Assembly (NCBI RefSeq): GCF_014268275.3
Contig: NZ_CP077084.1
Coordinates: 6,010,501 to 6,074,500 of the forward strand
Direction of reading: 5' to 3'
Source: Pseudomonas tritici
GTDB lineage: Bacteria; Pseudomonadota; Gammaproteobacteria; Pseudomonadales; Pseudomonadaceae
DNA: 64,000 nucleotides
Shown here: positions 1-64,000 of the stretch, one piece after another
How the letters are laid out: each line of letters begins with the position of its first letter
Position numbering within the stretch: the stretch's first letter is position 1
Program-made: the position numbers and the translations under genes
The notes under the pieces: generated by a model
Databases searched by the model: none
What the model was told of the DNA's origin: nothing
Seen by the model: only the letters and a program-made list of their open reading frames with translations

Positions 1-59
1 GTCCGCAGATGCGTGTGCCAGAGCTTCTCTTTAATGCAGGAGCGTCGTAACCTCAGGGC

Positions 60-851
60 ATGTCCATCATTTTGAAGCTTGCGACCGCTGCCCTTTTTAC
101 TTGCCTGAGTCTGGCCGCTTATGGCGAGAAATTGCGCATTGTGACCGAGCCCTGGGCACCCTACGTGTATGAGGAACACGGCAGCATGCAGGGGCTGGAC
201 TACGAAACCACAGTCATCGTGTTCCAGCGCCTGGGGGTCGAGGTGCAATGGCAATTCCTGCCCTGGAAGCGTTGCCTGGCGATGCTGGACCAGGGACAGG
301 CCGATGGCGCCTTGGACATTTTCCACAGCCATGAGCGCGACGCCTTGCTGCTCTACCCCAGCGAACCGCTGTCGGAGGTGGAGTTCGTGCTGTTCTACGC
401 CAATGAGCGCCCTCATCCCGCCGAAAGCCTCGAAGCGCTGCGCGGCCTTACCGTCGGTACGTCACCGGGCTACCTGTACGGCGCAGAATTCAGCGATTCG
501 ACCCTGTTCAACCGCGAAGCAGCCCCAAGTCATGAGGCCAACTTCGGCAAATTGATGCTCGGGCGCATCGATCTGCTGATTACCGATCGCCGGGTGGGTC
601 AGCATGTGATCAAGGCACTGGGCCTCGAGGGCAAGGTCAGCCAGGCGCCGGCAGTGGTCAGCCGCCAGCAGCAGTACCTCGCCGTGCGCCGTGGCGCGGG
701 CATGGACCTGCTGGTACAACGCTTCGCCGCAGAACTTAAACGCTTCAAACAAGAGCCGGCCTACACCGCCTTGAGTGCAAAATATGGTGGAATCCAAGCG
801 ATTACGGGGTCTGTACACACCGTTGAGCAGCAGGAAAGCAGCGCGCAGTGA
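60..851 (+). CDS. Periplasmic solute-binding protein, amino-acid (SBP_bac_3) type
   Basis: A 263-residue protein with a hydrophobic N-terminal signal segment (about residues 1-22), then the start of an SBP_bac_3 fold (KLRIVTEPWAPYVY, residues 24-37). Such proteins bind polar amino acids or related small ligands in the periplasm; many Pseudomonas members of this short, solitary subgroup have no linked permease, and none is seen here. No strong Shine-Dalgarno precedes the ATG; CAGGAG lies rather far upstream, so the start rests on the signal peptide. The ligand cannot be inferred. Family assignment is fairly sure, function is not. Confidence 0.8.
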   Translation: MSIILKLATAALFTCLSLAAYGEKLRIVTEPWAPYVYEEHGSMQGLDYETTVIVFQRLGVEVQWQFLPWKRCLAMLDQGQADGALDIFHSHERDALLLYPSEPLSEVEFVLFYANERPHPAESLEALRGLTVGTSPGYLYGAEFSDSTLFNREAAPSHEANFGKLMLGRIDLLITDRRVGQHVIKALGLEGKVSQAPAVVSRQQQYLAVRRGAGMDLLVQRFAAELKRFKQEPAYTALSAKYGGIQAITGSVHTVEQQESSAQ

Positions 852-1072
852 TTGCTCTGTTATACTCCGGCCTTTCCGCCAGGCTTACGCCCGGCCGCTG
901 AGGTCTTGAAAAAGGCACCCAACCCCGCTACTGCGCAGCTTTCAGCCCGCGCGAGCCGGTGGAGTGCCCGCCAGACGCAGCAGGACCGGACGGGATTGCG
1001 CTCCCCTAAGCGCCATTCACGCCCGGCAAGATTATCCCTTTGGGCCAAGCCCTAACTAAAACAGGATTACTC

Positions 1073-2959
1073 ATGTCCTTTGCTTCCCTCGGTCTCTCCG
1101 AGGCTTTAGTCCGCGCCATCGAGGCAGCGGGCTATACCGAGCCTACTCCGGTGCAACAGCGGGCCATTCCCGCCGTGTTGCAAGGTCGCGACCTGATGGT
1201 TGCGGCTCAGACAGGTACTGGTAAAACCGGCGGTTTCGCCCTCCCGATTCTGGAGCGGTTGTTCCCCAACGGTCACCCGGACAAATCCCAGCGTCACGGC
1301 CCGCGCCAACCGCGCGTACTGGTCCTGACCCCAACCCGCGAACTCGCCGCCCAGGTGCACGACAGCTTCAAGCTGTATGCCCGCGACCTGAAGTTCGTCA
1401 GTGCCTGCATCTTCGGCGGCGTTGGCATGAACCCACAGGTTCAGGCCATGTCCCGTGGTGTGGACGTGCTGGTGGCGTGCCCGGGTCGTTTGCTCGACCT
1501 GTGCGGCCAAGGCAGCGTCGATTTGTCCCACGTGGAAATCCTCGTGTTGGACGAAGCCGACCGCATGCTCGACATGGGCTTTGTCCATGACGTGAAAAAA
1601 GTCCTCGCCCGCCTGCCGGCCAAACGTCAGAACCTGCTGTTCTCGGCAACGTTCTCCCAGGACATCACCGCCCTGGCCGGCAAGTTGCTGCACAACCCGG
1701 AGCGCATCGAAGTCACGCCGCCGAACACCACGGTCGAGCGTATCGAGCAACGCGTATTCCGCCTGGCCGCCAGCCACAAGCGTTCGCTGCTTGCCCACCT
1801 GATCACCGCCGGCGCGTGGGAACAGGTGCTGGTGTTCACCCGCACCAAGCACGGCGCCAACCGTCTGGCCGAGTACCTGGACAAGCACGGCCTCACCGCC
1901 GTCGCCATCCACGGCAACAAGAGCCAGAACGCGCGCACCAAAGCCCTGGCCGACTTCAAGGCCGGTAGCGTACGCATCCTGGTTGCCACCGATATCGCCG
2001 CTCGCGGCCTGGATATCGACCAGTTGCCACACGTGGTCAACTTCGAGCTGCCAAACGTCGACGAAGACTACGTGCACCGTATCGGCCGTACCGGCCGCGC
2101 CGGTCGCTCGGGTGAAGCCATTTCCCTGGTTGCACCGGACGAAGAAAAACTGCTGAAAAGCATCGAACGCATGACCAAGCAGAAAATCGCCGACGGCGAC
2201 CTGATGGGCTTCGATTCCAGCGCCGTGGAGGCTGAAAAGCCTGAAGCGCGCGAGCGCCCAGACGTGCGTAACCCACGCAACCCTCGCGGTCCGAAGGGCG
2301 ATGGCCCGAACGGCGGCGGCGGTGGCGGTGGTCGTCGCGACAAGGGCAAAGACAAAGGCGGCAAGGAAAAAGCGCCAACCAACGGCCGTGGCGAGCGCCC
2401 AGCCCGCGAGCAAAAGCCCCGTGAAGGTACCCCGGCCCGCGAACAGCGCCAGCCGAGCCAGCCGCCACGCGCCGCTGCCGATCGCGCCCCGGACGAGTTC
2501 CTTGACGACGATATCGATAACTTCGGTAACCGCGCTGACTACGTACCTCAGGCAAAACCCGCCCAAGGTCGTGGCCGTCGCCCAGGTGCTCCGGCACAGG
2601 GCGCAGGTACCGGCGCACCACGTGGCGGCCAGCCTCAGGGCGGTCGTCAGAACGGCCCGCGCAACAGCAGCGGCGGTACCACCGGCACGCCACCTGCCAA
2701 GCGCAGCGGCCCGCGCAATGGCGCACCGCGTGACGGTCAAGCCCGTCGCGAAGACTCGCGCAGCAACAACCGCCGCCCAGCCCGTGACGACCAGCCTCGC
2801 TCGTCCGAACCAGCCGTGCAGAACCCGCGCGGTGGCCCGGCGCCGAAGATCATCCACAAGGAGTCGAAAGCGGATCGCTTCCCGACACCTGAGCAGTTGG
2901 ATCAACTGCCAGGCCGCCCTCGTGGTGAAAAACCAGCGCTGCTGACTCGCAACCGCTGA
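1073..2959 (+). CDS. rhlE: ATP-dependent DEAD-box RNA helicase RhlE
   Basis: A 628-residue helicase that unwinds RNA in ribosome assembly and mRNA turnover. Visible motifs: Q motif near residues 4-29, AQTGTGKT (45-52), PTRELA, DEAD (160-163), SAT (191-193), [15 protein letters not shown] and [11 protein letters not shown] (about 335). After the core, from about residue 386, runs a tail of roughly 240 residues rich in Gly, Arg, Pro, Lys and Asn, presumably disordered and RNA-binding; it is much longer than the tail of E. coli RhlE. ATG at 1073 is preferred over the in-frame TTG at 1040 because the Q motif starts right after it and AGGA precedes it. A TATACT at 861-866 could be a -10 box for a long leader, but no good -35 was seen. 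Confidence 0.93.
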
Positions 2960-2974
2960 TTTTCAAAGCCTCAT

Positions 2975-3013
2975 AAAAAATGCCCTGCATCGAAAGATAC
3001 GGGGCATTTTTTT
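2975..3013 (+). terminator. Intrinsic terminator after rhlE
   Basis: AAAAATGCCC pairs with GGGCATTTTT around a short loop and ends in a run of seven T. It begins about 15 bases after the rhlE stop. The flanking A tract would also let it work on the other strand. Confidence 0.88.
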
Positions 3014-3041
3014 GGACGTCACATAAATCGAATGTGCCTTT

Positions 3042-3265
3042 CTGTGAGAGCTGGCTTGCCTGCGATAACCATAGGTATCTCCACGTCTAGAACGAGCCCT
3101 CTGCGTAGCAGCTGTCGAGCCCTGGCGAGGCTGCGTCAGCGGTGTGTCAGACAGGCCGCCAACGCAGCCTCGCCGGGGCTCGACAGCTGCTACGCACTCT
3201 CACATTGAAAATGTGTAGATACCTATGCTGCGATAGCGGTATCGCAGGCAAGCCAGCTCTCACAC
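3042..3265. repeat. Nested palindromic element: inverted REP pair enclosing a second long inverted repeat
   Basis: The outer arms are REP-like: TGTGAGAGCTGGCTTGCC from 3043 and its inverse ending at 3264. Inside them CATAGGTATCT (near 3070-3080) is mirrored by AGATACCTATG (3218-3228). Inside that is a 34-base inverted repeat, 3103-3136 against 3162-3195, whose arms differ at about two positions and are separated by 25 bases. The whole could fold into one long cruciform or RNA hairpin between two terminators. It is far more elaborate than the simple REP pairs elsewhere here and looks like one mobile repeat inserted inside another. No coding potential was seen. Confidence 0.75.
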
Positions 3266-3283
3266 TGACCACATTCCAGGCAT

Positions 3284-3315
3284 AAAAAACCGGATACTGA
3301 GATCCGGTTTTTTTT
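3284..3315 (-). terminator. Intrinsic terminator after yceI (bidirectional)
   Basis: AAAAAACCGGAT (3284-3295) pairs with ATCCGGTTTTTT (3302-3313) around a six-base loop, with A and T runs on both sides. It lies 13 bases beyond the yceI stop on the minus strand. Confidence 0.88.
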
Positions 3316-3328
3316 GTGCAGGCAAAAA

Positions 3329-3907
3329 TTACTTCTGCTTAACACCTTCCAGCGAAATTTCCAGGTCTGCCGTCTGGGAAGTCGGACCTGGGCCTTTGAT
3401 CCCGAAGTCGTTCAGGTTCAGCGTGGTGGTGGCGTTGAAGCCAGCACGTTCGCCGCCCCACGGGTCCTTGCCTTCGCCGTTGAACGTGGCCTTGAAGGTC
3501 ACAGGCTTGGTCACGCCGTGGAAAGTCAGGTCGCCCGTCACGTCAGCGGTTTTCGCGCCGGTGGACTTAACAGCGGTGGAGACGAACTTGGCGTCGGCGA
3601 ACTTGGCAACGTCCAGGAAGTCTTTGCTGGCGATGTGCTTGTCACGCTCTGCGTGGTTCGACCACAGGCTGGCGGTTTTCACGTCGACCGCGATTTTGCT
3701 GGCCTCTGGCTTGGCGGCATCCCAGCTGAACGTACCGTCCCAATCCTTGAAGGTGCCGTGAATGTAGCTGTAGCCCAGGTGGCTGATTTTCCAGTCGATG
3801 AAGGCGTGCTGGCCTTCCTTGTCGATCTTGTAGTCAGCAGCCATCACCTGGCCTGCGGACAGCAGGGCAGTACCGATTGCCAGAGCGGCGAGGGTCTTTT
3901 TCAACAT
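3329..3907 (-). CDS. YceI family periplasmic protein
   Basis: A 192-residue lipocalin-like YceI protein. Residues 1-23 are a clear signal peptide ([12 protein letters not shown], ending AGQVMA) and the mature part begins [20 protein letters not shown]. The family binds long polyisoprenoid or amphiphilic molecules in the periplasm; P. aeruginosa has a related protein, PasP. The start at 3907 is chosen for the signal peptide and the AAGGAA upstream; an in-frame ATG at 3940 would put 11 extra residues before it. It lies just downstream of the cytochrome b561 gene on the same strand, an arrangement often seen and suggesting co-transcription. Confidence 0.92.
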
Positions 3908-3939
3908 GCTTTCTATTCCTTGTGAGTCGAGGTTGAACA

Positions 3940-4491
3940 TCAGGCTTTGCGCCCCAGCATTCGCGTGAGGGTCACATCACGATCGATAAAGTGGTGTTTC
4001 AACGCAGCCACGCCATGCAAACCGGCGAAGACCACCAACACCCAAGCGAGGTACAGGTGTACCAAGCCGGCGTTATCTGCCTGGTCCGGTAGCCCGGAAA
4101 CCACGGCAGGAATCTCAAACAGGCCAAACACCGGGATACCGACACCGTCTGCGGTGGAAATCAGGTAACCGGCGATCATCACGGCAAACAACCCGAGATA
4201 CAGGAACGCGTGGCCAAACGCGGCACCCATACGCGTCATGCGGCTGTAGCTGGTCAACGGTGGTGGTGGTGGGCTGACCAAGCGCCAGACGATACGCACC
4301 AGCATGATTGCGAATAGCGTGATGCCAATGCTCTTGTGCAGGTCCGGTGCCTCTTTGCGCCAGGCGCTGTAGTAGTCGAGGCCGACCATCCACAAGCCCA
4401 GAGCGAACAGGCCGAACACCACCAAGGCCACGCCCCAGTGCAAAACGATGCTGACCCAGCCATAGCGGGCCGGTGAATTGCGTAACTGCAT
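3940..4491 (-). CDS. Cytochrome b561 family membrane protein
   Basis: A 183-residue integral membrane protein with four hydrophobic segments (about residues 13-35, 50-68, 90-110 and 146-165) and conserved histidines in [20 protein letters not shown] and [10 protein letters not shown] that would ligate two b-type hemes. Bacterial b561 proteins move electrons between quinol and periplasmic acceptors such as superoxide. The stop overlaps an alternative upstream ATG of yceI, and the pair is probably one transcript. Physiological partners are not evident from the sequence. Confidence 0.9.
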
Positions 4492-4764
4492 GTACTTAAT
4501 CCCGTAATAGCTGCGCCCAAGACTAGCGATTTACCTATCGAATTAAAGCGGAAAATCCTGCTTTGAAATATCGAGAAATACGATCTTGAGGGTATGAAGA
4601 GTAAATTAACAACGGATTAAGGACTATCCAGAAGAAACGTGACAGACCGTCCTGCGTTTACAACCAATTCACAGGTAATGTCTTGTGACACAGCCGCCCA
4701 TTGCATAGGCTTGCGCGATTGTTTTACCTGCGCCAGCCGCAGGACCGCTTCGAGGAGATAACCG

Positions 4765-6171
4765 ATGGGCTTGAACAACCAGTGGATGCAACGCGACCTT
4801 GCGGTGCTTTGGCATCCCTGCACCCAGATGAAAGACCATCAGCAATTGCCGCTGATCCCGATCAAGCGCGGTGAAGGGGTTTGGCTGGAAGACTTCGAAG
4901 GCAAGCGCTACCTCGATGCCGTCAGTTCCTGGTGGGTCAATGTGTTCGGCCACGCCAACCCACGCATCAACCAGCGCATCAAAGACCAGGTCGATCAGTT
5001 GGAGCACGTGATCCTCGCCGGTTTCAGCCACCAGCCGGTGATCGAGCTGTCCGAACGCCTGGTGCAGATGACGCCTGAAGGCCTGACACGCTGCTTCTAT
5101 GCCGACAATGGTTCGTCGTGTATCGAAGTCGCGCTGAAAATGAGCTTCCACTATTGGCTCAACCGCGGCCTGCCTGACAAAAAGCGTTTCGTCACCCTGA
5201 CCAACAGCTACCACGGCGAAACCATCGCCGCGATGTCGGTGGGCGACGTGCCGCTGTTTACCGAGACCTACAAGGCGCTGCTGCTCGACACTATCAAGGT
5301 GCCCAGCCCGGATTGCTACCTGCGCCCCGAGGGCATGAGCTGGGAAGAACACTCGCGCAACATGTTCCTGGCCATGGAACAGACCCTGGCGGACAACCAC
5401 GACACCGTCGCCGCCGTCATCGTCGAACCGCTGATCCAGGGCGCCGGCGGCATGCGCATGTACCACCCGGTGTACCTCAAGCTGCTGCGCGAAGCCTGCG
5501 ACCGCTACGGCGTGCACCTGATCCACGATGAAATCGCCGTGGGCTTCGGCCGCACCGGAACGATGTTCGCCTGTGAGCAGGCCGGTATCCGTCCGGACTT
5601 CCTGTGCTTGTCCAAAGCGCTCACGGGCGGCTACCTGCCGTTGGCCGCCGTGGTCACCACCGATGACGTGTACGACGCCTTCTACGACGACTACCCGACA
5701 TTGCGCGCGTTCCTGCACTCCCACAGCTACACCGGCAATCCGCTGGCGTGCGCGGCGGCGTTGGCGACGCTGGATATTTTCGAAGAAGACAACGTCATCG
5801 AAAACAACAAGGCCCTGGCCCAGCGCATGGCGACCGCCACCGCGCACCTGGTGGACCACCCTCACGTCTCGGAAGTGCGCCAGACCGGCATGGTGCTGGC
5901 CATCGAGATGGTCCAGGACAAAGCCACCAAGACCGCCTACCCGTGGCAGGAGCGCCGTGGCTTGAAGGTGTTCGAGCACGCCCTGGAACGTGGCGCCCTG
6001 TTGCGACCATTAGGCAGCGTGGTGTATTTCCTGCCGCCGTATGTGATTACGCCGGAGCAGATCGACTTCCTGGCTGACGTCGCCAGTGAAGGGATCGACA
6101 TCGCCACCAATAGCAACGTCAGTGTCGCTGTGCCAAAAGACTTCCACCCAGGCTTCCGCGATCCAGGTTGA
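4765..6171 (+). CDS. bioA: Adenosylmethionine-8-amino-7-oxononanoate aminotransferase
   Basis: A 468-residue class III aminotransferase that uses S-adenosylmethionine to convert KAPA to DAPA in biotin synthesis. The PLP lysine is Lys284 in LSKALTGG, the cofactor-binding Asp is in HDEIAVGFGRTG, and the start WHPCTQMKDH is the BioA signature that separates it from omega-aminotransferases. GAGGAG precedes the ATG at a good distance. The other bio genes are elsewhere; here it sits 30 bases before rsmE. No BirA-like operator could be recognised upstream. Confidence 0.94.
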   Translation: MGLNNQWMQRDLAVLWHPCTQMKDHQQLPLIPIKRGEGVWLEDFEGKRYLDAVSSWWVNVFGHANPRINQRIKDQVDQLEHVILAGFSHQPVIELSERLVQMTPEGLTRCFYADNGSSCIEVALKMSFHYWLNRGLPDKKRFVTLTNSYHGETIAAMSVGDVPLFTETYKALLLDTIKVPSPDCYLRPEGMSWEEHSRNMFLAMEQTLADNHDTVAAVIVEPLIQGAGGMRMYHPVYLKLLREACDRYGVHLIHDEIAVGFGRTGTMFACEQAGIRPDFLCLSKALTGGYLPLAAVVTTDDVYDAFYDDYPTLRAFLHSHSYTGNPLACAAALATLDIFEEDNVIENNKALAQRMATATAHLVDHPHVSEVRQTGMVLAIEMVQDKATKTAYPWQERRGLKVFEHALERGALLRPLGSVVYFLPPYVITPEQIDFLADVASEGIDIATNSNVSVAVPKDFHPGFRDPG

Positions 6172-6201
6172 TTGCCTAACCCACCTTTCCAGAGAACAGA
6201 A

Positions 6202-6921
6202 ATGAGACTGTCCCGCTTTTTCACCGACACCCCGCTGAGCCTCGGCGACCACGAATTACCCGAAGCCCAGGCGCATTACATCAGCCGCGTGCTGCGCATG
6301 GGCGAAGGCGATGCCGTGCAACTGTTCGACGGCTCCGGCCAGGAGTTCCTCGGCAGCTTGCTGGAAGTCGGTAAGAAACGCGTCACCGTGCAACTCACCG
6401 AGTGCTTCGCTGGCCAGACCGAATCACCGCTGCATATCCACCTGGGCCAGGGCCTGTCCCGGGGCGAGCGTATGGATTGGGCAATTCAGAAAGCCACCGA
6501 ACTGGGCGTTAATGCGATCACGCCGATTTTCAGCGACCGCTGCGAAGTACGCCTCAAGGATGAACGCGCCGACAAACGCCTGCTGCACTGGCGCCAGGTG
6601 GCCATCAGCGCCTGCGAGCAATGTGGTCGCTCAACGGTGCCGGTGATTCACCCGCCACTGTTGCTGGCGGACTGGTTGAAACAGACCGAGGCGGATTTGA
6701 AGCTGGTGCTGCACCCGGTGGCCGAGCCGATGGTCAGCCATGCCAAGCCCTCGAGCCTGGCGTTCTTGATCGGGCCTGAGGGAGGGCTGACCGACCAGGA
6801 AGTCGAAACCGCGCAAGCGGCCGGCTATCACGCCGCCCGCCTGGGGCCGCGAGTGTTGCGTACCGAAACGGCGCCGGTAGTCGCGCTGAGTGTGGCCCAA
6901 CAACTCTGGGGCGATTTTTAA
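6202..6921 (+). CDS. rsmE: 16S rRNA (uracil-1498-N3)-methyltransferase RsmE
   Basis: A 239-residue SPOUT methyltransferase that methylates U1498 of 16S rRNA. It has the N-terminal PUA-like part (MRLSRFF, HYISRVLRM) and the C-terminal knot with LIGPEGGLTDQEV and LGPRVLRTETAPVVAL, which bind SAM. The start at ATG 6202 gives the normal N-terminus. Thirty bases separate it from bioA, so the two are probably co-transcribed. It ends just before a REP hairpin that marks the border of the accessory block. Confidence 0.94.
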   Translation: MRLSRFFTDTPLSLGDHELPEAQAHYISRVLRMGEGDAVQLFDGSGQEFLGSLLEVGKKRVTVQLTECFAGQTESPLHIHLGQGLSRGERMDWAIQKATELGVNAITPIFSDRCEVRLKDERADKRLLHWRQVAISACEQCGRSTVPVIHPPLLLADWLKQTEADLKLVLHPVAEPMVSHAKPSSLAFLIGPEGGLTDQEVETAQAAGYHAARLGPRVLRTETAPVVALSVAQQLWGDF

Positions 6922-6950
6922 ACCTCTTCCGTTGCGACCCCAATCAAAAC

Positions 6951-6979
6951 TGTGGGAGCAGGCAAGCCAGCTCCCACAT
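6951..6979. repeat. Short REP hairpin
   Basis: TGTGGGAGC and GCTCCCACA flank an 11-base loop. This is a minimal member of the repeat family found as long inverted pairs elsewhere. It lies between the convergent stops of rsmE and the gltI-like gene. Confidence 0.75.
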
Positions 6980-7005
6980 TTGGAATGGGTTACCACGCCA
7001 TTACA

Positions 7006-7908
7006 TCACTCCACCGGGTCGCTGACTGGCTTGGCAATAATCGCCTTCAGCTCACTGGTCATCGGGAATTCCAGGTTCAAGCCCTTGGGCGGAATGGGGG
7101 ACTCAAACCAGCGCTGGTAAATCCCGTTGATCTCCCCACTGCGATAAAGGTCGCCAAGTGTCTCGTTGACCACCGCAAGAAACTGCGGGTCGTCCTTGCG
7201 CACCATGCAGCTGTAGATTTCCCGCGACTGCTCCTCCCCCACCACCACCCAATTGTGCGGGTCCTTGGCCTTGGCGCGCTCGCCGTAAAGCAACGCGTCA
7301 TCCATATAGAACGCCGCTGCACGGCCGGTCTCGAGCATCTTGAAGGCTTCGCCATGGTCCTTGGCGCTGATCACGAACATATTGGCCTTGTGCTCGGCGT
7401 TGTAGCTTTTGAGGAAACGCTCGTTGGTGGTACCCGCGGTGGTCACCACGTTCTTGCCCGCAAGATCAGCAAAGCCTTGGATGCCACTGTCCTTGGCCGT
7501 CAGCAATTGACCCTTCACGTAGATAAACCCGTAGGAAAACGCCACCTGCTTCTGCCGTTCGGCCGTCACCCCGGTAGAACCGCATTCCAGGTCGACAGTG
7601 CCGTTCTGCACCAGCGGGATACGGGTTTGGGAGGTCACCAGGTTGTACTTCACATTGAGCGTGCCCTCCCCGATTTTCTGCTGAATGCGCTCGACGATCT
7701 TATCTGCCAGCTCCACCGAGTAGCCCATGGGCTTGCCACTGTTATCCCCCACGTAGGAAAACGGCACCGACGCATCGCGATAGCCCAAAGTGATGGACTT
7801 GGCGTTAGCGATCTTGCCCAGCGTGCCGTCCAACGGCGCTTGGTTCGCATGGGCTTGTGCGCCCAGCAAAAGCGCCAGGGTGCAGCCGGTCAACAGGATT
7901 TTTTTCAT
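7006..7908 (-). CDS. Glutamate/aspartate-type ABC transporter periplasmic binding protein
   Basis: A 300-residue solute-binding protein of the GltI type: signal peptide at residues 1-21 (MKKILLTGCTLALLLGAQAHA), then SITLGYRDASVPFSYVGD, VDLECGSTGVTAERQKQVAFS and GINGIYQRWFE, characteristic of glutamate/aspartate binders. No permease or ATPase gene is adjacent, so it must work with a transporter encoded elsewhere or serve as a specialised binder. It is the last gene of a minus-strand set with ridA and the dadA-like gene, which suggests that its ligand is the substrate, or a relative of the substrate, of that oxidase. Confidence 0.88.
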   Translation of the reverse strand: MKKILLTGCTLALLLGAQAHANQAPLDGTLGKIANAKSITLGYRDASVPFSYVGDNSGKPMGYSVELADKIVERIQQKIGEGTLNVKYNLVTSQTRIPLVQNGTVDLECGSTGVTAERQKQVAFSYGFIYVKGQLLTAKDSGIQGFADLAGKNVVTTAGTTNERFLKSYNAEHKANMFVISAKDHGEAFKMLETGRAAAFYMDDALLYGERAKAKDPHNWVVVGEEQSREIYSCMVRKDDPQFLAVVNETLGDLYRSGEINGIYQRWFESPIPPKGLNLEFPMTSELKAIIAKPVSDPVE

Positions 7909-7932
7909 TGTTATTCTCCGTTGGTTTTTCGA

Positions 7933-8283
7933 TTATTTACGTACAGCAATCACGCTGATTTCCACCAGCACACTCGGCCGCGCCAGTTCCGCTTGAAGGG
8001 TCGTGCGCGTCGGCGCCATGCCCGGTGACAGCCAGGCGGACCACACCTCGTTCATCGGTGCAAAACCGCTGCCGATATCTTTCAAATAGATCGTTGCGTT
8101 GAGCAGATGATCCTTATCGCTGCCCGCCTGGGCCAGCAGCGCATCGATCCTGGTCAGCACCTCCTGGGTTTGTGTCGCCACGTCCTTGCCATCACCGGGC
8201 ACCTGGCCCGAGAGGAACACCAGGTCCTTGAAGGTCACTGCGCCCGAGAGGCGCTCATTGCTGCGGATTCGGGTGATGGTCAT
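7933..8283 (-). CDS. RidA family enamine/imine deaminase
   Basis: A 116-residue RidA/YjgF/UK114 protein. The start at 8283 gives MTITRIRSNERLSGAV; a longer reading frame upstream overlaps the dadA-like gene and is not conserved in style. RidA proteins hydrolyse reactive imine or enamine intermediates to keto acids and ammonia. The stop of the dadA-like gene is only 10 bases upstream, so the amino-acid oxidase and the imine hydrolase are almost certainly co-expressed. This protein is of the catabolic, clustered kind rather than the housekeeping RidA usually found near ilvA or spoT. Confidence 0.88.
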   Translation of the reverse strand: MTITRIRSNERLSGAVTFKDLVFLSGQVPGDGKDVATQTQEVLTRIDALLAQAGSDKDHLLNATIYLKDIGSGFAPMNEVWSAWLSPGMAPTRTTLQAELARPSVLVEISVIAVRK

Positions 8284-8293
8284 CCATACATCC

Positions 8294-9517
8294 TCATGCG
8301 GCGCGGGGCGCAAGGCCCTGCATATCAATGGAAGGCGCGTGTTGCCCAATCAACTCAGCCAGCAACTGGCCGCTGCCGCAGGCCAGGGTAAAACCAAGGG
8401 CGCCGTGGCCCAGGTTCAGCCACAGGTTGCGATACACACTGGCACCAATCAGCGGCACGCCAGTGGGGGTGGCCGGGCGCATACCCGCCCACTCCACCGC
8501 ATGGGCGTAATCGCCAGCCTGCGCAAATGTCTCCAGTGCCTGGCGTTTCATCAGCGCCAGGCGCTTGGGTTCAAGGCTGGCGTCGAAGCCGACGATGTCC
8601 ACCATGGCCGCCACCCGCAGTTGTTCGCCGATGCGCGCATAGACGATCTTGCGGTCGTAGTCGGTAATGCTCACGTTCGGCGCCTGGTGCTGCGCGCCAA
8701 TCGGCACACTGAGGCTGTAACCCTTGAGCGGGTACAGCGGCAGCGACACACCCAACTCGGCGCTGCGATAGCCGGCCGCCAGTACCAGATGCTCGACCGG
8801 CACCACCTCAGCGCCCAGTTCGATAGCCTGCACCACACCGTCAGCGTGGCGAATGCCGGTGACTTTGCGCCCCAGCAAAAAGCGGCAGCGGCCGGACGCT
8901 TCCAGGCGCGCCGCCAAGCGCTGGCAGAAAGCATGACAATCAGCCACCTCCTCATTCGGCGTGTAGATCCCGCCGACAAAACCACCGCCCGCCAGCGCCG
9001 GCTCCAGGCGTGCGCAATCGGCGGCCGACAGCACCTGCTGTTGAAGGATATCGGTGACCTTGCTGCGGGCATGCGCAAAGGAGCTGGCGTTGCGGAAGGT
9101 GACCAGTTTGCCGTTGCGCCGCCAGTCGAAGCCGTCCAGGTGATCATCCTCGCGCCATTGCTGCAACGTGTCCTGGCTCAGGGAGGCAAGTCGCAGCAGG
9201 TGGGCGGCATTGCGTTTGTTCACCGAGCTACGGCATGCACCGAGGAACGCGGCCATCCAGCGCCATTGCTGAGGGTCGAGGCGTGGGCGCAGCTTTAACG
9301 GCGAGTCACCGCGCAACAGCCAACCGATGGCCTGAAGCGGCACGCCGGCATCGGCCAGCGGCGCCACGTAGCGATAGGACAACTGCCCGCCATTGGCATA
9401 GCTGGTTTCACTGCCCAAGGTCTCGCGTGCGTCGATCACCGTCACCTCGTGGCCCGCACGCACCAGCGCATACGCGCTCGCCAGACCAATCACCCCACCC
9501 CCAATGATGTGCACCAT
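8294..9517 (-). CDS. FAD-dependent D-amino-acid dehydrogenase (DadA-like)
   Basis: A 407-residue DAO-family flavoprotein. The N-terminus MVHIIGGGVIGLASAYALV is the FAD-binding Rossmann motif, and near the C-terminus WAGMRPATPTGVPLIG and LNLGHGALGFTLACGSG match D-amino-acid dehydrogenases. It would oxidise a D-amino acid (or another amino acid) to the imino acid, passing electrons to the respiratory chain. ATG 9517 is chosen over TTG 9541 because the Rossmann motif follows directly. It differs from the housekeeping dadA, which is normally beside dadX. A divergent LysR gene and the downstream ridA and gltI-like genes form a small catabolic module. The substrate is unknown. Confidence 0.85.
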   Translation of the reverse strand: MVHIIGGGVIGLASAYALVRAGHEVTVIDARETLGSETSYANGGQLSYRYVAPLADAGVPLQAIGWLLRGDSPLKLRPRLDPQQWRWMAAFLGACRSSVNKRNAAHLLRLASLSQDTLQQWREDDHLDGFDWRRNGKLVTFRNASSFAHARSKVTDILQQQVLSAADCARLEPALAGGGFVGGIYTPNEEVADCHAFCQRLAARLEASGRCRFLLGRKVTGIRHADGVVQAIELGAEVVPVEHLVLAAGYRSAELGVSLPLYPLKGYSLSVPIGAQHQAPNVSITDYDRKIVYARIGEQLRVAAMVDIVGFDASLEPKRLALMKRQALETFAQAGDYAHAVEWAGMRPATPTGVPLIGASVYRNLWLNLGHGALGFTLACGSGQLLAELIGQHAPSIDMQGLAPRAA

Positions 9518-9601
9518 TCCCGCCGCCCGCCGCTGAATCAAGAAGCCTCAAGCCTAGGGGCAGGTGACAGGCCACCGACAATGAATAAAGATGGGTCACC
9601 T

Positions 9602-9616
9602 ATAAACAAAGGTTAT
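9602..9616. promoter_or_regulatory. Candidate LysR-type operator in the dadA-like/lysR intergenic region
   Basis: ATAAACAAAGGTTAT has 4-base inverted ends (ATAA/TTAT) and contains a T-N11-A core, the usual LysR-type recognition pattern. It lies in the 108-base divergent region, ending 9 bases before the regulator's ATG, which would suit autoregulation. Proposed from symmetry and position only. Confidence 0.35.
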
Positions 9617-9625
9617 GGACTTGCC

Positions 9626-10528
9626 ATGCGCTTGCGTCATATCGAAATCTTCCAGGCCATCCGCCAGACCGGCTCCGTCAGCGCCGCCGCGCAACTGCTG
9701 CATGTGTCGCAACCGGCGGTGACCAAGGTGTTGCAGCACGCCGAATTGCAGCTGGGCTTCCCGCTGTTTCTGCGCGTGCGCGGCAAGTTGCAGCCCACGC
9801 CGGAAGCCCTGGCGCTGGAAAGCGAAGTGGAAAAAGTCACAGAAAGCCTGCAAGGCGTGCGGCGCCTGGCCAAGAGTTTGCGCCGTGCACCGGGCCAGAG
9901 TGTGCGCATCGGCGCGATCCCGGCGCTGGCATTGTCGCTGCTGCCGCCAGCCATTCTTGAGTGGAAGCGCGATTACCCGGACATGGCCTGTGAGTTGTCC
10001 AGCGACCACAGCCGCGAGCTGGTGCAGAAGCTGCTGATGCGTGAGATTGACTTGGCGCTAACCCTCAACTTTTCCGGCCATCCAGGGCTGACCACGCAAG
10101 TGCTGGCCAACGGGGTGTTGGTGGCATTGGCGTCCAAAGGCTATTGGTCTGATGCGGAGCTGAGCAGCCCACTGCCCCTGGCTGATCTGGCGGGTACGCC
10201 GCTGATAGGTCTTTCCAGCGCCGACCCGCTGGCGGCTAAACTCGACAGCTACCTGGAAAACGTCGATCCGCCGCCAAGGGTGACGATCTCCGTACAAACC
10301 TACTCGCTGGCCCGTGCGATGGTGGAATCCGGCGCCGGCCTTACGGTGATCGACCCCTTCACCGCGCTCGGTGCTTCGACCGCCACCACCTGCATCCGCA
10401 CGCTCACTCCGCCGCTGCCGATCACGCTGTACGCCCTGACCCGCGCCGATGAACCGCCGCCGCATATGTTGGCTAATCTGCTGGAGATTTTCGGCCACCG
10501 CGCCCGAGAGCTGCTGGAACGGCTCTAA
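9626..10528 (+). CDS. LysR-family transcriptional regulator of the dadA-like module
   Basis: A 300-residue LysR regulator. The winged helix-turn-helix is at residues 1-60 (MRLRHIEIFQAIRQTGSVSAAAQ, then SQPAVTKVLQHAE) and the effector domain fills the rest. The start at 9626 gives the standard N-terminus; longer in-frame starts would add residues unlike any LysR protein. Transcribed divergently from the dadA-like gene across about 108 bases, it most likely controls that operon in response to an amino acid. The effector cannot be named. Confidence 0.88.
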   Translation: MRLRHIEIFQAIRQTGSVSAAAQLLHVSQPAVTKVLQHAELQLGFPLFLRVRGKLQPTPEALALESEVEKVTESLQGVRRLAKSLRRAPGQSVRIGAIPALALSLLPPAILEWKRDYPDMACELSSDHSRELVQKLLMREIDLALTLNFSGHPGLTTQVLANGVLVALASKGYWSDAELSSPLPLADLAGTPLIGLSSADPLAAKLDSYLENVDPPPRVTISVQTYSLARAMVESGAGLTVIDPFTALGASTATTCIRTLTPPLPITLYALTRADEPPPHMLANLLEIFGHRARELLERL

Positions 10529-10547
10529 CAGCGTACCGATGATCAAA

Positions 10548-10636
10548 TGTGGGAGCTGGCTTGCCTGCGATGAGGGAGTGTCAGTCACAAGGTTATTGAC
10601 TGAAACACCGCAATCGCAGGCAAGCCAGCTCCCACA
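10548..10636. repeat. REP inverted pair (GCTGGCTTGCC subtype)
   Basis: TGTGGGAGCTGGCTTGCCTG at the left is mirrored by CAGGCAAGCCAGCTCCCACA at the right, with about 49 bases between. It lies between the convergent stops of the LysR gene and the TrhA-like gene and could end both transcripts. Confidence 0.85.
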
Positions 10637-10639
10637 GGG

Positions 10640-11257
10640 TTACAGCACGTAATGCATGATCGCCACAAAGTGCAGCAGGCTGCCGCCAATCACAAACAAA
10701 TGCCAGATCCCATGGGAGTGCCGCAGGCGGTCCTCCAACGCAAAAAAGATGATGCCGACGGTGTACAACACCCCGCCCGCCGCCAGCCAGGTAAACCCTG
10801 CCGTGCCCAGCGCGGCGATCAGCGGCTTGACCGCCACCAGCACAATCCAGCCCATCACCGCATAAATCACGATCGACAGGATGCGCGCCTCGGAGCGCGG
10901 CTTGATCTCTTGCAGGATGCCGATCACCGCCAGCCCCCACACGATGCCGAACAGCGCCCAGCCCCACGGCCCTCTCAAGGTCACCAGACAAAACGGCGTG
11001 TAACTGCCGGCGATCAACAGATAGATCGAAAAGTGATCAACCTTCTGCATGATTTCTTTACGGCGGCCCTGCACGCTGTGATACACGGTGGACGCGCTGT
11101 ACAACACCAGCAGCGTAAAACCATAAATTGCCACGCTCACGATCTTCCAGGGACTGCCATCCAGGCTCGCCACCACCAACATCCACACTGCGCCTACAAA
11201 CGCCGCGATTGCACCGAGCAAATGGCTCCAGGCGTTGAATCGTTCCCCGTGGTACAT
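10640..11257 (-). CDS. TrhA/hemolysin-III family membrane protein
   Basis: A 205-residue protein of the hemolysin-III/PAQR superfamily with about seven membrane segments. Conserved family features are NAWSHLLGAI near the N-terminus, STVYHSVQGRR after the second or third segment, and LRHSHGIWHLFVIGGSLLHF at the C-terminus, where Ser, Asp and His residues probably bind a metal. E. coli TrhA (YqfA) affects membrane energetics; true haemolysis is not implied. It is monocistronic and transcribed divergently from mdcR. Confidence 0.9.
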   Translation of the reverse strand: MYHGERFNAWSHLLGAIAAFVGAVWMLVVASLDGSPWKIVSVAIYGFTLLVLYSASTVYHSVQGRRKEIMQKVDHFSIYLLIAGSYTPFCLVTLRGPWGWALFGIVWGLAVIGILQEIKPRSEARILSIVIYAVMGWIVLVAVKPLIAALGTAGFTWLAAGGVLYTVGIIFFALEDRLRHSHGIWHLFVIGGSLLHFVAIMHYVL

Positions 11258-11402
11258 CGTTCATCGACCTCCCGTAACCGTTATGGGTTGGCCGCCAAGC
11301 GTCCAGCCTTGCGCATAAGAGTGCAAGCGGCTTATGACGTTCCGGGGACGCCGGGCGGTTTTGCGGGCACAATTGTCGGCACTCGAACAAGAGCCCACGG
11401 CC

Positions 11403-12335
11403 ATGCTGATCGATGAAGAATTCACCCTCAAAAAGCTCGAAATCTTCCTGGCGTTCATGCGCACCGGCAACCTGGCCCGCGCCGCCGCCGAGCTGCAAAC
11501 CAGTAACGTCAGCGTGCACCGCGCCATCCACTCCCTGGAAAATGCGCTGCGCTGCCCACTGTTCAAACACGAAGGGCGCAACCTCACCCCGCTGGAAAGC
11601 GCCTACGTGTTGGAAGAGCGCGCACAGAAACTGGTGGCCGATGTGGTCGACAGCGTGCGCCTGACCCGCGAGGCCGCAGGTTTCTCCGCCGAACGCTTCA
11701 AGCTCGGCTCGCTGTATTCGCTCACGGTGAAGACCGTGCCGCAGCTGATCATGGGCCTGAAAATCCGTCGCAGCGAACTCAACATCGACCTGATCCTGGG
11801 CTCCAACTTCGACCTGCTCTACAAGCTCAAGAACATGGAGGTGGACGCGATCCTCATCTCGCTGGATGAGCACGCCAACGACCCCGACTGCGAACAGATC
11901 GCGCTGTTTACCGACGATATTTTCCTCGCCACTCCGGCCGAATCACCGTTCGACCGCGAGCAGGAAATTGACCTGGCCGATGTGCGCGACGCCACGTTCA
12001 TCACCCTCACCCAAGGCTTCGCTACCCACCAGGACGGCAATCGGGTGTTCAAGCAGGCGGGGTTCGAGCCGAAGGTGGCGATGCAAGTGAATGACATCTT
12101 CACCCTGCTGAGCATGGTCAGTTCAGGGGTGGGCTATGCGTTGCTGCCGGGCAGGATTGCGGCGGTGTATGAGAACCGCGTGAAGCTGATACCGCTGCAA
12201 CCCAGGTATCGGTTGCAGCAGCAGATTGGCGTGGTGTTCTTGAAGGCCAAGGAGCGCGACCCTAACTTGCTCGCGCTGTTGGCGGAGTGTCGGATGTATG
12301 CCAACCGGGGCGCTAACCCACCAGCCCGCGCATGA
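11403..12335 (+). CDS. mdcR: LysR-family regulator of malonate utilisation, MdcR
   Basis: A 310-residue LysR regulator. Its helix-turn-helix (LKKLEIFLAFMRTGNLARAA, then TSNVSVHRAIHSLE) and the C-terminal half match MdcR, the activator of malonate decarboxylase operons. ATG 11403 gives the standard N-terminus. It lies at the distal end of the mdc-mad cluster on the opposite strand, with its last 23 bases overlapping the end of madM. It therefore has to act in trans on the mdcA promoter some 7 kb away. Assignment rests on the sequence type plus location. Confidence 0.87.
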   Translation: MLIDEEFTLKKLEIFLAFMRTGNLARAAAELQTSNVSVHRAIHSLENALRCPLFKHEGRNLTPLESAYVLEERAQKLVADVVDSVRLTREAAGFSAERFKLGSLYSLTVKTVPQLIMGLKIRRSELNIDLILGSNFDLLYKLKNMEVDAILISLDEHANDPDCEQIALFTDDIFLATPAESPFDREQEIDLADVRDATFITLTQGFATHQDGNRVFKQAGFEPKVAMQVNDIFTLLSMVSSGVGYALLPGRIAAVYENRVKLIPLQPRYRLQQQIGVVFLKAKERDPNLLALLAECRMYANRGANPPARA

Positions 12336-13077
12336 TCAGAAACAACAGCGAAGGCCCCAGCAAACAGCCCAGCGCGGTATAAAACGCCGCGGTCAGGCAG
12401 CCGTAGGGCACCAGTTTCGGGTCGGTTGCGGCCAAGCCGCCAGCCACACCGCTGGAGGTGCCCATGAGCCCGCCGAAAATCACCGCGCTACGAGGGTTAT
12501 TCAAACCGATAAGCGGGGCAACGAACGGCGTCATCACCATCACCAGAATGGCCTTGATCAACCCGGCGGCGATCGACAGCGCCATCACTTCGGAACTGGC
12601 GCCAATCGCCGCACCGGTCACCGGGCCGACAATGTACGTCACGGCGCCGGCGCCGATGGTGGTCAGGCTCACGGCATCGGTGTAGCCAAACGCCATGGCC
12701 ACCCCGACGCCCGCGATGAACGATGAGCCCACGCCCACGAACAACGCCAATACCCCGACGTATCCTGCCCGTTTCAGCTCATCGACACTCACGCCAAACG
12801 CCGTGGCAACAATGGCAAAGTCGCGCAGCATCGCCCCGCCCAGCAGGCCAATACCCGACAACAACGGAATATCCACCACCCCCTTGGAGCCACCGGTAAA
12901 CGCACCGCCGACGTAAGACAGCACCAGACCCAACAGAATAGCGATGGCCGAGCCGTGCAGGCGGCCTTTGGTGAAGGTGTCAGAGATCCAGTAAGAGACC
13001 CACATGGTCAGCCCGATTACCGCAAAGCCACTGATCAGGCCGTAGCCAGTGATCACTTTCATCATTGATTCGTACAT
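12313..13077 (-). CDS. madM: Malonate transporter subunit MadM
   Basis: A 254-residue, very hydrophobic protein with about eight membrane segments, beginning MYESMMKVITGYGLISGFAV. With MadL it forms the two-subunit malonate:Na+ symporter that brings malonate into the cell. ATG 13077 lies five bases after the madL stop; a GTG at 13086 is possible. The 3' end overlaps the end of mdcR, which runs the other way, by 23 bases. Confidence 0.92.
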   Translation of the reverse strand: MYESMMKVITGYGLISGFAVIGLTMWVSYWISDTFTKGRLHGSAIAILLGLVLSYVGGAFTGGSKGVVDIPLLSGIGLLGGAMLRDFAIVATAFGVSVDELKRAGYVGVLALFVGVGSSFIAGVGVAMAFGYTDAVSLTTIGAGAVTYIVGPVTGAAIGASSEVMALSIAAGLIKAILVMVMTPFVAPLIGLNNPRSAVIFGGLMGTSSGVAGGLAATDPKLVPYGCLTAAFYTALGCLLGPSLLFLIMRGLVG

Positions 13078-13082
13078 GGCAA

Positions 13083-13475
13083 TCACCCGGCTTCTTTGGT
13101 GGGGACAACCGCGCTTGGCTCACGGTTGCCGATGCGCACCAGCACTGGCACCAGGGCAAAACCCAGCACCACCGCGAGTGTCCCAGCCAGAATCGCCATC
13201 GGGCCGCCACTGATTGCACCGTAGACGTTTTGCTGGGCAGCCATGGCCACCACGATCGGGATATAAATGGCCGCCCAGAAGCTCACGCCCTGCTCCGATT
13301 TACCGGTAAACAAGCCGCGCTTGGCGAGGTAACTGCCCAGCCCGATCAACAGCAACATAGCGATACCCACCCCGCCGACGTTGGCCGGAATGCCCATCCA
13401 TTTGCCCAGCAGTTCACCGACGAACAGGCCGGCCAACGTACAGAGCGCCAAAAACGCCACACCGTAAATAATCAT
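13083..13475 (-). CDS. madL: Malonate transporter subunit MadL
   Basis: A 130-residue protein with four membrane segments, starting MIIYGVAFLALCTLAGLFVGE. It is the small partner of MadM in malonate uptake. The ATG at 13475 is chosen because upstream in-frame sequence overlaps mdcH and is not hydrophobic. It follows mdcH by 67 bases, the largest gap inside the operon, so a separate level of control for transport is possible. Confidence 0.92.
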   Translation of the reverse strand: MIIYGVAFLALCTLAGLFVGELLGKWMGIPANVGGVGIAMLLLIGLGSYLAKRGLFTGKSEQGVSFWAAIYIPIVVAMAAQQNVYGAISGGPMAILAGTLAVVLGFALVPVLVRIGNREPSAVVPTKEAG

Positions 13476-13542
13476 TGTTGTTGTCCTCAAAGTGCTCGAT
13501 CGAAATTGTTGTTTTTGTGCTTCGACAGCCTTGGGTGGTGCT

Positions 13543-14442
13543 TTATCGGTGGCGGCGTTCCTCCTCTTGCAGCAGGGCCTGCAAGGTATCCAGGCGGGCG
13601 CCTTCATAGGCGATCACCGTGCCTTGTTCAAACACGCGGCGCGACAGGCCGGTGAGTACGGCGCCGGGGGGTAGTTCGATTTGCAGGCGCACGCCGCGCT
13701 CATAGGCGCTTTGCACGGTGCCGCGCCAGTCGACGACGCGGCACATATTGAGGGCCAGGTCGTCGCGTAGCTGTTCCGGGTTGTGAATAGGCCGCGCGCG
13801 CGTGCTGCTCAGGTAGGTAATGCGCGGCGCCTTGAGCGTAACGAATGCCTCGGCCAGCTCCTGCGCCGGTTGCTCCAGCAGCGCGCAATGGGACGGCACG
13901 CTGACGGCCAGGCGTTTGGCGATGCCGTTGCCTTTGATGCGGCTGGCGACCTGCCTCATGGCGGCGTCGCTCCCGGCGATCACGGTTTGGTTGTCGGCGT
14001 TGATATTGGCCAGGTACACCGGGGTTTCGGGGCTGTGGATATCAGCCAACAGATGTTCGACTGTGGATAACTCCGGGCCAATCAGGGCGGTCATTCCGTA
14101 GCCCTGTGGATAAGCGTTTTGCATCAGCTCACCGCGCAGGCTGACCAGTTTGATTGCGTCGTTGAAGTCCAGCGCGCCTGCGATCACCGCCGCCGGATAG
14201 GCACCGATGGACAGGCCCGCGACATAATCCGGCGTGTGTTGCAGCAGGCGCGCGTGGGCCACGCCAGCGATCAGCAGGCAAAGCTGAACAGCGCGGGTAT
14301 TCACCAGGGCTTGCGCCGAATCCAATGCGCGAACGTCCTCACCCAAGGCATCGCTGGCTTGCTCCAACACAGCGGCCGGCAACGCCTGGAGCATGCCTGG
14401 GCGTTGGGCGCCCTGGCCGGGGAAGACGAGAAGGCTGCTCAT
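13543..14442 (-). CDS. mdcH: Malonate decarboxylase epsilon subunit, malonyl-CoA:ACP transacylase
   Basis: A 299-residue acyltransferase of the FabD type: MSSLLVFPGQGAQRPGM at the start, GLSIGAYPAA carrying the catalytic serine, and SVPSHCALL with the catalytic histidine. It primes the malonate decarboxylase ACP with a malonyl group, which is then exchanged and decarboxylated. The start overlaps the mdcG stop as ATGA at 14439-14442, indicating translational coupling. Confidence 0.92.
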   Translation of the reverse strand: MSSLLVFPGQGAQRPGMLQALPAAVLEQASDALGEDVRALDSAQALVNTRAVQLCLLIAGVAHARLLQHTPDYVAGLSIGAYPAAVIAGALDFNDAIKLVSLRGELMQNAYPQGYGMTALIGPELSTVEHLLADIHSPETPVYLANINADNQTVIAGSDAAMRQVASRIKGNGIAKRLAVSVPSHCALLEQPAQELAEAFVTLKAPRITYLSSTRARPIHNPEQLRDDLALNMCRVVDWRGTVQSAYERGVRLQIELPPGAVLTGLSRRVFEQGTVIAYEGARLDTLQALLQEEERRHR

Positions 14443-15035
14443 GCCACGGCCTGCCATGGATCAAGCACGAGGTGCGCACCGCTGACGGTTTTGAGCAGCA
14501 CACGGCGTGACCCGCTCGCCCATTCGCGCAAGGCGACTGCACCGAAAGGGGTTTGCAGTTGCAGGTCCACGGCGCACTCCGCCGTTTCAAGAATCACCAA
14601 CAAATCTTCGGCATCACCTCGCGCCAATGGCTCGGGCGTGCGCACAATCAAATCCAGGTCGCTCTGGGCATGCAGCGCTTCGATACCCGTGGCCAGTTCG
14701 AAACCGGCGCTGCCAGTGACGCCCCAAGTTTCGTTCGCCAGCACCGTCTGCAGCGCCGCAAGTGCTCGCAGTGCGGGCAAGTTCCGTGGCGACGCCACGG
14801 CGCGCAAAGCTTCCGGTACTACGCACCGCTGCACCGCCGCGAAGGGCATTTCAGCAGCAAGCCGCTGCTCACGCAAACGCCCGCGCACACCCACTGCAAC
14901 CAGGCCCGGCTCGACGATGGCGCGACGCACCACCACCGGGTGACCGGCACCAATCACCTCCACTGCCCAGGCCGGCGCATCAGCAGGCAGGTGCGCCGGG
15001 GTCATGCCCCAGAGCAGGTCGTGCGCGTTCACCAT
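14439..15035 (-). CDS. mdcG: Malonate decarboxylase holo-ACP synthase, phosphoribosyl-dephospho-CoA transferase
   Basis: A 198-residue nucleotidyltransferase-like protein. The pair SDLDLIVRTPEPL supplies the acidic metal ligands, and the N-terminus (MVNAHDLLWGM) is typical of MdcG. It transfers the 2'-(5''-phosphoribosyl)-3'-dephospho-CoA group onto the serine of MdcC. Its start overlaps the end of mdcE by seven bases, and its stop overlaps the mdcH start. Confidence 0.92.
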   Translation of the reverse strand: MVNAHDLLWGMTPAHLPADAPAWAVEVIGAGHPVVVRRAIVEPGLVAVGVRGRLREQRLAAEMPFAAVQRCVVPEALRAVASPRNLPALRALAALQTVLANETWGVTGSAGFELATGIEALHAQSDLDLIVRTPEPLARGDAEDLLVILETAECAVDLQLQTPFGAVALREWASGSRRVLLKTVSGAHLVLDPWQAVA

Positions 15036-15799
15036 TGTTCCCGCAGCAGTTGGCGAACATGGCTGGACGCAGCGCGATTGGTTGCACCAAGGCGCCCGCT
15101 CAAATCACTGCCCCCGATATCCTTGATCGCACTCACCAGGCAATCGCTGACGCGCGCCACGTCTTCCGCCGTTGGCTGTTCGATCTGGCTGACCGACAAG
15201 GTCTCCCAAAGCAAACCGAGGCTGGCATAACTGTCGATGTCATAGGCCATCGGCGGCACGCTGGCGGCCAAGGCTTCCAGTTCTTCGACACTGCGCAGGG
15301 TCACCCGCGCCGCCGACGCCTTGCCCATGGCGTGCACCATCACACCGGGGTCGCGCAGGGCGATCAGGCGGTTGGCCTGGTACCCGTGGGCGAGGAATGC
15401 ACCGGACATGGCTTTACCTACCAGCAGCGCAATCACCGGATGCCCGGCCAGTCGCGCGCGGGCGTAGCTGTCAGCGGCGGCGGCCAGCGCCTGGTGGATG
15501 CCGAGGGCTTCTTCGCGACGTCCGTAGGCTTGGCTCGGCACATCGACGATGGCGATCAGCGGGCGCTTGTCGCCTTTCTCGATGGCTTCATCCACCGCCT
15601 TAGCGAGCCCCCAACCTTCCAGCAACCCGACTTCACCACTGCGTGCGCGGGGGAAGCGATTGTGTTCGTCGGTGACCACGGCCAGAAAGCGCACGGCGTG
15701 TTCGCCCACTACGCCGTCGGCCACTTTCAGAGAATCCGGCAAACCCGAAACAGGCGTCGCGCCGACGCTCAATGCGTTGAACCACTGCAAACCTCTCAT
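15029..15799 (-). CDS. mdcE: Malonate decarboxylase gamma subunit (carboxylyase)
   Basis: A 256-residue crotonase-like protein of the carboxyltransferase type. PVIALLVGKAMSGAFLAHGYQ and the surrounding glycines form the oxyanion-hole region. With MdcD it makes the heteromer that decarboxylates malonyl-S-ACP to acetyl-S-ACP. The start is ATG 15799, overlapping the mdcD stop as ATGA. Confidence 0.92.
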   Translation of the reverse strand: MRGLQWFNALSVGATPVSGLPDSLKVADGVVGEHAVRFLAVVTDEHNRFPRARSGEVGLLEGWGLAKAVDEAIEKGDKRPLIAIVDVPSQAYGRREEALGIHQALAAAADSYARARLAGHPVIALLVGKAMSGAFLAHGYQANRLIALRDPGVMVHAMGKASAARVTLRSVEELEALAASVPPMAYDIDSYASLGLLWETLSVSQIEQPTAEDVARVSDCLVSAIKDIGGSDLSGRLGATNRAASSHVRQLLREQW

Positions 15800-16638
15800 G
15801 AGCGTTCTCCTTGATACAGCTCGCGCACCGCCGCCGGGTCGATTTGCGGTGTGGTGTCCAATTCGGCCAGGCGCGCCAGGTAATATTCGGCCTGACGGCT
15901 GCGTTGCTGGGCGGGCAGGCCTTGTTCCAGCAGTGCGCTGACGGTCTGCTGAATCTGCGCCACATCGTCTGCCACATAACGGTCGGCCAGGCCGCTGTTG
16001 AAGCGCTGCTCACCGCCGGTAAGGCTCCAGATGAAAGGCCGGTCGCGGGAGTCATATTCTTCAAGCCCCGCTTCCTGTTCGATCACTTGCGGGCCATTCA
16101 GGCCCAGACGCGCTTCACGGGTGACCACGAGATAACTGCACAGCCCGGCCGCAATCGACATACCGCCAAAGCAACCGACACTGCCCGCCACCACGCCAAC
16201 TACCGGCTGGTATTGGCGCAGGTCGACAATCGCCGCATGGATATCCGCAATCGCCGCCAGGCCCAGGTTGGCCTCCTGCAAGCGCACGCCACCGGTTTCC
16301 AGCAGCAGGACTGCGCGGGTCGGAATGCCCTTGCGATTGTCTTCAGCCGCCAGCTCCAGAGCGCCTGCGATTTTTGCACCGCCGACTTCACCCAGGCTGC
16401 CGCCCTGGAAATTGCCTTCGATCGCCGCGATCACCACCGGCAAGCCAGCGATGCAGCCCTTGGCGATCACCACGCCGTCATCGGCTTGCGGCACCACGCC
16501 TTGACGGCTGAGCCACGGCGACATAACGCGCTGGAACGGGTCGATCAATTCGCGATAGGAACCTGCATCCAGCAGCGCCTTGGCCCGCTGCCGCGCACCC
16601 AATTCAACAAAGCTGTGTTTAGCGAGCAAGTCAGTCAT
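15796..16638 (-). CDS. mdcD: Malonate decarboxylase beta subunit (carboxylyase)
   Basis: A 280-residue carboxyltransferase-like subunit starting MTDLLAKHSFVELGARQRA. VGVVAGSVGCFGGMSIAAGL is the glycine-rich active-site loop. It pairs with MdcE to decarboxylate malonyl-S-ACP; these decarboxylases are cytoplasmic and biotin-independent. The ATG at 16638 overlaps the end of mdcC by eight bases. The longer in-frame reading upstream lies wholly over mdcC and is rejected. Confidence 0.92.
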   Translation of the reverse strand: MTDLLAKHSFVELGARQRAKALLDAGSYRELIDPFQRVMSPWLSRQGVVPQADDGVVIAKGCIAGLPVVIAAIEGNFQGGSLGEVGGAKIAGALELAAEDNRKGIPTRAVLLLETGGVRLQEANLGLAAIADIHAAIVDLRQYQPVVGVVAGSVGCFGGMSIAAGLCSYLVVTREARLGLNGPQVIEQEAGLEEYDSRDRPFIWSLTGGEQRFNSGLADRYVADDVAQIQQTVSALLEQGLPAQQRSRQAEYYLARLAELDTTPQIDPAAVRELYQGERS

Positions 16639-16930
16639 GACCAACCTCCTCGAAGCCTTGTTCCAGACGCAAACGCACCACGCCGGGGGTCGCGCCGAAA
16701 TCGTGGATATCAATCTTCAACGCCGGTGGCGTCTGCTCCTGGAAGATGCGTTCGAACAGATGCTGCCAGCGTTGCTCGGCGCCCTTCACCGAAGTCTGCA
16801 CCTGGATGGTCAGCGTGCCCGGCGTGCCTGGTTCCAGCAGCACTTCCAGGTCGCCCGAGCCGACACAACCCACCAGCGCGCGGCCTTTTGGCGGCTGCCC
16901 GGCGGGGAATTCAAAGGATAAGGTTTCCAT
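16631..16930 (-). CDS. mdcC: Malonate decarboxylase acyl carrier protein (delta subunit)
   Basis: A 99-residue acyl carrier protein, [16 protein letters not shown]. The serine of VGCVGSGDLEVLLEPG is the likely attachment point of the phosphoribosyl-dephospho-CoA arm, by analogy with CitD-type carriers. It carries malonyl and acetyl groups between MdcA and MdcD/E. The start at 16930 overlaps the mdcB stop as ATGA. Confidence 0.92.
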   Translation of the reverse strand: METLSFEFPAGQPPKGRALVGCVGSGDLEVLLEPGTPGTLTIQVQTSVKGAEQRWQHLFERIFQEQTPPALKIDIHDFGATPGVVRLRLEQGFEEVGHD

Positions 16931-17763
16931 CAAAACGCTCCGTCGAGACGATCGATAAACAGGCAGGCGGCCAACAGGTCAGCGGCGCCACCGGGGGAGG
17001 CATTCAGGGCCAGCAACTGGTTGTCCAGTTCGTGCAAGCTGCGACGCCCAGCGAGGCTTGCGCTGCCACCGGCGTCCAACACCGCTTGAGCGCCTTTTTG
17101 CATGGCATTCAACCCCTCGATACCCGCGCGGTAGAGCACGCAGGTGTCGGCCAGGTCAGTCATGATCGCGAGCAAGGCATCCAGGCGAGCGTTCTGTTCG
17201 CCGGTATTTTGCTGACGGCTTTTGCGCAGTTGCGGCAGGCCACGTTGCATCACGGAGGGGAAGCCGAGTTGCGCTTCCTCGCGGGCGCCGCGGGCGCCGT
17301 AGCGTTGGGCAACCTGGGCGCCGTGGCTCATGGGCTGGGGTGCGAAGCGGTCGTTGAGCAAGGCTAATCTGGCGGCGGTCAGCGTTATGGCGCGTGGTTC
17401 CAGAGCGGCGGCGGCGGTCAGCAAGCCGAGCGCCCAGATGGCACCACGATGGGTATTCACGTCGTTGGTGGTAGCGAGCATCGCCAACTCCCCTTCCCGG
17501 CCAATGCGCCCAAGGGCTTCGCGCAGGGGTAAACCGACCTCACCGAATTCGATAGCCGCCTCAGCCATCTCCTTGAACATCGGCCACAGCGACAGCGCCG
17601 AGGCGTGCATCAGGCCCAGGTGCAGATCGCTGTGGGCGCCGTTGCCACGCCGGTCCACCAACGCAGGTTTGGGTGACAGGTCCGCCTCGTCGATTAGCGC
17701 ATCGACGGCCATATCCGCCAGGCGTTCAGCCAGGCTCAGTTCATGCAGTTTGAGGGCGCGCAT
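16930..17763 (-). CDS. mdcB: Triphosphoribosyl-dephospho-CoA synthase MdcB
   Basis: A 277-residue CitG/MdcB protein that makes 2'-(5''-triphosphoribosyl)-3'-dephospho-CoA from ATP and dephospho-CoA, the precursor of the MdcC prosthetic group. Visible family features are [25 protein letters not shown] and [13 protein letters not shown] in the middle, and the C-terminal [18 protein letters not shown]. The start directly abuts the mdcA stop. Confidence 0.93.
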
Positions 17764-19434
17764 TTACCAGCTCCTGAATTTGGCGGGCGGGTTGTACAGG
17801 CCACCGGACCACTCCACCAAGTCAGCCACGCTTTTGGCGGCCAACAGTTCGCGGGTGGCGTCGGTGCGACGGATGCCTAAGTCTTCGGGCAAGGCGATCA
17901 AGCCTTCGCGGCGCATGCGTGCGGTGTCCTTGGGGTTGTGGCGCATGCCAATGGCAGTCACCCCGGCAACGGCGGCGATCATCGCCTGGCGCTCCTCAAG
18001 GGAACGCGCCTTGTACAGGTAGGCAATGCCTTCTTCGGTGAGCAGGTGAGTCACGTCGTCACCGTAGATCATGATCGGCGCCAGCGGCATGCCGCTTTTG
18101 CGCGCCACTTCCACCGCGTCGAGGGTGTCGACGAAGGTCGGTTTACCGCCTTCCTGGAAGGTCTCGACCATTTGCACGACAAGCTTTTTGCCGCGTTCTA
18201 GCAAAGCTTCCGGGGCGTCGCCGTGGCGCATATCGAGCCAGGCTGGCGTGCCATGGCGACGGCCGCGCGGGTCGTGCCCCATGTTCGGCGCGCCACCAAA
18301 ACCGGCGAGGCGGCCACGGGTCACGGTGGAAGAATGGCCGTCGCCGTCGACTTGCAGGGTGGCGCCGATAAACAGGTCCACCGCGTATTGGCCGGCCAGT
18401 TGGCAGAACATTCGGTTGGAGCGCATCGAGCCGTCGCGGCCGGTGAAGAAAATGTCTGGCCGTGCGGCGATGTAGTTCTCCATGCCCAGTTCAGTGCCGA
18501 AGCAATGCACGCTTTCCACCCAACCGCTTTCGATGGCGGGGATCAGGGTTGGGTGCGGGTTGAGGGTCCAGTTGCGGCAGATCTTGCCCTTGAGGCCGAG
18601 GGATTCGCCGTAGGTCGGCAGGATCAACTCGATGGCGGCGGTGTTGAAGCCGATACCATGGTTGAGCGACTGCACATTATGTTTTTCGTAGATGCCGCGG
18701 ATCGCCATCATCGCCATCAGCACGTGGACTGGCTTGATGTGACGCGGGTCGCGGGTGAACAGCGGTTCGATGTAGAACGGCTTGTCGGCCACCACCACAA
18801 AATCCACCCAGCTCGCCGGGATGTCGACGCGGGGCAAGTCGGTGACGTCGTCGACCAACTGGTTGACCTGCACGATGACGATGCCATCGCTGAACGCGGC
18901 GGGCTCGATCAACGCCGGAGTGTCTTCGGTGCTGGCACCGGTGTAGATATTGCCGGCGCGGTCGGCCATGAAACCGGCGGAGAGCACCACGTTGGGGATC
19001 AGGTCCACCACCAGCCGTGCGTAGAGTTCGATATAGGTATGGATCGCACCGATTTCCAGCAGACCGTCTTCCAGCAACTGGCTGATGCGCAGGGATTGGG
19101 TGCCAGCAAAGGAGAAGTCGAGTTTGCGTGCGATACCTTTTTCAAACAGGTCCAAGTGCTCGGAACGGCCGACGCTGGGCATGATCATGTGCAAATCGTG
19201 GAGCTTGGCCGGGTCGGCCTTGGCCAGGGAGCGCGAGAGAAAATCCGCCTGCTTTTGGTTGTTGCCCTCCAGCACCACGCGGTCGCCGGGCAGGATCAGC
19301 GCCTCAAGCGCCTCGACGATCCTGTCGCTGGGCAACACCGCCCCGTCTGCGTATTTTTTGACCAGCCCGAGCCGCCGTTGCTTCTCGTCGCGCCGCCGCG
19401 TCCAGCGCGAGTCGGGGGTGATTGTTGTTGTCAT
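17764..19434 (-). CDS. mdcA: Malonate decarboxylase alpha subunit (acetyl-S-ACP:malonate ACP transferase)
   Basis: A 556-residue CoA-transferase-type subunit that exchanges acetyl for malonyl on the carrier protein. It begins MTTTITPDSRWTRRRDEKQRR and contains GFGGAPNMGHDPRGRRHGTPAW, typical of MdcA. First gene of the nine-gene operon mdcABCDEGH-madLM; nearly every junction overlaps or abuts. The 119-base region upstream should hold the MdcR-controlled promoter, but no convincing -35/-10 pair was found by eye. It is the canonical Pseudomonas-type, biotin-independent system. Confidence 0.94.
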   Translation of the reverse strand: MTTTITPDSRWTRRRDEKQRRLGLVKKYADGAVLPSDRIVEALEALILPGDRVVLEGNNQKQADFLSRSLAKADPAKLHDLHMIMPSVGRSEHLDLFEKGIARKLDFSFAGTQSLRISQLLEDGLLEIGAIHTYIELYARLVVDLIPNVVLSAGFMADRAGNIYTGASTEDTPALIEPAAFSDGIVIVQVNQLVDDVTDLPRVDIPASWVDFVVVADKPFYIEPLFTRDPRHIKPVHVLMAMMAIRGIYEKHNVQSLNHGIGFNTAAIELILPTYGESLGLKGKICRNWTLNPHPTLIPAIESGWVESVHCFGTELGMENYIAARPDIFFTGRDGSMRSNRMFCQLAGQYAVDLFIGATLQVDGDGHSSTVTRGRLAGFGGAPNMGHDPRGRRHGTPAWLDMRHGDAPEALLERGKKLVVQMVETFQEGGKPTFVDTLDAVEVARKSGMPLAPIMIYGDDVTHLLTEEGIAYLYKARSLEERQAMIAAVAGVTAIGMRHNPKDTARMRREGLIALPEDLGIRRTDATRELLAAKSVADLVEWSGGLYNPPAKFRSW

Positions 19435-19553
19435 GGTCGCTCCACGGAGGTTGCTGTCGTGGGGCTTACCTTAGGAGTGATCCGGAGGACCATCAATCAA
19501 GCTGGATGTTGGACTGTTACGTCTGGGTTAATGATAAGCCAATGAACGCGGGT

Positions 19554-20276
19554 TCAGGTTCTGCGCCACTCGACCCGGTGGAACCATAGGGTCCTGAACA
19601 ATGCCAACGCCGCAAAAACGTGCAGCCCCAACACGGCTGCCCAACTCCAACTCCACAGGCCCGAGAGCGACTGCGCGTAAACCGGCAATAGCAGCAAGAG
19701 CAGCGCCACCATCGCACAGGCCCCCAGTTGCTCCCAGTTTTTCAAGCGACTAGGATGGGACCCTATCGCGTAACCCAGCAATGCGCCCAGGCACACAAGC
19801 AGCAGGCTCAGCAGGTCATGCTCGCCGACGGGAGGCCACCCCAGCAGATTGAGAGGCAGGCAGACCGCGAACAACGTGAACGAGCAGATCGCGGCATACA
19901 CAAAGGCGTACTCAAGCGCATCCAGCAGACGATCACGGATAAACCCACGGGCCTGTTTGTCTTCATCCGGAGTCGGCCCCCGGGATATCGCAACCGCCAA
20001 CAGACCTGACCCGAGACCACCCAGGGTCATGACCACTAAGTTGCTGACTACGCCCTTGATCGCCTTATCGTCATCGATCAGCTTGAGGCTTTCTAGATAC
20101 ATCAAAATAAACACCGCACCTGCGGAAGTGATTACGAACCCCCACAGCTTCCCACGATTGGACTGCACGTTCATGGTTACAGCCGCCGTGAGCACCAGCA
20201 CCCCAAACCACATCAGCAACGCGCCAGTGAAACGGTTGAGGTCGTACATCCAGGCAAACCCATCCAAAAGCCACAT
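19554..20276 (-). CDS. Unknown integral membrane protein
   Basis: A 240-residue protein (start MWLLDGFAWMYDLNRFTGAL) with about six hydrophobic segments: roughly residues 13-33, 40-56, 75-95, 122-142, 150-168 and 185-225. A charged loop TPDEDKQARGFIRDRLLDALEYA lies between segments three and four. I do not recognise the family. The ATG at 20276 is chosen because the first hydrophobic segment follows it; the longer frame upstream is rich in Arg, Cys and Pro and unlikely. Shine-Dalgarno weak. It sits alone between mdcA and a REP pair. Confidence 0.65.
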   Translation of the reverse strand: MWLLDGFAWMYDLNRFTGALLMWFGVLVLTAAVTMNVQSNRGKLWGFVITSAGAVFILMYLESLKLIDDDKAIKGVVSNLVVMTLGGLGSGLLAVAISRGPTPDEDKQARGFIRDRLLDALEYAFVYAAICSFTLFAVCLPLNLLGWPPVGEHDLLSLLLVCLGALLGYAIGSHPSRLKNWEQLGACAMVALLLLLLPVYAQSLSGLWSWSWAAVLGLHVFAALALFRTLWFHRVEWRRT

Positions 20277-20608
20277 TGCGTCGATCTTCTGTCGAAAAAT
20301 TCCCCTCGCTATCGGCAGTGGAGCGGGGATCTTTACGATGGGGGAGCAAGTGTTCCGTGGCTCGTCGCAATTCCCAAGACGCCCTCCCCACACTTTGACC
20401 CAGTCAACCCCACTGATAGCTAGCCAACAGGTCCTCCGCATTTCCCGGCAAGGTGGTGCCGCCGTCAATCAAAAGTGGGAGCGGGCTTGCTCGCGAATGC
20501 GGTGGGTCAGTAATAGTTGCATGGACTGACACCCTGCCTTCGCGAGCAAGCCCGCTCCCACATTTGCCCGATGTTGTTTGTTAGATAGCAGTCCCATTAA
20601 GGGACCGA
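20277..20608. other. Gene-free stretch upstream of the unknown membrane protein
   Basis: This stretch holds the upstream region of the membrane-protein gene and one REP pair (listed separately). Possible frames across it are short and atypical in composition; no gene is supported. Confidence 0.6.
20475..20561. repeat. REP inverted pair (GCGGGCTTGCTCGCG subtype)
   Basis: GTGGGAGCGGGCTTGCTCGC is mirrored by GCGAGCAAGCCCGCTCCCAC with about 45 bases between. This is the second REP subtype in the window; it differs from the GCTGGCTTGCC type in the lower stem. Confidence 0.85.
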
Positions 20609-20863
20609 TCAGTCCCTTTTTGGGACCACCTCCGGCGACGGGCTGACTTGCTCCAACGCCCTTTCGACCAACAATTGTCCGAACTCAGCCATTTGCTGAA
20701 TCCCCAGCATGATTGCGCGCTGGGAAGCGTCCAGGTCGAAGGCCAGGTTGCAGGTGAGTGCGTTGAGGGAAGACAGGGTTTCGCTGGCATTGACCAGCAG
20801 GGTTTCGGTGGTTTGGGTAGGGTTTACGGTAAAGAGGGGCGGATTGGGGGTAGGTTTGACCAT
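20609..20863 (-). CDS. Small DUF6124-type protein of unknown function
   Basis: An 84-residue acidic protein, MVKPTPNPPLFTVNPTQTTE, followed by TLLVNASETLSSLNALTCNL and QRAIMLGIQQMAEFGQLLVE. This pattern (proline-rich start, FTV.P motif, NASE.L helix, LGIQQ...QLLVE.AL helix) is what I remember of the Pseudomonas-specific DUF6124 family, whose members are usually somewhat longer and have no known function. AGGAG precedes the ATG by about seven bases. It follows a long structured leader and an intrinsic terminator on the same strand (see those entries), implying tight control at the RNA level. Confidence 0.72.
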   Translation of the reverse strand: MVKPTPNPPLFTVNPTQTTETLLVNASETLSSLNALTCNLAFDLDASQRAIMLGIQQMAEFGQLLVERALEQVSPSPEVVPKRD

Positions 20864-21120
20864 GATGAAGCTCCTAAACAGTAAGTAAGGAGCGCCACCG
20901 TTTCGCTTGCACGCGAATGAGGGTGGCGACCGTGCGCAGGTGTGCAAGACCGGGCCTGTTTAGGACACCCAGCAGGTCCAAAGACCTCCTGCGCGCAGCC
21001 GCCATAAAGCAACGAGCACAAAAAACGCCCGTTGGTTGGCTGGGCGTTTGCACGCCTAAACAGTTTCGTCGGACTTGCACGTCCGTGTCACCGCTTTTTG
21101 CGATGACGGGACGAAGACTA
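20864..21120 (-). promoter_or_regulatory. Structured leader with mutually exclusive pairings over the Shine-Dalgarno
   Basis: Minus-strand features 5' to 3'. A weak promoter is possible (TTGTCG at 21138-21143, 17-base spacer, TAGTCT at 21115-21120). Then: stem-loop at 21080-21113; CTGTTTAGG at 21054-21062; an intrinsic terminator at 21018-21049; stem-loop at 20972-20991; CCTAAACAG at 20956-20964; a two-tier hairpin at 20893-20928; CTGTTTAGG again at 20872-20880, whose end is the AGGAG ribosome site of the gene starting at 20863. The middle 9-mer is exactly complementary to both flanking copies and can pair with only one at a time. One fold hides the ribosome site, the other frees it. No known riboswitch class is recognised. 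Confidence 0.6.
21018..21049 (-). terminator. Intrinsic terminator between immunity-like gene and DUF6124-type gene
   Basis: On the minus strand AAACGCCC (21042-21049) pairs with GGGCGTTT (21023-21030) around an 11-base loop, followed by more T. It may simply end the toxin/immunity transcript, or act as an attenuator within the leader of the downstream gene; it lies between the first and second copies of the switch 9-mers. Confidence 0.75.
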
Positions 21121-21192
21121 GGCGCGCTGACCGCACACGACAAGTTCATGCACTGCCCAAAATCTTGCAGGAAAAATCCGAAGCCAGCCGCT

Positions 21193-21612
21193 CTACAACT
21201 TCATGTCTATGCTCACAGCCCCCAAACCTTCAAGCGGATAGCTGCGGTACTCATAAACCTCACCACGAACAATGAGGTGGATGACGCCATCCTGCCGGAT
21301 CACTTGAACATCCGGCGCGTTGGTTTTCAGAAAAGGATATTTCGAGACCAGCCCGGTAAGTATCTCCTGATCAGTATCCATGTCCTCATGAATGTAATAC
21401 CTGTAGGAAAATCCGACCGTCGCACCACCCTGACCATCCCGAACCCCGTAGATCGACTTGCCGTTACTCAGAGAGTACTTGAGCACCACCTCATCCAACT
21501 CCGGCGCTCCAGGGCTCATCAGCCAACCAAAGCCCAAATAGCCCAGACACACCACCAACAGCCCATTGAGCAGACCTTGCACCATCCACTTAGTACCCTT
21601 GGGCCCTGGCAT
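21193..21612 (-). CDS. Probable immunity protein or membrane-anchored partner of the Ntox44-type toxin
   Basis: A 139-residue protein with one hydrophobic segment at about residues 11-31 (VQGLLNGLLVVCLGYLGFGW), then an acidic periplasmic part. I do not recognise the family. AAGGAGG stands nine bases before the ATG, and the gene overlaps the end of the toxin gene by 23 bases, so the two are coupled. Position, size and coupling are those of an immunity gene, and the anchor would place it in the periplasm. Base composition is lower in G+C than the neighbours: 25 of 60 bases are G or C in 21361-21420. Confidence 0.65.
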   Translation of the reverse strand: MPGPKGTKWMVQGLLNGLLVVCLGYLGFGWLMSPGAPELDEVVLKYSLSNGKSIYGVRDGQGGATVGFSYRYYIHEDMDTDQEILTGLVSKYPFLKTNAPDVQVIRQDGVIHLIVRGEVYEYRSYPLEGLGAVSIDMKL

Positions 21613-21973
21613 ATTCGATACCCTCCTTTATCCAGTGCTGGTCACTATGATCGTCGCCATAAGGCGCATCACCCCACCAGTCTCCAAACTCTACCCGAGA
21701 CGTACCCGCCGCTTTTTGCGCTGCTCCTGCCGCTCGTAACAACACACCCTCGGGAATACCCAACACCGTTCCGGTAACGCCATAGTTGAAGTTACCGAAT
21801 GCCTCGTACTCACGGCTTTTCTGTTTATAGTCCCAAGGACCGCGCCCCCTGACCTGTGAGTAAAACCACGAATAGGTGAACGCCGAGCCCGGCTTAAGAT
21901 GCATCCTACGGTTGTTGGCCAAGGCGATGTTGTCTTGCAGCGAAACGCCCGAAGGCATGGGAGGGACGGCCAT
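21590..21973 (-). CDS. Polymorphic toxin type 44 (Ntox44) domain protein
   Basis: A 127-residue protein consisting almost only of the toxin domain. It starts MAVPPMPSGVSLQDNIALA and contains SWFYSQVRGRGPWDYKQ, EYEAFGNFNYGVTG, LLRAAGAAQKAAGTS and APYGDDHSDQHWIKEGI, the conserved landmarks I recall for Ntox44, a predicted nuclease of interbacterial polymorphic toxins. It lacks any N-terminal delivery module such as PAAR, VgrG, RHS or a two-partner signal, and has no signal peptide, so it would have to be a cargo-type effector or a remnant of a larger toxin. AAGGA precedes the ATG. The gene immediately downstream is the likely immunity gene. Confidence 0.72.
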   Translation of the reverse strand: MAVPPMPSGVSLQDNIALANNRRMHLKPGSAFTYSWFYSQVRGRGPWDYKQKSREYEAFGNFNYGVTGTVLGIPEGVLLRAAGAAQKAAGTSRVEFGDWWGDAPYGDDHSDQHWIKEGIEYARAQGY

Positions 21974-22136
21974 TTGCGAATCCTTGCTGATGGGGTTGAG
22001 CGATAAAAACTAGCACTCAAAAATCAGTAAAAATACGGAGGTGAGACTTACAGAAATTTCAGACACGCTATCAGTCCGAGCCCTACATTGATGGCGCACG
22101 ATAAGGAACGATCAAACAAAAGCGGCGGTAGGTTTT

Positions 22137-22179
22137 GGGGCCGCTTCGCGCCCCAGCGGGAGCAAGCTCCCTCGCCACA
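22137..22179. repeat. Single copy of the TGTGGCGAGGGAGC repeat
   Basis: Read on the minus strand it starts TGTGGCGAGGGAGCTTGCTC and ends in a GC-rich hairpin near 22137-22155. The same unit opens the element at 58746-58878. Here only one arm is present. Confidence 0.65.
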
Positions 22180-22243
22180 AAAGAGGTATGCAGGAAGCGG
22201 TTTGCGCGGATTGAGTGAATATCTGAGACGAGCGCAATCCAGT

Positions 22244-22331
22244 GTGGGAGCGGGCTTGCTCGCGAATGCGGACTGACAGTTGATACTTGTGTAGCTGACC
22301 CACCGTATTCGCGAGCAAGCCCGCTCCCACA
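22244..22331. repeat. REP inverted pair (GCGGGCTTGCTCGCG subtype)
   Basis: TGTGGGAGCGGGCTTGCTCG is mirrored by CGAGCAAGCCCGCTCCCACA. It lies just downstream of the chpC stop, where it may end the long pil-chp transcript. Confidence 0.85.
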
Positions 22332-22363
22332 TTTTGATCTCCACAGGGTTTGAGGGTGGAGGC

Positions 22364-22819
22364 TCAGGCCAGGCCGGACTCTACCAATAGAGCTTCCAAC
22401 CCCATCAGGTCCGGCACCTTCGCCACATGTTCCCCCACTTGCACCGCCGCCAACTCCAGCGGGCACAGCGGCACATCCACGTAGCTCAACTCGCTGTCGA
22501 GCTTGTAGGAGCGCGGAATCCCCTGGATCACCAGCGCAATAAACTTCAATGTCGGCCGGCCGCCCAAGGCATTCAACACCACAATCCGCGAGCGCTCGCC
22601 GGTCACGCTGGCCTCGCCGCACACCGCTTCAAAGCTGATCAATGGGATTTGCCGGTCCCGCCACGCCACTTGCCGCAAATACCACGGCGGCGCATCGCTG
22701 GCCGGTTCGCCGCGCTGGAAGTCGATCAACTCGGCGATGGCGACGTTGGGCAGCACCAGGTGGCGGTCGGCCAGGGGCAGGAGCAGGCCGGTGAGTTGGC
22801 TGGTGCGGTGGTCAAGCAT
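22364..22819 (-). CDS. chpC: ChpC, CheW-like adaptor of the Pil-Chp chemosensory system
   Basis: A 151-residue CheW-domain protein (MLDHRTSQLTGLLLPLADRH, VLPNVAIAELIDF, ISFEAVCG) that would couple receptors to the ChpA kinase. The ATG at 22819 overlaps the end of chpA by eight bases. In P. aeruginosa chpB lies between chpA and chpC and chpD-chpE follow; here chpC follows chpA directly and chpD and chpE are absent from the window. Confidence 0.88.
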   Translation of the reverse strand: MLDHRTSQLTGLLLPLADRHLVLPNVAIAELIDFQRGEPASDAPPWYLRQVAWRDRQIPLISFEAVCGEASVTGERSRIVVLNALGGRPTLKFIALVIQGIPRSYKLDSELSYVDVPLCPLELAAVQVGEHVAKVPDLMGLEALLVESGLA

Positions 22820-25800
22820 GGGACTTGCTCCAGTAGGCGATGCTTTCCAGCAGCACCGACTCTTGATACGGCTTGCCGAGGTAGTCATTCACGCCGATGG
22901 CCATGGCGCGGTCGCGGTGTTTCTGGCCGGTGCGCGAGGTGATCATGATGATCGGCAGGCGCATCAGCCGCGGGTCATTGCGCACCTGGGTCGCCACTTC
23001 GAAGCCGTCCATGCGCGGCATTTCGATGTCGAGCAGCATCAGGTCCGGGGTGTGTTCTTCAAGCACAGCGAGCGCGTCGATGCCGTCTTTGGCAGTGAGC
23101 ACGTTCATGCCGTTGCGCTCCAGCAGGCGACTGGTGACTTTGCGCACGGTAACCGAATCGTCCACCACCAACACCAGCAGCGGGCGCTTTTTCAGGGGGT
23201 CGTTGAGGATCAGCGGCACGTCAGCCGCTTGAGCCGGCAACGCGGGTTGACGGGCGCGGATAGGTGCCAGCAAGTCGATGATCAATACCACACGCCCATC
23301 GCCCAGAATCGTCGCGCCGGACAAGCCCTGTACACCTGCAAACTGCGGGCCGAGCCCCTTGACCACGATTTCCCGCGTGCCGGCCATGGCGTCCACATGG
23401 ATGGCAACGCGCCGCTCATTGCACTGCACCAACAGCACCGGCACCGGCTGGTACTGGCCTAACAGTTTCGGGCGGCTGACGGTCTGCAACAAGTCGCCGA
23501 GATAGAACAACTCGTGGCGCTGGCCGGCGTACTCATAACACGGCGGATCCTGCTGATAGTGCCCGGCCAACTCATGCGGCAGCACGCGCACCAGGCCTTC
23601 GATGGTGTTGAGCGGGATCGCGTATTGATCGTCCGCACACTGCACCATCAGCGCGCGGTTGACCGACACGGTAAATGGCAGGCGAATGCGGAAATGCACA
23701 CCCTCGCCCGGCGTCGAGTCAATGACCATCGAGCCCCCCAACTGACGCACTTCCTCATGCACCACGTCCATGCCCACGCCGCGCCCGGAAATCTGGGTGA
23801 TCTTCTCCGCCGTGGAGAACCCAGGCTGCAGGATGAACTGCAACACGTCGCGGTCGCTGATCTCTTGATTGGGGTCGAGCAAGCCACGCTTGATCGCCTT
23901 GCGCCGCACCGCTTCCAGCGGCACACCGGCGCCGTCGTCACGCATATCGAAGACAATGTCGCCGCCTTCATGGGTCAGGTCCAGGGTGATGCGACCCTTT
24001 TCCGGCTTGCCGGCCAGCAGCCGCACATCGCGGGGTTCCAGGCCATGGTCGACGGCGTTGCGCAGCATGTGTTCCAGCGGCGCCGCCATGCGCTCCAGCA
24101 CGTTGCGGTCCATCTCGCCCTCGGCGTTGCCGACGATGAACTCCACGTCTTTGCCCAACTCGCCCGCTACCTGGCGCACGATGCGCTTGAGGCGCGGCAG
24201 CATGCGTTCGAACGGCACCATGCGCGTGCGCATCAGGCCTTCTTGCAACTCGGTGTTGATGCGTGCCTGTTGCTGCAACAGGTCGTGCGCATCCTCGTTA
24301 CGGCGCTCAAGGGTGTCCTTGAGGTCAAGCAGGTCGGAGACGGATTCGGACAGCGCGCGGGACAGCTGCTGCAACTGCGAATGGCGGTCCATTTCCAGCG
24401 GGTCGAACTCTTCGTAGCCCAGGCGTTCGGCCTCGGCCTGCTGGCGGCTGAGGATGCGGCCTTGGGTTTCGGTGTCGAGACGGCGCAGTTGATCGCGCAT
24501 GCGTTCGATCGTGGTTTCCACTTCCGTCAGGGCAATGCGTGCGTCGTTGACTTGCTGCTCGATTCGGCCACGGAAGATCGAGGTTTCACCGGCCAGATTG
24601 ACCAAGTCGTCGAGCAGCTCGGCGGAGATTTTCACCATGTCGGCCGCCGGGTCGACGACTGCTTCCGTCTTGCCGGCTGGCAACGCCACGGGCGTTACCG
24701 GCTCTACGTTTGGGTGCACCAGGCCTTTGATGCGTTCGATGAGTTTGTCCACCGAGCCTACAGGCAGGCCATCCGCCACAGCGTCGATCATCTGCGCCAG
24801 GCGGTCATGGCAACCTTGCAGCAACGCGAACAGCTCCGCAGAGGGCGCGAGCAAGCCGGCGGACAGGCCCTCGTAGAGAAATTCCAGCTCATGGGCCAAG
24901 TCGCCAATGGGCGCAATTTCGACCATGCGCGCGCCGCCCTTGAGGGTGTGCAAGTCGCGCAGCAAAGTTTCCACTTCCTGTCGATTACCGGGCTCGGCCT
25001 GCCAGCGCAGCAATGCGCTGCCTGAGCTGTCGAGAATGTCGGCGGCTTCTTCGAGGAAAATATCCAGTAATTCAGGATCAGCGCCCGACGCTTGAGGCGC
25101 CTCGGCCTGTGCGGAAGGTGTGCTGTTCTGGCGGAACTCACGCAACGGGGCGATCAGCTCATTGGCATCGCTCAGGGGCTGGTGCTGTTGCAGTTCTTCA
25201 AGCTGCAAGGCCAGCCGCTCATGACTGGCCATCAGCAACAGGGACAGCTCGGGGGAGTAGCTGTAGCGGCGGTCCACCAACCCTTCGTACAGGCACTCCA
25301 GCTCATGGGCCAAGTCACCCACCGGCCCGATTTCGGCCATGCGCGCACCGCCCTTGAGGGTGTGCAAATCGCGCTGCAACGACGACAACGGTGCGGCGCT
25401 GTCGGGCTCCAGCAACCAGCGTTTGAGCGACTGCCCGGCGCTGTCGAGGATGTCCACGGCTTCTTCGAGGAATATGTCGACAATCTCGTCGTCTATCGCC
25501 GTTTCATGCTCCAACTGCTGCGTGGCGGCGCCCAGCTCGGAAATGCTCAGCGTGCGGCTGCCGTCGCTTTTGATCAGGCCGGTGGCGGACGGATCGAGGG
25601 CTTCGTTCAGCAGACCGCGCAGGGCGTGGACCCGTGCCGGGGCCGGGCTGACTTCCTGGCCGGCGGCCAACTGGTCGAGCATGCTGATCAGCGCTTCATG
25701 GGCTTGCTCAGCTTCTTGGAAAAACCGCTCGCTGACGGCCAGGCTGCTCTCTTCCACGGCGCCATAGAGGTCGAGCAGGGCTTCGCAGAGTTCGTCGATG

Positions 25801-28631
25801 GCGTGCAGGTCGGCAACGTGCGCGCCCTCCCCCAACGTGGTCAATTCGTCCAGCAGCGCGGTGAGTTCCTGGCGCTCGCCGGGGTGCTCTTGCCAGCGGC
25901 GCAGCAGGCTTTCGGCGTCGAGCAGGATGTCCATGCCCTGGGCCAGAAAGTTGGCGATCAGTTGCGGGTCACGCTTGATGTGCAAGCCGGTACTCGGCGC
26001 GTCGAGCAGTGCTTCGAGCTGGTGATCCAGCAGGCGTTGGGTGCGGCTGATCAAGTCCTCTGCGCCTTTGATCGGCGCCAAGGGATCGCTGTCCAAATCA
26101 CGCAGCCCGCGTTGGAACAGGTCTTCGGCTTCCAGCAACAACTCCACTTCGTCCAGGTCCAGCGGCAGGCGGTGAGCTTTATATTCGCGGGTCAGGTGGT
26201 CGAGGGGGCGCACCAGTTCGGCGATGGGCAACACGCCGGCCATGTAGGCGCTGCCCTTAAGAGTGTGCAAGGCGCGTTGCAGCTCATCGCTGACTTGCAG
26301 CGGCACATGCTCGGCAGCCTGTTGCAGGAAGTGGTTGAGGCTGTCCAGATGGCTTTGGGCTTCGTTGCGGAAGATCTCCAGCAACATCGGGTCGTGGGAC
26401 TCTGCGACCGGCGCTTGCGTACCGCTGGCGAAGGCGTGGGCACGTGCAGCCAGGGCGTCGACTTCATCGCGCTGGTGTTGGTCGTCGGTGGCGAAGTCGG
26501 CGATCAGCTCCGGCAGCAAGGCCACCGCTTCATCCAGCACCTGTTGCACCTCGGGGCCCAGGACAACGCTGCGTTCCAGCACGCGGTTGAGCAAGTTTTC
26601 CACGGCCCAGGCCAGCTCCGCCAGGACCAGGGCGCGCACCATGCGGCCACTGCCTTTGAGGGTATGGAAAGCACGGCGCATTTCGCCCTGGGCGGTTTTG
26701 TCGGCGCTGTTGGGCAGGTAGCGGTGCAGCGCTTCGAGGACTTCGTCGGTTTCTTCAAGGAAGACTTCGAGCAGCTCGTCGTCGATGGGTTCTTCGTCGG
26801 CGGGTGGCGGCAACAGGCTGCCGGGGCGTTGCAAGGCCGGCGGGTTCAGGCGCGACGTTGGACTGGCCAGCGCATCGAACTGGGATTGGCTCGGCGTGAT
26901 CTCGCCCGAGAGTGCGCCATCCGGTGCAGCCAAGGCTTGGCGCCAGGGTTTCTCGGCGGGCAGGTAACCCAGTGCGGCCAGGCCTTGGGTGGCCAGTTCC
27001 AGCACCCGTTCGCCGGCGGCGTCCGGATCCTGGAGCATGCGTTCGAGGTAGTACTCCAGGCTGCTGATCACGTCAGCAAAATGCGCAAGCTGCACCTCGG
27101 ACGGCGGCGCATCGTTGCCCATCAATTGCTCGTCGACGTAATCGGTGCATCCGCGCATCAGGCTCGCCGCGCGGGGCAGAGGGATCATCGCAAGGGCGCC
27201 GCGCACCTGACTCAGCAGTTCCGGCAGGGACTCAAGGCGCTGGCGGTCCCAGTCGGCTTCGATGCAGTCGATCACCAGTTCCTTGGCTTGCTTGAGGCAC
27301 TGGCAGGATTCGCGGATCACCAGTTGGTGGATCTGGGTCAGGTCGGTAGTCGGCAGGCGGCTTTCTTCGCGGCTTTCCGGCTCGACGGTACCGACCATGC
27401 CGGCCAGTGTGGCTTCGACATAGAGCAAGGCTCCAGCGACGTCCATCAACACGGCATCGTTGGGCTCGCGCTGACCTTGAGCCAGGCTCAGCACCACAGC
27501 AAGCTGGTCGATGATGACTTTGCGCGGTTGGCCGAAGCCCAGCACGGCCAAGGTGTCGGCGATCTGCCGCAGCGGCGCGAGCAGCGCATCCAAGTCATTG
27601 GTGTGCTGGCGGTCGCTGCGTACGAACAAGTCGAGGCGTTCTTTTACCCGTACCAACTCCTCACACAACGCGCCGAGTACCGAGCCCATCGCATTGCGAT
27701 CCGGCCCGGCCAGGCGGGCGCGCTCGGCGTCGACCACCGCGCTGTCAGGCAAGGCCTCATCCAAACCGTAGCGTTCCTTGAGGCTTTGCATGCGCGGCGT
27801 CGGTCGGGTGACCTTGGCGACATAGAACAGCAAGCTTTTGAGCAACTCATCCGGCGCCGGCTGGTTGACCCCGCCGATCCCCTGGGCGAGCAGGCGCTTG
27901 AGCTGTTTGTCGCTGGCCTTGAGCAAGCTGCGCAGGGCCGGGCTGTTGGCGATCACACCGGTGAGCATCCCTTCGACCAAGGCCGAGGTGACTTGCCACA
28001 GTGGCAACAGCGGCGCGCCCTGGCACAACGCTTCAAGACGCGCGAACACTCGCGCCATGTCTTCCAGGTTGCTTGGGCCGTGGTCTTCGCGCAACAAACC
28101 CGCCAAGGCTTGTTGCAGCAGTTGGTGCCACCGGCGCAGTTGCTCTTTCAGGTCAGGCGCCGCGCGTTGCGCCAGCGTTTCGTCGGGCAGCGGCGCAATC
28201 GACAGCAGTTGCGGGCTGAACAGGCTGGTCTCCGACAGCAGGCTTTCGCCGCGTGCGCTGCGCAGGTCGTTGAGCAGCGGCAACACCACCAGCGGCAGGT
28301 CGCGTCGGGCGCTGTGCACACGCTCCAGATACAGCGGCAATTGGTTGAGGGCCTGTTGCAGCAGACGGATGCTTTCATCGTGCTGGCTGACGCGCCCGGC
28401 TTGCAGGGCCAGGGCGAGTTCTTCGATTTCCTCAGCCAGCAGCGCTGCGCCGTAGAACTCGACCATTAGCAGCGCGCCATGCACCTGGTGGATGCCGGCC
28501 AGGCACTCGCTTATTGCGTCGCCGTCAGTGGTTTCGACATACGCGTCCAGCGCCGAACGGGCCTGTTTCAGGGTTTCGGCAATGTCGCCCTTGACCCATT
28601 CGAGGGCCACGTAGTCGTGCCGATCAACCAT
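22812..28631 (-). CDS. chpA: ChpA, hybrid chemotaxis histidine kinase of the twitching-motility system
   Basis: A 1939-residue CheA-like kinase. Approximate layout: a degenerate N-terminal Hpt-like domain (IHQVHG, about residue 47); four canonical Hpt domains with HTLKG near residues 655, 789, 1089 and 1228; a CheA dimerisation and ATPase core (NAVDHGLE near 1527); a CheW-like domain; and a receiver with its phosphoacceptor Asp (LLDIEMP) near 1867. P. aeruginosa ChpA is about 2470 residues with more phosphotransfer domains, so this one is trimmed. It feeds PilG and PilH to control type IV pilus extension and retraction. ATG 28631 begins MVDRHDYVALEWVKG. Confidence 0.94.
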   Translation of the reverse strand: MVDRHDYVALEWVKGDIAETLKQARSALDAYVETTDGDAISECLAGIHQVHGALLMVEFYGAALLAEEIEELALALQAGRVSQHDESIRLLQQALNQLPLYLERVHSARRDLPLVVLPLLNDLRSARGESLLSETSLFSPQLLSIAPLPDETLAQRAAPDLKEQLRRWHQLLQQALAGLLREDHGPSNLEDMARVFARLEALCQGAPLLPLWQVTSALVEGMLTGVIANSPALRSLLKASDKQLKRLLAQGIGGVNQPAPDELLKSLLFYVAKVTRPTPRMQSLKERYGLDEALPDSAVVDAERARLAGPDRNAMGSVLGALCEELVRVKERLDLFVRSDRQHTNDLDALLAPLRQIADTLAVLGFGQPRKVIIDQLAVVLSLAQGQREPNDAVLMDVAGALLYVEATLAGMVGTVEPESREESRLPTTDLTQIHQLVIRESCQCLKQAKELVIDCIEADWDRQRLESLPELLSQVRGALAMIPLPRAASLMRGCTDYVDEQLMGNDAPPSEVQLAHFADVISSLEYYLERMLQDPDAAGERVLELATQGLAALGYLPAEKPWRQALAAPDGALSGEITPSQSQFDALASPTSRLNPPALQRPGSLLPPPADEEPIDDELLEVFLEETDEVLEALHRYLPNSADKTAQGEMRRAFHTLKGSGRMVRALVLAELAWAVENLLNRVLERSVVLGPEVQQVLDEAVALLPELIADFATDDQHQRDEVDALAARAHAFASGTQAPVAESHDPMLLEIFRNEAQSHLDSLNHFLQQAAEHVPLQVSDELQRALHTLKGSAYMAGVLPIAELVRPLDHLTREYKAHRLPLDLDEVELLLEAEDLFQRGLRDLDSDPLAPIKGAEDLISRTQRLLDHQLEALLDAPSTGLHIKRDPQLIANFLAQGMDILLDAESLLRRWQEHPGERQELTALLDELTTLGEGAHVADLHAIDELCEALLDLYGAVEESSLAVSERFFQEAEQAHEALISMLDQLAAGQEVSPAPARVHALRGLLNEALDPSATGLIKSDGSRTLSISELGAATQQLEHETAIDDEIVDIFLEEAVDILDSAGQSLKRWLLEPDSAAPLSSLQRDLHTLKGGARMAEIGPVGDLAHELECLYEGLVDRRYSYSPELSLLLMASHERLALQLEELQQHQPLSDANELIAPLREFRQNSTPSAQAEAPQASGADPELLDIFLEEAADILDSSGSALLRWQAEPGNRQEVETLLRDLHTLKGGARMVEIAPIGDLAHELEFLYEGLSAGLLAPSAELFALLQGCHDRLAQMIDAVADGLPVGSVDKLIERIKGLVHPNVEPVTPVALPAGKTEAVVDPAADMVKISAELLDDLVNLAGETSIFRGRIEQQVNDARIALTEVETTIERMRDQLRRLDTETQGRILSRQQAEAERLGYEEFDPLEMDRHSQLQQLSRALSESVSDLLDLKDTLERRNEDAHDLLQQQARINTELQEGLMRTRMVPFERMLPRLKRIVRQVAGELGKDVEFIVGNAEGEMDRNVLERMAAPLEHMLRNAVDHGLEPRDVRLLAGKPEKGRITLDLTHEGGDIVFDMRDDGAGVPLEAVRRKAIKRGLLDPNQEISDRDVLQFILQPGFSTAEKITQISGRGVGMDVVHEEVRQLGGSMVIDSTPGEGVHFRIRLPFTVSVNRALMVQCADDQYAIPLNTIEGLVRVLPHELAGHYQQDPPCYEYAGQRHELFYLGDLLQTVSRPKLLGQYQPVPVLLVQCNERRVAIHVDAMAGTREIVVKGLGPQFAGVQGLSGATILGDGRVVLIIDLLAPIRARQPALPAQAADVPLILNDPLKKRPLLVLVVDDSVTVRKVTSRLLERNGMNVLTAKDGIDALAVLEEHTPDLMLLDIEMPRMDGFEVATQVRNDPRLMRLPIIMITSRTGQKHRDRAMAIGVNDYLGKPYQESVLLESIAYWSKSHA

Positions 28632-28712
28632 AACTGCTCCGCTTAGAATTCGTGGGTTGCTGGTGCTGCCAAGAACAATGGAGATCAACTGTGGTGTTCT
28701 TTAGAAAGCATT

Positions 28713-30764
28713 TCAATCGTCGACTTGCTTGGGGGGCGGGAGGGTGAAACCCGACACCGACCGGCGCAACTGGCTGGCCATTTTTGCCAGGTTACCGATA
28801 CTTTCGGCCGTAGCCGTGGAGCCCGACGAGGTCTGCGTAGTGATCTGCTGAATCACATTCATCGTCAGCGAAATCTGCCCCGCCGACGAGGTCTGTTGCT
28901 GCGCCGCGTTGGATATGCTCTGGATCAGCGCCGCCAGGGTCTTCGACACGCCTTCGATTTCTTCCAGCGCCACCCCGGCGTCTTGCGCCAGCCGCGCGCC
29001 GCGCACCACTTCGGTGGTGGTCTGCTCCATGGAGATTACCGCCTCATTGGTATCGGCCTGGATCGCGCGCACCAGGGTTTCGATCTGCCGGGTCGCGGCC
29101 GACGAACGTTCGGCCAGGCGCTGAACTTCATCCGCCACCACGGCAAAGCCGCGCCCTGCATCCCCAGCCATGCTCGCCTGGATCGCGGCATTGAGCGCGA
29201 GGATGTTGGTCTGGTCGGCAATGTCGTCGATCAGGCTAACGATGTCGCCAATCTCCTGGGACGATTCGCCCAGGCGCTTGATGCGCTTGGCGGTATCCTG
29301 GATCTGCTCGCGAATGTTGTCCATGCCGTGGATGGTGTTGTGCACCACCTCGTTGCCTTTGTTGGCAATCTCCACCGAACGCTCCGCCACTGCCGACGAT
29401 TCGGCGGCGTTGGCCGAGACCTGATCGATGGACTGGGCCATCTGGTTGATCGCGGTGGAGGCTTCGGCGATCTGCTGGGCCTGATGCTCCGACGCCTGGG
29501 CCAGGTGCATGGCGGTGGCCTGGGTATCCTGCACCGCTCCGGCGACTTGCCCGGCGGTGAGGTTGATGGTGGCGACGAGATCGCGCAACTGATCCACGGA
29601 ATAGTTGATGGAGTCGGCGATGGTACCGGTGAAGTCTTCGGTCACCGATGCGGTCACCGTGAGATCGCCGTCGGCCAAGTCTTCGATTTCATCCAGCAGA
29701 CGCATGATTGCGTTCTGGTTGCGCTCGTTCTTCTCGGCGGTTTCATGCAGTTGACGGTTGGTCTCTCGCACCATCACCAGGCCGATCAGGATGATCGAGG
29801 TCAGCGCCAGCAAGCCCAGCACATAGCCACCGATGGTGTCCAAGCTGCGCCCATCGGCGAGATTTTCAAACCCGGTGGCCAGGTGTGAGGCTTCATCGAG
29901 CAGGGTTTGCGACAAGTTGAAGATGTTGCTCGCCGATGCGCGCACTTGGAACAGTTGCGGCGAGGTCTCAAGAATTTCATCCACGGAGCCGGAGACAAAC
30001 TCAAACAGCTCGGCAATTTCCGCCAGCCGCGCGCGGGCGTCGCGGTCTTCGACCTGGGTGATGCGCAGGCCGGGGTTGCCCTGGAGCATGCCGTTGAGCA
30101 CCTGCCCAAATCGGTTGGCATCGCGGCCAAAGGCGTCGGCGGCCTGCGCGGCGGTTTCGTCGCCGGCGAGCACGGTGTTCACCGCCCCCAGGATACGTTC
30201 AGCCAGCAATGACTGGCGCTGGGCCAACGCCACTTGGCTGGCCGGGGCGCCACGTTGCAGCAGGATGTCGACGACCTTTTCCGACTCGATCTGCAATTGC
30301 GGCACGGTCTCGGCCAGCGTCGCGGCAACTTGATGCAACGACAGCACGGTCTGTTCGCTGGCGAGAATCGCATCGGTATTTTTCAGCAGCGCCTCCCAGT
30401 CGGTCTGTACGGCGCGCATTTCGGCGCGTACCGCACTGGGCGCGGCGGGCAGCCCGGTTTGCGGGTCGCCTTTTTTCAGGTAGCCCCAGCGCTGGGCGAA
30501 ATCGTTGCGCGCCTCGCCCAACAGCTTGAACGCAGCCGCCTTGCCGGCGGCGGCTTCGGTGGCGTTCTTGGCAATGCGCTGGGACAGCACGCGCAATTCA
30601 CCGGCGTGGCCGATGTACTGTTTGTCATAGGTCGACTGGGTGTTGAGGTACGCAAAGTTGGCGAACAGCAACATGATGAACACGATCAGTGCAATAAACA
30701 GCACGATGATCTGCGAGCGGCTGCGCGAGCCGGCCTGGGGTTTGGGCGTGGTGGCGGTGGTCAT
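28713..30764 (-). CDS. pilJ: PilJ, methyl-accepting chemotaxis receptor for type IV pili
   Basis: A 683-residue receptor with membrane segments near residues 17-37 ([20 protein letters not shown]) and 330-355 ([20 protein letters not shown]) around a periplasmic PilJ sensor region, then HAMP and a signalling hairpin with [21 protein letters not shown] at its tip. It senses surface contact or pilus-linked signals and drives ChpA. The ATG at 30764 overlaps the pilI stop as ATGA. No pilK gene follows; chpA starts 81 bases later. Confidence 0.94.
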
Positions 30765-31285
30765 GCGGCAACGTCCATGAAGCCTGGGGCCTGGGCCAGG
30801 GCGAAGGGGCTGAAAACCTGCCACTGCTGGTCGCCGTCGAACCAGCCTTGGATATACGGTGCGTCGGGTGCGGCGTTCGCCAGCCACGCGTCTTGTGCAA
30901 AATGCTGCATCCCCACCACCTCGTCCACCAGCAGCCCGACAAACAGGTCGTTACATTCCACCACCAACACCCGCCGCTGTTTGCGCGCCTTGGACAGTTC
31001 AAGGCCGAGGAACCCACCCAGGTCCATCACCGGCAACAAGCGCCCACGCAGATTAGCCACGCCTTTGACCCAGGCCTTGACCCCGGGCATTAAAGTGCAA
31101 CGCGGCTCATGCAGGACTTCGGCGACTTCACCCATGGGCGCCACATACCAGTGCTGCCCCAGGCGAAAGCCGATACCGCTCCAACGTTGCAAGCGGGTTT
31201 CCTGGGACGGCAGGTCGGCGGCCAGCAGGCGGCAGCGGCGGTCGATGTCCAGCAACAGCTCAAAGGCGGTTTGCGACTCGGTCAT
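30761..31285 (-). CDS. pilI: PilI, CheW-like adaptor protein
   Basis: A 174-residue CheW-domain protein linking PilJ to Chp[39 protein letters not shown] and [11 protein letters not shown] are the usual CheW strands. It sits between pilH (12-base gap) and pilJ (ATGA overlap) in the conserved pilGHIJ order. Confidence 0.93.
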
Positions 31286-31297
31286 GATGACGTGCCG

Positions 31298-31663
31298 TCA
31301 GCCGGCCAGCACCTTGTTCAGGGTGGCGATCAGGGTTTCTTCATCCACCGGCTTGGTCAGGTAATCCTTGGCGCCCTGGCGTGCCCCCCAGATCTTGTCG
31401 GTTTCCTGGTCCTTGGTGGTGATGATGATGATCGGGATGCCGTTGGTTTCCGGCTCCTTGGACAGCTGGCGCGTGGCCTGGAAGCCATTGAGGCCCGGCA
31501 TCACGATGTCCATCAGCACGGCGTCGGGTTTTTCCTGGCGGGCCAGAGCCACGCCGTCCGCACCGTTTTCAGCCTTGAGGACCTGGTGGCCATGCTTTTC
31601 CAGCATGCCGGTGAGTTTGTACATTTCGGTCGGCGAATCGTCGACGATCAGAACACGTGCCAT
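31298..31663 (-). CDS. pilH: PilH, twitching-motility response regulator
   Basis: A 121-residue stand-alone receiver. MARVLIVDDSPTEMYKL carries the acidic pair, Asp52 (VLMDIVMPG) is the phosphoacceptor, and YLTKPVDEE the conserved lysine. PilH counters PilG and promotes pilus retraction or acts as a phosphate sink. ATG 31663 is chosen over an upstream in-frame start because the receiver fold begins there. It lies 46 bases after pilG. Confidence 0.94.
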   Translation of the reverse strand: MARVLIVDDSPTEMYKLTGMLEKHGHQVLKAENGADGVALARQEKPDAVLMDIVMPGLNGFQATRQLSKEPETNGIPIIIITTKDQETDKIWGARQGAKDYLTKPVDEETLIATLNKVLAG

Positions 31664-31709
31664 GGTTTTCCCCACTACATAGGTGGACACCGGCCCTTGT
31701 GAGGCGGTG

Positions 31710-32117
31710 TCAGTGTGCTTGTTCTACTGCGGCGAAGGCAGGCACGTAGGCCTTGATTGCGCCCAGCAGTTCTTCCTTGCTGAAAGGTTTGGTCAAAAAC
31801 TGATCGACACCCACGGTACGGCCCTTGGCCTTGTCGAACAGGCCGTCCTTGGAGGACAACATGATCACCGGGATCGACTTGAACGCCGGGTTGTTCTTCA
31901 CCAGCGCGCACGTCTGATAGCCATCCAGGCGCGGCATCATGATGTCGACAAAAATAATGTGCGGGTGATGATCAACAATCCGGGCCAGGGCATCAAAACC
32001 GTCGATGGCCGTGATGACATCGCACCCCACGTTCTTCAACAGGGTCTCGGCGGTGCGGCGGATCGTCTTCGAATCGTCGATCACCATCACTCTCAAGGCG
32101 TTGGATTGCTGTTCCAT
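31710..32117 (-). CDS. pilG: PilG, twitching-motility response regulator
   Basis: A 135-residue receiver, first gene of the pil-chp operon. MEQQSNALRVMVIDDSKTIR begins the fold, Asp58 (IIFVDIMMPR) is the phosphoacceptor, and FLTKPFSKEELL the conserved lysine region. PilG activates pilus extension and, in P. aeruginosa, cAMP signalling. Divergent from gshB over 239 bases, which must hold promoters for both directions; none was clear by eye. Confidence 0.94.
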   Translation of the reverse strand: MEQQSNALRVMVIDDSKTIRRTAETLLKNVGCDVITAIDGFDALARIVDHHPHIIFVDIMMPRLDGYQTCALVKNNPAFKSIPVIMLSSKDGLFDKAKGRTVGVDQFLTKPFSKEELLGAIKAYVPAFAAVEQAH

Positions 32118-32356
32118 ATCTGCTCTGCCATCGCCACAGCGAATCGGTTTTCGGTGTGTACTGCCTGATGTTGCACAGGATGAACGCCGCAAGCCTTGGA
32201 ATTCAAGGGCTGCTGCGCTGTGGCAGTCTTTTTAGCACAGTCTCCGGGCGCAATCTATCGAGCAACCGGCCGGGTGGTTTTTCCTTGACCCACAACAGCC
32301 GCAGCGCCACTCTGACGCCACTTTTGTGTGCCCTTATTTGCTAGAGGAAATCCCCC

Positions 32357-33310
32357 ATGAGCGTTCGCGTCGGCATTGTCATGGACCCTATCGCCAGCAT
32401 TTCCTATAAAAAGGACAGCTCGCTGGCCATGCTCCTGGCCGCCCAGGCCCGCGGTTGGACGTTGTTCTATATGGAGCAGCGCGATCTTTACCAGGGCGAC
32501 GGCGAAGCCCGCGCACGCATGCGCCCGCTGCAGGTGTTTGCCAACCCGCAGAAGTGGTTCGAGCTGCAAGATGAAATCGACAGCCCGTTGAGCGATCTGG
32601 ACGTGATCCTGATGCGCAAGGACCCGCCGTTCGACATGGAATTCGTGTACTCCACCTACCTGCTGGAGCAGGCCGAACGCGCTGGCGTACTGATCGTCAA
32701 CAAGCCGCAGAGCCTACGCGACTGCAATGAAAAGCTGTTCGCCACGCTGTTCCCGCAGTGCACGCCGCCGACCGTGGTCAGCCGCCGCGCCGATGTGCTG
32801 CGTGAATTTGCCGCCAAACATGGCGATGTGATTCTCAAGCCGTTGGACGGCATGGGTGGCACCTCGATCTTCCGTCACCGCGCGGGCGACCCGAACCTGT
32901 CGGTGATCCTGGAAACCCTGACCGCCCTTGGCACCCAGCAGATCATGGGCCAGGCCTACCTGCCGGCGATCAAGGACGGCGACAAGCGCATCCTGATGAT
33001 CGACGGCGAGCCGGTGGATTACTGCCTGGCGCGTATCCCGGCAGCCGGCGAAACCCGTGGCAACCTGGCGGCCGGTGGGCGCGGCGAAGCACGGCCTTTG
33101 TCGGACAAGGACCGTTGGATCGCCTCCCAAGTCGGTCCAACGCTGCGTGAAAAGGGCTTGCTGTTTGTCGGCCTGGACGTGATCGGTGAGAACCTGACTG
33201 AAATCAACGTCACCAGCCCGACCTGTATCCGCGAGATCGACAATGCATTTGGCACGAACATCGGCGAAATGCTGATGGCCGCCATTGAGCACAAGCTACA
33301 AGCCAAGTGA
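32357..33310 (+). CDS. gshB: Glutathione synthetase
   Basis: A 317-residue ATP-grasp ligase that joins gamma-glutamylcysteine and glycine. MSVRVGIVMDPIASISYKKD is the GshB start, MRKDPPFDMEFVYSTYLLE the substrate region, KPLDGMGGTSIFR the glycine-rich ATP loop, and NVTSPTCIREID the C-terminal metal site. AGAGGAA precedes the ATG. The gshB-tonB-yqgE-ruvX-pyrR-pyrB order beside pilG is conserved in Pseudomonas. Confidence 0.95.
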   Translation: MSVRVGIVMDPIASISYKKDSSLAMLLAAQARGWTLFYMEQRDLYQGDGEARARMRPLQVFANPQKWFELQDEIDSPLSDLDVILMRKDPPFDMEFVYSTYLLEQAERAGVLIVNKPQSLRDCNEKLFATLFPQCTPPTVVSRRADVLREFAAKHGDVILKPLDGMGGTSIFRHRAGDPNLSVILETLTALGTQQIMGQAYLPAIKDGDKRILMIDGEPVDYCLARIPAAGETRGNLAAGGRGEARPLSDKDRWIASQVGPTLREKGLLFVGLDVIGENLTEINVTSPTCIREIDNAFGTNIGEMLMAAIEHKLQAK

Positions 33311-33330
33311 CATAGAACAGCCGGACACAT

Positions 33331-33384
33331 ACCAACATTGCGTTATCATGCGCCACCTGTGAAACGCGCGATGTTGGTTTTTTT
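33331..33384 (+). terminator. Intrinsic terminator of gshB abutting the tonB start
   Basis: ACCAACAT (33331-33338) pairs with ATGTTGGT (33371-33378), with TGCG/CGCG extending the stem imperfectly, followed by a T run to 33384. It ends only three bases before the tonB ATG at 33388. The hairpin therefore occupies the place where a Shine-Dalgarno should be. Confidence 0.7.
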
Positions 33385-33387
33385 GTC

Positions 33388-34293
33388 ATGACACTCCCGT
33401 CCGAACTGCCCCCCGAACTCTCCCATAGCGGCGTGCGCCCGGCTGATCGGCTCGGATTTACCCTGTTCCTGGCGGCCTTGATTCACCTGGCCCTGATCCT
33501 CGGCGTGGGGTTCACGATGGTCGAACCCAAGCAGATCAGCAAAACCCTGGAAATCACCCTCGCCACGTTCAAGAGCGAAAAGAAGCCCGAGAAGGCCGAC
33601 TTTCTCGCCCAGGACAACCAGCAAGGCAGCGGCACCCTGGACAAGAAAGCCGTGCCCAAGACCACCGAAGTGGCGCCGTTCCAGGACAACAAGGTGAATA
33701 AAGTCACCCCGCCGCCGACGCCTAAGCCCGAGGTCAAGCAAGCCGCACCCAAGCCTGCGGTGACTACTGTCGCACCCAAACCGCAAAAAGCCCCGACCCA
33801 GCGCGAAAAGGCCAAGACCGAACCCACGCCCGAGCCCGTAAAGCCAGCACCGACCTTCGACAGCTCGACACTGTCCGACGAAATCTCCAGCCTCGAAGCC
33901 GAACTGGCCAACGAACAGCAGCTGTACGCCAAGCGCCCGCGCATCTACCGGCTAAACGCCGCCTCGACCATGCGCGACAAAGGTGCCTGGTATAAGGACG
34001 AGTGGCGCAAGAAGGTCGAGCGCATCGGCAACCTCAACTACCCCGAAGAAGCCCGACGCCAGCAGATTTACGGCAATTTGCGACTATTGGTTTCAATCAA
34101 CCGTGACGGCACGCTATATGAAGTGCAGGTTCTGGAGTCCTCCGGCCAGCCATTGCTGGACCAGGCTGCCCAGCGCATCGTGCGCCTGGCGGCACCGTTT
34201 GCCCCGTTCAGCGGGGATTTGAACGACGTCGACCGCCTGGAAATCATCCGCACCTGGAAGTTCGCCAAGGGCGATCGGCTTTCCAGCAATTGA
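33388..34293 (+). CDS. TonB-family energy transducer (TonB3-like)
   Basis: A 301-residue protein: a short cytoplasmic N-terminus, one membrane anchor (about residues 24-44, FTLFLAALIHLALILGVGF), a Lys/Pro-rich spacer (about 60-150), an acidic helical stretch, and a C-terminal TonB domain (VERIGNLNYPEEARRQ to RTWKFAKGD). By position next to gshB it matches PAO1 TonB3, linked to twitching. No Shine-Dalgarno is visible; the terminator hairpin of gshB ends just before the ATG. No better in-frame start gives the anchor. Confidence 0.88.
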   Translation: MTLPSELPPELSHSGVRPADRLGFTLFLAALIHLALILGVGFTMVEPKQISKTLEITLATFKSEKKPEKADFLAQDNQQGSGTLDKKAVPKTTEVAPFQDNKVNKVTPPPTPKPEVKQAAPKPAVTTVAPKPQKAPTQREKAKTEPTPEPVKPAPTFDSSTLSDEISSLEAELANEQQLYAKRPRIYRLNAASTMRDKGAWYKDEWRKKVERIGNLNYPEEARRQQIYGNLRLLVSINRDGTLYEVQVLESSGQPLLDQAAQRIVRLAAPFAPFSGDLNDVDRLEIIRTWKFAKGDRLSSN

Positions 34294-34360
34294 TGACAAT
34301 TGCCGGATGCGGCACATCCCCACCTTGTCAGTTCGCCCCTCCAACGCCACACTAGCGGAC

Positions 34361-34930
34361 ATGAAAAATGTCAGCCCGACCTACCTCAAGCACCAATTCC
34401 TGATCGCCATGCCCCATATGGCCGACCCGAACTTTGCGCAAACCTTGACCTACATTGTCGAGCACACGGCCAATGGTGCTATGGGACTCGTGGTAAACCG
34501 CCCGCAAGAGCTGAACCTGGCGGATATCCTCGAACAACTGCGACCAGACGTCGACCCGCCGGCCCGTTGCCAGGACGTGCCGATCTACATCGGCGGGCCG
34601 GTGCAGACCGATCGCGGTTTTGTACTGCACCCCACCGGGCCGAAGTTCCAGGCCACGGTCGATCTGGAAGGCGTGTCGCTGTCGACCTCTCAGGACGTGT
34701 TGTTCGCCATCGCTGACGGCGCTGGCCCCGAGCAAAGCGTGATCACCCTGGGCTATGCGGGCTGGGAAGCCGGGCAACTGGAAGCTGAGTTGGCGAGCAA
34801 TGCCTGGCTGACCTGCCCCTTTGACGCCGACATCCTCTTCAACACCCCCAGCGAACTGCGCCTGGAAGCCGCGGCGGCGAAGCTGCGGGTCAACCTCAGC
34901 CTGCTGACCAGCCAGGCGGGGCACGCCTGA
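34361..34930 (+). CDS. algH: YqgE/AlgH family protein
   Basis: A 189-residue UPF0301 protein starting MKNVSPTYLKHQFLIAMPHM, with GAMGLVVNRP, IYIGGPVQTDRGFVLH and ITLGYAGWEAGQLE as landmarks. Its molecular function is not established; the P. aeruginosa gene was named algH for an effect on alginate regulation. ATG 34361 is preferred to an upstream start that adds an unrelated tail. The stop overlaps the ruvX start (TGATG). Confidence 0.9.
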   Translation: MKNVSPTYLKHQFLIAMPHMADPNFAQTLTYIVEHTANGAMGLVVNRPQELNLADILEQLRPDVDPPARCQDVPIYIGGPVQTDRGFVLHPTGPKFQATVDLEGVSLSTSQDVLFAIADGAGPEQSVITLGYAGWEAGQLEAELASNAWLTCPFDADILFNTPSELRLEAAAAKLRVNLSLLTSQAGHA

Positions 34931-35367
34931 TGGCCTTGCGTCTGATCCTCGGCTTTGACTACGGCACCAAGCAGATCGGCGTAGCCGTCGGCCAGGTGAT
35001 TACCGGGCAGGCCCGCGAGCTGTGCACCCTCAAGGCCCAGAACGGTATCCCGGACTGGAACCAGGTCGAGGCCCTCATTAAAGAGTGGAAGCCCGACGCC
35101 GTGGTGGTCGGCTTGCCTTTGAATATGGATGGCACGCCCAGCGACATGTGCCTGCGCGCCGAAAAGTTCGCACGCCGCCTCAATGGCCGCTACAACATCC
35201 CCTTCTATACCCACGACGAGCGCCTGACCACTTTTGAAGCCAAGGGCGAGCGACGCGACCGTGGCGGGCAGAAAGGCAGCTACCGCGACAACCCCGTGGA
35301 CGCCATTGCCGCCGCCCTGCTGTTGCAGGGTTGGCTGGACGAAAACACTGCTTTATTTGAATCCTGA
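34930..35367 (+). CDS. ruvX: Holliday junction resolvase-like RuvX (YqgF)
   Basis: A 145-residue RNase H-fold nuclease. LGFDYGTKQIGVAV holds the first catalytic aspartate (Asp9), VVVGLPLNMDGTPSDM the second acidic region, and DERLTTFEA with NPVDAIAAALLLQGWL the rest. It is involved in pre-16S rRNA 5' processing and perhaps recombination. Coupled to yqgE by a four-base overlap; followed by an intrinsic terminator. Confidence 0.93.
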   Translation: MALRLILGFDYGTKQIGVAVGQVITGQARELCTLKAQNGIPDWNQVEALIKEWKPDAVVVGLPLNMDGTPSDMCLRAEKFARRLNGRYNIPFYTHDERLTTFEAKGERRDRGGQKGSYRDNPVDAIAAALLLQGWLDENTALFES

Positions 35368-35369
35368 CT

Positions 35370-35392
35370 GACGCGGCTTGCCGCGTCTTTTT
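35370..35392 (+). terminator. Terminator or attenuator before pyrR
   Basis: GACGCGG and CCGCGTC form a perfect seven-pair stem around CTTG, followed by TTTTT. It starts two bases after the ruvX stop and ends 48 bases before the pyrR ATG. It may only end the ruvX transcript, or act as the attenuator of the pyr genes. Confidence 0.8.
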
Positions 35393-35440
35393 ACGTTTAC
35401 GCCCGGACCTTGCCCCCGCCAAGGCCTTGAAGGAGCCACC

Positions 35441-35947
35441 ATGAGCTTGCCGAACCCCGCCGAACTGATCAGCCAGATGGCCAAAAGCCTCACGGCCCAT
35501 CTGCAACACCGCGCCATCAGCGAACCGCGTTTCATCGGCATTCGCACGGGCGGTGTGTGGGTGGCTCAGGCACTGCTGGAGGCGCTCGGCAGCGATTCGC
35601 CCCTGGGCACCCTGGACGTGTCCTTCTACCGCGATGACTTCAGCCAGAACGGCCTGCACCCGCAAGTGCGCCCCTCGGCCCTGCCCTTCGAGATCGAAGG
35701 CCAGCATCTGGTGTTGATCGATGACGTGCTGATGAGCGGCCGCACCATTCGCGCCGCCCTGAACGAACTGTTCGACTACGGCCGCCCGGCCAGCGTGACC
35801 CTGGTGTGCCTGCTGGACCTGGAAGCCGGCGAATTGCCGATCAGCCCGGATGTGGTCGGCGCCACACTGTCGCTGGAAGCCCACCAGCGGGTAAAATTGT
35901 CCGGTCCCACGCCGCTCGAACTCGAACTGCAAGACCTTGCCCTTTAA
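35441..35947 (+). CDS. pyrR: PyrR, pyrimidine regulatory protein/uracil phosphoribosyltransferase
   Basis: A 168-residue phosphoribosyltransferase-fold protein. [13 protein letters not shown] and the PRPP loop [18 protein letters not shown] are diagnostic. In many bacteria PyrR senses UMP and binds pyr mRNA; in Pseudomonas it regulates pyr genes, but the mechanism is less clear. AAGGAG precedes the ATG at 35441. It is followed by pyrB after 24 bases. Confidence 0.92.
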
Positions 35948-35971
35948 ACCGCCTTGTACAGAGTCCCCGCG

Positions 35972-36976
35972 ATGACGCCTCTAGATGCCAAGCGCCCGCT
36001 GCAGCTCAATGCTCAGGGCCAGTTGCAACATTTCTTGTCCCTCGACGGTTTGCCCCGCGAACTGCTCACCGAAATCCTCGACACCGCCGACTCGTTCCTC
36101 GAAGTCGGCGGCCGCGCGGTGAAGAAGGTCCCGCTGCTGCGCGGCAAGACCATCTGCAATGTGTTCTTCGAGAACTCCACGCGCACCCGTACCACCTTTG
36201 AGCTGGCCGCCCAGCGACTGTCGGCCGACGTAATCACGCTGAACGTGTCGACCTCGTCGGCGAGCAAGGGCGAAACCCTGCTCGACACCCTGCGCAACCT
36301 GGAAGCCATGGCCGCCGACATGTTCGTGGTGCGCCACGGCGATTCCGGCGCTGCGCACTTCATCGCCGAGCACGTGTGCCCGCAGGTAGCGATCATCAAC
36401 GGCGGCGACGGCCGTCACGCCCACCCGACCCAGGGCATGCTCGACATGCTCACCATCCGTCGGCACAAGGGCAGCTTTGAAAACCTCTCGGTGGCCATCG
36501 TCGGCGACATCCTGCACTCGCGGGTGGCGCGCTCGAACATGCTGGCCCTGAAGACCCTGGGTTGCCCGGACATCCGCGTGATTGCACCGAAAACCCTGCT
36601 GCCGATCGGTATCGAGCAGTATGGCGTGAAGGTCTACACCGACATGACCGAAGGCCTCAAGGACGTGGACGTGGTGATCATGCTGCGCCTGCAACGCGAG
36701 CGCATGGCCGGCGGCCTGCTGCCAAGCGAAGGTGAGTTCTACCGCCTGTTCGGCCTGACCACCGCGCGCCTGGCCGGTGCCAAGCCGGATGCCATCGTGA
36801 TGCACCCGGGCCCGATCAACCGCGGGGTGGAGATTGAGTCGGCGGTGGCCGACGGCAACCAGTCGGTGATCCTTAACCAGGTGACCTACGGCATCGCCGT
36901 GCGCATGGCGGTGTTGTCCATGGCCATGAGCGGACAAACCGCGCAACGTCAATTCGAGCAGGAGAACGCCCAGTGA
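35972..36976 (+). CDS. pyrB: Aspartate carbamoyltransferase catalytic subunit
   Basis: A 334-residue ATCase catalytic chain for the first committed step of pyrimidine synthesis. [12 protein letters not shown] binds carbamoyl phosphate, with [24 protein letters not shown] and [11 protein letters not shown] as the other active-site landmarks. It is the longer Pseudomonas type that needs the PyrC' partner to form the active dodecamer. It starts [15 protein letters not shown], and its stop overlaps the pyrC' GTG start. Confidence 0.95.
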
Positions 36977-38244
36977 AGCTCAGCATTCTCGGCGCCCGAG
37001 TCATCGATCCAGCCAGTGGCCTGGATCAAGTTACCGATCTGCATCTGGAAGCCGGCAAGATCATCGCCATTGGCGCTGCCCCTACTGGCTTCAGCGCGGT
37101 TGAAACCATCGACGCCAAAGGCCTGGTGGCCGCGCCTGGCCTGGTGGACCTGAACGTCGCCCTGCGCGAGCCGGGTTACAGTCGCAAGGGCAACATCATC
37201 AGCGAAACCCGCGCCGCTGCGGCCGGTGGCGTGACCAGCCTGTGCTGCCCGCCGCATACCAAGCCAGTCCTGGACACCTCGGCGGTGACCGAACTGATCC
37301 TCGACCGCGCCCGCGAAGCCGGCAATTGCAAAGTGTTCCCCATTGGCGCCCTGAGCAAAGGCCTGGACGGCGAACAACTCGCCGAGCTGATCGCCCTGCG
37401 CGACGCCGGTTGCGTAGCCTTTGGCAACGGTTTGGAGAGCTTTCGCAGTACCCGCACCCTGTGCCGCGCCCTGGAGTACGCAGCCACCTTCGACCTGACG
37501 GTGATCTTCCACTCCCAGGATCGCGACCTGGCCGAAGGCGGCCTGGCCCATGAAGGCGCCGTGGCCAGCTTCCTCGGTTTGCCGGGCATTCCGGAAACCG
37601 CCGAAACCGTGGCCCTGGCCCGTGACCTGCTGCTGGTGGAACAAAGCGGCGTGCGCGCGCACTTCAGCCAATTGACCAGCGCACGCGGTGTCGCCCTGAT
37701 CGCCCAGGCCCAGGCCCGTGGCTTGCCGGTGACGGCGGATGTGGCGTTATATCAGCTGATTTTGACCGATGAGGCGCTGATCGACTTCTCCAGCCTGTAC
37801 CACGTGCAACCGCCGCTGCGCACCCGTGCCGACCGTGAGGGTTTGCGCGCGGCGGTGAAGTCGGGTGTGATCTCGGCGATTTCAAGCCACCACCAGCCCC
37901 ACGAGCGCGATGCCAAGCTGGCACCGTTCGGCGCGACAGAGCCGGGTATCAGCAGCGTTGAGCTGTTGCTGCCGTTGGCGATGACGCTGGTGGAAGAGGG
38001 TTTGCTGGACTTGCCGACATTGCTCACACGACTGAGCGCCGGCCCGGCCGAGGCATTGCGCTTGCCGGCGGGTAAGTTGGCGGTAGGTTCGGCGGCGGAC
38101 TTGGTGTTGTTTGACCCGGCCAGCTCCACGGTAGCTGGGGAGCACTGGCTGTCCAAAGGTGAGAATTGCCCGTTCATCGGGCATAGCCTGCCGGCGACGG
38201 TGCGCTACACCTTGGTGGACGGCCGCATCAGCTACCAGGCCTGA
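36973..38244 (+). CDS. pyrC': Inactive dihydroorotase-like PyrC' (structural partner of PyrB)
   Basis: A 423-residue protein of the dihydroorotase fold. It starts at GTG 36973, overlapping the pyrB stop. The usual metal motif Asp-x-His-x-His before Leu-Arg-Glu-Pro-Gly is replaced by [10 protein letters not shown], so both zinc-binding histidines are missing. In Pseudomonas such a protein is known to be catalytically inactive but needed for ATCase assembly; the active dihydroorotase is encoded elsewhere. Confidence 0.92.
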
Positions 38245-38275
38245 TAGACCACACCTCTAATGTGGGCACGGTCCA

Positions 38276-38377
38276 TGTGGGAGCTGGCTTGTCGGATCGC
38301 CGCACCGCTGCGATAGCATCACCTCGGTTTGATTGAAAGACCGAGGTGCCTGCATCGCAGGCAAGCCAGCTCCCACA
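38276..38377. repeat. REP inverted pair with an inner hairpin
   Basis: TGTGGGAGCTGGCTTG on the left is mirrored by CAAGCCAGCTCCCACA on the right. The middle contains its own stem, ACCTCGGT/ACCGAGGT around 38321-38347, which the other simple REP pairs lack. Located between the convergent ends of pyrC' and the TM2 gene. Confidence 0.82.
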
Positions 38378-38410
38378 CAAGTAGGCGTCCACATTTGATT
38401 GTGTGCAGAC

Positions 38411-38839
38411 TCAACGCCCGTTATTGCGCTCCGCATTCCGAATCGAAATCTGCGTATTCAGCGTCCAGAAGTCATACAGCACGCCCACCAGGAACAAACC
38501 GCCGGTCAGCAGGTAGATCAGGCCGGAGATCCATTTGCCCTGATACATACGGTGCACGCCAAATACGCCCAGGAACGCCAACAGGATCCAGGCCACGTTG
38601 TATTCGATAGGCCCGGCGGTAAAACGCAGGTCCGCTTCACGGTCCATGGCCGGGATCAGGAACAGGTCGATCAGCCAGCCAATCCCCAGCAAGCCCAAGG
38701 TGAAAAACCAGATCGTGCCGGTCACCGGCTTGCCGTAATAGAAGCGATGCGCGCCGGTAAAACCGAAAATCCACAACAGGTAACCGATCACCTTGCTGTG
38801 GGTGTCTTGTTGCTGGCCAATCTGTTGATAGGTGTTCAT
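38411..38839 (-). CDS. TM2-domain (NINE) membrane protein
   Basis: A 142-residue protein with two TM2-like halves: SKVIGYLLWIFGFTGAHRFY with GTIWFFTLGLLGIGWLIDLF, then WILLAFLGVFGVHRMYQGKW with GLIYLLTGGLFLVGVLYDFW. TM2 proteins have no fixed function in bacteria. Transcribed alone on the minus strand, and divergent from the peptidase gene. Confidence 0.85.
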   Translation of the reverse strand: MNTYQQIGQQQDTHSKVIGYLLWIFGFTGAHRFYYGKPVTGTIWFFTLGLLGIGWLIDLFLIPAMDREADLRFTAGPIEYNVAWILLAFLGVFGVHRMYQGKWISGLIYLLTGGLFLVGVLYDFWTLNTQISIRNAERNNGR

Positions 38840-39089
38840 CGCGTACCTCTTTTGCCTCGATAGAAAAAAATTTTCACTTTCTTTGTGACTTTTTTACAGG
38901 CGCCCGACGTACGGCAAATGGTATCTTCCCTGCCCTGAAAGCCTTATGCCACCTGCCTTGTGTAGGACAATTGCGGCGAATCGTCGCGTTTTTCCTGATT
39001 TTGACGTCAAGGTTCAGTCGACAAACGGCCTGAGAACGACACTAAAACCTGTTATAAAGTTGCGCGCAAACCCATAAGAGCCACGCCTA

Positions 39090-39728
39090 ATGCGACCATT
39101 TTTCAAGACATGGCTAACCATTTGCCTATTAATGCCACTGGCCGCCCACGCCACCAATCGTGAGCAACGACTTCCTAACGTTAACGGTTTCACCCCTAAA
39201 GTCCACAGCACGCCAGGTACTACCAAGTCGGTAAAGCTGACTGTCAACCGCCCGACTCAACTGAGCAAGGCCCACAACGGCAAAGCAGTACCGGGCCTGG
39301 TAGGCGTCAACACCAAGCAGAGCAGCACCGTCCTCAGCCGCGCCGTCAACGTGCTCGGTACTCCTTATCGTTGGGGCGGTAGCAGCCCAAGTAAAGGGTT
39401 CGACTGCAGTGGTTTGGTGAAATATGCGTTTAATGATGTTGCAGCGGTGGACTTGCCGCGCACGTCCAATGCCATGGCCGCCGGCCACGGGCAGAAGGTT
39501 GATCGCAAGGACCTGAAACCGGGTGACCTGTTGTTCTTCAAACTGAAGAGCCGCCAGGTGAACCACGTTGCCATCTACCTGGGCAATGACCGTTTTATCC
39601 ACGCACCGCGCCGTGGCAAATCGGTGAGCATCGACACGCTGAAAAAGCCGTTCTGGGATAAGAACTACGTGATTGCCAAGCGGGTTCTGCCGAAAGAGCA
39701 GAACAACTTGCGGATCGTTCAGCGCTAA
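39090..39728 (+). CDS. NlpC/P60 (C40) family peptidoglycan peptidase
   Basis: A 212-residue secreted endopeptidase. Signal peptide at residues 1-21 (MRPFFKTWLTICLLMPLAAHA), a linker rich in Thr, Lys and Pro, then the NlpC/P60 domain with catalytic Cys106 in KGFDCSGLVKYAF, and HVAIYLGNDRFIHAP carrying the histidine. It cleaves peptide bonds of cell-wall stems. No SH3 or LysM anchor is present, so it is probably a soluble periplasmic enzyme. A TATAAA at 39053-39058 could be a -10 box. Confidence 0.9.
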   Translation: MRPFFKTWLTICLLMPLAAHATNREQRLPNVNGFTPKVHSTPGTTKSVKLTVNRPTQLSKAHNGKAVPGLVGVNTKQSSTVLSRAVNVLGTPYRWGGSSPSKGFDCSGLVKYAFNDVAAVDLPRTSNAMAAGHGQKVDRKDLKPGDLLFFKLKSRQVNHVAIYLGNDRFIHAPRRGKSVSIDTLKKPFWDKNYVIAKRVLPKEQNNLRIVQR

Positions 39729-39768
39729 GTTCAATGCCACCAGACTCCCCATTTGGAATGCAGCCAAA

Positions 39769-39857
39769 TGTGGGAGCTGGCTTGCCTGGGATAACGGTGT
39801 GTCAGTCGCAAAAATATCGTCTGACAGTGCGCTATCGCAGGCAAGCCAGCTCCCACA
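39769..39857. repeat. REP inverted pair (GCTGGCTTGCC subtype)
   Basis: TGTGGGAGCTGGCTTGCCTG mirrored by CAGGCAAGCCAGCTCCCACA, with about 49 bases between. It lies between the convergent peptidase gene and pilT, at the position where pilU would be expected. Confidence 0.85.
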
Positions 39858-39873
39858 CTGATCTCACTGCTCT

Positions 39874-40908
39874 CTAGATATCTGCAGGCACCCTCGCCTT
39901 CTCCCGCGCTTCCTCCCTGCTGATCACGCCCTCCCCGACCAACGCCTTCAAACTCATATCCAGCGTCTTCATCCCCAACGCTCCACCCGTCTGGATCGCC
40001 GAGACCATCTGCGCCACCTTGTCCTCGCGGATCAAATTCCGAATCGCCGGCGTGCCCAGCATGATCTCGTGAGCCGCCACCCGCCCGCCGCCCATCTTCT
40101 TCACCAGCACTTGAGACACCACCGCCTGCAACGACTCCGACAGCATCGCGCGGACCATGGCTTTTTCCCCGGCCGGGAACACATCCACCAGCCGGTCTAC
40201 GGTCTTCGCCGCCGAGCTGGTGTGCAATGTGCCAAACACCAGGTGCCCGGTCTCCGCCGCCGTCAGCGCCAGGCGGATGGTTTCCAGGTCGCGCAGTTCA
40301 CCCACCAGGATCACGTCAGGATCTTCCCGCAGCGCCGAGCGCAGTGCGGTGGAAAAGCTATGGGTGTCGCGGTGCACCTGGCGTTGGTTGATCAACGCCG
40401 TTTTCGGTGTGTGGATAAACTCGATCGGATCTTCGAGCGTAAGGATGTGCTGACGCCGATGCTGATTGAGAAAATCGATCATCGCCGCCAAGGTTGTGGA
40501 CTTGCCCGAGCCAGTGGGGCCAGTCACCAACACCAAGCCGCGTGGTAGCTGGGCGATACGCTGAAATACATCTCCCAGGCCAAGGCTTTCCAGGCTCTGC
40601 ACCTCAGAGGGGATGGTGCGAAACACGGCGCCCATGCCACGATCCTGCTGGAACACATTCGCCCGGAACCGCGCCACGTCGGGTAGCTCGAAAGCAAAAT
40701 CCGTTTCAAGAGATGTTTCGAAATCCTTTTGTTGGTGCTGATTCAGTAAGGGGCTCAATAAGTCCGCAACTTGCGTAGGTGAGAGCACCGGCCAATCCAG
40801 CGGCCACACCTCGCCATCCACCCGCAACATCGGCGCCAGGCCAGCCGACAAATGCAGGTCGGAGGCGCCACGGCGCACGCTGGCCGTGAGTAATTCAGTG
40901 ATATCCAT
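39874..40908 (-). CDS. pilT: PilT, type IV pilus retraction ATPase
   Basis: A 344-residue hexameric secretion-type ATPase that depolymerises pili. It starts MDITELLTASVRRGASDLHLSA, has the Walker A GPTGSGKST at about 128-136, the Walker B region VILVGELRDLETI and the C-terminal VGEGVISREEA. ATG 40908 gives the normal PilT length. PilU, which usually follows, is absent here. Divergent from yggS over 57 bases. Confidence 0.94.
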   Translation of the reverse strand: MDITELLTASVRRGASDLHLSAGLAPMLRVDGEVWPLDWPVLSPTQVADLLSPLLNQHQQKDFETSLETDFAFELPDVARFRANVFQQDRGMGAVFRTIPSEVQSLESLGLGDVFQRIAQLPRGLVLVTGPTGSGKSTTLAAMIDFLNQHRRQHILTLEDPIEFIHTPKTALINQRQVHRDTHSFSTALRSALREDPDVILVGELRDLETIRLALTAAETGHLVFGTLHTSSAAKTVDRLVDVFPAGEKAMVRAMLSESLQAVVSQVLVKKMGGGRVAAHEIMLGTPAIRNLIREDKVAQMVSAIQTGGALGMKTLDMSLKALVGEGVISREEAREKARVPADI

Positions 40909-40965
40909 AGGGCTTTCCATTTCCAGTAGAATGCCGCGGACTCCATATCCACGGGCGCATCTTGA

Positions 40966-41652
40966 ATGTCGACGATAGCAGACAACATCGGCCTGGTTAG
41001 CCAGCGCATCCGCGCCGCAGCCGACGCCGTGCAACGTGACGCAAGCAGCATCCACCTGCTGGCCGTGAGCAAGACCAAACCCGCACTCGCAGTGCGCGAA
41101 GCCTATGCCGCCGGGATGCGCGATTTTGGCGAAAACTATCTACAGGAAGCGTTGGGAAAACAGGCGGAATTGACCGACCTGCCCTTGAGTTGGCACTTCA
41201 TCGGCCCCATTCAATCGAACAAGACTCGTGCGATCGCCGAGAACTTCGCTTGGGTGCATTCCGTGGACCGTTTGAAAATTGCTCAACGTTTGTCCGAACA
41301 GCGCCCGGCCAACCTGCCGCCGCTGAATATCTGCATTCAGGTCAACGTCAGTGGCGAAGCCAGCAAGTCCGGCTGTACACCCGCCGACCTGCCGGCCCTG
41401 GCCAATGCGATCAGCGCCCTGCCGCGCCTGAAACTGCGTGGCTTGATGGCGATCCCCGAGCCGACTGAAGATCGGGCGGCCCAAGATGCGGCGTTCGCCA
41501 CCGTACGCGAGCTGCAAGCCCGTTTGAATCTGCCGTTGGACACACTTTCCATGGGCATGAGCCACGACCTCGAGTCGGCCATTGCCCAAGGCGCCACCTG
41601 GGTGCGGATCGGTACCGCCCTGTTTGGCGCCCGCGACTACGGCCAGCCTTGA
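40966..41652 (+). CDS. yggS: YggS family pyridoxal-phosphate homeostasis protein
   Basis: A 228-residue PLP-binding protein of the alanine-racemase N-terminal fold. The PLP lysine is in LLAVSKTKPALAVREA, with FGENYLQEALGK, WHFIGPIQSNKTR and SMGMSHDLESAIAQGATWVRIG as further landmarks. It buffers PLP and amino-acid balance. First of the yggS-proC-yggT set, each separated by small gaps. Confidence 0.94.
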   Translation: MSTIADNIGLVSQRIRAAADAVQRDASSIHLLAVSKTKPALAVREAYAAGMRDFGENYLQEALGKQAELTDLPLSWHFIGPIQSNKTRAIAENFAWVHSVDRLKIAQRLSEQRPANLPPLNICIQVNVSGEASKSGCTPADLPALANAISALPRLKLRGLMAIPEPTEDRAAQDAAFATVRELQARLNLPLDTLSMGMSHDLESAIAQGATWVRIGTALFGARDYGQP

Positions 41653-41686
41653 AAATGGCTGACTTCTATTTAACCAAGGACCTGTC

Positions 41687-42505
41687 ATGACAGACACGCG
41701 TATAGCTTTTATCGGCGCCGGCAACATGGCGGCCAGCCTGATCGGTGGCCTACGGGCCCAAGGCCTGGGCAGCGCGCAAATTCGCGCCAGCGACCCGGGC
41801 GCCGAGACCCGTGCCCGCGTCAGCGCCGAGCACGGCATTGAAACCTTTGCCGACAACGCCGAGGCCATCCAGGGCGTCGATGTGATCGTGCTGGCAGTCA
41901 AGCCGCAAGCCATGAAGGCCGTGTGCGAAAGCCTGCGCCCGAGCCTGCAGCCGCAGCAACTGGTGGTGTCCATCGCCGCCGGGATCAACTGCGCCAGCCT
42001 GAAGCAATGGCTCGGCGCCCAGCCGATCGTGCGTTGCATGCCCAACACCCCTTCGCTGCTGCGCAAAGGCGTGAGCGGCCTGTATGCCACCGCCGAAGTC
42101 AGCGCTGCCCAGCGTGACCAGGCCCAGGAGCTGCTGTCCGCCGTGGGCATCGCCCTGTGGCTGGAACAGGAGCAGCAACTGGACGCGGTCACCGCTGTGT
42201 CCGGCAGCGGCCCGGCGTATTTCTTCCTATTGATCGAAGCCATGACCGCCGCCGGCGTGAAACTGGGCCTGTCCAAGGACGTTGCCGAGCAACTGGCTGA
42301 ACAGACCGCCCTGGGCGCCGCACATATGGCGGTGGCCAGCGACGTGGACGCGGCCGAGTTGCGCCGTCGCGTGACCTCCCCTGGCGGCACCACACAGGCA
42401 GCCATCGAGTCGTTCCAGGCCGGGGGCTTTGAAGCCCTGGTTGAAAAAGCATTGGGCGCCGCTGCGCACCGCTCGGCCGAACTCGCCGAACAACTTGGCA
42501 AATAA
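41687..42505 (+). CDS. proC: Pyrroline-5-carboxylate reductase
   Basis: A 272-residue NADPH-dependent reductase, the last step of proline synthesis. FIGAGNMAASLIGGL is the dinucleotide motif, MPNTPSLLRKGVSGLYA and AVSGSGPAYFF the catalytic region, and RRRVTSPGGTTQAAIESF the C-terminal signature. AAGGA precedes the ATG. Confidence 0.95.
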   Translation: MTDTRIAFIGAGNMAASLIGGLRAQGLGSAQIRASDPGAETRARVSAEHGIETFADNAEAIQGVDVIVLAVKPQAMKAVCESLRPSLQPQQLVVSIAAGINCASLKQWLGAQPIVRCMPNTPSLLRKGVSGLYATAEVSAAQRDQAQELLSAVGIALWLEQEQQLDAVTAVSGSGPAYFFLLIEAMTAAGVKLGLSKDVAEQLAEQTALGAAHMAVASDVDAAELRRRVTSPGGTTQAAIESFQAGGFEALVEKALGAAAHRSAELAEQLGK

Positions 42506-42514
42506 GGAGCCAAC

Positions 42515-43105
42515 ATGATTGGTTTGAACACCGCAGCCGTCTACGTGCTGCAAACCATCGGCAGTCTGTACTTGCTGATCGTATTGATGCGCTTCGTGCT
42601 GCAACTGGTGCGCGCGAACTTCTACAACCCGCTCTGCCAGTTCATCGTCAAGGCCACCCAGCCGCTGCTCAAGCCATTGCGCCGGATCATCCCGAGCCTG
42701 TTCGGCCTGGACATGTCATCGCTGGTACTGGCGATCCTGGTGCAGTTGGCCTTGATGGCGCTGACCCTGCTGCTGACCTACGGCACCACCGGCAATTTCG
42801 TCCAGTTGCTGGTCTGGGCAATCATCGGCGTGACCGCGCTGTTCCTGAAGATCTTCTTCTTTGCCCTGATCATCAGCGTGATCCTGTCCTGGGTTGCTCC
42901 GGGCAGCCATAACCCTGGCGCTGAGCTGGTGAACCAGATCTGCGAGCCGGCCCTGGCGCCGTTCCGCAAGCTGCTGCCGAACCTGGGCGGCCTGGATATC
43001 TCGCCGATCCTGGCGTTCATGGTGCTCAAGTTGCTGGATATGCTGGTGATCAACAACCTGGCGGCCATGACCTCAATGCCGGACATCCTGCGAGTGCTGA
43101 TCTAA
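42515..43105 (+). CDS. YggT family membrane protein
   Basis: A 196-residue protein built of two YggT repeats, each with two membrane segments: LQTIGSLYLLIVLMRFVLQL and FNVLVL-like strands in the first, FFALIISVILSWVAPGSHNP in the second. The family has been linked to osmotic or membrane stress. AAGGAG precedes the ATG, ten bases after proC. Confidence 0.9.
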   Translation: MIGLNTAAVYVLQTIGSLYLLIVLMRFVLQLVRANFYNPLCQFIVKATQPLLKPLRRIIPSLFGLDMSSLVLAILVQLALMALTLLLTYGTTGNFVQLLVWAIIGVTALFLKIFFFALIISVILSWVAPGSHNPGAELVNQICEPALAPFRKLLPNLGGLDISPILAFMVLKLLDMLVINNLAAMTSMPDILRVLI

Positions 43106-43122
43106 CACTTGGCGCAGCAACG

Positions 43123-43212
43123 TGTGGGAGCTGGCTTGCCAGCGATAGCGGTGTATCAGTCAACGGATTGGTCGACTGGCACACCGCTATCGCAGGCAAG
43201 CCAGCTCCCACA
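43123..43212. repeat. REP inverted pair (GCTGGCTTGCC subtype)
   Basis: TGTGGGAGCTGGCTTGCC mirrored by GGCAAGCCAGCTCCCACA. The inner bases CGATAGCGGTGT and ACACCGCTATCG extend the stem further than in most copies. It lies between yggT and metX. Confidence 0.85.
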
Positions 43213-43312
43213 TTTTGTATCTGGGTATCGAATTCAATCCGTGCAGGCCTTTGCTTGCCGCTAGGTGCAGCGGTCTTTAGACTTACGCCTCATTTAAACG
43301 AGAGCAGGGTCG

Positions 43313-44452
43313 ATGCCAACTGCCTTTCCCCCAGATTCTGTTGGACTGGTCGTGCCCCAAGTGGCGCACTTCAGCGAACCGCTGGCCCTGGCCTGCGGCC
43401 GTTCGCTGCCTGCCTATGACCTGATCTACGAAACCTACGGCCAACTGAACGCCACGGCGAGCAATGCCGTGCTGATCTGCCACGCCTTGTCCGGCCATCA
43501 TCATGCAGCCGGTTTCCACTCCGTCGACGAGCGCAAGCCTGGCTGGTGGGACAGTTGCATCGGCCCTGGCAAACCCATCGACACCAACAGATTCTTTGTT
43601 GTCAGCCTGAATAACCTCGGCGGCTGCAACGGCTCCACCGGCCCCAGCAGTATCAACCCGGAAACCGGCAAGCCGTTCGGCGCCGACTTCCCGGTGCTGA
43701 CCGTGGAAGACTGGGTGCACAGCCAGGCGCGCCTTGCCGACCTGTTGGGTATCAATCAATGGGCAGCTGTGATCGGCGGTAGCCTGGGTGGCATGCAGGC
43801 GCTGCAATGGACCATCACTTACCCGGATCGCGTGCGCCATTGCCTGGCTATCGCTTCGGCGCCCAAGTTGTCGGCGCAGAACATCGCCTTCAACGAAGTG
43901 GCGCGCCAGGCCATCCTCACCGACCCCGAGTTCCACGGTGGTTCGTTCCAGGAAGCGGGTGTGATTCCCAAGCGCGGCTTGATGCTGGCGCGCATGGTCG
44001 GGCACATCACCTACCTGTCCGATGATTCCATGGGTGAAAAATTCGGCCGTGGCCTCAAGAGCGAAAAGCTCAACTACGACTTCCACAGTGTTGAGTTCCA
44101 GGTGGAAAGCTACCTGCGTTATCAAGGCGAGGAATTCTCGGGACGTTTCGACGCCAACACGTACTTGCTGATGACCAAGGCCCTGGACTACTTCGACCCG
44201 GCCGCCAACCACGACGACGACCTGGCAAAAACCTTCGAAGGCGCCACGGCCAAGTTTTGCGTGATGTCCTTCACCACCGACTGGCGCTTCTCGCCGGCGC
44301 GCTCGCGTGAGCTGGTGGATGCGCTGATGGCTGCGCGCAAAGACGTCTGCTACCTGGAGATCGATGCTCCGCAAGGCCACGACGCCTTCCTGATCCCGAT
44401 CCCACGCTACTTGCAGGCCTTCAGCAATTACATGAACCGCATAACTTTGTGA
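43313..44452 (+). CDS. metX: Homoserine O-acyltransferase (methionine biosynthesis)
   Basis: A 379-residue alpha/beta-hydrolase that acylates homoserine. The nucleophile is Ser157 in [12 protein letters not shown], with [18 protein letters not shown] and the C-terminal [12 protein letters not shown] supplying other active-site residues. In Pseudomonas this enzyme is reported to use succinyl-CoA despite its MetX fold; the sequence alone does not decide it. Followed closely by metW. Confidence 0.93.
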
Positions 44453-44459
44453 GAACGCC

Positions 44460-45080
44460 ATGAGAGCCGACCTGGACATCATCCAAGACTGGATCCCCGC
44501 CGGCAGCCGCGTGCTCGACCTGGGCTGTGGCGATGGCGAACTGCTGAGTTGGCTGCGCGACCACAAGCAAGTCACCGGCTACGGCCTGGAAAACGACCCT
44601 GACAACATCGCCCAGTGCGTGGCCAAGGGCATCAACGTGATCGAACAGGACCTGGACAAGGGCCTGGGCAACTTTGCCAGCAACAGTTTCGACATCGTGG
44701 TGATGACCCAGGCGCTACAGGCGGTGCACTACCCGGATCGCATCCTTGACGAAATGCTACGCGTCGGCCGCCAATGCATCATCACCTTTCCCAACTTCGG
44801 TCACTGGCGCTGCCGCTGGTACCTGGCCACCAAGGGCCGCATGCCGGTATCGGACTTCCTGCCCTACACCTGGTACAACACGCCGAACATCCACTTCTGC
44901 ACTTTCGAAGACTTCGAAGCCTTGTGTAGCGAGCGTGAAGCCAAGGTGATCAACCGCCTTGCCGTCGATCAACAGCATCGCCACGGTTGGGCGAGTAAGC
45001 TATGGCCCAATCTGTTGGGTGAAATTGGTATTTACCGGGTCAGTAGTCCTGGCCTGACCGACCACAAAATTGCCGTCTAA
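44460..45080 (+). CDS. metW: MetW, methionine biosynthesis methyltransferase-like protein
   Basis: A 206-residue class I methyltransferase fold with the SAM loop VLDLGCGDGELLSWL. It is required together with MetX for homoserine acylation in Pseudomonas. It begins MRADLDIIQDWI, seven bases after metX. Confidence 0.94.
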   Translation: MRADLDIIQDWIPAGSRVLDLGCGDGELLSWLRDHKQVTGYGLENDPDNIAQCVAKGINVIEQDLDKGLGNFASNSFDIVVMTQALQAVHYPDRILDEMLRVGRQCIITFPNFGHWRCRWYLATKGRMPVSDFLPYTWYNTPNIHFCTFEDFEALCSEREAKVINRLAVDQQHRHGWASKLWPNLLGEIGIYRVSSPGLTDHKIAV

Positions 45081-45102
45081 TCATCTTTCAAGAGGGACGT
45101 TC

Positions 45103-45537
45103 ATGAGTCGTTTGGCTGTTTTTCTATTGACCGCTTGCCTGGGTGCCAGCGCCATGGCCGCGGACGCTATCGACGCAAATCGCAAGAAAGACTTCGGCGA
45201 TATCACTGTCCACTACAACACCTTCACTTCCAGCTTCCTGCAGCCGGAAACCGCCCAGAAGATCGGCGTGGTGCGCAGCAAGGAGAAGGGTTTGATCAAC
45301 GTCACCGTGATCAAGGGCGTAACCCCGGTGGCGGCGCAAGTGACGGGCACCATCAAGGATTTGGGCGGTAAGAGCGAGATACTGACGTTCAAGCAAATCG
45401 AAGAAAAAGGCGGGATTAATTACCTCGCGCCTTACTCCGTGACGCAGCGCGAATACAAGACGTTTACCATCAATGTTGAAACCGGTGGCAAAGCCCATAG
45501 CTTCCAATTCAACCAGGAACTGTTTCCGGCGCAATGA
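45103..45537 (+). CDS. DUF4426 periplasmic protein
   Basis: A 144-residue protein with a signal peptide at 1-20 ([19 protein letters not shown]), then [20 protein letters not shown], typical of DUF4426. Function unknown. AGAGGGA precedes ATG 45103. It lies in a tight set with metW, rdgB and hemW; its last codons overlap the rdgB ATG. Confidence 0.88.
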
Positions 45538-46130
45538 TGAACCTAACCCAACTCGTACTCGCCAGCCACAACGCCGGCAAGCTTAAAGAACTCCAGGCAA
45601 TGCTCGGCGAATCCGTGCAATTGCGCTCGATTGGCGAGTTCAGCCAGGTGGAGCCGGAAGAGACCGGCCTGTCGTTCGTCGAGAACGCTATCCTCAAGGC
45701 ACGCAATGCGGCACGTATTTCCGGCCTGCCGGCGCTGGCGGATGACTCGGGCCTGGCGGTGGACTTCCTCGGCGGCGCCCCCGGCATTTACTCGGCACGC
45801 TACGCCGACGGCAAAGGCGACGCGGCCAACAACGCCAAGCTGCTCGACGCCCTCAAGGATGTACCGGACGCGATGCGCGGCGCGCAGTTCGTGTGTGTGC
45901 TGGCCCTGGTGCGACATGCCGATGATCCATTGCCGATCCTGTGCGAAGGCCTGTGGCACGGGCGCATTCTGCATGCGGCCAGCGGCGAGCATGGTTTTGG
46001 CTATGACCCACTGTTCTGGGTGCCGGAACGTAATGTCTCGAGCGCCGAGTTGAGCCCTGCCGACAAGAACCAGATCAGCCACCGTGCTCGCGCAATGGAT
46101 TTGCTGCGCCAACGCCTGAGCCTGAAATGA
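45534..46130 (+). CDS. rdgB: dITP/XTP pyrophosphatase RdgB
   Basis: A 198-residue HAM1-family enzyme that removes deaminated purine nucleotides from the pool. [18 protein letters not shown], the acidic [20 protein letters not shown] and [12 protein letters not shown] are diagnostic. Two adjacent ATG codons (45534, 45537) could start it; the first overlaps the stop of the previous gene. Its end overlaps hemW by four bases. Confidence 0.94.
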
Positions 46131-47329
46131 CCCAGAACACCTCCGCGCAGCCGCTGATCCACGGCGGCGCGCAAACACCCCGGGCGGCCCTGCCTGTGCT
46201 GCCGCCCCTGGCGCTGTATATCCACATCCCGTGGTGCGTGCGCAAATGCCCCTATTGCGACTTCAACTCCCACACCGCCAGCAAGGTGCTGCCGGAAGAA
46301 GAGTATGTGGACGCCTTGCTGGCCGATCTCGATCAGGACCTGCATGCGGTTTACGGTCGCGAACTGAGTTCGATCTTCTTTGGTGGTGGTACGCCCAGCC
46401 TGTTCAGCGCCGCAGCGCTGGGCCGCTTGCTTGAGGGCGTGAAAGCGCGCATCCCGTTTGCCAGCGATATAGAGATCACCCTGGAAGCCAACCCAGGGAC
46501 GTTCGAGCAAGAGAAGTTCGTGGCTTATCGCAAGCTGGGGATCAATCGCCTGTCCATCGGCATCCAGAGTTTCCAGCAGGAAAAGCTCCAGGCCTTGGGA
46601 CGTATCCACAATGGTGATGAAGCCGTGCGTGCAGCGGGCATGGCGCGCCTGGCCGGGTTTGATAACTTCAACCTGGACTTGATGCACGGTTTGCCCGATC
46701 AGTCCCTGGACGACGCGTTGAGCGATTTGCGCCAAGCCATCGCGCTCAAACCCACGCACTTGTCGTGGTACCAACTGACCCTGGAGCCCAACACCGTATT
46801 CTGGAACCAGCCGCCCGCGCTGCCGGAAGACGATACGCTGTGGGATATTCAGGAAGCGGGCCAGGCGCTGCTTGCTGAACACGGTTACGCGCAATACGAA
46901 GTCTCGGCCTATGCCCAGCCAGGTCGCCCGGCGCGGCATAACCTGAACTACTGGAGCTTCGGTGACTTTATCGGCATCGGCGCCGGCGCCCACGGCAAAC
47001 TCAGCCATCCGGATGGGCGCATCGTGCGCACCTGGAAGACGCGAGCGCCGAAGGACTATCTCAACCCGGCTAAAAGCTTTCAGGCTGGGGCGAAAGAGCT
47101 GACTAACGAGGAACTGCCGTTTGAGTTCCTGATGAACGCTTTGCGGCTGACTGAAGGCGTGGAATCAAGACTCTATGCCGAACGCACCGGCCTTGATCTG
47201 GCAAGCCTGGATGAAGCACGCACGGATGCAGAACAAAGCGGCTTAATGCAGGTCGAACCGTCACGCCTGGCGGCGACCGACCGCGGGCAACTCTTTCTCA
47301 ATGACCTGCTGCAGAAGTTTTTGAGCTGA
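46127..47329 (+). CDS. hemW: Radical SAM heme chaperone HemW
   Basis: A 400-residue radical SAM protein. The cluster motif is Cys37-x3-Cys41-x2-Cys44 (CVRKCPYC), with [11 protein letters not shown] and [13 protein letters not shown] after it and a C-terminal HemW domain. It lacks the residues of coproporphyrinogen oxidase HemN and is believed to insert heme into respiratory proteins. Coupled to rdgB by ATGA overlap. Confidence 0.93.
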
Positions 47330-47346
47330 CGCTCTAAGGAAATCGA

Positions 47347-47670
47347 ATGGATTTGGTACTCGACCTGCTCGCCACCGTATCCCGCTGGAGCCGCAGCAAC
47401 CTGTCGGAAATATCCTTGGCCCTTGTCGGCTGTTTGCTGGTGTTGTTTGGCGCTGATATCAAAGGCTGGGTAGAAGCCCGCCTGGGCAGCGTCGCCGGCG
47501 CATTGCGCGTACCGTTGATGGCGCTGCTGTGCATGATCGGCAGCGGCGCGGCGTTGATCTATGCCACGCCGTGGATTGTGCGAGGGTTGAGCCAGTTCAA
47601 TAACTACAGCCTGGCACCGGTGTTGGTGGTGGTGCTGGTGTTGATTGGCGTGGTTGCCGACCGTCGCTGA
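47347..47670 (+). CDS. DUF3392 membrane protein
   Basis: A 107-residue protein with three hydrophobic segments (about residues 18-35, 53-73 and 84-104). It matches the small DUF3392 family found downstream of hemW in Pseudomonas. Function unknown. AAGGAA precedes the ATG; 17 bases after hemW. Confidence 0.82.
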   Translation: MDLVLDLLATVSRWSRSNLSEISLALVGCLLVLFGADIKGWVEARLGSVAGALRVPLMALLCMIGSGAALIYATPWIVRGLSQFNNYSLAPVLVVVLVLIGVVADRR

Positions 47671-47694
47671 CCTCAGCTACAACACAAAAGCAAA

Positions 47695-47784
47695 TGTGGG
47701 AGCGGGCTTGCTCGCGAATACGGTGGATCAGTCGACATTTTCAGTGACTGACACACCGCATTCGCGAGCAAGCCCGCTCCCACA
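47695..47784. repeat. REP inverted pair (GCGGGCTTGCTCGCG subtype)
   Basis: TGTGGGAGCGGGCTTGCTCG mirrored by CGAGCAAGCCCGCTCCCACA, between the convergent DUF3392 gene and trmB. Confidence 0.85.
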
Positions 47785-47814
47785 TTTTTGACTGCATTCC
47801 AAGCTAGTGGCCTG

Positions 47815-48540
47815 TCAGTCAACCTTCTCGAACTTCAAATCCCAAACCCCATGCCCCAATCGCTCGCCGCGACGTTCGAACTTGGTGATCGGGCGTTCAG
47901 CCGGGCGTGGCACGCATTTGCCGTCTTCGGCCAGGTTGCGGTAGCCAGGGGCCACGCTCATGACTTCCAGCATGTATTCCGCGTAAGGTTCCCAGTCGGT
48001 GGCCATGTGCAAGATGCCGCCGACTTTGAGCTTGCTGCGCACCAGCTCCGCGAAGGACGCCTGGACGATACGACGCTTGTGGTGACGGGATTTATGCCAA
48101 GGATCAGGGAAGAACAGCATCAGGCGATCAAGGCTGTTGTCGGCGATGCAGCGGTTGAGCACTTCGATCGCGTCGCAGTCGTAGACCCGCAGGTTGGTCA
48201 ACCCTTGGGTCAACACGCCGTTGAGCAGCGCGCCAACACCCGGGCGGTGCACTTCAACACCGATGAAATCCTGTTCTGGCGAGGCTGCGGCCATTTCCAG
48301 CAGGGAGTGGCCCATGCCGAAGCCGATTTCCAGGGAACGCGGGGCCGAACGGCCGAATACCTGGTCGTAATCCACCGGCGCGTCGGCCAGGGGCAGCACA
48401 AACAATGGCGTGCCTTGCTCCAGGCCCTTTTGCTGGCCTTCGGTCATGCGACCGGCGCGCATCACAAAACTCTTGATGCGGCGATGCTTGGACTCGTCGG
48501 CTTCGTCCAGAGTGTTCGGCGTTTCGTTTGATTCAGTCAT
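47815..48540 (-). CDS. trmB: tRNA (guanine-46-N7)-methyltransferase TrmB
   Basis: A 241-residue methyltransferase. [15 protein letters not shown] is the SAM loop; [20 protein letters not shown] carries the TrmB signature Asp-Pro-Trp-His and the conserved lysines. ATG 48540. Nine bases separate it from thiG on the same strand. Confidence 0.94.
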
Positions 48541-48549
48541 CAATGGCTC

Positions 48550-49344
48550 TTACTTGATCAGACCATCCAGCGGCGAGGAGGCGCTGGCGTAGAGTTTTTT
48601 TGGCATGCGACCGGCGAGGTACGCCAGGCGGCCCGCGACGATGGCGTGTTTCATGGCTTCGGCCATCATGATTGGCTGTTGGGCATGGGCGATGGCTGAG
48701 TTCATCAGCACCGCGTCGCAGCCCAGTTCCATGGCGATGGTAGCGTCGGAGGCAGTGCCTACGCCCGCGTCCACCAGTACGGGAATATTGGCTTCTTCGA
48801 GGATGATCTGCAGGTTGTACGGATTGCAGATACCCAGGCCGGAACCGATCAGACCGGCCAGCGGCATTACGGCGATACAACCGATTTCGGCCAGTTGGCG
48901 CGCGATGATCGGGTCATCGCTGGTGTAGACCATCACGTCGAAGCCTTCCTTGACCAGCGTTTCAGCAGCCTTGAGGGTCTCGATCACGTTGGGAAACAGG
49001 GTTTTCTGGTCGGCCAGCACTTCCAGCTTCACCAGATTATGGCCGTCGAGCAGCTCACGGGCCAGGCGGCAGGTGCGCACGGCTTCGATGGCGTCATAGC
49101 ACCCGGCGGTGTTCGGCAAGAAGGTGTAGCGATCCGGCGAGAGGACTTCGAGCAGGTTCGGCTCGCCTTCTATCTGGCCGAGGTTGGTGCGGCGCACGGC
49201 GAAGGTGACGATCTCGGCGCCCGAGGCTTCGATGGCCAGACGGGTTTCTTCCATGTCGCGGTACTTGCCGGTACCCACTAACAGGCGGGACTGGTAGGTA
49301 CGACCGGCCAGGACGAAGGGCTTGTCGCTACGAACGATGCTCAT
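48550..49344 (-). CDS. thiG: Thiazole synthase ThiG
   Basis: A 264-residue TIM-barrel enzyme that builds the thiazole phosphate of thiamine from DXP, glycine imine and ThiS thiocarboxylate. Lys106 in NLVKLEVL is the Schiff-base lysine, with [13 protein letters not shown] as the phosphate site. It lies 53 bases downstream of thiS. Confidence 0.94.
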
Positions 49345-49397
49345 GGGAAATCCTCGAAATGGGGGTGAGGTTCTGCAGAATTCAGCAAGCTGCGCGA

Positions 49398-49598
49398 CTA
49401 GCCGCCGCCGATGGCGTGGACCACTTCGACCTGGTCACCGTCGGTGAGCGCGGTCTCGGCGTGCTGGCTACGCGGGACGATATCCAGGTTGAGTTCCACT
49501 GCGACGCGACGCCCGGTCAGGTCCAGACGGGTCAGCAGGGCCGCAACGGTTTCACCGTCGGGCAGTTCAAGGAATTCGCCGTTCAACTGAATGCGCAT
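49398..49598 (-). CDS. thiS: Sulfur carrier protein ThiS
   Basis: A 66-residue ubiquitin-like protein, [20 protein letters not shown], ending in Gly-Gly (AIGGG), which is thiocarboxylated to donate sulfur to ThiG. ATG 49598 gives the usual length. No TPP riboswitch was recognised upstream. Confidence 0.93.
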
Positions 49599-49669
49599 GC
49601 CAGGGGCCGCCATCGTTTTTAGGGGCCAGCATTCTAGCCCGATTGACGTAGCGGGCCCAAGTCCCTCGG

Positions 49670-50047
49670 TCAGATCGCCTGCAAACGCCAGGCAGCCAAA
49701 CCAAGGAAGAACCAGCCGAGCAGAAAAGCCAGGCCACCAAATGGCGTGATGATGCCGAGCTTGCTGATACCGGTCATCGTCAGCACATACAGGCTGCCGG
49801 AGAACAGCAGGATGCCGATGACAAAGGAGATGCCCGCCCAGGTGACCAGCCGACCCGGAATGTGCGCAGCCAACAGTGCCACGCCAAACAGGGCCAGGGT
49901 GTGCACCAGTTGGTAGGTCACGCCGGTATGGAAGATCGCCAGGTATTCGGCGCTCAGACGATTCTTCAGGCCGTGGGCGGCGAAGGCGCCAAGGGCGACA
50001 CCGGTGAAGCCGAAAAAGGCAGCCAGCATCAGAAAGCTACGCAGCAT
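49670..50047 (-). CDS. DUF423 membrane protein
   Basis: A 125-residue protein with four hydrophobic segments. LAAFFGFTGVALGAFAAHGL at the start and FSGSLYVLTMTG with TPFGGLAFLLGW near the end are typical of the DUF423/YgdD family, of unknown function. Divergent from mtgA. Confidence 0.88.
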   Translation of the reverse strand: MLRSFLMLAAFFGFTGVALGAFAAHGLKNRLSAEYLAIFHTGVTYQLVHTLALFGVALLAAHIPGRLVTWAGISFVIGILLFSGSLYVLTMTGISKLGIITPFGGLAFLLGWFFLGLAAWRLQAI

Positions 50048-50060
50048 GAGGAACTCCAGT

Positions 50061-50088
50061 CAGACTCATCGGGCAGGGTCTGTATAAT
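50061..50088 (+). promoter_or_regulatory. Candidate sigma-70 promoter for mtgA
   Basis: A perfect TATAAT at 50083-50088 with CAGACT at 50061-50066 as a weak -35, spacing 16. It lies 34 bases before the mtgA ATG. Confidence 0.5.
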
Positions 50089-50121
50089 GGCCCGCTCAAC
50101 GGGTTCGGCCAAGCCATCTCT

Positions 50122-50844
50122 ATGCTGCGTGTCCTCTTCAAACGCTTTCTCAACGTCGTCAAATGGTTCGCCATCGGCAGTGTGCTGTTGGTGCTGCTGT
50201 TTCGCTTCGTCCCGCCGCCCTTCACTGCGCTGATGGTGGAGCGCAAGGTCGAATCCTGGTTTGACGGCGAGCCCATCGACCTGCAGCGCAGCTGGGTGCC
50301 GTGGGACGAGATCTCCGATGACCTCAAAATGGCGGTGATGGCCGGTGAAGACCAGCGTTTCCCGCAGCACTGGGGCTTTGATTTCGGCGCAATCCAGGCG
50401 GCGATCCAGCACAACGAGCGCGGCGGTTCGATACGCGGCGCCAGCACATTGAGCCAGCAGGTGTCGAAAAACCTGTTCCTGTGGGCCGGCCGCAGTTATT
50501 TGCGTAAAGGCCTGGAGGTTTGGTTTACCGGGCTGATCGAGGTGTTGTGGCCCAAGCAGCGGATTCTTGAGGTGTACCTCAACAGCGTTGAGTGGGATGA
50601 AGGGGTGTTTGGCGCAGAAGCGGCAGCGCGGCATCACTTTGGGGTAAGTGCCAAGGGGCTTTCGCGTCAACAGGCCAGCTATTTGGCCGCCGTACTGCCT
50701 AACCCGCGGGTCTGGAGTGCCAGCCATCCGACGGCGTATGTGGCAAGGCGCGCGGCGTGGATTCGGCAGCAGATGAGCCAGTTGGGTGGGGATGGTTATC
50801 TGGTTGAGTTGAATAACGCCCGCAAGGCCCCCTGGTCCGACTGA
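50122..50844 (+). CDS. mtgA: Monofunctional peptidoglycan transglycosylase MtgA
   Basis: A 240-residue GT51 glycosyltransferase anchored by one N-terminal segment (about residues 13-35). VMAGEDQRFPQHWGFDFGAI has the catalytic glutamate, with RGASTLSQQVSKNLFLW and RILEVYLNSVEWDEGVFGAEAA following. It polymerises glycan strands from lipid II. No transpeptidase domain. Confidence 0.94.
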   Translation: MLRVLFKRFLNVVKWFAIGSVLLVLLFRFVPPPFTALMVERKVESWFDGEPIDLQRSWVPWDEISDDLKMAVMAGEDQRFPQHWGFDFGAIQAAIQHNERGGSIRGASTLSQQVSKNLFLWAGRSYLRKGLEVWFTGLIEVLWPKQRILEVYLNSVEWDEGVFGAEAAARHHFGVSAKGLSRQQASYLAAVLPNPRVWSASHPTAYVARRAAWIRQQMSQLGGDGYLVELNNARKAPWSD

Positions 50845-50880
50845 ACCAACCTCTCTCTACGGTAGTTAATAGATGCAAAC

Positions 50881-50917
50881 AAAAATGCCCCGATCTCTCG
50901 ATCGGGGCATTTTTTTG
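50881..50917. terminator. Bidirectional intrinsic terminator between mtgA and rpoH
   Basis: AAAAATGCCCCGAT pairs with ATCGGGGCATTTTT around a six-base loop, with A and T runs on both sides. It serves the convergent ends of mtgA and rpoH. Confidence 0.92.
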
Positions 50918-50932
50918 GCTTTTCGCAGCGTT

Positions 50933-51787
50933 TTAGGCGGCGATCGACAACTTAAGCTTGTTCATCGCGCTTTTCTCAAGCTGACGAATCCGCTCGGCCG
51001 ACACGTTGTACTTCTGTGCCAGGTCGTGCAGCGTGGCTTTTTCTTCCGCCAGCCAGCGCTGGTAGAGAATGTCACGGCTGCGGTCGTCCAGCACTTCCAA
51101 CGCTTCATGCAGGTTGTGGTTGGAGTTGTCGCTCCAGTCCGCATCCTCCAACTGACGCGCCGGGTCGTACCGGTGGTCTTCCAGGTAGTTGGCAGGCGAT
51201 TGGAAGGCGCTGTCGTCGTCCGCTTCGGCGGCCGGGTCGAAGGCCATGTCATGGCCGGTCAGGCGGCTTTCCATCTCGCGCACTTCACGGGGCTCCACGC
51301 CGAGGCTTTCGGCCACACGGTGGACTTCCTCGTTATTCAGCCACGCCAGGCGTTTCTTCTGGCTGCGCAGGTTGAAGAACAGCTTGCGCTGGGCCTTGGT
51401 GGTCGCGACTTTCACGATGCGCCAGTTGCGCAGGATGAACTCGTGGATTTCCGCCTTGATCCAGTGCACGGCAAACGACACCAGGCGCACACCCATTTCA
51501 GGGTTGAAGCGCTTGACCGCCTTCATCAGGCCAACATTGCCTTCCTGGATCAGGTCAGCCTGGGCCAGGCCGTAGCCGCTATAGCTACGGGCGATATGTA
51601 CGACAAAACGCAGGTGGGCGAGCACCATCTGCCGAGCCGCCCCCAAATCCTGCTCATAGTAGAGACTCTCGGCCAGTTCACGCTCCTGCTCGGGCGTCAG
51701 CAATGGAATGCTGTTCACCGTGTGCACATAGGCTTCCAGGTTCGCACCCGGCACCAAGGCATAAGCAGGTTGCAAAGAAGTGGTCAT
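50933..51787 (-). CDS. rpoH: RNA polymerase sigma-32 factor RpoH
   Basis: A 284-residue heat-shock sigma factor. Region 2 carries [19 protein letters not shown] and [16 protein letters not shown], the RpoH box is QRKLFFNLR, and region 4 ends with [25 protein letters not shown] precedes ATG 51787. A sigma-E type promoter is visible upstream, and a small hairpin (GCAGT/ACTGC near 51818-51832) lies in the leader. It follows ftsX on the same strand after 129 bases. Confidence 0.95.
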
Positions 51788-51835
51788 ACGAAAAAACCTC
51801 CGACTCACATAACTCGTGCAGTTCAGCACTGCGAA

Positions 51836-51864
51836 AATTGACCGGGAACCGTAGGACAAGTTCC
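51836..51864 (-). promoter_or_regulatory. Sigma-E/AlgU-type promoter of rpoH
   Basis: On the minus strand GGAACTT (51858-51864), then exactly 16 bases, then TCAATT (51836-51841). This fits the sigma-E/AlgU pattern GAACTT-N16-TCnnA, and AlgU-dependent rpoH transcription is known in P. aeruginosa. The start site would be about 42 bases before the ATG. Confidence 0.65.
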
Positions 51865-51916
51865 CTAAACCACTGATACGGTCAATACAAACGAAACCAC
51901 ATTAATCTGACATTAA

Positions 51917-52942
51917 CTACTTCGGTGCCAGCTCACGTAAATGCCGTGCAACCGCAATCCAGGCACCGATATACCCCAACAATACTGCGCCAAGCAAGAG
52001 GCTCAGACCATCGGCGACCGGCACACCGGCCAAGGCGAAATCACTGCCATAAAGTCCGGCAAGCCCGACAACTGCGTCGTTCAGCCAGTCAAGGCCAAAA
52101 GCCAGTACGCCCCAGGACAAAATCCCGGCACCGAAGCCATAAAGCGCGCCCATGTACAGAAAAGGACGACGCACATAGCTGTCCGTGCCGCCGACCAGTT
52201 TAATCACTTCTATCTCGGTGCGACGGTTTTCAATATGAAGACGAATGGTATTACCTATCACCAAAAGTAATGCAGAGACCAACAGCACCGTCAAACCGAA
52301 CACAAACCGGTCGCCCAGCTTCAGGATAGCCGCCAGCCGCTCAACCCAGACTAGATCAAGTTGCGCCTGTTGCACCTTGGGCATCTCTGCGAGTTTTTGT
52401 CGCAGGGCTTCCAGCGCTGGCTTATCGACTTCATTCGGCGTTACCAGAACCACGCCCGGCAGCGGGTTCTGCGGCAGCTCCTTGAGCGCCTCGCCCAGGC
52501 CGGATTGCTGCTGGAACTCTTCAAGGGCCTGATCACGGCTGATGTACTCAGCCTCCGCCACGCCGGGCATATTCTTGATGTCATCGCGCAAGGACTCGCC
52601 GTCTTTGGCGCTGGCGTCGATGTTCAAGTACAGGGAAATCTGCGCCGCGCGCTGCCAGGAACCGCCCAGTCGCTCCACATTATTGAGCAGCAACGACAAA
52701 CCCATCGGCAGGCTCAACGCCACAGCCATCACCAGGCAGGTGAAAAAGCTGCCGATCGGCTGCTTGCCCAGGCGACGCAGGCTGTCGAGCAGGCTGGCGC
52801 GATGACTTTCGATCCAGGCACGCAGCAAGGTGCTGAAGTCCGGGCCGTCGTCGTCGTCGTGTTTTTTCTTCTTCTGCGGTTGCGGGTCTGCCGGTTTCGG
52901 CGCCACGCGCTCGGAGACTTTAGGGCTGCGTGTTGCACTCAT
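51917..52942 (-). CDS. ftsX: Cell-division protein FtsX
   Basis: A 341-residue membrane subunit: a long charged cytoplasmic N-terminus (about 70 residues with KKKKHDDDD), four membrane segments and a periplasmic loop after the first one. FtsX with FtsE activates septal peptidoglycan hydrolases. Its start overlaps the ftsE stop as ATGA. Confidence 0.94.
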   Translation of the reverse strand: MSATRSPKVSERVAPKPADPQPQKKKKHDDDDGPDFSTLLRAWIESHRASLLDSLRRLGKQPIGSFFTCLVMAVALSLPMGLSLLLNNVERLGGSWQRAAQISLYLNIDASAKDGESLRDDIKNMPGVAEAEYISRDQALEEFQQQSGLGEALKELPQNPLPGVVLVTPNEVDKPALEALRQKLAEMPKVQQAQLDLVWVERLAAILKLGDRFVFGLTVLLVSALLLVIGNTIRLHIENRRTEIEVIKLVGGTDSYVRRPFLYMGALYGFGAGILSWGVLAFGLDWLNDAVVGLAGLYGSDFALAGVPVADGLSLLLGAVLLGYIGAWIAVARHLRELAPK

Positions 52943-53610
52943 ACGCCGGCCTCCCCGTCACCAATCAGGCGGCCGCGCTGCAGGGTGAGCATGCGATGGC
53001 GCATGCGCGCGATCAGCGCCAGGTCGTGGCTGGCGATCAGCACGCTGGTGCCCAGGCGGTTAATGTCTTCGAATACCCCCATGATCTCCGCCGCCAGTCG
53101 CGGGTCGAGGTTACCGGTGGGCTCATCCGCCAGCAGCAAGGCCGGGCGATGCACAATGGCGCGGGCGATGCCGACACGCTGTTGCTGGCCGGTGGACAGG
53201 TCGCCGGGGTAGAGGTCTGTCTTGTCCGACAGCGCCACACGCTCCAGGGCCGAATCCACGCGCTTGACGATCTCGGCCTTGGACAGCCCGAGTATCTGCA
53301 ACGGCAGCGCGATGTTATTGAATACGGTGCGGTCGAACAGCAACTGGTGGTTCTGGAACACCACGCCGATCTGGCGGCGCAGGAAAGGAATCTGCGCATT
53401 GCTGATAGTGGCCAGATCCTGGCCCGCCAGCAGCAGTTTGCCGGTGGTTGGGCGCTCCATGGCCAGCAGCAGGCGCAGCAAGGTACTTTTGCCTGCACCG
53501 GAATGGCCGGTGACAAACAAGAATTCGCCACGACGCACTCGAAAGCTCAGCTCATGCAAGCCGACATGCCCGTTGGCATAGCGTTTACCGACCTGTTCGA
53601 ATCGAATCAT
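52939..53610 (-). CDS. ftsE: Cell-division ATP-binding protein FtsE
   Basis: A 223-residue ABC ATPase: Walker A GHSGAGKST at 35-43, signature LSTGQQQR near 138-145, and Walker B ALLLADEPTGNLD. It energises FtsX at the divisome. Overlaps ftsY and ftsX by four bases each (ATGA junctions). Confidence 0.95.
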   Translation of the reverse strand: MIRFEQVGKRYANGHVGLHELSFRVRRGEFLFVTGHSGAGKSTLLRLLLAMERPTTGKLLLAGQDLATISNAQIPFLRRQIGVVFQNHQLLFDRTVFNNIALPLQILGLSKAEIVKRVDSALERVALSDKTDLYPGDLSTGQQQRVGIARAIVHRPALLLADEPTGNLDPRLAAEIMGVFEDINRLGTSVLIASHDLALIARMRHRMLTLQRGRLIGDGEAGV

Positions 53611-55019
53611 GAACGCTCCCGCTCGGCAAACAGTGCCTGTACAAAGGGTTCGGCTTCAAAGGTGCGCAGGTCGTCGATGCCTTCACCGACGCCGATGTAA
53701 CGAATCGGCAACCCGAACTGTTTGGCCAGGGCGAAGATCACACCGCCCTTGGCCGTGCCGTCGAGCTTAGTCAATGCCAGGCCGGTCAGTTGCACCGTCT
53801 GGTTGAATTGTTTGGCTTGGCTGATGGCGTTCTGGCCGGTACCAGCGTCGAGCACCAGCAGCACTTCGTGCGGCGCGTCTGCATCGAGCTTGCCGATCAC
53901 GCGGCGCACTTTCTTCAGCTCTTCCATCAAATTGTCTTTGGTGTGCAGGCGACCGGCGGTATCGGCGATCAGCACGTCGATATTGCGCGCCTTGGCGGCT
54001 TGCACGGCATCGAAGATCACCGAGGCGGAATCGGCGCCGGTATGCTGGGCGATGACCGGGATCTTGTTGCGCTCGCCCCAAACCTGCAATTGCTCCACCG
54101 CGGCAGCACGGAAGGTATCGCCCGCGGCCAGCATGACCTTCTTGCCTTCCGACTGCAGTTTCTTGGCCAATTTACCAATGGTGGTGGTCTTGCCGGCGCC
54201 GTTGACGCCCACGACCAGGATCACGAACGGCTTGTTCGGGGTGATCACCAGCGGCGCTTCCACCGGCTTGAGCATGGCGGCCAGCTCGGCCTGCAGGGAT
54301 TTGTACAGCGCGTCGGCGTCGGTCAGCTGCTTGCGCGCGACTTTCTGGGTCAGGCTCTGGATGATCACGGCGGTGGCTTCGACGCCCACGTCGGCGGTGA
54401 GCAGACGGGTTTCGATGTCTTCCAGCAGTTCGTCATCAATGACTTTTTTGCCGAGGAACAGGCTGGCCATGCCTTCGCCGATGCTGGCGCTGGTTTTGCT
54501 CAGGCCTTGTTTGAGGCGGGTGAAGAAGCCAGCTTTGCTGGTTTCTGCAGTGGCGGCGACAGGCTCGGGCTCGACGGCGGCAGGCGCGGCAACGGCAACG
54601 GCAACAGGCGCGGGTTCGACGACCACTGGCGCAGGCGCTTCAACGACGGGCGGCGCTTCGACCACAACGTCAACCGGCTCAACCACGGCCGGAATCGGCG
54701 GTGCCACATGCTCGGCCTGCACATCTTCAACCAACGCCACAGGCTCTTCGGCCACCGGCAACTCAGGCCACGGCTTGTGCTCTTGCTCTGGCTCAACCTC
54801 TGCCAGCGGCTGCAACACCGGCTCAGCCATCGGCAACACCACCGGCGCTGGCGTTTCAGCGACCGGTTCGGCTTCTACTATAGGGTCTGGGATCGGTTCA
54901 GCGTGAACCTGCGGCTGTTCAGCGACGGTTTCCTGCGGCTTTTTGCGCAGCCATCCGAACAGGCCTTTCTTCTCGCCAGCCGCAGCTGGGGTCTTCTTGT
55001 CGTCGTTGGAACCAAACAT
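53607..55019 (-). CDS. ftsY: Signal recognition particle receptor FtsY
   Basis: A 470-residue SRP receptor GTPase. The N-terminal acidic A domain (about residues 30-160) is a long run of Ala, Val, Pro and Glu repeats; the NG domain follows with GVNGAGKTTTIGKLA, DTAGRLHT and TKLDGTAKGG. It starts at ATG 55019 (MFGSNDDKK), opening the ftsY-ftsE-ftsX operon. Confidence 0.95.
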   Translation of the reverse strand: MFGSNDDKKTPAAAGEKKGLFGWLRKKPQETVAEQPQVHAEPIPDPIVEAEPVAETPAPVVLPMAEPVLQPLAEVEPEQEHKPWPELPVAEEPVALVEDVQAEHVAPPIPAVVEPVDVVVEAPPVVEAPAPVVVEPAPVAVAVAAPAAVEPEPVAATAETSKAGFFTRLKQGLSKTSASIGEGMASLFLGKKVIDDELLEDIETRLLTADVGVEATAVIIQSLTQKVARKQLTDADALYKSLQAELAAMLKPVEAPLVITPNKPFVILVVGVNGAGKTTTIGKLAKKLQSEGKKVMLAAGDTFRAAAVEQLQVWGERNKIPVIAQHTGADSASVIFDAVQAAKARNIDVLIADTAGRLHTKDNLMEELKKVRRVIGKLDADAPHEVLLVLDAGTGQNAISQAKQFNQTVQLTGLALTKLDGTAKGGVIFALAKQFGLPIRYIGVGEGIDDLRTFEAEPFVQALFAERERS

Positions 55020-55251
55020 GGAGACGGCTATCTCAAGGTAGCGACGCGCCAAGGGGCGCTTCGGTAAATAAAATTCGATGCGTAACAGACTGTTTTTTAG
55101 CCAGCTCGTTCATGCGCAACATTTTGTAAGGCCTAAATAGGGCCTCAACAGGACCGCCGCAGTGGCCGTCCCTTAGTCGGATCAGTATCCTAGCACCTCC
55201 TCGCCCGCCGACGCTAAGACCAAGCGGGCAGCCCAACAGGTTTAAAAACGA

Positions 55252-56607
55252 ATGAATGCTCTAGCCCGCCGCGCCGCAGGCCTGCTGTTCGGTACAGTTT
55301 GTCTGCCTCTTTCAGCCTTGGCTGCCGATCCACAACCCACCCATGAATTCACCCTCGACAACGGCCTCAAGGTGGTCGTGCGCGAAGACCATCGCGCTCC
55401 GGTGGTGGTTTCCCAGGTTTGGTACAAGGTTGGTTCGAGCTATGAAACCCCGGGGCAGACCGGTTTGTCCCACGCCCTGGAGCACATGATGTTCAAGGGC
55501 AGCGCGAAAGTGGGCCCCGGCGAAGCGTCGCTGATCCTGCGCGACCTCGGCGCCGAAGAAAACGCGTTCACCAGTGACGACTACACCGCTTATTACCAAG
55601 TGCTGGCCCGCGACCGCCTGGGCGTGGCCTTTGAACTGGAAGCCGATCGCATGGCCAGCCTGCGCTTGCCGGCCGACGAGTTCAGCCGCGAGATCGAGGT
55701 GATCAAGGAAGAGCGCCGTCTGCGCACCGATGATAATCCGATGTCCAAGGCCTATGAGCGCTTCAAGGCCATGGCCTTCCCGGCCAGCGGTTATCACACG
55801 CCGACCATCGGCTGGATGGCCGACCTGGACCGCATGAAGGTCGAAGAGCTGCGCCACTGGTACCAATCCTGGTATGTACCGAACAACGCCACCCTGGTTG
55901 TGGTCGGTGATGTGACCCCGGACGAAGTGAAAACCCTGGCCCAACGTTACTTCGGCCCGATCCCCAAGCGTGACGTGCCACCGGCCAAGATCCCGATGGA
56001 GCTGGCCGAGCCCGGCGAGCGCCTGCTGACGATGCACGTGCAGACTCAACTGCCGAGCGTGATCCTGGGCTTCAACGTGCCTGGCCTGGCCACCGCCGAA
56101 GACAAACGCTCGGTCCAGGCCCTGCGCCTGATCTCGGCCTTGCTGGACGGCGGCTACAGCGCACGCATCTCGGAACAGTTGGAACGTGGCGAGGAACTGG
56201 TCTCCGCTGCCTCCACCAACTACGACGCCTACACCCGTGGCGACACCCTGTTCATGCTGACCGCCACCCCCAACCAGCAGAAAAAGAAAACCGTGGCCCA
56301 AGCCGAAGCCGGCCTGTGGCGCCTGCTGGAAGAGCTGAAAGCCAAACCACCGACCGCCGAAGAACTGGAACGCATCCGCGCCCAGGTCATTGCCGGCCTG
56401 GTCTACCAGCGTGATTCCATCACCAGCCAGGCTACGGCCATCGGCTCGCTGGAAACCGTCGGCCTGTCCTGGAAGCTGATGGACAGCGAACTCGCCGACC
56501 TGCAAAGCGTGACCCCGGAAGATATCCAGAAAGCCGCGCGCACCTATTTCACCCGCGAACGTCTCAGCGTCGCCCATGTCCTGCCCCAGGAGACCGCTCA
56601 TGAGTGA
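55252..56607 (+). CDS. M16 family zinc metallopeptidase (active subunit)
   Basis: A 451-residue secreted peptidase with a signal peptide at about 1-24 (ending SALAAD). The zinc motif is inverted HxxEH, HALEH in GLSHALEHMMFKGS, with the downstream glutamate in EIEVIKEERRLR. Substrate unknown. Its end overlaps the start of the second M16 gene by eight bases, so the two should form a heterodimer. Confidence 0.92.
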   Translation: MNALARRAAGLLFGTVCLPLSALAADPQPTHEFTLDNGLKVVVREDHRAPVVVSQVWYKVGSSYETPGQTGLSHALEHMMFKGSAKVGPGEASLILRDLGAEENAFTSDDYTAYYQVLARDRLGVAFELEADRMASLRLPADEFSREIEVIKEERRLRTDDNPMSKAYERFKAMAFPASGYHTPTIGWMADLDRMKVEELRHWYQSWYVPNNATLVVVGDVTPDEVKTLAQRYFGPIPKRDVPPAKIPMELAEPGERLLTMHVQTQLPSVILGFNVPGLATAEDKRSVQALRLISALLDGGYSARISEQLERGEELVSAASTNYDAYTRGDTLFMLTATPNQQKKKTVAQAEAGLWRLLEELKAKPPTAEELERIRAQVIAGLVYQRDSITSQATAIGSLETVGLSWKLMDSELADLQSVTPEDIQKAARTYFTRERLSVAHVLPQETAHE

Positions 56608-58090
56608 TCGCAAAAACAGCCGCCTGATCTTTCCAGGCCTGATCGCTGTCACCTTGATCGCCGCCGGCGCCGTGTACTTCCTGCGCCCGACTGAATCGGT
56701 TGCGAGCCCGGCGCTGGAAAAAGCCCAATCGGGCAACACACTGCAATCCCTGGCGGAACTGGACGGCAAGGCGCCGACCAACCGCAAGCTCGACGTGCAA
56801 ACCTGGAATACCGCCGAAGGCGCCAAGGTGCTGTTCGTCGAAGCCCACGAACTGCCGATGTTCGACGTGCGCATCCTGTTCGCCGCTGGCAGCAGCCAGG
56901 ACGGCGACGTGCCTGGCCTGGCGCTGATGACCAACGCCATGCTCAACGAAGGCGTGCCGGGCAAGGACGTGAGCCAGATTGCCCGCGACTTTGAAGGCCT
57001 GGGCGCGGACTTTGGCAATGGCGCATTTCGCGACATGGCGCTGGTTTCCCTGCGCAGCCTGAGCGACAGCGATAAACGCGACGCCGCCTTGACCCTGTTT
57101 GATCAAGTGATCGGCAAGCCCACCTTCCCGGCCGACTCCCTGGCGCGGATCAAGAACCAGATCCTGGCCGGCTTTGAGTACCAGAAGCAAAACCCTGGCA
57201 AGCTGGCGAGCCTCGAGCTGTTCAAGCGCTTGTACGGTGACCACCCTTACGCTCACCCGAGCGAAGGCACGCCGCAAAGCGTGCCGAAGATTACCCTGGC
57301 GCAGTTGCAGGCGTTCCACGCCAAGGCTTATGCAGCGGGCAACGCGGTGATTGCGGTGGTGGGTGATCTGACCCGCGCCGAAGCTGAAGCCATGACGGCC
57401 AAGATTTCCTCATCGCTGCCCAAAGGCCCATCCCTGGCAAAAATCGCCCAGCCGACCGAGCCCAAGCCCGGCCTGACCCGTATCGAGTTCCCGTCCAAGC
57501 AGACGCACCTGCTGTTCGCGCAACTGGGTATCGACCGCGCCGACCCGGACTACGCAGCCTTGTCCTTGGGCAACCAGATCCTCGGCGGCGGCGGTTTCGG
57601 CACTCGCTTGATGAGTGAAGTGCGTGAAAAGCGCGGCCTGACCTACGGCGTGTACTCTGGTTTCTCGCCGATGCAGGTGCGCGGACCGTTCATGATCAAT
57701 CTGCAGACCCGCGCCGAAATGAGCGGCGGCACCCTGCGTCTGGTTGAGGATGTGGTGGCCGACTACCTCAAGACCGGCCCGACGCAAAAAGAACTGGATG
57801 ACGCCAAGCGTGAGCTGGCTGGCAGCTTCCCGCTGTCTACCGCGAGCAACGCCGATATCGTCGGGCAGCTGGGCGCGATGGGTTTCTACAACCTGCCGCT
57901 GAGCTATCTGGAAGATTTCATGAAACAATCCCAGGCCCTGACCGTAGAACAGGTCAAGGCTGCAATGAATAAACACTTGAGCGCCGACAAGATGGTCATC
58001 GTGACCGCCGGCCCGACGATTGCGCAAAAGCCACTACCGCCCCCCACTGATAAACCCGCCGAGCAGCCGCTCGGGGTTCCGGAGCATTAA
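56600..58090 (+). CDS. M16 family peptidase-like protein (inactive partner subunit)
   Basis: A 496-residue M16 homologue with an N-terminal anchor (about residues 10-30). The HxxEH motif is absent; GLALMTNAMLNEGV occupies its place. It keeps the R/Y pair region EKRGLTYGVYSGF near the C-terminal half that positions substrate. Such active/inactive pairs are known in M16B enzymes. Coupled to the previous gene, and its stop overlaps the rsmD ATG. Confidence 0.9.
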   Translation: MSDRKNSRLIFPGLIAVTLIAAGAVYFLRPTESVASPALEKAQSGNTLQSLAELDGKAPTNRKLDVQTWNTAEGAKVLFVEAHELPMFDVRILFAAGSSQDGDVPGLALMTNAMLNEGVPGKDVSQIARDFEGLGADFGNGAFRDMALVSLRSLSDSDKRDAALTLFDQVIGKPTFPADSLARIKNQILAGFEYQKQNPGKLASLELFKRLYGDHPYAHPSEGTPQSVPKITLAQLQAFHAKAYAAGNAVIAVVGDLTRAEAEAMTAKISSSLPKGPSLAKIAQPTEPKPGLTRIEFPSKQTHLLFAQLGIDRADPDYAALSLGNQILGGGGFGTRLMSEVREKRGLTYGVYSGFSPMQVRGPFMINLQTRAEMSGGTLRLVEDVVADYLKTGPTQKELDDAKRELAGSFPLSTASNADIVGQLGAMGFYNLPLSYLEDFMKQSQALTVEQVKAAMNKHLSADKMVIVTAGPTIAQKPLPPPTDKPAEQPLGVPEH

Positions 58091-58707
58091 TGGCCAGTTC
58101 ATCTCGCCCGAAAAAACCTGTCCACAACGTGCATAACGGTGTGGGCCAGCTGCGCATCATTGGCGGCGAATGGGGCAGCCGCAAGCTGAGCTTCCCCGAC
58201 GTCGTAGGCCTGCGCCCGACGCCGGATCGCGTGCGCGAAACCCTGTTCAACTGGCTCGCGCCTTACATCGCGGGAGCCAAGGTGCTGGACCCGTTCACGG
58301 GCAGCGGCGCGCTGTTCCTGGAGGCGCTGTCCCGTGGTGCCGCCCAAGCGCAGGCACTGGACGCCAGCAATGTGGCCGTCTCCAGCCTCAAGGAACACTT
58401 GGGCACCCTGCGTTGCACCAACGGCCAGGTACAAACCGCCGACGCGCTGCGCTACCTGGAAACCCAAGCCGCCAGCCAGTACGACGTGGTATTCCTCGAC
58501 CCGCCGTTCAATCAGAACCTGCTGCCAACCGTGTGCGCGCTGCTGGAAGAACGCCAATGGCTGGCGCCGGATGCGTGGATCTACACTGAAAGTGAGACTG
58601 CGCCTTCGACGTTGGGCTTGCCGGGCGCATGGCGCCTGCACCGGGAGCAGAAGTCCGGGCGGGTGTATTACGCGTTGTGGCACCGTGTGGTCGAAACCGC
58701 GGCCTGA
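58090..58707 (+). CDS. rsmD: 16S rRNA (guanine-966-N2)-methyltransferase RsmD
   Basis: A 205-residue methyltransferase. RIIGGEWGSRKLSFP is the family N-terminus, LDPFTGSGALFLEALSRGA the SAM loop, and the catalytic DPPF is at 137-140. The ATG overlaps the stop of the second M16 gene (TAATG), a conserved neighbourhood near ftsY. Confidence 0.94.
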   Translation: MASSSRPKKPVHNVHNGVGQLRIIGGEWGSRKLSFPDVVGLRPTPDRVRETLFNWLAPYIAGAKVLDPFTGSGALFLEALSRGAAQAQALDASNVAVSSLKEHLGTLRCTNGQVQTADALRYLETQAASQYDVVFLDPPFNQNLLPTVCALLEERQWLAPDAWIYTESETAPSTLGLPGAWRLHREQKSGRVYYALWHRVVETAA

Positions 58708-58745
58708 TCTTTCTAGCTGAATTCAATTGTGGTGAAAGGGCTTGT

Positions 58746-58878
58746 TGTGGCGAGGGAGCTTGCTCCCGTTGGGCTGCGCAGCAGCCCTAATACCTGCAAC
58801 TGAGTTCTGATTGAAGAACCGGGGTGTTCTTGATGGGGCTGCTACGCAGCCCAGCGCGAGCAAGCTCGCTCGCCACAG
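58746..58878. repeat. Inverted pair of the TGTGGCGAGGGAGC repeat
   Basis: TGTGGCGAGGGAGCTTGCTC on the left is mirrored by GAGCAAGCTCGCTCGCCACA on the right, each followed inward by GGGCTGCnnnGCAGCCC-type hairpins. It is a third repeat family, distinct from the TGTGGGAGC pairs, and lies between rsmD and the hydrolase gene. Confidence 0.78.
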
Positions 58879-58904
58879 TTAATGCGTCTGCAGCAGAGAT
58901 TTTC

Positions 58905-59900
58905 ATGAAGCCTTTCGCTGAACAATTCACCCCCGCCTTCGGCCTCGGCAACCCCCACCTGCAAACACTGTGGGGGCCGTTGTGCCGGCCCACCACCCAT
59001 ATCGAACGCCAACGCGAACGCCTGTGGCTGGACGATGGCGACTTTCTCGACCTCGACTGGCACGGCCCCCACGACGCGCAAGCGCCTTTGGTGCTGGTGC
59101 TTCACGGGCTGACCGGCTCCTCCAACTCACCCTACGTCGCCGGCCTGCAAAAAGCCCTCGCCGCTCAAGGCTGGGCCAGCGCAGCGCTGAACTGGCGCGG
59201 TTGCTCGGGTGAACCGAATCTATTGGCGCGCAGTTACCACTCTGGGGCCAGCGAAGAGCTGGCGGCAGCGATTGCGCATCTGCGCACCAAGCGGCCTTTG
59301 GCGCCGTTGTACGCGGTGGGTTATTCCCTGGGCGGCAATGTGCTGCTCAAGCATTTGGGCGAAACCGGAAAGGCGTCGGGGCTGCAAGGCGCGGCGGCGG
59401 TGTCGGTGCCGTTTCGCCTGGACCAATGTGCAGACCGGATCGGCCTGGGCTTTTCGCGGATTTATCAAAAGCACTTCATGCGTGAAATGCTCGCGTATAT
59501 CCGCGTCAAGCAAAGCCGTTTTCTACAGGATGGTCGGGCTGACGGGCTTAAAACCCTGGAAGCCCTTGGCTCACTGGAGAAGATGCGCACATTCTGGGAC
59601 TTCGATGGCCGCGTCACCGCGCCGCTGCACGGCTATCTGAGTGCAGAGGATTATTACCGCCGCGCATCGAGTCGTTATTACCTGGGCGGCATCCGCACGC
59701 CGACCCTGATTATCCAGGCGGAGGATGATCCGTTTGTGTTTGCCCATAGCCTGCCAGAGGCCGGCGAACTGTCGGACTGCACTGAGTTTGAGCTGACGGC
59801 CAAGGGTGGGCATGTGGGGTTTGTGGAGGGTTCGCTCAAACGACCAAGCTACTACCTTGAGCGCCGCATCCCCCAATGGCTCCTAACACAACACAGTTAA
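58905..59900 (+). CDS. YheT-type alpha/beta hydrolase
   Basis: A 331-residue hydrolase. HGLTGSSNSPYVAGLQ forms the oxyanion region, NWRGCSGEPN is typical of YheT/EMB8 proteins, Ser141 in VGYSLGGNVLLK is the nucleophile, and the catalytic Asp and His are in QAEDDPF and GGHVGF. ATG 58905 (MKPFAEQFTPAFGLGNPH) is chosen over an upstream start that would fall in the repeat. Substrate unknown. Confidence 0.9.
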   Translation: MKPFAEQFTPAFGLGNPHLQTLWGPLCRPTTHIERQRERLWLDDGDFLDLDWHGPHDAQAPLVLVLHGLTGSSNSPYVAGLQKALAAQGWASAALNWRGCSGEPNLLARSYHSGASEELAAAIAHLRTKRPLAPLYAVGYSLGGNVLLKHLGETGKASGLQGAAAVSVPFRLDQCADRIGLGFSRIYQKHFMREMLAYIRVKQSRFLQDGRADGLKTLEALGSLEKMRTFWDFDGRVTAPLHGYLSAEDYYRRASSRYYLGGIRTPTLIIQAEDDPFVFAHSLPEAGELSDCTEFELTAKGGHVGFVEGSLKRPSYYLERRIPQWLLTQHS

Positions 59901-59904
59901 AAAA

Positions 59905-59993
59905 TGTGGGAGCGGGCTTGCCTGCGATAGCGGTGGGTCAGCCAACCCACCGGTGACTGACACTCCCTCATCGCAGGCAAGCCAGCTCCCCCA
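59905..59993. repeat. REP inverted pair, hybrid of the two subtypes
   Basis: The left arm reads TGTGGGAGCGGGCTTGCCTG, the right arm CAGGCAAGCCAGCTCCCCCA. The GCGGG of one subtype thus faces GCTGG of the other, and the right tip has CCCCCA instead of CCCACA. Confidence 0.8.
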
Positions 59994-60020
59994 TTTTGAT
60001 TGGGTTACATCCCAACAGGC

Positions 60021-60875
60021 TCAGTCGCCGGTAGCAATCGCCCGCTCCGGATCCGTAATCCACTCACTCCAAGACCCCGCATACAACTTACCCAACGGGT
60101 AACCCGCCAGGCTCAGCGCAAACAGGTTGTGGCAGGCCGTCACGCCTGAACCGCAATACGCCACGAGTTCATCCGGCGAGCGCCCCTGGAGCTGGGCAGC
60201 AAAGCGCTGCTTAAGCTGATCTGCCGGCAGGAAGCGACCGTCGCTGCCCAGGTTTTCGTTAAACGCCGCGCATTGCGCGCCAGGGATGTGCCCGGCAATC
60301 GGATCGATAGGCTCCACTTCGCCGCGAAAACGCGGTTGAGCGCGCGCATCGATCAGCGTCAATCCCGGCTGGCCCAGGCGTTTTTGCAGGTGTTCGGCAT
60401 CGAGCAGCAGGCGATTGTCCGGCGTCCCCGCGAAAGTCCCAGCTTCAAGGACCGGCGCATCCAGGCTCAACGGGAAACCCGCGGCATGCCATGCCTTGAG
60501 GCCGCCATCCAGAATAAACACGCCATCACGCTTGCCCAACCAAACCAACAGCCACCATGCCCGCGCGGCGTAGGCGCCAGGACCGTCGTCATACAGCACC
60601 ACATCGGTGTCAGCGCTGATGCCCCATGCCCGTAATTGCCGAGCGAACGTTTCAGCCACCGGCAACGGATGACGCCCGGTCACGCCCTTGGTTACTGGCC
60701 CGCTCAGATGCCGCTCCAAGTCAGCATACTGCGCGCCCTCGATATGCCCTTCGGCGTAGCTGCAGCGCCCGTAGTCCGGGTCTTCCAGGGCAAAGCGGCA
60801 ATCCAGGATCACCAACCCGCCAGCCTTCTGGCGCTCGGCCAGTTGCTGGGGGCTGATCAGTTGGGCAAGCGGCAT
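60021..60875 (-). CDS. sseA: Sulfurtransferase, 3-mercaptopyruvate type
   Basis: A 284-residue protein of two rhodanese domains. The catalytic Cys241 lies in the loop YCGSGVTA, the CGSGVT form that marks mercaptopyruvate sulfurtransferases rather than thiosulfate-type rhodaneses. It follows the TetR regulator gene by 33 bases on the same strand, so it may share its transcript. Confidence 0.88.
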   Translation of the reverse strand: MPLAQLISPQQLAERQKAGGLVILDCRFALEDPDYGRCSYAEGHIEGAQYADLERHLSGPVTKGVTGRHPLPVAETFARQLRAWGISADTDVVLYDDGPGAYAARAWWLLVWLGKRDGVFILDGGLKAWHAAGFPLSLDAPVLEAGTFAGTPDNRLLLDAEHLQKRLGQPGLTLIDARAQPRFRGEVEPIDPIAGHIPGAQCAAFNENLGSDGRFLPADQLKQRFAAQLQGRSPDELVAYCGSGVTACHNLFALSLAGYPLGKLYAGSWSEWITDPERAIATGD

Positions 60876-60908
60876 GACGGCCTCCTATGAATAGATTCGA
60901 GAAAGGTC

Positions 60909-61580
60909 CTACTTCACTTCTTCCAATGCCTGATTCAACGGCACGTAAAACTCTTTGAATAAGGCGTCCACGGCCTCTTTCGCCTGGGGCGTGACAAACC
61001 CAGCCTCCAACACCAACACCTGATACACCCCGCGCTTGATGGCCTCGGCGCTCAAGTGGGCGGAATTTTCGTTGGTCGTGCACAAAAAACGCACCCAGGA
61101 GGTCAGGATAATCCACGCATTGAGGGTCAGCGCCTCGGTTTGCACCGGGTCCATATTCAGGATGCCGGCATCGACAAACCCCTGGTAAATCGCGCCGCCC
61201 TGGATCAGGCAGCGCTGGGAAAAACGCCGATAGCCGGTGGCCAGTTCTGGATCGCTTTCCAACAGGTGTTCGAGGTCGCGGTGCAGGAAACGATAACGCC
61301 ACATGCCGGCCAATACGGCTTGCAGGTAGAAGCGCTTATCCGCCACGGCCATGGCGCGACCTTGAGGCGGGCGCAAGAAACTGTCCACCAGGGCTTCGTA
61401 TTCGCGAAACAGTACGGCGATGATCGCCTGCTTGTTGGGGAAGTGGTAGTACAGGTTGCCCGGCGAAATTTCCATATGGGCGGCGATGTGGTTGGTGCTC
61501 ACACTGCGCTCGCCCTGCTGGTTAAAAAGCTCCAGGCTGGTTTGCACAATGCGCTCGCTGGTCTTTACTCGTGGTGCCAT
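60909..61580 (-). CDS. laoR: TetR-family repressor LaoR
   Basis: A 223-residue TetR regulator. Helix-turn-helix about residues 27-47 (VSTNHIAAHMEISPGNLYYHF), with a ligand domain after it. Divergent from the aldehyde dehydrogenase gene. In PAO1 the equivalent gene (PA0367) was described as LaoR, repressor of long-chain alcohol oxidation; the identification here rests on synteny and sequence type. A perfect inverted repeat in the shared promoter region is its likely operator. Confidence 0.82.
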   Translation of the reverse strand: MAPRVKTSERIVQTSLELFNQQGERSVSTNHIAAHMEISPGNLYYHFPNKQAIIAVLFREYEALVDSFLRPPQGRAMAVADKRFYLQAVLAGMWRYRFLHRDLEHLLESDPELATGYRRFSQRCLIQGGAIYQGFVDAGILNMDPVQTEALTLNAWIILTSWVRFLCTTNENSAHLSAEAIKRGVYQVLVLEAGFVTPQAKEAVDALFKEFYVPLNQALEEVK

Positions 61581-61663
61581 AGGGGATCAGCTTCTGTACA
61601 CGTGATGGGGCATCTTACGGCCTATCCTTGCCAGGATAAATCTGCATGTGGCTGCAATGTTAT

Positions 61664-61692
61664 TTGACAATTTAGAGTAATGACTCTAAAAA
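61664..61692 (+). promoter_or_regulatory. Promoter of laoC with the LaoR operator between the boxes
   Basis: TTGACA at 61664-61669, a 17-base spacer, then TAAAAA at 61687-61692. The perfect 8+8 inverted repeat TTTAGAGT-AATG-ACTCTAAA (61671-61690) fills the spacer, so bound repressor would block RNA polymerase. Position and symmetry support a TetR operator; the -10 is weak. Confidence 0.65.
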
Positions 61693-61726
61693 CCCAGGCA
61701 GACCTATAACAATCGGGAACGCCGCC

Positions 61727-63154
61727 ATGTCTGCCAACGTTGCCTACTTGCAAGATTCCCAGGCGCTGGATCAACTCCAGACCCTGTTCGATGCGCAACG
61801 CTGCGCCTACGCCGCCAACCCGATGCCACCGGCCGCACAGCGCCAACAATGGCTGAAGGCGCTGCGTGATTTGCTCAGCGACGAGCGCCAGGCGTTGATC
61901 AACGCGATCAGCCAGGACTTCAGCCACCGCAGCGCCGACGAAACCCTGTTCGCCGAACTGATGCCCAGCCTGCATGGCATTCACTATGCCAGCAAACACC
62001 TGAAGGGCTGGATGAAACCGTCCCGGCGAGCTGTAGGCATTGCCTTCCAACCGGCTTCGGCCAAAGTTATCTACCAGCCCTTGGGCGTTATCGGCGTGAT
62101 CGTGCCCTGGAATTACCCGCTGTACTTGGCCATCGGTCCGCTGGTCGGCGCGTTGGCGGCGGGTAACCGGGTGATGCTCAAGCTCAGCGAATCTACCCCC
62201 GCGACCGGCGAACTGCTCAAGGCGCTGCTGGCAAAGGTCTTCCCGGAGGATTTGGTGTGCGTGGTGCTGGGTGAAGCCGAAGTAGGCATGGCGTTTTCCA
62301 AGCTGCCCTTCGACCACCTGTTGTTTACCGGTGCCACCAGCATCGGCAAGCATGTAATGCGTGCAGCGGCCGAACACCTCACGCCGATCACACTCGAGTT
62401 GGGCGGCAAGTCGCCAGCCATCGTGTCCGCTGATGTACCGCTCAAGGACGCTGCCGAGCGCATTGCCTTCGGTAAAGCGTTGAACGCCGGCCAGACCTGC
62501 GTGGCGCCCGACTACGTGCTGGTGCCGGAAGATCGTGTCGAGGGTTTCGTCGAGGCCTACACCCAGGCCATTCGCGGGTTTTATCCGACCCTGGCCGACA
62601 ACCCGGACTACACCGCCATCATCAACGAGCGACAACTGGCCCGGCTCAACGCTTACGTGAAAGACGCCACCGACAAGGGCGCCACCCTGATCCCGCTGTA
62701 CGACCAGGGCCAGGCGCGGCGCATGGCTCACAGCCTGCTGCTGAATGTCAGCGATGATATGACCATGATGCAGGACGAAATCTTCGGCCCGGTGCTACCG
62801 ATCGTGCCGTATCGCGGCATCGACCAAGCCTTTGCCTACATCAACCAGCGCCCTCGCCCACTGGCCCTGTATTACTTCGGCTACAACAAGGGCGAGCAAA
62901 ACCGCGTGCTCCACGAAACCCATTCCGGTGGCGTGTGCCTGAACGACACCTTGCTGCACGTGGCCCAGGACGATATGCCGTTTGGCGGCATCGGACCGTC
63001 GGGCATGGGCCATTACCACGGTCACGAAGGTTTTCTTACCTTCAGCAAAGCCAAGGGTGTGTTGGTGAAACAACGCCTGAACGCGGCGAAGTTGATCTAC
63101 CCGCCCTACGGCAAATCAATCCAGAAGTTGATCCAGAAGCTGTTCGTTCGCTGA
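61727..63154 (+). CDS. laoC: Aldehyde dehydrogenase LaoC (coniferyl-aldehyde dehydrogenase type)
   Basis: A 475-residue NAD-dependent aldehyde dehydrogenase. LELGGKSPAIV carries the general base region and Cys258 in NAGQTCVAPDYVL is the nucleophile. The sequence is of the coniferyl-aldehyde dehydrogenase/long-chain fatty aldehyde group. By synteny with PAO1 PA0366 it would oxidise long-chain aldehydes from alcohols. First gene of the laoC-laoB-laoA set; a palindromic operator lies upstream. Confidence 0.87.
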   Translation: MSANVAYLQDSQALDQLQTLFDAQRCAYAANPMPPAAQRQQWLKALRDLLSDERQALINAISQDFSHRSADETLFAELMPSLHGIHYASKHLKGWMKPSRRAVGIAFQPASAKVIYQPLGVIGVIVPWNYPLYLAIGPLVGALAAGNRVMLKLSESTPATGELLKALLAKVFPEDLVCVVLGEAEVGMAFSKLPFDHLLFTGATSIGKHVMRAAAEHLTPITLELGGKSPAIVSADVPLKDAAERIAFGKALNAGQTCVAPDYVLVPEDRVEGFVEAYTQAIRGFYPTLADNPDYTAIINERQLARLNAYVKDATDKGATLIPLYDQGQARRMAHSLLLNVSDDMTMMQDEIFGPVLPIVPYRGIDQAFAYINQRPRPLALYYFGYNKGEQNRVLHETHSGGVCLNDTLLHVAQDDMPFGGIGPSGMGHYHGHEGFLTFSKAKGVLVKQRLNAAKLIYPPYGKSIQKLIQKLFVR

Positions 63155-63182
63155 TACCGCCACCCACGGGATAACAATAACA

Positions 63183-63728
63183 ATGAACCCTAGCCTGACT
63201 GATTCACCTGCGCTTTCACGGCGCGGCGTCTTGAAAATCGGCTTGTGTGCCAGCGCCTTCCTGGCCACCGCCGGGCTCGGCGCCAGCCTCAGCGGTTGCT
63301 CCAGCAGCACGCCGGCCAGCGGCTTTGCCATGTTGCGCAGCAGTGACTTGCCCTTCTTGCGCGCGGTTATCCCAGTGCTGCTCGAAGGCGTCGCCAGCGC
63401 CCAGGAAGTCGCCCGCGGGATTGAAGACACGCTTAAGAAGCTCGACTTCAGCCTGCAGCGCCTGTCGCCGGAGATGTTCAAGCTCACCCAGCAACTGTTC
63501 GACGTGCTGGGCATGGGCATTACCCGTGGGCCGTTGACCGGGATCTGGGGCAGTTGGGAAAACGCCAGCGGCGAACAGATCCGCAACTTTTTGCACCGCT
63601 GGGAAAACAGCTACCTGAACCTGCTGCGCATGGGCCAAGGCTCGCTGCTCAAGCTGGTGATCATGGCCTGGTACTTCCAGCCGGCGTCCTGGGCGCATTG
63701 CGGCTATCCGGGCCCGCCGAAGATTTAG
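63183..63728 (+). CDS. laoB: Twin-arginine signal protein LaoB-like
   Basis: A 181-residue protein with an apparent Tat signal: SRRGVLKIGLCASAFLATAG, followed by LSGCSSS, where the cysteine may be a lipobox. The rest (FLRAVIPVLLEGVASAQEVA, WYFQPASWAHCGYPGPPKI) resembles gluconate 2-dehydrogenase subunit 3-like proteins associated with GMC oxidoreductases. It would pair with the LaoA alcohol dehydrogenase next to it. Detailed function unknown. Confidence 0.78.
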   Translation: MNPSLTDSPALSRRGVLKIGLCASAFLATAGLGASLSGCSSSTPASGFAMLRSSDLPFLRAVIPVLLEGVASAQEVARGIEDTLKKLDFSLQRLSPEMFKLTQQLFDVLGMGITRGPLTGIWGSWENASGEQIRNFLHRWENSYLNLLRMGQGSLLKLVIMAWYFQPASWAHCGYPGPPKI

Positions 63729-63747
63729 CCTTGATAACCCAATCAAA

Positions 63748-63836
63748 TGTGGGAGCTGGCTTGCCTGCGATAGCGGTGGATCAGCCATAAATGCACTGCC
63801 AGACAGACCGCCATCGCAGGCAAGCCAGCTCCCACA
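63748..63836. repeat. REP inverted pair inside the lao operon
   Basis: TGTGGGAGCTGGCTTGCCTG mirrored by CAGGCAAGCCAGCTCCCACA. It separates laoB and laoA by about 146 bases, so it sits within a presumed operon rather than at its end. Confidence 0.83.
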
Positions 63837-63874
63837 TTGACCGCAACTCCGTACAAAAATAAGAGTGCACTTTT

Positions 63875-64000
63875 ATGCCCGTACCTGATCTGTTCCGCGA
63901 CGGCATGGCCCGTGGCTGGAAAACCCATAACGGCGCCGCCCTCGACAGCGACCTGACCCTGGAAGCCGATGTGGCGATCATCGGCAGCGGCGCAGGTGGC
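63875..64000 (+). CDS. laoA: GMC family alcohol dehydrogenase LaoA, 5' end only
   Basis: The first 42 codons are present and open to the window edge. MPVPDLFRDGMARGWKTHNG is followed by VAIIGSGAGG, the FAD-binding GxGxxG motif of GMC oxidoreductases. By synteny with PAO1 PA0364 it is LaoA, which oxidises long-chain alcohols to aldehydes. The gene continues beyond the window. Confidence 0.75.
   Translation, partial: MPVPDLFRDGMARGWKTHNGAALDSDLTLEADVAIIGSGAGG

Follow-up and report, generated by a model that had tools for sequence, protein, structure and literature searches.

The prototype C4 antisense RNA is a product of RNase P processing, about 77 nt long, that acts in trans. In the immI operon of phage P1 (c4-icd-ant), the a1 and b1 sites upstream of C4 are annotated as "putative" in the P1 record, and the target of C4 is the antirepressor. 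C4 and the c4-a1b1 element were both already known (PMC2864571).

A second described system is IsrK of Gifsy-1 in Salmonella. According to the available text of PMC4825925, a short, terminated IsrK RNA activates its own read-through mRNA in trans, raising anrP translation about 140-fold and a transcription fusion 8-fold, and a small RNA of ~80 nt, STnc1160, is processed from the IsrK read-through transcript. The activation is explained there via orf45 translation, as mutations of the orf45 start reduced it, and co-expression of STnc1160 made the growth arrest more pronounced. The authors liken IsrK to seqA of phage P4 and give their own structural model; the text available to us makes no mention of C4 RNA, C4 antisense or bacteriophage P1. 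When we scanned Gifsy-1 (L208; NC_010392, 1392-1590, minus strand), isrK overlapped a c4-a1b1 match (48.1 bits, over the cut-off), C4 (69.0 bits) followed directly, and all four a/b pairings were present with 6 to 7 bases. In the Rfam table, isrK has no clan, whereas C4 and c4-a1b1 form clan CL00128. The isrK model also matched the Pseudomonas locus L001 with 56.3 bits (cut-off 50), and L003, L005, L008, L009 and P1 with 32 to 48 bits. These results tie isrK to C4 and c4-a1b1, so that the published IsrK experiments bear on the a1b1 site. We infer that STnc1160 corresponds to the C4 RNA, with IsrK as its antagonist. Provided that the published numbering starts at the first base of the isrK match, the orf45 start (A107) lies in the 5' strand of C4, and the pairing positions 159-173 lie inside C4. 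By analogy, Gifsy-1 gives a logic of anti- and anti-anti-Shine-Dalgarno pairing a worked experimental parallel, although the orf45 dependence and the STnc1160 effect do not fit a plain C4-decoy reading of Gifsy-1.

The locus studied here lies in a 64,000-nucleotide stretch of the Pseudomonas tritici genome (the window) and has the same order of parts as P1: a promoter, a1b1, C4 with a'/b', a2b2 on the ribosome site, and a small ORF. In P1 and P7 the target is a phage antirepressor operon, whereas the window target is a DUF6124 gene with no icd or ant seen behind it; RF01695 is not defined by its target gene. Unlike in the phage prototype, C4 occurs here between host genes and in many copies, with 10 loci in the source genome (G000) and 42 in a relative of the same genus (G005). 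Like Gifsy-1, where a short RNA is ended by a terminator and read-through yields the rest, the window has a1b1 followed directly by C4; however, Gifsy-1 controls a phage antirepressor, and the window leader stays below the isrK model, which is reached by its paralogue L001. Many chromosomal C4-like RNAs per genome, with a variable pairing loop and signs of processing, have been reported as the Group 1 sRNAs of A. baumannii, but the accessible part of that report describes neither private a1b1/a2b2 targets nor DUF6124 neighbours (PMC5320573). The CI RNA of phage P4 with seqA and seqC, compared here by description alone, likewise has an upstream and a downstream complementary copy and premature termination, but works by transcription termination (PMC4825925, available text).

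Architecture of the window locus

When the whole window was scanned against Rfam 15 with cmscan, a single match exceeded its cut-off, namely C4 antisense RNA (RF01695) at 20919-21009 on the minus strand, on which all parts of the locus described below also lie (61.9 bits; gathering cut-off 45; E 1.4e-9). The match covers the full length of the model (1-87) with its P1-P2-P3 fold. The first-pass annotation of this DNA had recognized no known riboswitch class; this statement has to give way to membership in the C4 family, far above the gathering cut-off, and the Rfam scans of the window matched no known ligand-binding class. A permissive scan of 20700-21300 added c4-a1b1 alone (RF03163; 21066-21121; 25 bits, E 4e-4, below the gathering cut-off of 46.7), with nothing further up to E 1, isrK (RF01394) included. 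At E ≤ 0.05, all 10 C4 loci of the source genome and P1 had a c4-a1b1 match, and 5 of these 11 matches exceeded the cut-off. The neighbours are host genes (malonate decarboxylase alpha subunit and CheW-like genes). Judged from its sequence, the window locus is a C4 antisense RNA module of phage type between host genes. No sign of a ligand was seen at the locus. The most fitting view of it is that of an antisense RNA that has two targets, rather than of a ligand-sensing cis switch.

The pairing sites, named here after the P1 record, form two triplets. The 9-mer CTGTTTAGG has exactly three copies in the 64-kb window (0.13 expected; three were reached in 0 of 100 dinucleotide shuffles): b1 at 21055-21063, the P3 loop b' at 20956-20964, where the plus-strand copy reads CCTAAACAG in RNA sense, and b2 at 20873-20881. 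This agrees with the earlier proposal of a 9-mer that can pair with either of two copies around it; the coordinates of the middle copy were right, and those of both outer copies were one base too low. The second triplet, absent from that proposal, consists of a1 (GTGCAAG, 21074-21080, in a hairpin loop), a' (CTTGCAC, 20942-20948, in the P3-P1 linker) and a2 (GTGCAAG, 20906-20912, in the loop of a small hairpin), a' being complementary to a1 and a2. Contiguous Watson-Crick pairs amount to 7 for a'-a2, 10 for b'-b2, 7 for a'-a1 and 9 for b'-b1. The three stem-loops that had been noticed around the 9-mers map to parts of this architecture: 21080-21113 spans the initial hairpin of c4-a1b1, 20972-20991 corresponds to stem P2 of C4, and at 20893-20928 a hairpin joins the 3' strand of C4 (CGCCACC, 20922-20928) to the leader (GGTGGCG, 20893-20899), as a possible competitor of stem P1.

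A sigma-70-like promoter (TTGTCG-17-TAGTCT, 21115-21143) is predicted from a motif search and from conservation, with TAGTCT present in 31 of the 32 rows of the orthologue alignment and TTG at spacing 17 in 28 of them. The pattern TTGNNN-16..18-TANNNT was found in 66 of 107 C4 leaders, against 3.4 expected from composition shuffles, and the annotated P1c4 promoter of P1 has the same place relative to the C4 module; a strict promoter scan did not call the window promoter. A transcription start downstream of 20964 had been named as evidence against the proposed switch, but this predicted promoter is located upstream of both triplets. Between b1 and C4 we found an intrinsic terminator-like hairpin (AAACGCCC..GGGCGTTT followed by a U tract, 21020-21049, score 22.8), also missing from the first-pass annotation; a separate scan with a loop limit of 8 returned no terminator at the locus. 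A candidate antiterminator hairpin (GGCGU-GCAA-ACGCC, 21043-21056) uses the 5' arm of the terminator and overlaps the 3' end of b1 by two bases.

As described earlier, the last 9-mer, b2, runs into AGGAG (20871-20875), the Shine-Dalgarno sequence of the ATG at 20863. Leader folding predicts an additional pairing of AGGAG with GCUCC (20889-20893). The gene (20609-20863) had been assigned to DUF6124, and its product of 84 amino acids indeed matches PF19619 (E 3.6e-29); an AlphaFold2 model (mean pLDDT 84.8) has two helices, at residues 19-41 and 46-73.

Private pairing and cassette exchange

Each C4 of the source genome has complementary sites before and after it and a loop sequence of its own; the loop strings are distinct in 10/10 loci of G000 and 39/40 of G005. 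For b'-b1, b'-b2, a'-a1 and a'-a2 alike, complementarity was higher within the own locus than with foreign loci, and none of 20000 permutations reached the own value in either genome (10 and 42 loci). With a joint criterion (b ≥ 7, a ≥ 6), 8/10 own targets but only 1/90 foreign ones passed in G000, and 26/40 own against 8/1560 foreign ones in G005, where two loci with weak C4 (L112, L113) were left out of this test and of the comparison of the third helix with shuffled targets but kept in the permutation tests. Since own pairs mostly pass and foreign ones rarely do, while 2/10 loci of G000 and 14/40 of G005 fail the strict joint criterion, the code is largely but not perfectly private.

A third helix, between the 3' strand of C4 and a leader element between a2 and b2 (at the window locus, the 20893-20928 hairpin), also far exceeded shuffled targets (20.7 vs 11.7 in G000; 16.3 vs 11.2 at 40 loci of G005). 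Its preference for the own locus was weak, as 114 (G000) and 2586 (G005) of 20000 permutations reached the own value, and with Watson-Crick pairs only (6314 and 6124 of 20000) own was not above foreign. A control on an upstream stretch gave 16014/20000 in G000 and 22/20000 in G005, a value to which near-duplicate loci may contribute. The third helix does not separate the two alleles described below.

The conservation and covariation of the 9-mers in homologous leaders had been set as a test of the earlier proposal, and the triplets are kept and covary. We collected 39 related loci from named Pseudomonas genomes and aligned 31 of them with the window (32 rows), while L157-L164 (30-49% identity) stayed outside the leader alignment. 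C4 is retained in 28 orthologue rows, a count that excludes L138, L153 and L154, where C4 is deleted, and L156, which is not alignable. Two alleles of it occur, with b1, b' and b2 all differing between them: type A (10 rows) has CTGTTTAGG at b1, CCTAAACAG at b' and CTGTTTAGG at b2, with one base changed in b' of L152, and type B (18 rows) has CATGTCGG or CATATCGG at b1, CCGATATG at b' and CATATCGG at b2. With G-U allowed, b' is fully complementary to b2 in 28/28 rows and to b1 in 27/28, the exception being L146, which has lost most of a1b1. The a sites are nearly constant: a' is invariant, a1 has one base changed in L145, and a2 has one base lost in L141.

The allele type is not tied to the flanks. 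L140 (type A) and L142 (type B) share 99.5% identity across the first 190 gene bases but only 68% across the cassettes, and L139 (B) and L147 (A) are identical in the promoter and a1. On a gene tree of 27 rows, made without L155, 8 changes of type are required, of which supported branches force 4, and this is about the number required by shuffled labels (8.2 to 8.5 on average); a tree with the promoter added (26 rows, without L146 and L155) again gave 8 changes, 4 of them forced. Many branches of these trees are weak, the bootstrap of the first tree was unsettled, and recombination within the gene could inflate the number of changes. Nevertheless, whole specificity cassettes appear, from these alignments, to have been swapped in place several times, with at least 4 changes on supported branches.

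Natural C4 deletions are represented by the leaders of L138, L153 and L154, in which C4 is gone (about 120 bases before the start of the gene) whereas a1b1 and a b2-like site are kept. With L146 lacking a1b1 and these three lacking C4, the module can be partly lost. By eye, L206 in G005 resembles these C4-deleted leaders. To see whether the three genes could be targeted in trans, their genomes were searched by pattern for a further C4 carrying CCTAAACAG as b', with no match. Likewise, trans targeting of the six C4-less DUF6124 genes (2/2 in G000 and 4/4 in G005 among those listed) was rejected, as their target sites did not exceed shuffled sequence. The second match of the CCTAAACAG pattern in G000, L195, is outside the 10 C4 matches, has no C4 by eye and was taken as chance.

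The genus-wide array and DUF6124

C4 was detected in 138 of 149 genomes of the genus, taken as Pseudomonas from their protein and locus matches and with the source genome included, at E ≤ 0.001 (137 over the cut-off), and 11 had none; since in many genomes all 27 scored candidates matched, the C4 counts there are lower bounds. Fuller counts with 150 candidates scored in each of 11 genomes gave 42 (39 over the cut-off), 37, 36, 35, 30, 30, 10, 1, 0, 0 and 0, and five named relatives had 36, 33, 22, 20 and 10. Among 184 other genomes of the class, for which the scoring filters were stricter and miss weak matches, 6 had C4, with 1 to 3 copies each.

DUF6124 is present in 7 of the 11 genomes, those with at least 10 C4, and absent from the other four, of which three have no C4 and one has a single copy. 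None of the 184 other genomes of the class had a DUF6124 match, in line with the earlier view of a small gene confined to Pseudomonas. A C4 lies within 500 nt upstream on the same strand of 8/10 DUF6124 matches in G000 and, in G005, of 26 of the 30 listed out of 32; random placement gave means of 0.002 and 0.043 such cases. We also studied 106 Pseudomonas loci, drawn from the best matches of the genus search, from every locus of G000 and G005, and from the best matches in five other genomes. Since this sample is selected, the shares of ORF families and terminators reported here hold for the sample. After removal of 5 loci without a downstream ORF, one that was not recovered and one duplicate, 99 distinct ORFs remained, of which 49 are DUF6124, 11 Bro-N, 9 DUF3077 and 1 QslA, the rest having no Pfam match at E ≤ 0.001; the ORFs were chosen by a script, so some may be wrong, and the QslA ORF starts 133 nt after C4 and is perhaps not its target. 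The two Bro-N proteins that we scanned both match PHROG antirepressor Ant families.

In the literature searched, which includes few subscription papers, we found no account of a Pseudomonas array, of the link to DUF6124 or of cassette swaps. The locus itself joins the known C4 family; the array and the cassette swapping are what appears to be new. As a broader reading, which we find attractive but hold with slightly more doubt than conviction, Pseudomonas may have domesticated a phage immunity circuit as a genus-wide array of up to about 40 insulated modules per genome, each made up of three RNAs (an anti-antisense leader RNA, the C4 antisense RNA and the target mRNA) and guarding a small protein (DUF6124, DUF3077, Bro-N antirepressor-like or others), with cassettes swapped repeatedly by recombination, like the immunity types of phages. 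In that case, the small proteins may have a role in defence against phages or in the control of prophages, and Salmonella IsrK would be the experimentally worked example of an anti-C4 leader. The exact A and B cassette strings were absent from the viral contigs searched, where a Bro-N protein presumed to be under C4 control had no relative either; the window DUF6124 protein matched one phage record and no plasmids. These findings suggest that many Pseudomonas species carry sets of largely insulated antisense RNA modules, useful for studying the evolution of RNA specificity and as ready-made orthogonal parts.

Some further features of the downstream ORFs were seen. At L023, L088 and L105, all on chromosome-sized contigs, a Bro-N ORF begins 47-56 nt after C4. 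A family of ORFs of 52-54 amino acids (MHALNPSKIRAAAHRAMALAAL type) follows C4 at L001, L012-L014, L020, L026, L030, L033, L034, L036 and L037; its L001 member had no Pfam or PHROG match. By eye, the N-terminus K-x-x-P-N/D-P-P (window 20837-20863, minus strand) is common to DUF6124, the Bro-N protein of L105 and the DUF3077-like protein of L095, whose domains are otherwise unlike.

Proposed circuit and alternative explanations

We consider it very probable that the window locus is a C4 circuit with one promoter, in which C4 closes the DUF6124 ribosome site and a1b1 opposes C4. From the promoter, a single transcript would run via a1b1, the terminator-like hairpin and C4 into the DUF6124 gene, and read-through past the hairpin would yield C4 and the mRNA. 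C4, a three-stem RNA presumably processed by RNase P as in the prototype, would pair through its b' loop and a' linker with b2 and a2 on that mRNA, whether in trans or in cis, closing the ribosome site and turning DUF6124 off. Because a1b1 pairs with the same a'/b' as a2b2, it would counteract C4. It could do so as a short, terminated leader RNA of the IsrK kind, or within one transcript by folding onto C4. The terminator would set the amounts of leader, C4 and mRNA, each locus using its own pairing code. The anti/anti-anti-Shine-Dalgarno geometry of the first-pass annotation is thus supported by an architecture like that of P1 and Gifsy-1, and it probably acts between separate RNAs. Several points count against this circuit: the window a1b1 is below the Rfam cut-off, the target is DUF6124 and not icd/ant, and the Shine-Dalgarno sequence is predicted to be hidden in a local hairpin even without C4. 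Further points on this side are the loci that fail the joint pairing criterion, the partly lost modules, the leaders with no terminator, the unchanged terminator prediction for the window locus when b1 is blocked, and the orf45 and STnc1160 findings in Gifsy-1. Cofolding gave no gain for C4 with its target or for the short leader RNA with C4, in a nested scheme that is unable to score loop-loop contacts.

Transcription termination might instead dominate, as in P4, with C4 on a1b1 favouring the terminator and the upstream copy being mainly a termination switch. With P1 counted in, 36 of the 107 leaders have a terminator-like hairpin (score ≥ 14 within 75 nt before C4), compared with 3.2 in composition shuffles; the one at L050 is the a1 hairpin. 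In 28 of these 36 (7.5 expected) a second hairpin competes for the 5' arm of the terminator, and in 22 this second hairpin overlaps b1. After exclusion of 5 leaders with no clear b1, blocking b1 raised the predicted terminator from 0.486 to 0.733 in the remaining 31, whereas blocking other upstream segments gave 0.437; 15 leaders were higher and 3 lower than with the control segments (Wilcoxon p 0.002, which is optimistic since the leaders are related). In P1 the increase was from 0.64 to 0.93, and the 8-fold rise of the long transcript caused by IsrK in trans points the same way (PMC4825925, available text). However, 71/107 leaders have no terminator at the threshold used, and the prediction did not change in Gifsy-1 (0.995 to 0.996) or at the window locus (0.956 with and without the block), where the geometry of an attenuator is nonetheless present; moreover, STnc1160 co-expression worsened the IsrK-mediated arrest, according to the same text. 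We regard dominant attenuation as rather unlikely here, though attenuation may act in addition to the C4 circuit.

Less probable still is the cis switch drawn in the first-pass annotation, where C4 alternates between a1b1 and a2b2 within one molecule and no separate antisense RNA exists. The free minimum-energy fold of the leader (-117.3) already holds a1:a' and b1:b' in cis, against -98.2 with the downstream pairing forced; both pairings are nested and thus possible in one fold, and two alternative cis structures have been described for IsrK (PMC4825925, available text). A long-range minimum-energy fold is weak evidence, though, no ligand or trigger is known, and the C4 of P1 acts as a processed RNA (cited in the accessible part of PMC5320573). 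That the locus is a decayed prophage relic without present function would agree with the phage type of C4 and its loss in 3/32 orthologue rows, but appears very improbable given how widespread C4 is in the genus, the private pairing kept in diverged loci, the b'-b2 pairing intact in every C4-bearing orthologue and the almost invariant -10 hexamer. To a riboswitch for some ligand, which a structured leader with alternative pairings could suggest, we give next to no credence, because C4 and c4-a1b1 cover the leader and the scan of 20700-21300 left no other Rfam match. The C4 circuit turns the unexplained leader of an uncharacterised family into something testable: deletion of C4 is predicted to switch DUF6124 on, and the natural A and B cassettes offer a ready experiment with swapped and restored pairing.

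The flanks of the locus contain two further elements. Just upstream (window 21193-21973, minus strand), an Ntox44-domain ORF has a small ORF overlapping its end, which blastn found at related loci in some rows only and at varying distances, so that this spot looks variable. Downstream, between the DUF6124 gene and the next gene, a long inverted repeat (GTGGGAGCGGGCTTGCTCGCGAAGG type, window 20475-20561) was seen by eye, which we take to be REP-like.
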